A DNA stretch of 33,540 nt from a bacterium (lineage in GTDB: Bacteria > Patescibacteriota > Gracilibacteria > Peribacterales > Peribacteraceae). Below, piece by piece: positions 1-33,540 of the stretch. The notes beneath the pieces are model-generated. The model was not told the origin of the DNA, did no database searches, and saw only the letters and a list, made by a program, of their open reading frames with translations. Location of the stretch: the NCBI GenBank assembly GCA_027592135.1, contig JAQCIJ010000011.1:1-33540 (forward strand). The letters run 5' to 3'. Each line of letters opens with the position of its first letter. Position 1 is the first letter of the stretch. The position numbers and the translations under genes are program-made.

Positions 1-3000
1 ACCATCAGAAATACAGCTACGCTTAGAGCTAGTAGTTTCAACGGTGGAATCATTGATACGAGTAACGAGACACAGACCAGTGTACTTTGTCCTACACCAA
101 ACCTTGCCATTACAAAGACCGTTAATAATAACACGATCAATCTCGGTGACGATGTTATCTACACAATAGAAGTAACGAACAATGGAACAGGACTGGCCGA
201 TGATGCTCAAGTCACCGATGCCATTCCAAACGGATTTACCTACAATGACGGTGCAAGTGATAGCCGTTGTAACCAAGTAGGAAGCAATGTGATCTGTGGA
301 CCTGTAGATCTTTCTGCAGGTGCAACAACAGAATTTGATCTCAACTTTACCGCAACCTACCCTGTTATCTGTGATAGCACAGTACCAAACAGAGCATATG
401 TAGAAGCACTCAACCACAGTATAGTTTACAGCAGCATTGTCGATGTGTACGTTACCTGTCCTCGTGCAGTCCTTGATATTACTAAGGTTGCGGACAAAAG
501 CACTGTAGAACACAACGATCTTGTAACATTCACCATAAATGTAGAAAACACGAGTGGTAATATTGCAAGAAACGTGGCCGTATCAGATACGATTCCAGAT
601 CACCTCATGTACTTGGATGCAAACTCTGACGCCGCATGTGCCCAAGTAGGAAGCGATGTAAAGTGTGGACCATTCGATCTTGCAGCAGGTACAAATCGTG
701 ATCTTGATCTCGTCTTTAAGGTTTTGGATACCGCTCCATGTGGAAGTACAATCGCAAACCTTGCCGATGTCAATGCAGACAATGCAGCACCATCTTGGTC
801 GAACCAAGAAGATATCACTGTGAACTGTCCACAACCTGGCATCAGTGTTCAGAAGATTGTAGACCTATCAACTCTTTCAGGAGGATCAGGTATACAGGAA
901 ATTGAGTATGCTATCGAAGTAAGCAACACAGGACTTGCAGACCTTACAAATATCGAAGTTCTCGATGCCATTCCTGCAGGGCTTAGCTACCTAGACGGTG
1001 TTAGCGACAGTCGTTGTGATGAAGTGTCAGGAAGCATTGAGTGTGACGAATCGCTTATCCTCCCTGGCCAAGATACAACGTTCATCATCACATTTGCAAT
1101 TGATACTGATACGTACTGTGGTCAGACATTTTCTAACTACGCTTCTGTCGTTTCAGATCAAACAACAAGCGTACTGACAAATACGGTAACCACAACTGTT
1201 AGCAACTGTCCTACAAACCCCAACTTCACAGCAACAAAGACTGCAAGTGAAACTACTGTAGAAATTGGTGATACATTCCACTACACAATCACACTCGAAA
1301 ATACTGGAAGTGCAGAACTTACAGGCCTCTGGATAATCGATCAGATTCCTGCAGGACTTACATTCATCGATGCAAGCCCAACAAACCCAGACTGTTTCCT
1401 TCAAGGAAACGCTGTAAAGTGTGGAGATGATCCTATCGCTATCGGAGCCACTGCCACCTATGACATCTACTTCACCGTAAACCACTACGCGCAGTGTGGA
1501 ACCATCGATAACATCGCTCAAATCCTCTTCCTTGGAAACAATCTAGACGAATACACGAACACCGAGCGTATCACTGTAGCGTGTCCTGATGCTGATCTTC
1601 AGGTAACCAAAATTGCCAGTGCAAGCGAAGTGAATATCGGAGACGTATTTCTTTACACAATACGTGTCAACAACATTAGTCCTATAGATGCTATCAATGT
1701 AAATGTCTTCGACAGTGTAATCGATGAACTCACTTTCCGATCAGATATCAGTTCTATTGAATGTAGTCTTGATCCTATCAATGATGAAATATCCTGTGGA
1801 TCTGTCAATATTGCAAGTGGTGGATATGCAGAATTCTTTGTGTACTTCGAGGTAAATAACTACGCAGTCTGTGGTTCTACGATCTACAACCAAGCAGAAG
1901 CAATTGCCGATAACGCAGGCCCTGCACTTTCAAACTCAGAAAGTGTAGACATCATCTGTAACACACCAGAAGCAGATCTTGAGATACAGAAAACAGGAGA
2001 TTCTCAGATTATGCGAGGAGACACACTAGTCTACCAGCTCCTTGTTACAAACAATGGGCCAGACGATGCAGAAAATGTTACGATTACCGACTTTGTTCCT
2101 GATGTTCAAATACAAGACACAAGCAACCGTACGAACCTTATCTTTAATGCAGCACAATCAGACAGTGCATGTTACCAAGCGGGAAACACGATTACCTGCC
2201 CAGGATTAGACATCGATGCAGGAGATGACCTTCTTATTAACGTAGCATTCGATGTGCCATTCAACGCTCACTGTGCCAAACCTATAAGAAACTACGTAGA
2301 AGTATGGGCTACAACATTTGACCCAATCAGTGCTAATAACGAAGACGAGCACTACGCAACTGTTATCTGTGCTACCAACACATTGAACATCCAAAAAGTT
2401 GGACCACCAATTGTTCGTAAAGGAGATCTCATTACCTACACAGTACGTGTTGAAAATAACCTCGGATACGACACAACGCGGAACCGAATGATTGACCCAA
2501 TCCCCGGTCACTTAGACTACGTCAGTGCAAACGACTCTAGTTGCTACAAAGAGACACAGACGAACGAAGTTATCTGTGGAGAATTCGATCTAGCCGCAGG
2601 AGACTTCATCGAGTTTCAACTAACATTCCGCGTAAAGAATACTGCAATCTGTAACCGCAACATCATAAACATTGCAGACGTATGGTCCAACCACCCAGGA
2701 GTGAACCCAGAGTGGAGTAACGCCGTAAGTACAAAGGTACTCTGTGATGCAGTGCTCGTAATCAGCAAGACGGATCACCGTACAACTGTAAGTCCAGGAC
2801 AATCAATGCTCTATGAAGTACTTGTAACCAATACATCAAGCTCTGATGCAACAACGGTGACAATAGTAGATACACTTCCAAGTAACTTCGTATTCTCCAA
2901 TGCTAGTGCTGGAGGCGTATACAATGCATCTAGTCGCACAGTGACTTGGGTAATTGATATCGATGCATTCGATACAGAGATTCTCTCTGTATCAGGAGCA

Positions 3001-5097
3001 GCAAACGCAAACGCGCAAAGTGGCAATACGCTTCTCAACCAAGTATGTATCCAAAATGGTGCATGTGCTAGTGATACTACTACTGTAACGGGCAATCAGA
3101 CTCCAATCTTTAGAATCGTAAAGACGGACCACCGTTCTACGGTTAAACCTGGCGAGACACTTACGTACGAAATCGTCGTAAGTAACATCAGTAATACTGA
3201 TGCTCCTACTGTAGAAGTTATCGATACCTTGCCACAGCACGTAACATTCGTCAGCGCGAACGGTGGTGGGGTATTCAATAACAACGGAAAAGTACGATGG
3301 ACTGGCGGACTAGACGCTAACTCATCTGTCATTCTCGAAGTAGTAGTAACAGTCGATGCAACAGCTCCAGATAACTTCTTCCTTCTAAACCAGGTAGAAA
3401 TCACTGGAGGTCCATCTGATGACGATATCACAAAGGTGGTACTCGACCCTATCGCAGAAGGATGTATCGACATTAAGAAGGAGACATTCACTGCAGAAGG
3501 AACTCCTCTTACTCCGGTGACACAATTCACCTTCACGCTTGATGGTGGAACACAGACTGTCCTCAACAACAGCCTTGGAAACGCTAGGTTCATAAACGTT
3601 CCAGTGGGTAACCACACAATTACCGAAACAATTCCTGCTGGTTGGACACAAGAGAATGTGACACCAGCCGGAGGAATAGTATCTGTACCTGCAGGAAGCA
3701 CATGTGCAACAGTGACATTCAAGAATAAGCAAGTTGCTGTAGGAACTGCTCAGTTTACTATCTCAAAGACAGATAACCTCGCAACTGCAGAGCCAGGAGA
3801 TACTCTCACCTACAGAATGGAGATTAGAAACATCTCTACTATCGATGCGACAAACGTCGAAGTAAAAGATACCGTTCCTGATTACACAGAGTTCATCTCT
3901 GCAAGTGACGGTGGAAGCAAAAATGGAAACACGGTAACTTGGGTCTTTCCTATCGCAGCTGGAGCAACAAAGAGCTTCGAGATGAGGGTAAACATTGAGG
4001 AAAACGCCGACGACGGCGATGTAATCTTCAACCAAGTAAGAATCACTAATGGTCCATCTGCTACAGATACCACACGTATCGAAGACGATAATGATAATGA
4101 TGATGATGATGATAATGATGATAATGATGATGACGATACTGATATTCGTGTAACCATCAACGACGATCCAGATCCAATCGATATCTGTAACGACGACGAT
4201 CTCGAATACGAAATCCGCCTCACCAACTCCTCAAACTCTAACGAAGAAGTAGATGTGATTGCTATCATCGATAGCGATACCGACTACCAAAGCTCGAGCG
4301 ATGGTGGAAAAGAAAAGAGTGGAGATCGTGTCGAGTGGGATAATGTAAAGGTGAACCGTAACTCAAACCGCACATTGCGCCTTCGTGTCCGTGTCGAAAG
4401 CGGTGCACGAGATGGTGATACACTACGACTTCGTGTCGGAGTAAGTGACGGTGACGAAGACACCGAAGTGACCAGAGTACGCAACAATGGTTGTGCTGAT
4501 GATGATGACGAGGGTACTCCTTCTACTACTACTCCAGACCTTACCATCGATAAAACGGCAAACACCTCAGAAGCACTTGCAGGAAGTTCCGTATCGTACA
4601 CCATCACTATCCGCAACACTGGTGGATCTGACATCTCTGATGCCATCCTTACCGATGACTACCCAGAACAGTACGTAGACATTACCGATACAGGTGGAGG
4701 ATCTGATGCTGGAGGACGCCTCACATGGAACCTTGGAACACTTCGGTCTAACTCTACAACAGTCGTACGATACAACGTGCGCCTAAAGCCAGGAGTGACT
4801 CGTGGAACAACAATCCGCAACACAGCAACTGTACGCAGTGGAACCATCACCAGAACGGATGACCACGTGATCGTTGTCCCTACGCCACCACAAACAGGAC
4901 TGGGAGGATTTATAAAGAGTCTTACACAGTCCGAAAGTTACCTCTCAGAAGTAAACACTGAAACCTCTACACTTGTAGCAGTAGTGCCTCAGCAAAGAGA
5001 AGTAAGCGCTACAACCCTTCCACTCGTGATATGGATCACGACAATGCTCACAGGACTTGGTATGGGTGGAATGTTCGGACGAAAGTTCTTGTTCTAA
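1..5097 (+). CDS. Giant DUF11-repeat surface protein, 5' end outside window
   Basis: The frame is open from base 1, so the gene begins upstream; the first in-window ATG (289) is internal. About 1,698 residues are visible. Tandem DUF11 (isopeptide/CARDB-like beta-sandwich) units start near nt 100, 466, 838, 1222, 1591, 1972, 2380, 2749, 3103 and 3745, each opening with a [L/I]xIxKT-type strand, and two more follow after 4140. The first seven carry four spaced Cys each, probably two disulfides; later ones mostly lack them. A SpaA/prealbumin-like domain (GNHTITETIPAGW) lies at about 3460-3732. A run of Asp/Asn codons at 4081-4140 forms an acidic spacer. The C-terminus has PQTG (4888-4899), a roughly 40-residue linker, one hydrophobic segment and a short GRKFLF tail. 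This is probably a long stalk-like exported protein anchored by its C-terminus. Ligand and role are unknown. Confidence 0.9.
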   Translation, partial: TIRNTATLRASSFNGGIIDTSNETQTSVLCPTPNLAITKTVNNNTINLGDDVIYTIEVTNNGTGLADDAQVTDAIPNGFTYNDGASDSRCNQVGSNVICGPVDLSAGATTEFDLNFTATYPVICDSTVPNRAYVEALNHSIVYSSIVDVYVTCPRAVLDITKVADKSTVEHNDLVTFTINVENTSGNIARNVAVSDTIPDHLMYLDANSDAACAQVGSDVKCGPFDLAAGTNRDLDLVFKVLDTAPCGSTIANLADVNADNAAPSWSNQEDITVNCPQPGISVQKIVDLSTLSGGSGIQEIEYAIEVSNTGLADLTNIEVLDAIPAGLSYLDGVSDSRCDEVSGSIECDESLILPGQDTTFIITFAIDTDTYCGQTFSNYASVVSDQTTSVLTNTVTTTVSNCPTNPNFTATKTASETTVEIGDTFHYTITLENTGSAELTGLWIIDQIPAGLTFIDASPTNPDCFLQGNAVKCGDDPIAIGATATYDIYFTVNHYAQCGTIDNIAQILFLGNNLDEYTNTERITVACPDADLQVTKIASASEVNIGDVFLYTIRVNNISPIDAINVNVFDSVIDELTFRSDISSIECSLDPINDEISCGSVNIASGGYAEFFVYFEVNNYAVCGSTIYNQAEAIADNAGPALSNSESVDIICNTPEADLEIQKTGDSQIMRGDTLVYQLLVTNNGPDDAENVTITDFVPDVQIQDTSNRTNLIFNAAQSDSACYQAGNTITCPGLDIDAGDDLLINVAFDVPFNAHCAKPIRNYVEVWATTFDPISANNEDEHYATVICATNTLNIQKVGPPIVRKGDLITYTVRVENNLGYDTTRNRMIDPIPGHLDYVSANDSSCYKETQTNEVICGEFDLAAGDFIEFQLTFRVKNTAICNRNIINIADVWSNHPGVNPEWSNAVSTKVLCDAVLVISKTDHRTTVSPGQSMLYEVLVTNTSSSDATTVTIVDTLPSNFVFSNASAGGVYNASSRTVTWVIDIDAFDTEILSVSGAANANAQSGNTLLNQVCIQNGACASDTTTVTGNQTPIFRIVKTDHRSTVKPGETLTYEIVVSNISNTDAPTVEVIDTLPQHVTFVSANGGGVFNNNGKVRWTGGLDANSSVILEVVVTVDATAPDNFFLLNQVEITGGPSDDDITKVVLDPIAEGCIDIKKETFTAEGTPLTPVTQFTFTLDGGTQTVLNNSLGNARFINVPVGNHTITETIPAGWTQENVTPAGGIVSVPAGSTCATVTFKNKQVAVGTAQFTISKTDNLATAEPGDTLTYRMEIRNISTIDATNVEVKDTVPDYTEFISASDGGSKNGNTVTWVFPIAAGATKSFEMRVNIEENADDGDVIFNQVRITNGPSATDTTRIEDDNDNDDDDDNDDNDDDDTDIRVTINDDPDPIDICNDDDLEYEIRLTNSSNSNEEVDVIAIIDSDTDYQSSSDGGKEKSGDRVEWDNVKVNRNSNRTLRLRVRVESGARDGDTLRLRVGVSDGDEDTEVTRVRNNGCADDDDEGTPSTTTPDLTIDKTANTSEALAGSSVSYTITIRNTGGSDISDAILTDDYPEQYVDITDTGGGSDAGGRLTWNLGTLRSNSTTVVRYNVRLKPGVTRGTTIRNTATVRSGTITRTDDHVIVVPTPPQTGLGGFIKSLTQSESYLSEVNTETSTLVAVVPQQREVSATTLPLVIWITTMLTGLGMGGMFGRKFLF
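4081..4140 (+). repeat. GAT/AAT trinucleotide repeat coding an acidic spacer
   Basis: The segment is almost entirely GAT, AAT and GAC codons and encodes about 20 Asp/Asn residues between two DUF11 units. It may be a flexible or calcium-binding linker. Unit changes of 3 bp would keep the frame, so length variation between strains is plausible. Confidence 0.8.
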
Positions 5098-5186
5098 AGA
5101 AAGAAACCGAAGAATCCGAAGAGTCCAAGGAAAACGAAGTACCTAGGATTCCTCGGTTTCCTCGGTTTCTTCGGATTCCTTTCTTC
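5093..5186. terminator. Long imperfect palindrome between convergent genes
   Basis: The left arm is purine-rich (repeated CCGAAGAAT/CCGAAGAGT words) and the right arm is its imperfect complement (CTCGGTTTC, TTCGGATTCC), centred on CCTAGG near 5141. It fills the whole gap between the DUF11 gene (+) and pth (-), so a bidirectional transcription-ending hairpin is the simplest reading. There is no clean T-run, and the arms also look like degenerate 8-9 bp tandem repeats. Confidence 0.5.
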
Positions 5187-5733
5187 ACGTATCCCCTAAT
5201 ACAAACCCCTCAATCATCTTCGGAAGTCCTACAAAACTCTCGCGTAGGGTATCCATCTCTTCCGTCATAAATGTGCTAAGAACCCAATTACTCAGATCTT
5301 GCCCTACAGGAGGCCCACCAAGTCCAATACGGATACGGGGAAAGTCTTCTCCGTAAATATCCACAATAGACTTTAAGCCATTGTGTGTCCCAGGTCCCCC
5401 CTTCATCCGTAAACGCAATTCCCCAAGAGGGATATCGATATCATCAGATAAAATAAGTACCTGAGTATCTGGGGCAAGCTTGTAAAAATCTACAAGCTTA
5501 CGAACACTATCACCAGACAAGTTCATAAATGTTTTGGGCTTTACAAGTAATACAGGAGCTATGCCTACGCGTGCCTCTTGGATAAACGCATCAAACTTTT
5601 GCTTATCCTGCCAGTCGCCCTGGCCAAACTCTTCGCTTAACGTATCGATCGCAAGATACCCTGCATTGTGTCGAGTGCGCTCATACTGAGCTCCAGGATT
5701 TCCCAAGCCAAAAATAACGAGAATAGGTTTCAC
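5185..5733 (-). CDS. pth: Peptidyl-tRNA hydrolase
   Basis: This cytosolic enzyme cleaves the ester bond of peptidyl-tRNAs that drop off ribosomes and recycles the tRNA. The 182-residue protein has the usual family length and motifs: GLGNPG (Asn12), RHNAG with the catalytic His22, PKTFMNLSG, DDIDIPLG (Asp97/98) and KGGPGTHNGLKS (Asn118). The start is GTG, fixed by the MKPILVIFGLGNPG N-terminus and by an extended -10 box that leaves only 6 nt before GTG, so the mRNA is probably leaderless. The stop is TGA, the only clear TGA stop in the window, which shows that UGA is a stop codon here. It lies 7 bp after the membrane/HEPN-like gene but has its own promoter. Confidence 0.97.
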   Translation of the reverse strand: MKPILVIFGLGNPGAQYERTRHNAGYLAIDTLSEEFGQGDWQDKQKFDAFIQEARVGIAPVLLVKPKTFMNLSGDSVRKLVDFYKLAPDTQVLILSDDIDIPLGELRLRMKGGPGTHNGLKSIVDIYGEDFPRIRIGLGGPPVGQDLSNWVLSTFMTEEMDTLRESFVGLPKMIEGFVLGDT

Positions 5734-5739
5734 AAAAAA

Positions 5740-5748
5740 ATTATAACA
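5740..5748 (-). promoter_or_regulatory. Extended -10 promoter of pth (leaderless)
   Basis: On the minus strand TGTTATAAT is a perfect extended -10 element. It ends 6 nt before the GTG start of pth, so transcription should begin at or next to the start codon. Its TAA is also the stop codon of the upstream gene. Confidence 0.75.
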
Positions 5749-6118
5749 GAGAACGCGTCGCTTTTAGTAGCGCTTCGGTAGCTTTCGTAGCCTCGCGTTC
5801 AGACACAACTATCTGTGGCTCATGGGCTATACGATTACGAAGCTTGTGCGCATTCCATACAGGTTGTTCGTTCGGTAATTTTGATCCATGCGTTCTCAGC
5901 AACTCCGCCATAGATCCCTGTACTCCTAACGACTTGAGCGCTTCATGAAGCACCTTGTCTGCCTCGAGTACTCTCTTAGCTTGGTCTTTCACTGATGGAA
6001 TATGATTGATAAGTGACTGAATACGAGAGCGTGCATGAATAGGAATTCTTTTTTTTCTCGAGAGCATAAAAAACACCACCATGAGCACAAGCGCGATAAT
6101 AGCTATAAGATATTCCAT
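5741..6118 (-). CDS. Single-pass membrane protein with HEPN-like RxxxxH motif
   Basis: 125 residues. An N-terminal transmembrane helix (residues 3-19) is followed by a basic stretch and a helical soluble domain. Near the C-terminus WNAHKLRNRIAHEP contains R-x4-H, the pattern of HEPN domains, many of which are RNases, others inactive. The upstream gene stops 2 nt before this ATG, so the two are almost certainly co-transcribed. Its TAA stop lies inside the -10 box of pth. HEPN assignment is by motif only and RNase activity is not shown. Without a structure it could equally be a CPR-specific scaffold protein. Confidence 0.8.
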   Translation of the reverse strand: MEYLIAIIALVLMVVFFMLSRKKRIPIHARSRIQSLINHIPSVKDQAKRVLEADKVLHEALKSLGVQGSMAELLRTHGSKLPNEQPVWNAHKLRNRIAHEPQIVVSEREATKATEALLKATRSLL

Positions 6119-6120
6119 AG

Positions 6121-6741
6121 CTACTCGTCGTCATCTTCGTATTCATCATCGTCGTCGGCGCTATTGAATTGTTCGAGGCTTACCTCACGTGCAACAATTT
6201 GAGCCAAAATATCCTGTACATGTTTTGCATCTGTAAGATTTTTACCATGTAAGTATCCCTCCATGGACTGCAAAATAATTGCTTCGATTGCACGAGGATT
6301 TTTAACACTATCCATAGAAAGTACACTCCCTGATGATATTTTTTCTACGCCGATAGTTCCAAAACGCATCACTGTTCCCATCAGTCCCTGGATCTCATAA
6401 CTTACTCCTTGAATATCGCTATACAGCACTCTGGTAGATTGGCGATGAAACCAACCATGCCATTCCACATCGATGATTCCTTGGTTGGTAATAATCCACG
6501 CATCGAGATAGTAATCATAAAAACTGCGTAATGCCCACACTAGAGTAGCAATACTAGAAAGTGCAGAAGCGTAAAATATAAACGTGTTCTGGATAAAAGC
6601 AAATACGGCCCACGCAAAACCAAATGCAAGAACTGGCCAGAACAAATACTTCAAACCAAGTATCCAGTGCTTGTGCACTACTGTGATGATTTCTTCATCA
6701 TCATCAACATGTCGGTGGAAGTGCTTTTGACCTACGAGCAT
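6121..6741 (-). CDS. Membrane protein with bacterial PH-like (YdbT/DUF304) domain
   Basis: 206 residues from the chosen ATG. It has two transmembrane helices (about residues 29-50 and 53-70), then a PH-like segment (YYLDAWIITNQGIIDVEW...RFGTIGVEKISSG) typical of the bPH2/DUF304 family, then a helix and a very acidic tail (DDDDEYEDDDE). The frame opens 19 codons further upstream, but a TATAAT box ends exactly 6 nt before this ATG, so the shorter form is preferred. It is first in an apparent operon with the HEPN-like protein and is divergent from lepB. The family is membrane-associated with no firmly known biochemical role. Confidence 0.85.
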   Translation of the reverse strand: MLVGQKHFHRHVDDDEEIITVVHKHWILGLKYLFWPVLAFGFAWAVFAFIQNTFIFYASALSSIATLVWALRSFYDYYLDAWIITNQGIIDVEWHGWFHRQSTRVLYSDIQGVSYEIQGLMGTVMRFGTIGVEKISSGSVLSMDSVKNPRAIEAIILQSMEGYLHGKNLTDAKHVQDILAQIVAREVSLEQFNSADDDDEYEDDDE

Positions 6742-6747
6742 GTTTTT

Positions 6748-6753
6748 ATTATA
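6748..6753 (-). promoter_or_regulatory. -10 box of the PH-like gene (leaderless)
   Basis: TATAAT on the minus strand, six nucleotides upstream of the ATG at 6741. No convincing -35 is visible. The spacing implies a transcript starting at the initiation codon. Confidence 0.65.
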
Positions 6754-6760
6754 GAGGAAA

Positions 6761-6790
6761 TTGGGAATTTGGGAACTTTCACCGTATACT
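6761..6790 (+). promoter_or_regulatory. Promoter of lepB (near-leaderless)
   Basis: TATACT at 6785-6790 ends 7 nt before the ATG at 6798. TTGGGA at 6761-6766 could serve as -35 with an 18 bp spacer. The TTGGGA word is duplicated eight bases later, forming two copies of an 8 bp repeat. Confidence 0.55.
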
Positions 6791-6797
6791 CTTTGCA

Positions 6798-7424
6798 ATG
6801 AAATCCGCTAAACAACACGGTCTCTGGTTCCACTTGTTCGATGTTTTACTCAACATTGTCATCATAGTGGGTGTTGTAGCGGTCATTCGTACATTTTTGG
6901 TTTCACCATTTCAGGTAGAAGGAAACTCTATGCTGTCTACCTTGGAACACAAAGAGTACATTATAATTAATAAACTGGCCTATCATATCGGATCTCCAGA
7001 AAGAGGAGATGTTGTCATATTTCGACCACCAAATGACCCAAAGCGCCCTTACGTTAAGCGTATTATCGGTGTGCCAGGTGATTACATCACCATTGAAGAT
7101 GGGTATGTGTCTATTCAACCAAAAGAATCCGATACACTTACAACTATTGATGAATCCTACTTAAACAGTAAAAACCTCGGGCGAACATATCAGGCACCTC
7201 CAAGCTCTGGAAACACGGATTTCATTCCGTATACCGTCCCTGAAGGGCGATATTTCCTCTTAGGAGATAACCGCCAGGGAAGCCTAGATAGTCGCAGTTT
7301 TCGCGATGAATCGGGGGAAGATATCCCCTACGTAGAAGAAGACAGCATACTGGGCAGAGTGTGGCTTATCGCCTTGCCAATTCGAAAGATACACGCTCTA
7401 GAAACTCCGATCTATGACCTCTAA
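6798..7424 (+). CDS. lepB: Signal peptidase I
   Basis: This membrane-anchored serine protease removes signal peptides from exported proteins. The 208-residue protein has one N-terminal transmembrane helix (about 12-32), the catalytic Ser44 in GNSML, the general-base Lys87 in YVKRIIGVPGD, and the conserved GDNRxxSxDSR block near residue 155. There is an insert of about 30 residues between the Lys box and the GDN box, as in many Gram-positive-type enzymes. Likely clients in this window are the DUF11 and SLH proteins, which carry signal peptides. A rho-independent terminator follows. Confidence 0.97.
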   Translation: MKSAKQHGLWFHLFDVLLNIVIIVGVVAVIRTFLVSPFQVEGNSMLSTLEHKEYIIINKLAYHIGSPERGDVVIFRPPNDPKRPYVKRIIGVPGDYITIEDGYVSIQPKESDTLTTIDESYLNSKNLGRTYQAPPSSGNTDFIPYTVPEGRYFLLGDNRQGSLDSRSFRDESGEDIPYVEEDSILGRVWLIALPIRKIHALETPIYDL

Positions 7425-7439
7425 TATGTACGGATTTCC

Positions 7440-7467
7440 TTGCACACACGTACAAGAAGAGTATAAT
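7440..7467 (+). promoter_or_regulatory. Promoter upstream of secE
   Basis: TTGCAC (7440-7445), a 16 bp spacer and a perfect TATAAT (7462-7467). The expected start near 7474 lies only a few bases before the terminator hairpin at 7480, an odd arrangement discussed in the findings. Confidence 0.6.
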
Positions 7468-7479
7468 ACTGATATACCA

Positions 7480-7498
7480 CCCCTCTGAGGGGTTTTTT
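7480..7498 (+). terminator. Rho-independent terminator
   Basis: A perfect 5 bp GC-rich stem CCCCT/AGGGG with a 3 nt loop is followed directly by six T. It should end lepB transcription and may also attenuate transcripts entering secE. Confidence 0.8.
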
Positions 7499-7516
7499 AT
7501 TACGGAAATCTCTACT

Positions 7517-7699
7517 ATGGGAACGTATATCAACGAAGCCATCACAGAACTTAGACATGTCCGTTGGCCTACCCGCCAACAAGCTATCCGTCTTTCGGTT
7601 ATTACTATTGGATTCACTACAGCTGTAGCGATTGCCTTTGGTGGTATCGACTACGTCTTAAACCAAATCGTTAAAGTCCTTCTCTCACTCACTTACTAA
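7517..7699 (+). CDS. secE: Preprotein translocase subunit SecE
   Basis: 60 residues, the short single-helix bacterial form that clamps SecY in the SecYEG channel. The cytoplasmic part has the family signature ELRHVRWPTRQQA, and a hydrophobic helix follows (about residues 26-46). It stands directly before nusG, the conserved bacterial order, with 7 bp between them. There is no Shine-Dalgarno sequence at the ATG. Confidence 0.95.
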   Translation: MGTYINEAITELRHVRWPTRQQAIRLSVITIGFTTAVAIAFGGIDYVLNQIVKVLLSLTY

Positions 7700-7706
7700 A
7701 CAGATT

Positions 7707-8252
7707 ATGGGAAAGCAAGACCCAACCGCAGGAAGAAACTGGTATGTTGTTCACACATACTCTGGATATGAAGATGCTGTAAAAGAGGCACTTGTACAGC
7801 GTATTGAAAGCTTTGGAATGGGTGACTATATCTTCGATATTCAAGTTCCTAAAGAAAAGCAACTTACGTTCCGTAAAGGAGAACCAATAGAGGAAGAGAA
7901 AAAGCTTTTCCCTGGTTATGTTCTTGTGGACATGACTGTGACTGACGAAAGTTGGTACTTAGTGCGTAATACACCTAACGTAACAGGATTTGTAGGCTCT
8001 GGAAACATTCCAGTACCTGTAACTCCAGAAGAGTTCGGTGTTATCGAACGCAGAGTTGGAGAACAAGAAGCCAAGTTTAAATCAGACTTCCAAGTTGGTG
8101 ACCTTGTGGTTATCGTCGATGGACCATTTAAAAACTATGATGGAACTGTTGATGGTGTGGATATCAACAAGGGAAAGATTACTGTTAATGTTCTGATCTT
8201 CGACCGAGAAACACCTGTAGAGCTCGACTTTACACAGGCGAAGAAGAAGTAG
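7707..8252 (+). CDS. nusG: Transcription termination/antitermination factor NusG
   Basis: 181 residues, normal length. The NGN domain (NWYVVHTYSGYEDAVK to about residue 115) binds the RNA polymerase clamp. The KOW domain is near residues 130-165 (GDLVVIVDGPFKNYDGTV). NusG couples transcription to translation and affects pausing. It is co-transcribed with secE. The usual next genes rplK-rplA are absent; a gene-free stretch and the convergent murJ follow. Confidence 0.97.
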   Translation: MGKQDPTAGRNWYVVHTYSGYEDAVKEALVQRIESFGMGDYIFDIQVPKEKQLTFRKGEPIEEEKKLFPGYVLVDMTVTDESWYLVRNTPNVTGFVGSGNIPVPVTPEEFGVIERRVGEQEAKFKSDFQVGDLVVIVDGPFKNYDGTVDGVDINKGKITVNVLIFDRETPVELDFTQAKKK

Positions 8253-8405
8253 TTTGTAGTTAGAATACGCACTACAACGCCGCACAAAAACAGTGTAAAG
8301 ATACTGGCAGGAGGTAAAAATTACTGATACTAAAGAGGAAAAGTGGAATTCTTTTGCAGTCATTCGATAAAACTGTTGTTAAAATGAACAACAGTTATTC
8401 GTAAA
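8253..8405. other. Gene-free interval between nusG and murJ
   Basis: It holds a 7 bp inverted repeat just after nusG (TTGTAGT...ACTACAA, about 8254-8277), an isolated AGGAGGT near 8310, and the hairpin at 8371-8396. No ORF of reasonable length or recognisable similarity was found, and no trace of rplK was seen. Confidence 0.6.
8371..8396. terminator. Hairpin between convergent nusG and murJ
   Basis: A perfect 10 bp stem (AACTGTTGTT / AACAACAGTT) with a 6 nt loop lies between two convergent genes. There is no T-run on either side, so it is a likely but not canonical bidirectional terminator. Confidence 0.55.
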
Positions 8406-8421
8406 TTATTCATTATTCATT
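8406..8421 (-). repeat. Heptad repeat at the 3' end of murJ
   Basis: TTATTCA occurs twice in tandem plus a partial copy. It includes the murJ stop codon and encodes the last residues (MNNE). It resembles the other 7-8 bp arrays in the window. Confidence 0.6.
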
Positions 8422-9737
8422 ACCGCCCTCACTCTCCTCGGCAACATCACACTTAATCCCACAAGTTGAATCCCCTGTCCTATCGCGAATCCAATCGCGA
8501 GGCTGTAGACCCCATAGGTAGGGGCTAAGTACCACGCAGCCGTAATCGCACTTGCACCATTTAACACACTAAAGATCGCAGGAGTTGTCGTATGCTTTGT
8601 TGCATAGAACGCCCGAAGCAATAAATGGTTGATACTTTCAAATGGAATACTGATTGCATAAAATGTCAGACATAATGTAAACACCGGAAGCACATGCGTA
8701 AGGCTGACAAGACGAGCGGCAATTGGCGCTACCATTACGAGTACTATTGCTCCAGGGATAGTCATTACCAACATAAAGAGAATTCCCTTACGCAAATAAA
8801 TATAGTACCGCTTCTTTTCTTTCTTAGCAGATGCCTGACTTAATAAAGAGAATGCAGATTGTGCGAGTGCTATACCTGCAACCCCAACTGCAACTGACTG
8901 AAAGTTTCTTGCATAGGCATTGATGGTAATCGAACCCGCATCAAGTCCGGATGCTACTGTATCAAACAAAAGTAGCTGTGCCTGGAGAGCACCAAGGGCA
9001 AGCATGCGAGGCCACATGAGATGAAGAAGTTCTGAGAGGTCTGGATGGAAAATTTGAAATGTTGAAATGTTGAAATGTTGAAAACCTCCTTGAAGTCCAA
9101 TCGCAAAAAATCTTAAGAGGACATAAACAACCGCCCCCCCAAGCGTCCCAAACATTGGGCCATATACACCGTACTGTGGGGTAAGATAGATAGTTCCGAG
9201 TATCGTCCCCAATGTGTACAGCATTGGCGTGAGTCCGTAGATCCAATACTTCTGTATAGTAATAAGATACTGACCAAATGCATTACCAAAGACAAAAAGA
9301 AAATTCGTTATAAGTGCAAGCCGTGCAAAGTCGATATACAGCACAAGTGACGGTCCAGTAAAGCTAACAAGATACGGAGCGATCTGATCCATAAACAAAC
9401 TCAGGACCAAAGCAACTAGTCCAAATACAATTGCCGCAAGCGTGACAATGGAATTGAGAAGGTCATGCATCTCTTTCTTCTTCCCGTCTGCATGGTACGA
9501 AGCCAGCATTGGAACAAGTGCCACAGAGAACCCCGCCATAATCATCATCTGAAAACAGAGGTCCGAAGGACGAAACGAGGCAATGTAAATATCGACTGTA
9601 TCAAGGCCAGGAAAGGTTGATGCCAACGTACGATCTCGGATCAGTCCCATAAGAGAAGCGCCTAGCTGCATAACAGCCAAAACTGCCGCTCCTCCGAGGA
9701 TACGATTCTGGCCAAAATGTGCCTTGAGGGCTCTCAT
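8406..9737 (-). CDS. murJ: Lipid II flippase MurJ
   Basis: 443 residues with about 12-14 hydrophobic helices throughout. The N-terminus (GAAVLAVMQLGASLMGLIRDRTLASTF) carries the MurJ/MviN signature with the conserved LxxLxGxxRD-type segment. MurJ moves the peptidoglycan precursor lipid II across the membrane. The frame opens at 9827, but the ATG at 9737 matches the family N-terminus and has an extended -10 box 9 nt upstream. An 8 bp tandem repeat inside the gene (9053-9084) encodes FQHFNISTFQIFH, probably in a loop. Together with MurC it shows that peptidoglycan is made. Confidence 0.93.
   Translation of the reverse strand: MRALKAHFGQNRILGGAAVLAVMQLGASLMGLIRDRTLASTFPGLDTVDIYIASFRPSDLCFQMMIMAGFSVALVPMLASYHADGKKKEMHDLLNSIVTLAAIVFGLVALVLSLFMDQIAPYLVSFTGPSLVLYIDFARLALITNFLFVFGNAFGQYLITIQKYWIYGLTPMLYTLGTILGTIYLTPQYGVYGPMFGTLGGAVVYVLLRFFAIGLQGGFQHFNISTFQIFHPDLSELLHLMWPRMLALGALQAQLLLFDTVASGLDAGSITINAYARNFQSVAVGVAGIALAQSAFSLLSQASAKKEKKRYYIYLRKGILFMLVMTIPGAIVLVMVAPIAARLVSLTHVLPVFTLCLTFYAISIPFESINHLLLRAFYATKHTTTPAIFSVLNGASAITAAWYLAPTYGVYSLAIGFAIGQGIQLVGLSVMLPRRVRAVMNNE
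9053..9084 (-). repeat. Octad tandem repeat inside murJ
   Basis: Four copies of GTTGAAAT (first TTTGAAAT, last GTTGAAAA, read on the plus strand) lie inside the murJ reading frame. The unit of 8 is not a multiple of three, so gain or loss of one copy would shift the frame. Confidence 0.85.
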
Positions 9738-9746
9738 ACACACAAG

Positions 9747-9755
9747 ATAATACCA
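9747..9755 (-). promoter_or_regulatory. Extended -10 promoter of murJ
   Basis: TGGTATTAT on the minus strand, 9 nt before the ATG at 9737. The resulting leader would be 0-3 nt long. Confidence 0.6.
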
Positions 9756-9891
9756 GAAAATTGCTTGAAGTAGGGCAATATTTACGCAGATCCCACTCCA
9801 CCTTTTTTTACCTTGCCACAAAAACAAAAATTATTTGCTACACTAGACATGAAATTCATAAAACGTGTATTTGTAGAGAAAAAAGCTACAT

Positions 9892-9907
9892 ACACTACAT
9901 ATTGTGT
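9892..9907. promoter_or_regulatory. NrdR box 1
   Basis: ACACTACATATTGTGT is nearly identical to the known NrdR operator consensus ACACWATATATWGTGT. It lies just upstream of the candidate -35 of nrdB. NrdR represses ribonucleotide reductase genes when dATP is plentiful. Confidence 0.8.
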
Positions 9908-9913
9908 CACATA

Positions 9914-9942
9914 TTGCATTGAGGCACTAGATAATACATACT
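9914..9942 (+). promoter_or_regulatory. Candidate nrdB promoter
   Basis: TTGCAT (9914-9919), a 17 bp spacer and CATACT (9937-9942). NrdR box 2 covers the spacer and reaches the -10, which fits repression by occlusion. It is moderate by sequence alone; GATAAT at 9930-9935 is an alternative -10. Confidence 0.45.
9924..9939. promoter_or_regulatory. NrdR box 2 (weaker)
   Basis: GCACTAGATAATACAT matches the left half of the NrdR consensus well and the right half poorly. Its centre is 32 bp from box 1, three helical turns, the standard spacing of paired NrdR boxes. Confidence 0.6.
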
Positions 9943-10040
9943 CATTCCTACGCGGTTCCCACGCGGAAGACGCAACGCCCACCATTAAAAACAGTCACCT
10001 CTATGCGACTGAGTTTATTTTACTCTCTTTTTTCTTTGCA

Positions 10041-11384
10041 ATGTCTACAGCATTTAAAACAGATAACGCCTCTATCCTCTCCGCTATTCAAAAATCCATC
10101 GTGATTAAAAAGCGTAATGGTAGTGCGATTGGTTTTGATGAACGACGCATAGCAGATGCTATAGAAGCTGCCTTTCGATCGACCTTTGAAATTTCGGAAG
10201 AGCAGGAGCTCGAACCGTACATGCAAAATAATATCGCTATCGTTGTACACACGGTGGTTCTCAATGTCATAAAGAAAGCGTCAGAGAATAATCTTATCGA
10301 TGTAGAAACTATTCAAGATACTGTAGAAGAAGCTCTTATGAGTAACGACTTTCACAATGTTGCAAAAGTCTACATTCTCTACCGTGCAAACAGAGCACGA
10401 GAGCGTAAGCGTGATATCTTTAAGAAACGCATCTGCCTAAAGCCCTACGAGTATCCAGAGCTTCTCGAGTACAACGATGCCATACGGCACTCGTACTGGA
10501 TTCACACAGAGTTTAACTTTACGAGTGACATTCAGGATTTCAAGGTCGGAATAAATGAAACAGAGCGCAATGCCATCAAGAATACAATGCTCGCAATATC
10601 GCAGATTGAAGTTGCCGTAAAAACCTTTTGGGGAAACGTCTACGACAAAATGCCAAAGCCAGAAATTGGTGCAGTTGGAGCAACTTTTGCAGAAAGTGAA
10701 GTACGCCACCACGATGCATACTCTCATCTACTAGAAATTTTGGGGCTCAACCAAGAATTTGAAGACATCATCCATAACCCTGTAATTATGGAACGTGTGC
10801 ATTACCTAGAGCTCGCTCTAAAAAATGCACGAAGTGAAGACAAAGAAGAGTACACCCAATCCATCTTACTGTTCTCTTTGTTTATCGAGCATGTATCACT
10901 GTTCTCGCAATTCCTTATTATCATGGCGTTTAACAAGCACCGCGATAGACTTAAGGGTATCTCGAACGTGGTAGAAGCTACATCTAAAGAAGAGCAAATC
11001 CATGGAAACTTTGGGATCGAAATCATTAATATTGTGAAGCGGGAAAACCCAAGCTGGTTCGATGCAGAACATCAAAAAACTGTTCAAGACCTCTGCATGC
11101 AAGCGTATGAATCCGAAAGTAAAATCATCGATTGGATATTCGAACAGGGAGAACTCGACTTTCTTCCTAAGAATGTCATTCAAGAATTTATTAAAAATAG
11201 ACTTAATAACTCTTTACGTAGCATTGGAGTCGACCCAATATTTGAGACAGATGCAGCACTTCTTAAAGAATCTGAATGGTTTGATGACGAAATTATCGGA
11301 ACCAAGCACGGTGATTTCTTTGTCAAGAGATCTATAAACTACAACAAACGAAGTAAAAGTATTACCAGCGCTGATTTATTCTAG
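10041..11384 (+). CDS. nrdB: Ribonucleotide reductase class I beta subunit with N-terminal ATP-cone
   Basis: 447 residues from the ATG at 10041, where homology begins; the longer frame from 9813 crosses the NrdR sites. Residues about 19-113 form an ATP-cone (VIKKRNGSAIGFDERRIADAI ... IQDTVEEALM ... VAKVYILYR), a nucleotide-sensing domain usually found on NrdA. The ferritin-like beta domain follows. Metal ligands by alignment to E. coli are Glu190 (in place of Asp84), Glu220, His223, Glu283, Glu318 and His321, and Tyr227 stands at the radical position (E-x2-H-x3-Y). The C-terminus ends in SADLF. It generates the radical that NrdA uses to reduce ribonucleotides. Beta subunits carrying the ATP-cone are known in a minority of bacteria, where dATP shuts the enzyme off through beta oligomerisation. 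nrdA follows after 17 bp. Confidence 0.95.
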   Translation: MSTAFKTDNASILSAIQKSIVIKKRNGSAIGFDERRIADAIEAAFRSTFEISEEQELEPYMQNNIAIVVHTVVLNVIKKASENNLIDVETIQDTVEEALMSNDFHNVAKVYILYRANRARERKRDIFKKRICLKPYEYPELLEYNDAIRHSYWIHTEFNFTSDIQDFKVGINETERNAIKNTMLAISQIEVAVKTFWGNVYDKMPKPEIGAVGATFAESEVRHHDAYSHLLEILGLNQEFEDIIHNPVIMERVHYLELALKNARSEDKEEYTQSILLFSLFIEHVSLFSQFLIIMAFNKHRDRLKGISNVVEATSKEEQIHGNFGIEIINIVKRENPSWFDAEHQKTVQDLCMQAYESESKIIDWIFEQGELDFLPKNVIQEFIKNRLNNSLRSIGVDPIFETDAALLKESEWFDDEIIGTKHGDFFVKRSINYNKRSKSITSADLF

Positions 11385-11401
11385 CTACACTCACCCCCAC
11401 C

Positions 11402-13078
11402 GTGCATATGAAATGGCTTACTGAAAATAGTAGAAAGTTTCTCGAACTCGGATACCTCGAAGAAGGAACAAGTCCCGAAGAACGTATACGAGAAATCGCA
11501 GACCGCGCTGAAGAAATCAATGGAGTCGAAGGGTTTGCCGATAAATTCTATGACTATATGTCCAAAGGATATTATTCTTTGGCATCTCCGGTGTGGTCGA
11601 ACTTCGGGAAAAAGCGTGGCCTTCCTATTAGTTGCTTTGGATCCTGCCTAGAAGATGACATGGGAGAAATCTTATTTACCCAAGCAGAGGTAGGAATGAT
11701 GTCGAAGTTAGGAGGAGGAACATCAGGATACTTTGGTAACCTGCGTCACCGAGGAGCAGATATTAAAAACAATGGAGCCTCTTCTGGTGCTGTGCACTTT
11801 ATGCAGCTCTTCGACAAAATCGTCGATATCGTAAGCCAAGGAGCAACACGCCGAGGTCAGTTTTCACCATACTTGCCTATCGAACACCCCGATGCAGATG
11901 AGTTCCTCGAAATAGGAACAGAAGGAAACCCTATCCAAAAACTAACGCACGGAGTGTGTGTAGGTGATGCATGGATGAAAGACATGATTGATGGTGACGA
12001 AGCAAAACGTGCACTCTGGGCAAAAGTCATCCAGAAGCGAGGCGAAATTGGGTACCCATATATCTTCTTTACTGACAATGTAAACAACAACACTGTCGAT
12101 GTGTACAAAGACAAAGGTATGAAAATTCTTGCCAGTAACCTCTGTACAGAAATCATGCTGCCAAGCACGAGTAAAACATCATTTGTCTGTGTGCTTAGTT
12201 CTATCAATATTCTGCACTACGACGAATGGAAAGACACCGATGCCGTAGAAACTCTTACGTACTTTTTGGATGCAATCGTGACGGAGTTTTTAGAAAAGCT
12301 CGAAGCATACCGAGACTCAGCGGACGAGGATGATAAAAAAACTTTCCTCTTCATGGAACGTGCCTATACCTTTGCTAAGCAACACAGGGCCTTAGGGTTG
12401 GGGGTTCTTGGATGGCACTCGTACTTGCAGTCCAACATGATAGAGTTCGAAAGCCGTGACGCTGCGAAGTTGAATCACGATATTTTTAAGATGATCCGTG
12501 AGCGCACGTACGCAGCATCTGCAGAGATGGCAGAGAAATACGGCGAACCAGAAGTGCTTAAAGGATACGGAAGGCGTAATACGACATTGATGGCTGTTGC
12601 CCCTACGACATCCTCTGCGTTTATTTTGGGTCAAGTATCACAAGGTATCGAACCGGTATGGTCTAACTGTTACGTCAAAGATATCCAGAAAATGAAAACG
12701 ACGATTAAAAACCCATTCTTGCAAAAACTTCTTGAAGAAAAGGGCAAAAATACTGATGACATCTGGAAAGACATTCGTGACCACGATGGTTCGTGCCAGC
12801 ATCTCGACTTTTTGTCTGAGAAAGAAAAAGAGGTCTTTAAGACCTACCCCGAGCTCGACCAAATGGCGATTATCTACCAAGCCTCGGTGCGGCAAGAATT
12901 TATCGACCAAGGGCAATCGCTCAATATCATTGTGCACCCCGATACTCCCGTTAAAGATATTAACGAGCTCTACATCACCGCATGGAAACAAGGGATCAAA
13001 ACGTTGTACTACCAGCACAGCATGAACGCCGCACAGCAACTGAACCTCAAGCAGGTGTGCAAAGCGTGTGAAGGGTAG
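11402..13078 (+). CDS. nrdA: Ribonucleotide reductase class I alpha subunit, lacking ATP-cone
   Basis: 558 residues from the GTG at 11402; an ATG two codons later is equally possible. This catalytic subunit reduces ribonucleotides to dNTP precursors. Key residues are visible: the redox pair Cys78 (LPISC) and Cys263 (SFVCVLSSIN), the active-site block Asn246-x-Cys248-x-Glu250 (SNLCTEI), the radical-transfer pair Tyr536-Tyr537 (LYYQ) and the C-terminal shuttle cysteines Cys553/Cys556 (VCKACEG). The N-terminus begins directly with the reductase fold (WLTENSRKFLELGYL), so the N-terminal ATP-cone is absent and allosteric activity control must come from the cone on NrdB. It shares the NrdR-controlled transcript with nrdB. 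Confidence 0.96.
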   Translation: MHMKWLTENSRKFLELGYLEEGTSPEERIREIADRAEEINGVEGFADKFYDYMSKGYYSLASPVWSNFGKKRGLPISCFGSCLEDDMGEILFTQAEVGMMSKLGGGTSGYFGNLRHRGADIKNNGASSGAVHFMQLFDKIVDIVSQGATRRGQFSPYLPIEHPDADEFLEIGTEGNPIQKLTHGVCVGDAWMKDMIDGDEAKRALWAKVIQKRGEIGYPYIFFTDNVNNNTVDVYKDKGMKILASNLCTEIMLPSTSKTSFVCVLSSINILHYDEWKDTDAVETLTYFLDAIVTEFLEKLEAYRDSADEDDKKTFLFMERAYTFAKQHRALGLGVLGWHSYLQSNMIEFESRDAAKLNHDIFKMIRERTYAASAEMAEKYGEPEVLKGYGRRNTTLMAVAPTTSSAFILGQVSQGIEPVWSNCYVKDIQKMKTTIKNPFLQKLLEEKGKNTDDIWKDIRDHDGSCQHLDFLSEKEKEVFKTYPELDQMAIIYQASVRQEFIDQGQSLNIIVHPDTPVKDINELYITAWKQGIKTLYYQHSMNAAQQLNLKQVCKACEG

Positions 13079-13098
13079 TAAATGTATACCAAAGTTGA

Positions 13099-13127
13099 TT
13101 CTCAATTTGGTAAAGATCCTGCATAAT
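13099..13127 (+). promoter_or_regulatory. Promoter of purL (leaderless)
   Basis: TTCTCA (13099-13104), a 17 bp spacer and CATAAT (13122-13127), ending 6 nt before the GTG start at 13134. The expected transcription start coincides with the initiation codon. Confidence 0.55.
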
Positions 13128-13133
13128 CAACCT

Positions 13134-15611
13134 GTGACTATCTCCCCTTCTTTAACGACGCTTCCCTTCTCGACTGCGAGTGACGATGAAATTTCGAAAC
13201 TGCTGAAAGAATATCAAATCGGCCTGACTGTCGATGAAGCAAAAAAGATTGTAGACCTCCTCGGAAGAAACCCAACCCTAACCGAAGCGGTAATCTGGGG
13301 CATACAAGGAAGCGAGCACTGTAGCTATAAATCTAGTCGTCGATTTTTAAAGAACTTTGTCACCGAAGGGAAACACATAATCCTCGGCCCTGTCGAAGAT
13401 AGTGGAATCGTTGCCATAACAGATAGCACAGATGGAAAGCGTTGGGGTTTTGTGGTGACCCATGAATCCCACAACCACCCAAGCCAGATTGTTCCTTTCG
13501 AAGGTGCTGCTACAGGAATAGGGGGAACTGTCCGCGATGTGCTGTGTATGGGGGCGCGTGTTATCGGTTGTATGGATATGCTGCGGCTTGGAGATTTAGA
13601 AACAAAAGAATCAAGGACGATCGCCAAAGAAGTTATTCGAGGAATTGGCGGATACGGAAACCCTTTGGGAATACCAAACCTTGGTGGAGATACGGTGTTT
13701 GATAGTGGGTATAACAGCAACTGTCTCGTAAATGCTATCGCTCTTGGAATTGTTCGAGAAGATGAAATCATCCACAGCTACTGTCCCGCGGAAGCAGGAG
13801 AAGTGGGATACGACATCATCCTCGTCGGAAAACCTACCGATAGATCAGGTTTTGGAGGAGCATCGTTTGCCTCCGCCTCTATGGAAGAAGACAAAAGCGA
13901 ACAAAACAGTGGAGCGGTTCAGGAACCAAACCCCTTCCTCGAACGTCACCTACTAGCATCATTCTATGCACTATTTGACTGGCTCGTTGCAAACAACAAA
14001 CTCGATAAGATCAGCTGTAAAGACTTAGGCGCTGGTGGTGTCGTCTGTGCTTCTGTAGAACAAGTCGTCGACCAGGGCTTTGGAGCCACTGTAAACTTGG
14101 ATAATGTGCACACCGGACTAGAGGGGCTTCCTGCAGAAGTTATCGCCTGTGCAGAAACACAGGAACGACTCTGCTTTACGTGCCATCCAGATCTAACAGA
14201 ACATATCCTCAAGCACTTCAACGTTACCTGGGACCTGCCAAGTGTTGCCAAAAACGCACGGGCAAGCTTAGTGGGAAAAGTGACAACTGATGGTATCTAC
14301 ACCTGCACCTATAAAGGAGAAATTGTCTGCGAAGCCTCGGCTGAAGCGCTGACGTGTGGAATTCAATATAAACGTCCAACCAATTTACAAACATTGGACC
14401 GTAAAGAACCAGAGATCACATGCAAAGATGACAAGTTGCGAGTTGCAAGTTGCAAGTTGCAAGTTTCTATCACAGAAGTATTCGCAACTATGCTTGCACA
14501 CCCCAATCACGCCTCTAAGTCCCCTGCATTCTTGCACTTTGATAAAAATGTAATTGGGAACACGATCATCGAAGCAGGTGAAGCAGATGCAGCAGTGATA
14601 GCTCCTCTACAAGATTTACAGAGTTATGTATTAGATGGGCAGCACCCAGGATGGGATCTATCCGAAGAGCAGCGTTGGCGCGGAGTCGCTATCGCTGCAG
14701 ATGGAAATGGACGGTACGGTCGCATCGACCCATATTGGCAAGGAGTAAATGCCGCAGTCGAATCGATGTATAACGTTGTTGCCGTTGGTGGAACACCACG
14801 CGCGCTTACCGATTGTCTTAACTACGGAAACCCAGAAATCCCTGAACAACTTGCTCAGCTCGAAGCAGGTGTCCAAGGAATCGCCGATGCAGGAAAATCT
14901 ATTCATTTCGAAGGAGAACCTGTTCCGGTTATCTCTGGAAACGTATCGCTCTACAACGGAAAACCCAATGGATCTGCCATCGACCCAACAGCCATCGTAT
15001 CGTGTACAGGAATTCTCCCAGATGCGAGAAAAGCTGTCACCATGCAGCTCAAAAACTCAGACTCTACCATTATTCTTCTTGGAGAACGCAAAGATGAATG
15101 TGGAGGATCTGCGTACTATCAAATTCTCGAAGAGCTCGCAAAAGCGGATCGAGATACCCTACTCGGTGCCAATGTGCCAAAGCCTGACTTCGATGATACT
15201 GCCAAAATGCTCAATCTGGTCTTAGGACTCATCCGAGGAGGTGTCATCGATAGCTGCCATGATATTGCTGATGGAGGCCTCGTACTTGCCGCTTTTGAGA
15301 TGATGCTTCCTCAACGAAGACAAGGAGGCTCTATTGGTCTAGAACTTGATCTAGATGCCCTAGAAAGCCCTCTAAATAGCGACAAACTGCTATTTTCTGA
15401 GTCACACGGGTTCCTCGTAGAAACTTCGGAAGAAAAGGCCTCACAAGTGCTTTCTGATGCCGAGAAAGCAGGTCTAGAGGCAAAAGTACTGGGTAAAACA
15501 ACCAAAAACGCATCTCTAAAGATTCAACGAGGTGAAACCAGTCTCCTAGACCAGGAGATGCAAAAATTACATCATATTTGGGAAAACGGACTAAAGTCTC
15601 AACTAGTATAG
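13134..15611 (+). CDS. purL: Phosphoribosylformylglycinamidine synthase, large subunit
   Basis: This enzyme catalyses the ATP-dependent fourth step of purine synthesis, FGAR to FGAM. At 825 residues it is longer than the usual small PurL (about 740) and lacks a fused glutaminase, so separate PurQ and PurS would be expected elsewhere. Motifs: SEHCSYKSS (active-site His), THESHNHPSQIVPFEGAATG, GGDTVFDSGYNSN, KDLGAGGVVCASVE, and the second half with WRGVAIAADGNGRYG and DCLNYGNPE. GTG at 13134 is chosen because homology begins there and a -10 box lies 6 nt upstream. The frame extends back to 13068, but that stretch looks non-coding. A heptad array at 14435-14462 encodes LRVASCKLQVS in an inter-domain linker. 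No other purine gene is in the window. Confidence 0.93.
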   Translation: MTISPSLTTLPFSTASDDEISKLLKEYQIGLTVDEAKKIVDLLGRNPTLTEAVIWGIQGSEHCSYKSSRRFLKNFVTEGKHIILGPVEDSGIVAITDSTDGKRWGFVVTHESHNHPSQIVPFEGAATGIGGTVRDVLCMGARVIGCMDMLRLGDLETKESRTIAKEVIRGIGGYGNPLGIPNLGGDTVFDSGYNSNCLVNAIALGIVREDEIIHSYCPAEAGEVGYDIILVGKPTDRSGFGGASFASASMEEDKSEQNSGAVQEPNPFLERHLLASFYALFDWLVANNKLDKISCKDLGAGGVVCASVEQVVDQGFGATVNLDNVHTGLEGLPAEVIACAETQERLCFTCHPDLTEHILKHFNVTWDLPSVAKNARASLVGKVTTDGIYTCTYKGEIVCEASAEALTCGIQYKRPTNLQTLDRKEPEITCKDDKLRVASCKLQVSITEVFATMLAHPNHASKSPAFLHFDKNVIGNTIIEAGEADAAVIAPLQDLQSYVLDGQHPGWDLSEEQRWRGVAIAADGNGRYGRIDPYWQGVNAAVESMYNVVAVGGTPRALTDCLNYGNPEIPEQLAQLEAGVQGIADAGKSIHFEGEPVPVISGNVSLYNGKPNGSAIDPTAIVSCTGILPDARKAVTMQLKNSDSTIILLGERKDECGGSAYYQILEELAKADRDTLLGANVPKPDFDDTAKMLNLVLGLIRGGVIDSCHDIADGGLVLAAFEMMLPQRRQGGSIGLELDLDALESPLNSDKLLFSESHGFLVETSEEKASQVLSDAEKAGLEAKVLGKTTKNASLKIQRGETSLLDQEMQKLHHIWENGLKSQLV
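14435..14462 (+). repeat. Heptad tandem repeat inside purL
   Basis: Four 7 bp units, GTTGCGA followed by three GTTGCAA, lie in the purL reading frame. A change of one unit would shift the frame. Confidence 0.85.
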
Positions 15612-15621
15612 ATAAGAATAC

Positions 15622-15650
15622 TTGACATATGTTGATATGAGTGTTTTAAT
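15622..15650 (+). promoter_or_regulatory. Strong consensus promoter of the surface-protein pair
   Basis: A perfect -35 TTGACA (15622-15627), a 17 bp spacer and TTTAAT (15645-15650). The start is expected near 15657, giving a real 5' leader, unlike most promoters here. A strong promoter suits an abundant envelope protein. Confidence 0.75.
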
Positions 15651-15715
15651 AACCCTCCTATTTTCGTGGCTTTATACCCCCCTTCGCCATGGTACAACTA
15701 TCTACTCTCTCTACT

Positions 15716-16603
15716 ATGAGAACACTTAAAGCTTTATCTACTGGCCTTGCAAGTATTGCTCTTCTCATGAGTGTTGGACTATCCGAGCAAGCTCACGCTG
15801 CAGGCACTATAGAAGTACGTTCAGACCCTACAAACGTTGCTTTTGAAATGAAGAGCCTCATAGATGGTTCTGTATATTCTGGAGTTACTCCAATGGTCTT
15901 TACGAATATGCCTCCTGTAACCTACACCGTACGTTACGATATCCAGCCTTCATGTGAAGTACAAAAAGATATACACCGTGAACTTATCAGCGGTAGCCGT
16001 TTAATTTTCTGGAAAAACTTTACTTGTGGTGACCAGCGTATTCCTCTTGCAGGACGCACTGCAAAGCGCATCGGTACTGATACTCCAGTTAAACCTTACG
16101 TTAAACCTAATGCTCACGTTGATATGCCTGCAAAACGCATTGTTCAAACAAGCTCACAATCAGAAGTTGTTGCTGGTGGAAGTATTCGCTACACCGTCTC
16201 TATCTCTAACATGACTCGTGGAACACTACACAACATCGATGTTGTCGATCGTTACAATCCAGAAATGATCGATATCATCCAGCCTCTTCTTGATGGTGGT
16301 GTTATCAAAGAAAACGAGATTATCTGGAGCATCCCAGAACTCTTTGCAGGACAGTCTTGGTCAACAACCTTTACAGCTCGTACAAAGCCGCATCTCGTAG
16401 CTGGTGACCGTATCGTTCTTATGGCTCACGCGTACAGTGACGAAGCAGACTTCGATCTCTACCCAGAGGCTTGGAGCTCTGTAGCTGGAGTTGGAATCGC
16501 TTACATGCCACAGACTGGAGGAAAATATGATCTCCTCTTTGTACTCGCAGCCCTCGTTGGCGCTGCCTTCATTACGAATCTCACAATCAGCAGAAAGCAA
16601 TAA
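15716..16603 (+). CDS. Exported DUF11 protein with PEGA-like domain and MPQTG sorting-like tail
   Basis: 295 residues from the ATG at 15716, which gives a clean signal peptide (MRTLKALSTGLASIALLMSV, cleavage after AHA); an in-frame ATG at 15689 would add nine residues. After the signal peptide comes a PEGA-like beta domain (EVRSDPTNVAFEM...PMVFTNMPPVTYTVRY), then one DUF11 unit (VVAGGSIRYTVSISN...). The C-terminus has MPQTG, a hydrophobic helix and the basic tail SRKQ, the layout of a sortase signal. It is probably wall- or membrane-anchored at the cell surface. The SLH protein follows after a terminator. The function beyond surface display is unknown. Confidence 0.88.
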   Translation: MRTLKALSTGLASIALLMSVGLSEQAHAAGTIEVRSDPTNVAFEMKSLIDGSVYSGVTPMVFTNMPPVTYTVRYDIQPSCEVQKDIHRELISGSRLIFWKNFTCGDQRIPLAGRTAKRIGTDTPVKPYVKPNAHVDMPAKRIVQTSSQSEVVAGGSIRYTVSISNMTRGTLHNIDVVDRYNPEMIDIIQPLLDGGVIKENEIIWSIPELFAGQSWSTTFTARTKPHLVAGDRIVLMAHAYSDEADFDLYPEAWSSVAGVGIAYMPQTGGKYDLLFVLAALVGAAFITNLTISRKQ

Positions 16604-16624
16604 GGAGCGTACAGTAGAAGTGTT

Positions 16625-16672
16625 CCGTCAATGTGGCCGCAAGGCTGCTTTGACGGATGCATGTATTTTTTT
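16625..16672 (+). terminator. Rho-independent-type terminator
   Basis: A 7 bp outer stem CCGTCAA/TTGACGG (16625-16631 with 16650-16656) encloses an inner GCC-GCAA-GGC hairpin, and a T-tract follows at about 16664-16672. The few bases between stem and T-tract make it slightly non-canonical. Confidence 0.7.
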
Positions 16673-16736
16673 ACTTTGATTGCATATCGCGGAAGAAATC
16701 GCCAAACTATGGGTCCGAAACCTTCTCCGAAATCCC

Positions 16737-18008
16737 ATGAAACAATTCTTCTCTCTTACAGTCTTAACAGGTCTCATGCTTGCGTTACTGCCTACTCCCC
16801 CCCTGTATGCACAGGAACTCGAAGGCATTGGAAGTATTTCTTTTCAGCAAATAGCCCCAGAAGAAGACCCAGATGTCATAGGAACGTGGACGCTTGTACG
16901 ACCGGGAAATATTCGTACAGAAGGTGACGAGAAAAATTTTAATTTCGAAGAACTCGAAGCGGGAATGTACACATTCTCTACAGTTCTTCCGCAAGGAACA
17001 TCAGCAGTGATAGAGCTTTTGCTCAATGGACAACTCGTAGAATCTGTAGAAAGGCCACAGATATCTATCCCTCTTGATGGCTTGGACAGATACCTTATTA
17101 AAATCACCTACACATACAGTCGAACAGGATTGGTTGCAGTAAACAGTTCTCCTGGAGGATTAACATTTACGCTTAAAGGGCCAAATGAAACTGTGCATGT
17201 CGGTCAAACCCCTGCCTCATTTACAGGGCCAGAAGGACAATGGACTGCGTACTTCGAACAAATTGAAGGGTGTCCTAAAATACCTGCACAATCAGACAAA
17301 CTTGTAAAAGATAGCCGTATAACACTCTCTGTAAGTATTATCTGTGACAACTTGAAAGATTCTGACATTGGAAAGCAGCAAGAGAAATCTCTCGAGTTTG
17401 TTACCGTAACTGTTGATGGCAGAAATGTGATTTTCGAAGATGTGCACACAGAAGATTGGTTTGCACCCTATGTCTATACCGTAGCAAAAACAGGTATAAT
17501 AAGTGGATATAAAGACGAATCTGGAAATCCAAAAGGCATCTTTGGTCCTAGTGAAAATGTCACCATTGCGCAACTTTCTAAAATTGCACACGAATTAAGT
17601 GGATTGGATGAAACAAAAATTCGTGTCCCAGTTATAAATACCAAAGCGAAGAATACGTGGTTTGAACAGTATTTTGCCTCTGCAGAGCAACTATGGTGGG
17701 AAGTATGGCGAGACAGAAGAATAAACCCAGCCAGACCTGCTAAACGAGATGAGGTTATCGCCACTATTCTACGTGCTCTCAACGTAAGAAGAGTTTGGGC
17801 AGAAGGTAAAACATTTAGTGATGTAAAACCGACTGATAAATATGCAAGTGCAATTGAAACTGCAGCGGCGGATGGACTTATTGATATAGGGGAAAAATTT
17901 CGATCAGATGACCCTATCAATCGAGCAGAAATGGCGAAGATTATTGCAAGAGCTATTGATCTCTACATCGAAGATACCTCAGAGTCGCGAGGAAAAGTTA
18001 GCCAGTAG
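16737..18008 (+). CDS. S-layer homology (SLH) domain protein
   Basis: 423 residues from the ATG at 16737, which begins a signal peptide (MKQFFSLTVLTGLMLALLPT, cleavage near YAQ); the upstream TTG at 16680 is less likely. The N-terminal half is beta-rich with a PEGA-like unit (GLVAVNSSPGGLTFTLKG...). The C-terminal half carries three SLH repeats: FEDVHTEDWFAPYVYTVAKTG, a diverged middle one ending AKRDEV, and FSDVKPTDKYASAIETAAADG ending NRAEMAKII. SLH domains bind pyruvylated secondary wall polymers through a TRAE-like motif; here NRAE is best kept in the third repeat. There is no transmembrane anchor at the C-terminus, so attachment is probably through the SLH domains. The last 11 bp overlap the end of murC on the other strand. 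Confidence 0.9.
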   Translation: MKQFFSLTVLTGLMLALLPTPPLYAQELEGIGSISFQQIAPEEDPDVIGTWTLVRPGNIRTEGDEKNFNFEELEAGMYTFSTVLPQGTSAVIELLLNGQLVESVERPQISIPLDGLDRYLIKITYTYSRTGLVAVNSSPGGLTFTLKGPNETVHVGQTPASFTGPEGQWTAYFEQIEGCPKIPAQSDKLVKDSRITLSVSIICDNLKDSDIGKQQEKSLEFVTVTVDGRNVIFEDVHTEDWFAPYVYTVAKTGIISGYKDESGNPKGIFGPSENVTIAQLSKIAHELSGLDETKIRVPVINTKAKNTWFEQYFASAEQLWWEVWRDRRINPARPAKRDEVIATILRALNVRRVWAEGKTFSDVKPTDKYASAIETAAADGLIDIGEKFRSDDPINRAEMAKIIARAIDLYIEDTSESRGKVSQ

Positions 18009-19269
18009 TCAGTTGCTCTGCAACGTGCGTTACGTCACCTGCACCCATCACAATAAGAACGTCATCCTGTTGTAATATTTTACAACAGAGTTGTTCTTTG
18101 GCTTGCTCTAGCGATCCTCCATATACAGTTTCTGCATGGATATCTGCAGTAAATTGTTCGATATCCACAATTCCTTTCTCGACATCTGGACGGGCATCAT
18201 AAATATCGGTCGTTACGACGAAGTCAGCCCCATCGAACGCTATAAGAAAATCATTGTAGAACCGAATCGTTCTATCGTGGGTATGTGGTTGAAATAGACA
18301 CACAATTCTCCTACCAGGATACTTTTCTCTCACAGCAGAAATCGTTGCTGCTATTTCTACTGGATGATGCGCATAATCATCGATCACCGTTACCCCTTGG
18401 TCTGTATCCCCTTTTACCTCCATACGTCTCCACGTTCCCGTAAAACTCTTGAGGGATTCTTCTGCAGCAATCTCTAACTGATCGGCAAGTGAAAGTACAA
18501 GCTGAGCGTTCTGCTTCATGTGTAGTCCTGAGACTGATAACTCTATAAGAGGATTTCGATCTGCATCCATAATGAACACTTCGGCTTTTTGTATTAGTGT
18601 CTCACAAATAGCTCTACATCCGTCATCGTCCATATGCGTTATCAGCAATGCATCATCGGGTAGTCGTGCAATAAACGCACGATATGCATTCTGATAGTCA
18701 TCTAAATCCTTGAATGCATCAAAATGATCTCCATCAACATTCGTCATCAAAATAATATCTGGATACAGATGAAGAAACGATCCTCTGTATTCACAGGCTT
18801 CAAGTAAGAATATAGTACTATTTCCCTTACGCCAGTTTCTCCCATTAAGCTGTGGTACTTTTGTTCCTACGACAACTGTAGGATCGAGCCCTGCATCGAT
18901 AAGTACTTGGGCAGCCATTGCAGTAGTTGTTGATTTTCCATGTGTTCCACACACAGCGATTACTGTAAAATCTTTACTAAGATTCCCGAGAGCCTCGAAA
19001 TAACTTTCTTGCGTAATGCCATAGCTCTCAGCAGATTTTCTCTCTGGCGCATCTATAGGAATAGCTTCGGAATACACAAACAGATCTGCATCTTCTGGTA
19101 CATGTGATCCATCCTGGCAATCGTATACCGAAATCCCTTGAGAGATAAGATCCTCAGTGAGCACAGAAAGTGAAGAGTCACTTCCGGATACTTCGTGACC
19201 CAAAGCATTCTGAAGTGCTGCATATGCAGAGAGGCCAATGCCGCCGATTCCAGAACAATAAATTTTCAA
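17998..19269 (-). CDS. murC: UDP-N-acetylmuramate--L-alanine ligase
   Basis: This cytosolic Mur ligase adds L-Ala to UDP-MurNAc using ATP. 423 residues, slightly short for the family. The Rossmann motif GIGGIG (7-12), the P-loop GTHGKSTTT (108-116), the EACEYRGSFL segment, DDYAHHPVEI and FQPHTHDRT are all in the MurC order. The start is TTG at 19269, forced because MKIYCSGIGGIG is the family N-terminus. A TATAAT box about 45 nt upstream gives a real leader that contains a pyrimidine-rich heptad array. The gene is divergent from an FtsB/DivIC-like gene and overlaps the SLH gene by 11 bp at its end. Confidence 0.95.
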   Translation of the reverse strand: MKIYCSGIGGIGLSAYAALQNALGHEVSGSDSSLSVLTEDLISQGISVYDCQDGSHVPEDADLFVYSEAIPIDAPERKSAESYGITQESYFEALGNLSKDFTVIAVCGTHGKSTTTAMAAQVLIDAGLDPTVVVGTKVPQLNGRNWRKGNSTIFLLEACEYRGSFLHLYPDIILMTNVDGDHFDAFKDLDDYQNAYRAFIARLPDDALLITHMDDDGCRAICETLIQKAEVFIMDADRNPLIELSVSGLHMKQNAQLVLSLADQLEIAAEESLKSFTGTWRRMEVKGDTDQGVTVIDDYAHHPVEIAATISAVREKYPGRRIVCLFQPHTHDRTIRFYNDFLIAFDGADFVVTTDIYDARPDVEKGIVDIEQFTADIHAETVYGGSLEQAKEQLCCKILQQDDVLIVMGAGDVTHVAEQLTTG

Positions 19270-19297
19270 GTGGAAAGTGGAAAGTGGAAAGTGGATA
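19270..19297 (-). repeat. Heptad array in the murC leader
   Basis: Four 7 bp units on the plus strand: three GTGGAAA and one GTGGATA. In the murC mRNA they read TATCCAC then TTTCCAC three times, directly before the TTG start. Confidence 0.9.
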
Positions 19298-19309
19298 ATA
19301 GAAGTGACC

Positions 19310-19319
19310 TGCTATTATA
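19310..19319. promoter_or_regulatory. Overlapping bidirectional -10 boxes, murC and FtsB-like gene
   Basis: Plus strand: TGCTATTAT (extended -10, 19310-19318) for the gene at 19369. Minus strand: TATAAT (19314-19319) for murC. The two -10 elements share bases, so polymerase can probably occupy only one at a time. Confidence 0.55.
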
Positions 19320-19333
19320 GCTACAGAATATCA

Positions 19334-19361
19334 GTTTTCTGTTTTTCGTTTTCCGTTTTCA
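19334..19361 (+). repeat. Heptad array in the leader of the FtsB-like gene
   Basis: Four 7 bp units GTTTTCT, GTTTTTC, GTTTTCC, GTTTTCA end 7 nt before the ATG at 19369. It is pyrimidine-rich in the sense strand, mirroring the array in front of murC. Confidence 0.85.
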
Positions 19362-19368
19362 ACTGTAA

Positions 19369-19818
19369 ATGTCCTATCAACACTCAGAACCGCTCTCAAA
19401 ACAGCTCACTATCGTGATCGGTCTTTCTGTTGTGGGATTTATGGCATTCGGTCTTGCACTTTCCTTTTATAGAAACCTCCTCTTCGAGCAGACTCTTGAA
19501 GGGATATCACAACAAAACAAAGTTCTAAGGCAACAAATAGAACAGGGGTACCAAGATTTGGAGCATTTTAAGAGCACACAATACAAGGATAAATATGCCA
19601 AAGAAAACTTAAACCTCGTCCGTCCAGGCGAAAGAACTCTCATTATTACACAAAATCCTGAGGATAATCCATTTGTCCTTACACAGCCTCAATCAGAGCC
19701 TACACAACAGCAGGAAGCCGCATATTTCGAGCTTTTACGACAAATGCCTACACTGGAGCACTGGAAGCTCTACCTCTTTCACAGAGAAAAAATTGCAGAA
19801 ATTAAGATGGGACTATAA
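19369..19818 (+). CDS. FtsB/DivIC/FtsL-like septum formation initiator
   Basis: 149 residues. It has a short cytoplasmic N-terminus, one transmembrane helix (about 13-34), a coiled coil (about 38-70, ISQQNKVLRQQIEQGYQDLEHF) and the DivIC/FtsB-type block YAKENLNLVRPGERTLII. These small bitopic proteins form part of the divisome core and help activate septal peptidoglycan synthesis. The C-terminal 50 residues are extended compared with E. coli FtsB. It is divergent from murC. FtsB, DivIC and FtsL cannot be told apart with confidence from sequence alone. Confidence 0.8.
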   Translation: MSYQHSEPLSKQLTIVIGLSVVGFMAFGLALSFYRNLLFEQTLEGISQQNKVLRQQIEQGYQDLEHFKSTQYKDKYAKENLNLVRPGERTLIITQNPEDNPFVLTQPQSEPTQQQEAAYFELLRQMPTLEHWKLYLFHREKIAEIKMGL

Positions 19819-19832
19819 AGTAACGCTTAATG

Positions 19833-19910
<78 letters not shown>

Positions 19911-19984
19911 ATGTAGAAGCAATAAAAGGAATACGGGCAATAATTCCTCCTATTTCTCATAAATCCATTATTGTATATATTTCC

Positions 19985-20012
19985 TTGCAATAAGGACAGT
20001 AATCCCTAAAAT
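19985..20012 (+). promoter_or_regulatory. Candidate promoter of rpmA
   Basis: TTGCAA (19985-19990), a 16 bp spacer and TAAAAT (20007-20012), ending 9 nt before the ATG of rpmA. The leader would be only about 2-3 nt. Confidence 0.5.
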
Positions 20013-20021
20013 GCTCTCACT

Positions 20022-20306
20022 ATGGCACACAAGAAAGCAGGTGGCTCCACCAATAACGGCAGAGATTCCAACGCTAAAAGGCGTGGTGTAAAGCGCTTTG
20101 GCGGCCAAAAGGTTAATGCTGGAGAAATTATCATCCGTCAGAAAGGTCTTCAATTTAGGGCTGGAGATAACATTCACCTCGGAAAAGACTGGACTCTTCA
20201 TGCAGACTGCAAAGGAATCGTACGATTCATGCAAAAACGTCTTCTAAAATTTAATGGCAAAAAAGAGAAGGAAACCTTCGTATACATCGAGCCAGTAGCT
20301 GTCTAA
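20022..20306 (+). CDS. rpmA: Ribosomal protein L27
   Basis: 94 residues, typical size. It begins [20 protein letters not shown], whose basic tail reaches toward the peptidyl-transferase centre, and continues with [21 protein letters not shown] and [17 protein letters not shown]. There is no Firmicutes-type N-terminal prosequence, so no processing protease is needed. The usual partner rplU (L21) is not adjacent. An unknown gene follows after 9 bp. Confidence 0.98.
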
Positions 20307-20315
20307 GATAACCCT

Positions 20316-20996
20316 ATGTCTGAAACTGGAGGTCTGGATATCGGCTTACCTGATGAAGGCCAAGGCGGTGTTTCTGAAGAATTGAGTGAAGATGCCAAGG
20401 CACGATTTGCAGCCGCTGGTGCTGCTATGGCTCAAGCTCGCAAAGAAGAAAAAAAGAGCAAGAAGAAGGACGACAAGGTAGCCCAAGTTATCCTTAAGTT
20501 CTTAAACGATGCAAAAAACGCACACCTCTTTACACTAATCTCTCGTCTTGTTGCTCGTGATTGCCCAAGCATTTTTATTCTCGCAATCATTTCGTTAATT
20601 GATGAAATAAGCCAAAAAGAAGTAAGTGAATATCTTAAGGAAATGACAGAAAAAGACGCTCATGAAACAGTCGATGAAAATATGGCTCTGATTAAAACAG
20701 GAGACATAGACCCAGAAACCAACCGAGCTCTTATTGATTGGATCACTAGAATGCAGATGGTGCTTGCGCAGACCCCAGAACAAATACTAACAAAGTTAAT
20801 GATCGATGATAAAAATATCGATGGCACGGTATTACAGCTCACAACATTTGTACTTCAGCGATTCTTTGAGATGCGCATGAAATCTGCAGAATTCGAAAAG
20901 CTTCAACCACTTACTGCTAGTATTCTACAAACGGTATTCCAGCCGTTTCTCGCCTCTGTAAAGAAAGTAATCCTGAAGGCTGCTGAGGAAATATAA
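20316..20996 (+). CDS. Unrecognised 226-residue protein
   Basis: Not recognised. It starts with a disordered Gly/Glu-rich segment, then an Ala/Lys-rich charged stretch (residues about 28-55, FAAAGAAMAQARKEEKKSKK). An alpha-helical body follows, with one hydrophobic segment (HLFTLISRLVARDCPSIFIL, about 70-90) that may be a buried helix or a weak membrane segment. The ATG is 9 bp after rpmA, and a TAAGAT box overlapping the rpmA stop lies 6 nt upstream, so it could have its own leaderless transcript. Position next to rpmA gives no clear functional clue. Confidence 0.75.
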   Translation: MSETGGLDIGLPDEGQGGVSEELSEDAKARFAAAGAAMAQARKEEKKSKKKDDKVAQVILKFLNDAKNAHLFTLISRLVARDCPSIFILAIISLIDEISQKEVSEYLKEMTEKDAHETVDENMALIKTGDIDPETNRALIDWITRMQMVLAQTPEQILTKLMIDDKNIDGTVLQLTTFVLQRFFEMRMKSAEFEKLQPLTASILQTVFQPFLASVKKVILKAAEEI

Positions 20997-20997
20997 T
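20992..20997 (+). promoter_or_regulatory. -10 box overlapping a stop codon
   Basis: A perfect TATAAT contains the TAA stop of the preceding gene and lies 27 nt before the ATG at 21025. No clear -35 is visible. Confidence 0.4.
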
Positions 20998-21024
20998 ACT
21001 GTCGACTTCCTACCAAAATGTACT

Positions 21025-21399
21025 ATGGCATTGAAAAAAAGCACGAGAGGAATAGCACCAAGACGAAAGATGGAATCAGATGGGGGAGATGTTCTAATAG
21101 AAAAGAGGAAAGATCCTGTAGTAAAATTGTGTAGATATATAGCTGGAGCCAATGCAGATTCAGTACGACATTGCATGCGTAGACCTGAAGATGCAGAAGG
21201 TCTAGTAAAAGGATGGTTATTACAATTAGGTGATTTTAATATGCTACATGCTTCAGAGATAACCACTATAGTATCACCACATCTTCAAGATGTTTTAGTG
21301 GAAAAAGAGAGTAAAATGATCGGAAGTATAACCGCAACACGAATTCAAAGAGAAATAGGATGGTTAATCAGACCATTAATAGGAGGCGCACCCCAGTAG
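21025..21399 (+). CDS. Unrecognised 124-residue basic protein
   Basis: Not recognised. It has a basic N-terminus (MALKKSTRGIAPRRKM) followed by a mainly helical body with no transmembrane segment or signal peptide. It is followed by the convergent lepA with a repeat-rich gap between them. It could be a small nucleic-acid-associated protein given its charge, but no motif supports this. Confidence 0.65.
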   Translation: MALKKSTRGIAPRRKMESDGGDVLIEKRKDPVVKLCRYIAGANADSVRHCMRRPEDAEGLVKGWLLQLGDFNMLHASEITTIVSPHLQDVLVEKESKMIGSITATRIQREIGWLIRPLIGGAPQ

Positions 21400-21418
21400 A
21401 GGTGCTCTCGATAAACAT

Positions 21419-21476
21419 ATTATCCACTTTCCCCTTCCGACCGCATCCGAGCGGACACTTTCCGTTTTCCACTTCT
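21419..21476. repeat. Heptad-type repeat split by a GC-rich hairpin
   Basis: TTATCCACTTTCC opens the element, a GC-rich part with stem CCGC/GCGG (21441-21444 with 21451-21454) follows, and CACTTTCCGTTTTCCACTT closes it. It lies between the convergent ends of the 124-residue gene and lepA and may help end transcription. It shares its opening with the elements near 19270, 28766 and 29411. Confidence 0.65.
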
Positions 21477-21477
21477 A

Positions 21478-23292
21478 TTAGTCTCTCTTCAGCACACTGA
21501 GGAACGCCTCCTGCGTCAACGTCACCTTCCCCATTTGCTTGAGACGCTTTTTTCCTTTCTTCTGTTTCTGAAGCTGCTTGTTCTTACGGGATACATCTCC
21601 ACCATAAAGCCCCGCAGTAACATCTTTACGAAATGCAGATATGGTTTCGCGAGCAACAATCTTTGCACCAATAGCTGCTTGAATAGGAATAACATACTGT
21701 GCTTTTGGAATAGATTCTTTTAACTTCTTACACACTATACCTCCTACAGTGTGCCCCTCGGACCTATGGACAATTGTACTAAGAGCATCTGCAGGCTCTC
21801 CTAGAAGGAGTATTTGAAGTTTAACAAGGTCACCACTACGATACTCGATGGGATCATAACTCATAGAGGCATATCCAGCTGTTGACGATTTAAGCTTATC
21901 AAAGAAATCGAGAACAATTCCCTGCAATGGAACCTCAAAATGAATAACAACGCGATCGGCATCTAAATATTCCATAGACTTTTGTGCCCCCCTTCTATCA
22001 GAAACAAGCTTCATTACTGCCCCTACATCCTCGTTACGACACACAATCTCCAAGCGTACCCACGGCTCACGCACCTCCTCTACATAAGCAAGGTCCGGAA
22101 AGTCAGCAGGATTAGAAATAATAGCAGTATCTGGCTCATCGGGTTTTAGTAAACTCGAACGAACAATCTCAGCAGGATTTTTAGAGCACAGTTTTACTTC
22201 GTAACGAACACTGGGTGCAGTAATAATTAAATCACATCCGTGCTCTCGCTCTAATCGCTCTTGCACAATATCCATATGGAGAAGGCCTAAGAATCCACAG
22301 CGAAATCCGTTTCCAAGTGCTGCATTGCGCTCGGGCTCCATAGAAAGTGCCGCATCATTCATAGCAAGTTTTTCGAGTGACTCACGAAGCTGAGGGTAAT
22401 CATCTGCTTCACTAGGATAGAGCCCAGCAAAAACCATAGGCTGTACCTGCTTATATCCAGGGAGTGGATCTGCCCCCTCTTGTGTAGAAATTGTATCTCC
22501 TGTCCGTACATGCGTGACGTCTTTTCCTCCGGTAACAATGTAGCCAATCTCCCCCTCTTTAATAGATGAATCAGAAATATACTTTGGTGAGAAATGTCCG
22601 ACATCCAGTGCATCGAATGTCATTTGTGTACCAAGTAGGTGAATTTTTTGACCTTTTTCTATCGTACCACCCATCACACGAACGTAAGCAACTGCTCCGC
22701 GATAGGTATCCATCACCGCATCAAAAATAAGTGCACGTGCGTATGGTGAACGAATAGATTCTGGCGGAGGAACACGATCGATCACCGCCTGTAATACTTC
22801 CGAGACTCCCCTGCCATCCTTGGCAGAAATAAGCAAAATATCTTCTTTAGGACATCCCAGTAATTTCATGACTTCCTCGGATACACGATCTGGATCTGCA
22901 GCTGGAAGATCAATTTTATTCAGTACGGGGATAATGACAAGATCGTTCTCCATTGCCATATACAGTACTGCCAATGTCTGGGCCTGAATTCCCTGCGATG
23001 CATCAACAAGTAATATCGCTCCCTCACATGCTGCAAGAGATCTACTCACCTCGTAACGAAAATCAGTGTGTCCTGGAGTATCAATCAAATTAAGTTGCGT
23101 ATTATTATATGTCATACGCACAGGCTGCAACTTTATCGTAATTCCACGCTCGCGCTCTAGATCCATCGTATCAAGAAGTTGTGCCTTCATTTGCCTCATT
23201 TCTAAGGTTCCTGTTTGTTCAATCATCCTATCGGCTAGGGTAGATTTACCGTGGTCAATGTGCGCGATAATGCAGAAGTTGCGGATGTTCAT
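21478..23292 (-). CDS. lepA: Elongation factor 4 (back-translocating GTPase)
   Basis: 604 residues, the full family length. LepA/EF4 binds stalled ribosomes and remodels or back-translocates them, and it affects 30S assembly. G motifs: AHIDHGKST (G1), RGITIK (G2), DTPGHTDF (G3), NKIDLP (G4) and SAKDGRG (G5). Domains II and III and the LepA-specific C-terminal domain ending in KKGKKRLKQMGKV and LSVLKRD follow. The ATG at 23292 lies 6 nt after a TATATT box, suggesting a leaderless mRNA. It is convergent with the 124-residue gene. Confidence 0.98.
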   Translation of the reverse strand: MNIRNFCIIAHIDHGKSTLADRMIEQTGTLEMRQMKAQLLDTMDLERERGITIKLQPVRMTYNNTQLNLIDTPGHTDFRYEVSRSLAACEGAILLVDASQGIQAQTLAVLYMAMENDLVIIPVLNKIDLPAADPDRVSEEVMKLLGCPKEDILLISAKDGRGVSEVLQAVIDRVPPPESIRSPYARALIFDAVMDTYRGAVAYVRVMGGTIEKGQKIHLLGTQMTFDALDVGHFSPKYISDSSIKEGEIGYIVTGGKDVTHVRTGDTISTQEGADPLPGYKQVQPMVFAGLYPSEADDYPQLRESLEKLAMNDAALSMEPERNAALGNGFRCGFLGLLHMDIVQERLEREHGCDLIITAPSVRYEVKLCSKNPAEIVRSSLLKPDEPDTAIISNPADFPDLAYVEEVREPWVRLEIVCRNEDVGAVMKLVSDRRGAQKSMEYLDADRVVIHFEVPLQGIVLDFFDKLKSSTAGYASMSYDPIEYRSGDLVKLQILLLGEPADALSTIVHRSEGHTVGGIVCKKLKESIPKAQYVIPIQAAIGAKIVARETISAFRKDVTAGLYGGDVSRKNKQLQKQKKGKKRLKQMGKVTLTQEAFLSVLKRD

Positions 23293-23298
23293 AGCGAA

Positions 23299-23304
23299 AA
23301 TATA
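23299..23304 (-). promoter_or_regulatory. -10 box of lepA (leaderless)
   Basis: TATATT on the minus strand ends 6 nt before the ATG of lepA. No -35 match is seen. Confidence 0.5.
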
Positions 23305-23343
23305 GTAATGAGCACTCAGCCAGATAGCTACTATTTCCTATGA

Positions 23344-26300
23344 TTACTCCGCATCAAAAAGCTCATAGAGGGGATTCCTCTTATATTCTCGCGCTATTTG
23401 GAGGTTTGCTTCTCCTCCATTTTCACGGAAGTAGTCTGCACTCCTCCTCTGCATGGCATCAATATTTTCAGGAGCAGAAATATTTACAATACGATCACGA
23501 GCTCTATCAAGCATATCTGCATACTGCTGCTGCGAAAGTGTACCCTCCATCAAACCAGAAATATCTTTATTCACTTCTTTCAGAATAAGAGATCGCATAT
23601 ACCACCTAATTACATTACGAGATTCTTGCTCGCCTCCAGTCAACTCCCATCCATCAAAATTAGCAGCCATCAAATTCTTTTCTCCTTCATGAATATCATG
23701 CAATAGCTCTAGCAAAATACTTTGACGTATCGTACTTTTTGCATTTTTCATCTCCCCAATAGCGTTGTACATGACCATAGACTGCAATGGTCTGATTCTA
23801 TACACATAATCAGCAACAATAGATCGCATCTCTGTTGTTGTTCCATTCCCAATCAATAATGTACGTAAGTCGAGATATTTTGTATTCTGATTTTTATCAA
23901 CAAAAGAAATCATTGTAGGCTTACCAGCTGCTTCTAGTTTTCTATACATCTGCATGAGTTCTGCATACGCATCAGCCATACGAAGAGATAAAGTATTCTG
24001 CTTTTCAAAGCCATTATGAGTTACACGACTGAGATAAGACATTTTGTCTCTGACAATTTGTGTTGATACTTTTTCTGGTGTGCCCTTTGGTATCAATAGA
24101 TTCTTTTTGAAATATGCCTCATAAATATTTCCTCGAGAAGCAGCATTCGTTTTAGAAATTGTTTCTACCACTTCTCGTTGATCCTTATCTGCTTGATTGC
24201 CACGGAAAGTAGCCCTCATAAATAAATCCTCAGCTTTTGTCGCAAATGCTCCACCTGCATCACCATCCAATTCTGTACCCGGAGCAATGTCTTCTAGCCC
24301 CTGCAGTAAGCCATCACTTGAATATTCTTTTTCCCACTGAAGCGAATCTCGTTTCCAGTTTGCTCGCTTTTCACTACGTCCTCTCGACACGCTACCAGCG
24401 TAAAAAACAGGAGCAGCTAGAACAATCGCAGGGCCTGTAGCAACCAAAAGCGTAGCACCAACACCAGCACCTTCAAGCAGGGTTGTTTTATCTTGGCTGC
24501 TGTATTCAGCCTTTAACACTCTATTCTCTTTAACTCCTTCTTTGCGCTGTTTATTTATATACAGCTCGTATGCAGTAAGAGCTGGTACTGCCATCCATCC
24601 AATACCCTTGGCAGCCTTACCTGCACCACGTGAAAATCGAGTACTGCGGAAGATGCGCAAATTTGACACAAACTTCCCTGCCCTAGTTTCTGCTAAATAA
24701 TTAGCAGCTGCTTGCTCTTGTTTGATATATCGCAATTTCGTCATAAATCCAGGAGGACGCACATTACCTAAAGACTTCACGCCTCTAGCAGTCCTTCTCA
24801 TTGCACCTAATGTAGTGCGGCCAGTAAAGCGTGCGAGTTTTCCAGCATATTTTGCTGCTAGTACCCTAGTAAGCAATCCCGCTCCCAAAATTGCTAAGGC
24901 AGCTAAAAGTAAACCTCTTGCAATACCACCATATGATGAGGATATTCTCTGCAAAGCCGCACCTACATCTATATGTGTATCAATATTATCATTAATCTTA
25001 TGAAGAAAACCTGCATATTCCCCAAGGAATCCTTTTCCGCTTTCGGCACTACCAAAGTCCTCTTCCATCTGGTCGAATAATGCAGCGTAGACAATTGCAC
25101 CTCCATGCTTCTCTATGAGATCATCTTTATTTTTTTGTGTTATACGCCCTATGTTCGGCAAAGGATCTGGAATCTCCTCTCCGACAAACGTAGATGCTGG
25201 TGGCATCTCCTTTACAACGGTAACTGTTTCTCGCATACGAGTAATGGTGCTTTTATCAAACTCTTCTATAGCATCGAGGACACTCTTTGCTTTCTTTTGT
25301 ACATTTTCCTGCTCTTCGGGAGTTAAGTCTTCCCAATTATCCTTTCCTGGAGGCCACCCTAAAGATTCATCTAAAGATTCTGTTAAAGCATCTTGCATGT
25401 ATTCTTTCATGCCACCTGCTTCTGGCACTGGAATTGTGACAAATTTTGAAATAGATTTGGCAACCTTGCGAACAATCTCTCTACCTTTTTTATTAGAGAA
25501 ATCTTCTACATGCTCTTTAAGACCAGAATCAAGCAAGTTTTCTTCCACACTGTCGAGCATCGACGTCATCGTATCTGCGTGATGGTTACTGCGTAGTTCA
25601 ATATTTTCATCGATAGCTTTCTTAATAAAATCAGGAGTAGTATCAGGTCTAGGGTCGGCAGCACCAGTAAGATCTACTTTTTCACCAAACTGATTCTGAA
25701 TAGTCGCAAGCTCAGCTTGGTCTAACTGATACTCTGCAAGCGTATCTGTAAGTGAAATCAGTTCATCTATAACTTCAGATCTACCATTTGCAAGGCGGTC
25801 ATACTCTTTGTTTTTGTCCTGTAATTGTTTTCGCACAGATGCAAGATCCACCTCGTCTGTATGGGTAAATTCTCCAACTCCTTCATTTGCAGAATTATGC
25901 TTGAGCTGCAGTTGCTCCAAACGACTTTTCGCTTTTATATTATTAGGATCTCGTGCAATAGCCTTTTGACGCTCTAGTAATTCTTTGTATCGTATTTTTA
26001 ACAAATCAATATACAGCTTTTGTGGTAGAAATCCTTTTTCGAGCCCTTGAATACCGTGGTTTCCAGAGAGAAGATCTATAATACGCTGGTTAAGAGCATT
26101 TCCTCTACGCCATTTTGCATCTGTATCACTATTTACTGCTTTTTGTGACACTCCCGTTAGCTCTGAGACAAGTATATCTCTCTTCTTCTGAAGAGCTACT
26201 TTTGCATTGACGGTACTTTGAGCAATCTGTGCATCTAAAAGTAATACATTTGCGAAAGCAACACGCTCTGATAATGCACCTTGCAAGGCATCTATATACA

Positions 26301-26658
26301 CCTCCATTTTTCGTTCATCCTTTTGCAACGAAGGAGGGACACTATGGATATCCTTACGCATAGCTTCGTAATCAAGAAGTACGCCCAAAACATGGTTTAC
26401 CGTGCTTTGAAAATATTCATGATACGTTGCGGCTTGATTTGCAACAATAAGCTCATTAGTACTCTCTTCTGAAGGCGTATCTTCACTAGAAAACCTTGCT
26501 TCCCTTTGCAAAGAAGCCCTTCTATAGATCAATTCATTATTTCTGAATTGCTCATTAAAGTTCTCAAAACTGTTGTCTCTTATATTTTTTGATTGCATTT
26601 CGATAAGCTCATTTTCGGAAACATCCTCTGGAACAGGCTCTAGCTCTGGACCTACCAC
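23344..26658 (-). CDS. Unrecognised 1,104-residue coiled-coil membrane protein
   Basis: Not recognised. The N-terminal 500 residues are charged and helical with probable coiled coils (about 200-350, rich in Leu/Gln/Lys/Glu). A hydrophobic middle has a clear transmembrane helix at about 590-612 (GLLLAALAILGAGLLTRVLA), a weaker segment near 690 and another hydrophobic pair near 740-775 (GVGATLLVATGPAIVLAAPV), separated by strongly basic loops. A soluble helical C-terminal domain of about 320 residues follows. The listed start is GTG, but the frame is open 39 further codons back to the stop of the preceding gene, with no ATG, GTG or TTG, so the true start is uncertain. It is last in a run of three unknown genes. 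It may be part of a CPR-specific envelope apparatus. Confidence 0.8.
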   Translation of the reverse strand: MVGPELEPVPEDVSENELIEMQSKNIRDNSFENFNEQFRNNELIYRRASLQREARFSSEDTPSEESTNELIVANQAATYHEYFQSTVNHVLGVLLDYEAMRKDIHSVPPSLQKDERKMEVYIDALQGALSERVAFANVLLLDAQIAQSTVNAKVALQKKRDILVSELTGVSQKAVNSDTDAKWRRGNALNQRIIDLLSGNHGIQGLEKGFLPQKLYIDLLKIRYKELLERQKAIARDPNNIKAKSRLEQLQLKHNSANEGVGEFTHTDEVDLASVRKQLQDKNKEYDRLANGRSEVIDELISLTDTLAEYQLDQAELATIQNQFGEKVDLTGAADPRPDTTPDFIKKAIDENIELRSNHHADTMTSMLDSVEENLLDSGLKEHVEDFSNKKGREIVRKVAKSISKFVTIPVPEAGGMKEYMQDALTESLDESLGWPPGKDNWEDLTPEEQENVQKKAKSVLDAIEEFDKSTITRMRETVTVVKEMPPASTFVGEEIPDPLPNIGRITQKNKDDLIEKHGGAIVYAALFDQMEEDFGSAESGKGFLGEYAGFLHKINDNIDTHIDVGAALQRISSSYGGIARGLLLAALAILGAGLLTRVLAAKYAGKLARFTGRTTLGAMRRTARGVKSLGNVRPPGFMTKLRYIKQEQAAANYLAETRAGKFVSNLRIFRSTRFSRGAGKAAKGIGWMAVPALTAYELYINKQRKEGVKENRVLKAEYSSQDKTTLLEGAGVGATLLVATGPAIVLAAPVFYAGSVSRGRSEKRANWKRDSLQWEKEYSSDGLLQGLEDIAPGTELDGDAGGAFATKAEDLFMRATFRGNQADKDQREVVETISKTNAASRGNIYEAYFKKNLLIPKGTPEKVSTQIVRDKMSYLSRVTHNGFEKQNTLSLRMADAYAELMQMYRKLEAAGKPTMISFVDKNQNTKYLDLRTLLIGNGTTTEMRSIVADYVYRIRPLQSMVMYNAIGEMKNAKSTIRQSILLELLHDIHEGEKNLMAANFDGWELTGGEQESRNVIRWYMRSLILKEVNKDISGLMEGTLSQQQYADMLDRARDRIVNISAPENIDAMQRRSADYFRENGGEANLQIAREYKRNPLYELFDAE

Positions 26659-26775
26659 TTTTTGCAGACGTTCTAAATTATCACTGAATGGTAATTCTGT
26701 TCTTTCAGATCCCGATGAAGGACGTTCTATTTTATTTATTGATATTTGTTTGTATTGTGTACTTTTGAGTGATCT

Positions 26776-27375
26776 TTACGTCACCGTATCAAGCCCAGGC
26801 ACTGCACCTGGTGGAGTGCTTGGAGGTGGTACTTCGAAAATACCTCCTCCTGGGAGTGCGGGAGTCGAAGGAGTTGGTAGTATAAGTTCTCCAGCAGCAT
26901 CTGCGCCGCCAAATACTGTATCCAAACCAAGGGTAGACATAAAGAGCTCCCATTCCCCCGCAAGGTAAAACCCTGTCGCAACAGTTGCAACCGCAGCAGA
27001 AACTGCAAGAAGAGCTGTTACTACTGGATGATTTTTTGGAAAATTCTTTATTACATCCCAAGCCTTACTCATGGCCCCCTGCTCCTCATCCATACTCTCA
27101 AGGAAATCCTCTTTCTGCTGCAAGGTGTCTGCGACAATATCAAGCCGCTGACGCACAGTCTCTAGATCAAAGTCTGGATATATCTTTCGAAGGTCAGTTT
27201 CGTATTCTGCAATACGATCAATCAAACCTCTTCGTCCTTCTACACTCTGAAGTTTAGAAATAGTCTCCTCGATATCAAGTTCTAAATACTGTGACAACCT
27301 CTCTGGCGTAGGAATAAATGAGAGTTGTAATACCTCATGGTCTTCTGGTGCCTGTGATGTGGATTGTTCTAGCAT
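26776..27375 (-). CDS. Unrecognised 199-residue membrane protein with Pro-rich tail
   Basis: Not recognised. It has a soluble helical N-terminus (residues 1-115), one transmembrane helix (about 120-141, VVTALLAVSAAVATVATGFYLAG), then a Pro/Gly-rich C-terminal tail (TPSTPALPGGG...PPPSTPPGAVPG). The start is 3 nt after the stop of the upstream gene, so the two are co-transcribed. Its TAA stop is in the same frame as the following 1,104-residue ORF. The topology suggests an N-in protein with an extended extracytoplasmic tail. Confidence 0.8.
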   Translation of the reverse strand: MLEQSTSQAPEDHEVLQLSFIPTPERLSQYLELDIEETISKLQSVEGRRGLIDRIAEYETDLRKIYPDFDLETVRQRLDIVADTLQQKEDFLESMDEEQGAMSKAWDVIKNFPKNHPVVTALLAVSAAVATVATGFYLAGEWELFMSTLGLDTVFGGADAAGELILPTPSTPALPGGGIFEVPPPSTPPGAVPGLDTVT

Positions 27376-27378
27376 GCG

Positions 27379-27792
27379 TTATAAATTAAATGCTACGAGT
27401 AATTTGTTTCGAATAAGCGAAAGAGCAACGATACCTTCAATATCTTCGTCTGTTTGTGCGCTCTTCATCAAGAATGCAATAAGTGCAGTAAGCACTGTAG
27501 GGCCTAACACAAAAAAAAGTTCACTTAAATCAGCGGTATCAATGTGTGTTAGATCTTGGTTTTGAATAACATGCACAACCTCTTCTATAGAAGTACACTT
27601 GCTAGTCTCCTCTAAAAGCATTTGCAGTTTAGGATCACGGAGGTGCATCATCTGCATTCGTACAAGTCTCTTTTCATAAGAATCATCCGCAGTATTTTTT
27701 TCTTCTTCTATAACCCATCCTCTATGTAATGCTTCAGGAAGATTTTCGAAGATTTTCATTTCTTCAGCCGACAAATATATGATTGTCATCAT
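27379..27792 (-). CDS. Unrecognised 137-residue protein with C-terminal hydrophobic helix
   Basis: Not recognised. The frame opens at 27861, but an extended -10 box (TGCTATAAT) ends 7 nt before the ATG at 27792, so this start is preferred and avoids overlap with the upstream gene. The protein is helical with a C-terminal hydrophobic segment (LSELFFVLGPTVLTALIAFL). It heads an apparent three-gene operon with the 199- and 1,104-residue proteins. Confidence 0.75.
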   Translation of the reverse strand: MMTIIYLSAEEMKIFENLPEALHRGWVIEEEKNTADDSYEKRLVRMQMMHLRDPKLQMLLEETSKCTSIEEVVHVIQNQDLTHIDTADLSELFFVLGPTVLTALIAFLMKSAQTDEDIEGIVALSLIRNKLLVAFNL

Positions 27793-27799
27793 CAAAAAT

Positions 27800-27808
27800 A
27801 TTATAGCA
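27800..27808 (-). promoter_or_regulatory. Extended -10 promoter of the three-gene unknown operon
   Basis: A perfect TGCTATAAT on the minus strand, 7 nt before the ATG at 27792. The transcript would start at or one base before the start codon. Confidence 0.7.
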
Positions 27809-27820
27809 GAAATTCGGTTC

Positions 27821-28759
27821 CTACTCAATAATAAGAGACCTATGGAGAAGTTCGAGACCACTTATTATTTCTTGATGTACTTCAGAGTGAATTTGACTAA
27901 GTGTCGATAACTTGTCCCCATCACATTGTGAAATTATTTTTACCTCTTTACCCAGTGCCAACGCTGCAAGTGCCCCGTGATACCGCTCCGAGATGACAAA
28001 ACCTGCCGAAGAGATCTCTAATATTAAATTGTTAAGGGTACGTACTTTTATAACACGAGAAGATGTACCTATTGTTTTTGCAAGCATTTGACAGTAGTCC
28101 GATTCTGATTTCTTATCGGGTTGCATAGAAAGAACTTTCACCTGCTCTGGACTCATTGACTTTATTAACTCTTGTACTGCCATAGTAAGATTGTCACTTG
28201 AGTTTTTACGTGGTATTACAACGAGTATATTTTTTGTACAGACATCAATTTTTTGGCTTTCTATTAAAGAAAATACAGGATCAAATGATTGAACACATTT
28301 TTTACCCATGACCAACTCCCCTACCCGGTTATACGACAGTGAATCACGGACAGAAATACTTGCTGATTTACGGCAAACTTCACTGGTAAGATACGTTCCA
28401 AGTCTCGTGCGAAACGGACCAATACCTTGAAATGCAAGATGAACAGGTTTCTTCAGTAAAAAAGCAAGCTGTGCATGTACCCACCAAATACAACACGCAT
28501 AAACAGATTCTGTATCCGTAAATAATGAACCACCCCCAAAGACAACAGCATCACTTTGGCGGTACGCAGAGATTGTCGAGAGCCATTTACCTCCAAGGAA
28601 TGATCGAATCCCTGCGGGCAAACGGGCAACTTCACCCCCTGTTGGATGCGCAGAAATTACTGTCCATTCTATTTCAGAGAACTCTTGGAGAAAATAGTCC
28701 TTAAGAGCTTGGTCCCCTAAGTTTCCTACGCCGAAATTACCAATAAGCAGACACTTCAT
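27821..28759 (-). CDS. CsaB-like polysaccharide pyruvyl transferase
   Basis: 312 residues of the polysaccharide pyruvyl transferase family (PF04230). Family marks are the N-terminal GNFGVGNLGDQAL, VVFGGGSLFTDTES in the first lobe, the central DPVFSL and the C-terminal ISERYHGALAALALGKEV. CsaB adds pyruvate ketals to secondary wall polymers, making the ligand that SLH domains bind. A gene coding an SLH protein lies in the same window (16737-18008), which supports this reading. Homologues acting on other exopolysaccharides exist, so the exact acceptor is uncertain. A pyrimidine-rich heptad array sits immediately before the ATG. Confidence 0.88.
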   Translation of the reverse strand: MKCLLIGNFGVGNLGDQALKDYFLQEFSEIEWTVISAHPTGGEVARLPAGIRSFLGGKWLSTISAYRQSDAVVFGGGSLFTDTESVYACCIWWVHAQLAFLLKKPVHLAFQGIGPFRTRLGTYLTSEVCRKSASISVRDSLSYNRVGELVMGKKCVQSFDPVFSLIESQKIDVCTKNILVVIPRKNSSDNLTMAVQELIKSMSPEQVKVLSMQPDKKSESDYCQMLAKTIGTSSRVIKVRTLNNLILEISSAGFVISERYHGALAALALGKEVKIISQCDGDKLSTLSQIHSEVHQEIISGLELLHRSLIIE

Positions 28760-28765
28760 AGTGTA

Positions 28766-28793
28766 GAGGATAGTGGATAGTGAATAGTGGATA
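28766..28793 (-). repeat. Heptad array upstream of the CsaB-like gene
   Basis: Four 7 bp units; in the sense of the gene they read TATCCAC, TATTCAC, TATCCAC, TATCCTC and end 6 nt before the ATG. It is closely related to the array before murC. Confidence 0.85.
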
Positions 28794-28840
28794 AAGAATG
28801 ATCACTAAATAATACCCTATGCGAACACAATCCATAGATA

Positions 28841-29359
28841 TTATTCTCCACTCTTGTTTGCTTCTTCATCCTCTTTTGCCTCTGTTACCTCTGCACTCTC
28901 TGGCTGCAGGGAAGTATCCCCGCTCTCTATCTCTGCACCCTCTGCATCTTCTTCTAGTACCTCTGGCTCTGTTTCTACGGCTGTTGCTATCTCAAACTCA
29001 TTAGCATTAGTGAAACGCTCGGAAAGACGGGCAGATTTTCCACGACGACCACGCAAGAAGAAGAGCTTGGCACGACGAACCCGCGCTACCTTCTTTACTT
29101 CTACCTTATCGATCTTAGGGCTATGAAACGGGAAAACCTTCTCTACGCCTACGCCAGAAGCAATACGGCGTACCGTAAATGTATGATCAGCAGCCGTAGC
29201 GCCCTTGTGGACTGCTATGACCAAACCCTCAAATACCTGTACACGTTCCTTTCCACCCTCCTGAATACGCTCGTGGACACGAACAGTGAACCCTGGACGC
29301 ACGTCTGGGCGAGGTTTTATGAATGAAGCCGATTTATCAGAAATTGCTGCAGATGTCAT
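28841..29359 (-). CDS. rplS: Ribosomal protein L19 with acidic C-terminal extension
   Basis: 172 residues. The first 115 or so form L19 ([74 protein letters not shown]), which sits at the 30S-50S interface. The last 50 or more residues are a Glu-rich tail not present in most L19 proteins (usual total about 115). It lies between the regulator gene and the CsaB-like gene, on the same strand. The usual trmD/rimM neighbours are absent. Confidence 0.96.
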
Positions 29360-29410
29360 TTCCGAACGAGGTTAATGATAAATATCGACCCTGTAAAGGA
29401 AAACTAGGAT

Positions 29411-29474
29411 CTTTATCCACTACTTGTCGGCCATAGCCAAGAGGCGACGGCTGATCCTCTAGCCACACTATCCT
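29411..29474. repeat. Heptad-type repeat split by a GC-rich hairpin
   Basis: It opens with TTATCCACTAC, continues with a GC-rich fold (AGCC/GGCT stem around AAGAGGCGAC, plus GTCG/CGAC pairing) and closes with CACTATCCTCTA and a T-run. It has the same build as the element at 21419-21476. It lies downstream of the ArsR-like gene and may act as its terminator. Confidence 0.6.
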
Positions 29475-30059
29475 CTATTTTTTCGCCTCTTCTATCTGCT
29501 TCGCAATATGATTATGCACAACCAAATGACGAGGATCGTTGATAATATCTGATATAAAGCGGTCTTTGAGACTTAGCCTGTAAAGGAAGTCACCTTGAGC
29601 AAAAATAGAATATTTGACGTTTTTAAGAGATGGATCCTGTAAAAGAAGAGCCTCCAGCATCTCCTTTTTAACATCGCCAACTACCAGTAAATCTACCTTA
29701 CTCTCTGTACCAACAAACGAGCCTGCCAGAGCAATAAGATCAACACCGGGGAGTTTTTTGATACCAGAAACTACAGGGCTATCTGCCTGAATCTCTTTTG
29801 CAAAGATACTACGTAATTCTGCATAGAGAGGAAAATCTTCATCTACTTTGTAGTACTTCTTACGATTGCGATGCCGTGCTCTAACAAGACCAATACGGCG
29901 AAGATTTTCTAACTCTCGTCGAATGGAGTTTATTTGCTCATTAAGAAGACGAGTGAGCTCCCGAATAAAGAACTCTTCATCTGGGTGCAAGAGGAATGTC
30001 GAGAGGAGTTTAACTCTCGTCTGGGAAGAAAACAGTGCTTTCAAGATTGAGGAAGACAT
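29475..30059 (-). CDS. ArsR-like winged-helix regulator with nucleotidyltransferase-like domain
   Basis: 194 residues from the ATG at 30059; a GTG ten codons upstream (30089) is the alternative. The N-terminal winged helix spans about residues 5-75 (ALFSSQTRVKLLSTFLLHPDEEFFIRELTRLL, then the wing HRNRKKYYKV). The C-terminal half looks like a reduced nucleotidyltransferase fold (LIALAGSFVGTESKVDLLVVGDV), where the usual G-S-x-A and D-x-D pattern is degenerate, so catalysis is doubtful. Such fusions are common in archaea and CPR bacteria. It is divergent from the VirB6-like gene across an AT-rich region with a palindrome and could control it. Confidence 0.82.
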   Translation of the reverse strand: MSSSILKALFSSQTRVKLLSTFLLHPDEEFFIRELTRLLNEQINSIRRELENLRRIGLVRARHRNRKKYYKVDEDFPLYAELRSIFAKEIQADSPVVSGIKKLPGVDLIALAGSFVGTESKVDLLVVGDVKKEMLEALLLQDPSLKNVKYSIFAQGDFLYRLSLKDRFISDIINDPRHLVVHNHIAKQIEEAKK

Positions 30060-30350
30060 AAACAAGGGAAGGTATTCATCCGTGTTCACAAATAGTACTC
30101 ATGAATGGGTAGTTTGTGCAAGAAAAGTGATCAATCTTATGAATACTGATTTTATACAGATTAAATGGCTTTGAGTAAATCAAATAGTGTAATTAGCATC
30201 AATATAAAATATATTGGTGATCAAATTTTATACTCATCAATGATCCATTTTTGTGTTCTAAGATATGTATTCACCAAAAAAGTAGAATTTGCTATCATTA
30301 TTATTATAAGTATAAGAACACTATTATTATATTAGTAAATACCCCTAGAC

Positions 30351-30365
30351 TAGTAAAAATTACTA
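30351..30365. promoter_or_regulatory. Candidate operator palindrome
   Basis: TAGTAAAAATTACTA has perfect 6 bp arms around AAA. It overlaps the -35 region of the VirB6-like gene and lies upstream of a divergent winged-helix regulator gene, so it is a candidate binding site. AT-rich context raises the chance of coincidence. Confidence 0.4.
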
Positions 30366-30370
30366 AAATT

Positions 30371-30379
30371 TGGTAAAAT
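30371..30379 (+). promoter_or_regulatory. Extended -10 promoter of the VirB6-like gene (leaderless)
   Basis: TGGTAAAAT ends 7 nt before the ATG at 30387, again the leaderless spacing. Confidence 0.6.
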
Positions 30380-30386
30380 ACTATGA

Positions 30387-32105
30387 ATGCTCAAACACAA
30401 AAAAATACTCATAGGACTTCTCTCGTTGGTAATTATTACCACATGCTTTGGTGTGCAGACTGCTGCCGCACAAGGGGGGGGTACTGGTACGTCATCAACA
30501 AATATATTTACATCAACTGCAAACATTGCTGTAATGCTGGCAACGGGCATGGAAGTATTGGCATTTTTGATCTTCCATTTCTTGCAGTTCTTTCTCGACC
30601 CACTCTTTATCCTCGAATTAACAAGTTCTCAAGGATTGCGAGCTATCTGGAAATACTCACGTGACATCATGAATGTGATCTTTGCATTTATGTTGATTTT
30701 CGCAGGTATCTACACAGTAATTACAGGAAACAAAGAATTGGTAAATTCAAAATATAAAAAATTCATCCTTGCTGTAGTACTTGTTAACTTTTCGTGGTTC
30801 TTCCCTCGTGTCATACTGGATGTGGCTAACGTTCTTACAGCAACTATTTACCAGCTCCCAGCAGGTTTAAGTGGTGGAACAGTGGATTGTCGACTACCTC
30901 CGGTAGACCCTCTTTCGGGTGCGCCTGGTGAACCGTGTGAAATTATTAGAGATGTTAAATACTTCAACGGGTGTAACAATCCACCTGCAGGTTATATTGA
31001 TAAAGGGGTCTATTGTTACTTAAAAGGACCATGGGTTAGTGATACCAATACGTCATTCGGCATACTGAATGGTTTGGTGGTAAACTACGGAAAACTCGGC
31101 AATCTGATGCGTGTTATAAACCCCGCTGCAGTCCCAGGTGTTGGCGGAACAGCCACGCAACGGTTCCAACAGTATCTAGTGTTCCTCATGCACATCATGT
31201 TTGTCGTAGTACTGATGGCGATGTTGTTTTTACCTCTGGCTGCGATGTTTGTCGTATTTCTCATTCGCATACCCATCATGTGGGTCACCATAGCCTTTAT
31301 GCCATTTATGTTCTTAGGATTTGTCATAGGAGATAAAATGAAGAACTTCGACAGTATGAAGATATTTGAACACTACATCAAAGCGGCATTTTTACCGGCG
31401 GTAATTGCTGTTCCTTTTGCAGCGGGGTTCCTGGTTCTTACAGAAATTACGCAGATACCATGTCCTGCTATTGCCAGTAGTCTGTGTGCCAACACCGGCC
31501 CCCTGCTGACGAACGTAAATACACTATGGGGAATCTTTATGTTGTTGATTTCTTTCTTCATCATTTGGTTTGGATTCTGGGCAGCACTATCAATAGACAC
31601 AATCTATACGAACGCAACTGCTGGTATTAAAAACTTTGGTTCCAGTATAGGACAAACTGCACTCAAACTTCCGCTCTCTGTTCCTATCCCTATTGGAGGT
31701 GGACAGAGCATGTCCCTACTGGGACTGGATGACGCTATTGGTCGAATCAAGACGAGTCTTAGCCAAGGCATGGGGCCTCTTGCATCTCTAAGAGCTGGAC
31801 GCCCTGGTGCGGGCGGAGGTGCTCCAAATCCAGCACTTGTACAGGCGATAAATACAGATAATACGACAAATGATCACTTGAAGCAAATTCTTAATCAACT
31901 TAAAACGCAGAAGGATTCGGTCACAGGTAGCGTAGCCCTTACAGATGATCAAATAAATGTAAAAATTAGAGCTGCATTTGACCAAGCAAAAACTACTGGG
32001 AAAATTGATAACAGTACTACATATGATCAATTTAGAACTGCATTGGACCAAAGCAATCTTGCAGACAAGGTTAACAAGCTAAAGCGAAACGGTGTACAAC
32101 CGTAG
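30387..32105 (+). CDS. VirB6/TrbL-like polytopic membrane protein
   Basis: 572 residues. It has an N-terminal signal-like segment (KKILIGLLSLVIITTCFGVQ, ending AAAQ), about seven further hydrophobic helices and a long hydrophilic C-terminus. The pattern FILAVVLVNFSWFFPRVILDVANVL followed later by MWVTIAFMPFMFLGFVIG resembles the TrbL/VirB6-type inner-membrane proteins that CPR genomes carry beside type IV secretion or pilus ATPases. A Cys-containing extracytoplasmic loop (about residues 165-215) separates the helix groups. No VirB4 or VirD4 is in the window. The family call is from pattern resemblance, not a motif, so it is moderate. The next gene lies 13 bp downstream and is probably co-transcribed. 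Confidence 0.75.
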   Translation: MLKHKKILIGLLSLVIITTCFGVQTAAAQGGGTGTSSTNIFTSTANIAVMLATGMEVLAFLIFHFLQFFLDPLFILELTSSQGLRAIWKYSRDIMNVIFAFMLIFAGIYTVITGNKELVNSKYKKFILAVVLVNFSWFFPRVILDVANVLTATIYQLPAGLSGGTVDCRLPPVDPLSGAPGEPCEIIRDVKYFNGCNNPPAGYIDKGVYCYLKGPWVSDTNTSFGILNGLVVNYGKLGNLMRVINPAAVPGVGGTATQRFQQYLVFLMHIMFVVVLMAMLFLPLAAMFVVFLIRIPIMWVTIAFMPFMFLGFVIGDKMKNFDSMKIFEHYIKAAFLPAVIAVPFAAGFLVLTEITQIPCPAIASSLCANTGPLLTNVNTLWGIFMLLISFFIIWFGFWAALSIDTIYTNATAGIKNFGSSIGQTALKLPLSVPIPIGGGQSMSLLGLDDAIGRIKTSLSQGMGPLASLRAGRPGAGGGAPNPALVQAINTDNTTNDHLKQILNQLKTQKDSVTGSVALTDDQINVKIRAAFDQAKTTGKIDNSTTYDQFRTALDQSNLADKVNKLKRNGVQP

Positions 32106-32118
32106 TGCCTCTTTTCAC

Positions 32119-33453
32119 ATGAGTAGCATAAACTCTCCTTCTCGCTGGCCCCCACATGGTCCTCCCCCAAGCGTGGAAGGAGCAGAAATTAGCCGAGAAA
32201 TGCTTCGTCAAAGAAATCGTTTTAATCGCGGAGTAGCAGGATTTGATGTCTATGATAAGACTGGAAATCCGCAAGCGTTTGCGTTGTATACCAATAACTT
32301 CTTTCGCTTAGGAAAGCGAGCAAATCGACCGCGAACAAAAGCTGAAGCGCAAGGACTCATTCGTCAATCGTTTAATGTACAAGATGGAACAGGTGATTCA
32401 AGTATAGATGGTCTTCCAGAAATTGATGAAAGTATTATGTTGCGCAAAGAAGCAGATGCGCAGATATATATTGATGGAAAGGTAACAGTTATCAAGGGGC
32501 CAGATGAGGTAAAACGTATGCAAGAAATTATACAGCGACTCGAAAAAACGCTCACTATTCTTGATCTTAATCCAGAAGAAACAGATATCAACGCATTGAA
32601 AATAGCAGCAAAGAGATATCCAAATAAATCATCGTATGCTATTCCATACGGCAATACCTATGCACTGGCGCGTACAACAATAGGTCAGGATATTCGATGG
32701 CTCTCTTCCCCTCTTCGTATACCAAGCGAAGAAGGTGCTGCCGTAAGCCCTGAAAGAGAGAAAATATTTCGAGGCTATAGAGACGAACTGATAAAATTAA
32801 AGAACACACTGACAACCCCAGCTATGGAGCATCAGTACGTAATCCAAAACGGAAGTGATACGGAAAACAGACGTATGCTTGAGGAATTCTGCCGTGACCC
32901 CAATGCTGTAAAAGGTGCAGGAAAATTTGCTGCACTTCTCGCAGTCGGCGGTCTACTAGCACTATGGGGAATAAAAGATGTTCAGAAGGGAACTCTGTCG
33001 TTCGGAACAATGATACTCGCTGCTGGTGCAATGTTCCTTTCAAAGAGCGGACCGAAAACTGCCTATATGGCAAGCGCACAGTTTGCTGATCTTTCGAAGC
33101 ACCTTGGACCAGAAATCTATGAGAATATAAAAAAATTACACCCCAGTGCAAGAAATCACCTTATCGCTATGCTCGAAAGTCAAACTGGACGAGCGGGATT
33201 TCCGGGTGAAAATGATATCCTTTTATTAACAGAGCCAAAGTCACGCAGCGGAAAAATACAAGCAAACAAGAGAATTCCCGAAGAGATAGCACTGAAGTTT
33301 ATTGGTTATAGAGGAAATGCAGGTGCAGCATCCGTATTAAAGCGATCTGCAAAAATACGAGATCCACAAGGAACAGAAATAGAGTCATCACTCGTCGAAG
33401 CAAATGCAAAGTCAGATAACGCACGCCAAGAACTGAATGCTCTTATAAAATAA
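32119..33453 (+). CDS. Unrecognised 444-residue protein with two central membrane helices
   Basis: Not recognised. The ATG at 32119 is preferred, as the upstream one at 32092 would overlap the preceding gene. A Pro-rich N-terminus and a soluble domain of about 270 residues are followed by two closely spaced transmembrane helices (KFAALLAVGGLLALWGIKDV and GTLSFGTMILAAGAMFLSKSG) with a short loop, then a soluble domain of about 140 residues. Both ends probably face the cytoplasm. Co-transcription with the VirB6-like gene suggests a shared membrane complex. Confidence 0.75.
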   Translation: MSSINSPSRWPPHGPPPSVEGAEISREMLRQRNRFNRGVAGFDVYDKTGNPQAFALYTNNFFRLGKRANRPRTKAEAQGLIRQSFNVQDGTGDSSIDGLPEIDESIMLRKEADAQIYIDGKVTVIKGPDEVKRMQEIIQRLEKTLTILDLNPEETDINALKIAAKRYPNKSSYAIPYGNTYALARTTIGQDIRWLSSPLRIPSEEGAAVSPEREKIFRGYRDELIKLKNTLTTPAMEHQYVIQNGSDTENRRMLEEFCRDPNAVKGAGKFAALLAVGGLLALWGIKDVQKGTLSFGTMILAAGAMFLSKSGPKTAYMASAQFADLSKHLGPEIYENIKKLHPSARNHLIAMLESQTGRAGFPGENDILLLTEPKSRSGKIQANKRIPEEIALKFIGYRGNAGAASVLKRSAKIRDPQGTEIESSLVEANAKSDNARQELNALIK

Positions 33454-33469
33454 CCGCCACGATAGTCAT

Positions 33470-33540
33470 CTACTTCTTGCGCTTGAGCTCCCGAAGAAAC
33501 ACCTCAAGTACATCACCTTCTTCGATAGGCACCGTGCTTT
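33470..33540 (-). CDS. 3' end of an unidentified gene
   Basis: The minus-strand frame is open from the window edge to a TAG at 33470-33472. It would encode a C-terminus reading STVPIEEGDVLEVFLREL followed by a basic KRKK end. The composition looks coding and it converges on the preceding gene, but only 23 codons are visible, so neither identity nor existence is certain. Confidence 0.4.
   Translation of the reverse strand, partial: STVPIEEGDVLEVFLRELKRKK

Follow-up and report, generated by a model that had tools for sequence, protein, structure and literature searches.

Inverted pairs of 7–9-bp tandem arrays, with units that change between species, in the genomes of Peribacteraceae

In a stretch of 33,540 nucleotides (hereafter the window) from a bacterium whose relatives are Candidatus Peribacter (Peribacteraceae, CPR), we found that the tandem arrays on the murC side and the FtsB side of a divergent gene pair are the two arms of one hairpin-like, phased-repeat inverted element with a divergent promoter in its loop. 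Elements of this kind make up a class: they exist in number, their arms pair, the purine arm and the pyrimidine arm follow a fixed order, the unit changes at fixed sites, and most copies are absent from congeners. We give about even odds (a probability of roughly 0.5) to the reading that this is a dispersed, fast-turnover class of 7–9-bp phased-repeat inverted elements, with 3.5–5 units per array, that spread by short-patch copying, are mostly of little consequence and are kept in some leaders. The genomes compared are metagenome assemblies, and the gene predictions in them come from a home-made caller.

The first-pass annotation had described mirror-image arrays of four units on either side of two overlapping, divergent −10 boxes, and both the arrays and the boxes are there as described (Table 1). 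The window contains four period-7 arrays at the score used, versus 0.05 in its shuffles. The mirror symmetry is also real; what had gone unnoticed is that it makes the two arrays an inverted pair, in which GGAAA in one arm faces TTTCC in the other in every heptad. The first arm is purine-rich on the plus strand and reads TCCACTT four times in the direction of murC, and the second arm, seen from the minus strand, is a run of GAAAAC(N) units, with five of the seven positions in each heptad complementary to the first. The inverted score of this pair (12) was reached in 1 of 60 shuffles, and its DNA fold z is −2.6. The −35 boxes that go with the two −10 boxes are poor. murC starts with a TTG (19267–19269) that overlaps the end of the first array, so that no spacer separates array and start.

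Table 1. Arrays, promoter boxes and neighbouring genes in the window
Feature	Position	Strand	Basis or remark
Arm 1: AAGTGGA ×4, 100% match	19268–19295	+	purine-rich
Loop of 38 bp between arms 1 and 2, containing the overlapping divergent −10 boxes	19296–19333		
TATTAT, −10-like, toward the FtsB-like gene	19313–19318	+	5/6 match
TATAAT, −10-like, toward murC	19314–19319	−	6/6 match
Arm 2: GTTTTCT/GTTTTTC/GTTTTCC/GTTTTCA (GTTTTCN ×4, degenerate, about 85% match)	19334–19361	+	
murC, three Mur ligase domains	17998–19269	−	TTG start overlaps the end of arm 1
FtsB/DivIC-like gene	19369–19818	+	PF04977, at cut-off
Third array: TAGTGGA ×4.3 (TATCCAC-type on the minus strand)	28764–28793	−	
Polysaccharide pyruvyl transferase (PS_pyruv_trans, CsaB-like) gene	27821–28759	−	PF04230
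AGTTGCA array within purL	14434–14465	+	
TTTCAACA 8-mer array within murJ	9054–9083	−	
Short ATTATTC array, murJ 3′ end	8405–8422	−	
Period-9 inverted pair (AAGAATCCG... / TTCCTCGGT...) between convergent genes	5101–5174		absent in G004

A third array had been placed directly before the ATG of the CsaB-like gene. It is present, and ends about 6 nt ahead of that ATG on the minus strand; a search for an inverted partner of this array found none. At the site of the purL array, congeners have unrelated sequence of different length, and in the protein the array adds the residues LRVASCKLQVS where the enzyme is variable. A GAT repeat, Asp/Asn-rich, lies at 4087–4144 within an ORF of 1,602 aa or longer at 1–5097. 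An Rfam search gave tRNA-Met as its sole match.

Across the host genome (1.12 Mb), AGTGGANAGTGGA occurs 70 times and its reversed control gave 0 matches. In the first 393 kb, mostly contigs known to contain AGTGGA arrays, strong arrays numbered 45 for period 7, 10 for period 8 and 15 for period 9, where shuffles gave 0–0.33 (0.33 for period 7); other short periods yielded nearly none. A set of 203 kb that was not picked on such matches contained 15 period-7 arrays, or 7.4 per 100 kb, from which we roughly estimate 80–110 seven-bp arrays in the whole genome, plus 8- and 9-bp arrays, with many different units. More than 30 distinct period-7 units were present in 636 kb. Array density drops to 0.8 per 100 kb in the congener G003 and to 0.6 in other families of the class. 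Period-7 array lengths peak at 3.5–4.5 units and fall sharply beyond 5, with nearly none longer, unlike those of period-9 arrays, which fall steadily. Two arrays stand out in form. In one (L036, 9447–9511) the 7-bp phase is kept while the unit drifts through TATTACT, TATATCT, CTTTACT, CTATACT, TTCTACT and TTCCACT, and in the other (L045, 3607–3739) a 9-mer (TCCTCGCAC) runs for 133 bp, much longer than the rest.

Of 50 period-7 arrays, 20 (about 40%) lie inside predicted genes, compared with a coding share of 86% of bases; gaps are thus preferred, but genes are not spared. The arrays outside coding sequence adjoin unrelated genes. This distribution gives no support to a specific tie with wall and division genes, which the setting of the arrays in the window had suggested. 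We also rejected three accounts of the units themselves: an ACT trinucleotide common to all heptads, which is due to the host's main unit (8/26 in other genera); a DnaA-box cluster (TTATCCACA occurs 8 times versus 7 expected, and the sole enriched 9-mer is TATCCACT); and a supply of stop codons by the purine arm, as AAGTGGA and GGAAAAC contain none.

Pairing was tested on 189 arrays, each oriented with its pyrimidine strand 5′→3′, by seeking a complement within 90 bp and repeating the search in 60 permutation runs. A complement lay 5′ of the pyrimidine arm for 52 arrays (permutation mean 6.8, maximum 13) and 3′ of it for 6 (permutation mean 1.0). Direct copies flanked 8 arrays on the 5′ side and 8 on the 3′ side, and about 72% of the arrays had no detectable partner. 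In paired elements the median length is 22 nt for the arm and 27 nt for the loop, and the median RNA fold z is about −6. Their order is purine–loop–pyrimidine in 41 cases and the reverse in 4, and the same order prevails in every setting (tandem 17:2, convergent 7:1, divergent 9:1, in-gene 7:0). The arms are not simple copies of one another, because GGAAAAC pairs with the mismatched TTTCCAC and never with GTTTTCC: among 24 GGAAAAC sites, TTTCCAC lies 3′ of 10 and 5′ of none, and the perfect complement accompanies 0. These are the arm types of the murC–FtsB pair in the window, and the GGAAAAC...TTTCCAC combination was found repeatedly at unlinked sites within the genus. In two species (L039, 9584–9719, and L247, 7789–7925), the purine and pyrimidine arrays of an in-gene pair lie on either side of conserved coding sequence about 90 nt long, so that the loop there is native DNA and not an insert.

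The pyrimidine-rich arrays in leaders had been read as possible ribosomal protein S1 sites, unstructured initiation regions or slippage-prone control elements in an organism with little SD use. The low SD use is borne out, as an SD-like 4-mer precedes 5.2% of 421 genes and is found equally often in shuffled leaders. Arrays before starts also show a strand bias: among those within 20 nt upstream of starts in four data sets, 31 were pyrimidine-sense in the mRNA and 9 were not. However, arrays also lie inside genes (purL and murJ in the window), and those near starts are a minority of all arrays. The pyrimidine bias at starts is real, yet it has its mirror image at stops and forms a single rule with it. 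At starts, the ratio of pyrimidine-sense to other arrays within 40 nt was 19:1 for paired and 18:7 for single arrays; at stops it was 0:11 and 7:15, respectively. We attribute the bias at starts to the purine–loop–pyrimidine geometry of the pairs. It is unlikely, in our judgement, that the leader elements are explained by selection for the pyrimidine-rich mRNA arm as a putative binding site for S1 (or a Csp/CsrA-like protein) or as an unstructured initiation region. The bias at starts, seen also in single arrays, would fit such a role, as would SD-like motifs at background level and two leader arrays that are letter-perfect in G003, and MacGregor (2015; PMC4679880) proposed likewise for TAACTGA arrays. 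Such a role does not call for mutually complementary arms, though, and it sits poorly with the mirrored bias after stops, with pairs in convergent gaps and in genes, and with the absence of most arrays from congeners.

The divergent ftsB–murC arrangement is conserved in the family, and its gap is a favoured site for arrays at which neither their presence nor their sequence is kept. Arrays occur in 21 of 48 resolved ftsB–murC gaps of Peribacteraceae, where shuffles reach at most a few per cent, and 20 of the 48 gaps have significantly complementary halves. The unit is a 7-, 8- or 9-mer that differs in nearly every species, and the arms are mostly complementary. Gaps of 56 bp or less have no array, and most gaps of at least 86 bp have one. 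Among size-matched gaps of 86–220 bp, arrays were present in 17 of 20 ftsB–murC gaps versus 10 of 78 others (Fisher p = 1.4e-9). The congeners G002 and G003 have a gap of 30–33 bp and G001 one of 86 bp, in each case with no array.

Complementary arms at this hot spot in many species, together with the fold scores of paired elements, could point to a hairpin that acts on RNA or DNA, be it as a terminator, as an insulator between divergent promoters or as a stabiliser of mRNA ends; the period-9 pair between convergent gene ends in the window would suit it too. We consider this explanation distinctly unlikely. The divergent promoter of the window element sits in the loop, so neither the murC nor the FtsB-side transcript would carry both arms, and in the host genome arrays are sparsest in convergent gaps, of which 13.7 kb contain 6 arrays, compared with 39 in 39 kb of tandem gap and 12 in 16.8 kb of divergent gap. 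An intrinsic terminator was rejected, since a terminator-like site was looked for at the murC/FtsB-like gap and none was found, and convergent gaps show no enrichment.

When host arrays were compared with orthologous sites in congeners, an array of any kind was present in 13 of 106 comparisons and none in 93. The comparison with contigs C2 and C9 of G003 was not selected for arrays. Whole elements are absent from congeners (80 nt versus 0; 75–81 versus 2–8), and inside genes arrays take the place of unrelated codons, in some cases with no change in length (30/30, 33/33). Between species it is the units that change, not the unit counts, and one 8-mer unit found at four sites in the host genome is absent from 38 of 38 relatives. 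At the murJ site, the unit is TTTCAACA in the host, TTTTCAGA in G001 and AAATACG (a 7-mer) in G002, and G003 has no array. In 4 of 5 Peribacter species this coding site in the murJ loop (L215–L218) has an array of 7- or 8-bp units, which differ between the species and once lie on the opposite purine/pyrimidine strand. As for conservation in relatives, the murC array is absent from G002 and G003, but two other leader arrays in two divergent gaps (L043, 12422–12441 and 14997–15020) are letter-perfect in G003 at a local identity of 83–84%. The gene after the first of these resembles pyrE when read by eye. Their identity suggests that some leader arrays may be under selection or lie within conserved promoters.

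All units at the murJ site change in concert, which is consistent with arrays being a mutational by-product of replication slippage and quasi-palindrome template switching, with neither function nor dispersal; that hairpin arms can be formed and corrected by template switching is established (PMC8794818). An origin by these processes alone is improbable. TATCCAC, TTTCCAC and ACGAACCA each occur at many unlinked sites, where they replace unrelated sequence with no local seed, and the arms are heterotypic, with fixed mismatches and a polarity. Movement by a transposase, as in REPIN/RAYT- or MITE-type elements, is barely credible despite the small dispersed inverted pairs and a Y1 (IS200-like) transposase in the host genome, and RAYT/IS200 mobility was rejected: G003 (99% complete) has arrays and no Y1_Tnp match, the IS200-like copy of the host has GC hairpins of its own, and not arrays, on its flanks, and the loops of different elements have no common sequence and no constant core. 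That transposase gene (L264), with its GC hairpins, lies near the end of contig C52.

Under the dispersed, fast-turnover reading that we prefer, arrays would arise and spread by the copying of short DNA patches and not by a transposase. Candidate routes may include slippage within an array, template switching and patch replacement between sites. Arrays would settle at low-cost places, such as gene gaps and protein loops, and a minority of leader arrays would be retained; the probable reason is that, where SD sequences are hardly used, a pyrimidine-rich leader that stays unpaired, or the promoter around it, works well. The conserved leader arrays in G003 and the non-chance preference for the ftsB–murC gap point to function at some sites, which counts against this reading. 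It also has against it the roughly 72% of arrays with no detectable partner and the recurrent mismatched arm pair (5 of 7), which one-step template switching does not produce. Short-patch illegitimate recombination is a mechanism of this sort and serves here as a lead only; our literature search on it found nothing. We also entertain, more tentatively, the idea that unit-agnostic paired 7–9-bp arrays, in which a pyrimidine arm always follows a purine arm, each arm has about four units and the arms are combined in fixed, mismatched ways (GGAAAAC with TTTCCAC), may be written into gaps and genes by some copying process that replaces native patches, the unit being re-invented in each lineage and the pairing kept.

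Heptad arrays have previously been described and explained unit by unit, as G-quadruplexes or as S1 sites. Here the layout of four units in convergent purine–pyrimidine pairs is constant while the unit varies freely, so explanations tied to a single sequence cannot be general. Array-rich and array-poor species within one genus provide a system in which to ask what makes 7–9-bp tandem repeats in bacteria, and the question bears on how much of the evolution of promoters and protein loops in small CPR genomes is patch replacement of this kind.

The closest known systems are the GGGAATC heptads of Xanthomonas and the TAACTGA heptads of Beggiatoaceae. Cyanobacterial STRR heptads form several tandem families per genome, as do the Peribacteraceae arrays, and we know of no description of their pairing or polarity. 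These heptads (from Calothrix and others) are mentioned by Rehm et al. (2015; PMC4692102), who described GGGAATC and GGGGA(C/T)T heptameric repeats in Xanthomonas and Nostoc, built on one G-rich, G-quadruplex-capable unit. The Xanthomonas heptads have a mode of four units, which was linked to G-quadruplexes, and form 70–75 convergent inverted pairs. The Peribacteraceae arrays resemble them in the 7-bp unit, the preference for about four units, the genome-wide spread, the convergent inverted pairs and a purine strand in antisense orientation ahead of starts and in sense orientation behind stops (PMC4692102). They differ in having many units, including 8- and 9-mers, species-variable arms and many copies in genes. 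Moreover, the window units AAGTGGA, GTTTTCN and TAGTGGA have no G-run longer than two, and most other units likewise; a four-unit mode without G-tracts counts against G-quadruplexes as the general cause of that mode.

The TAACTGA repeats of marine Beggiatoaceae are arrays of 2–6 units, most of them facing forward and placed immediately ahead of starts, in genomes with little SD use, and binding of S1, Csp or CsrA was proposed for them (MacGregor 2015; PMC4679880). Like our arrays, they are heptads with a fixed strand toward the nearby start (31:9 here) and low SD use. By contrast, they consist of a single unit, with related heptamers rare and one inverted pair (PMC4679880), whereas the Peribacteraceae arrays have many units and frequent pairing. 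In the P6b stem of the Nostoc trnL intron, which is built of heptad repeats of the classes TDNGATT and NNTGAGT, the whole motif switches between lineages while pairing is kept, as we observed here; unlike the dispersed Peribacteraceae arrays, that stem is a single intron site with a clear RNA function (PMC4476775).
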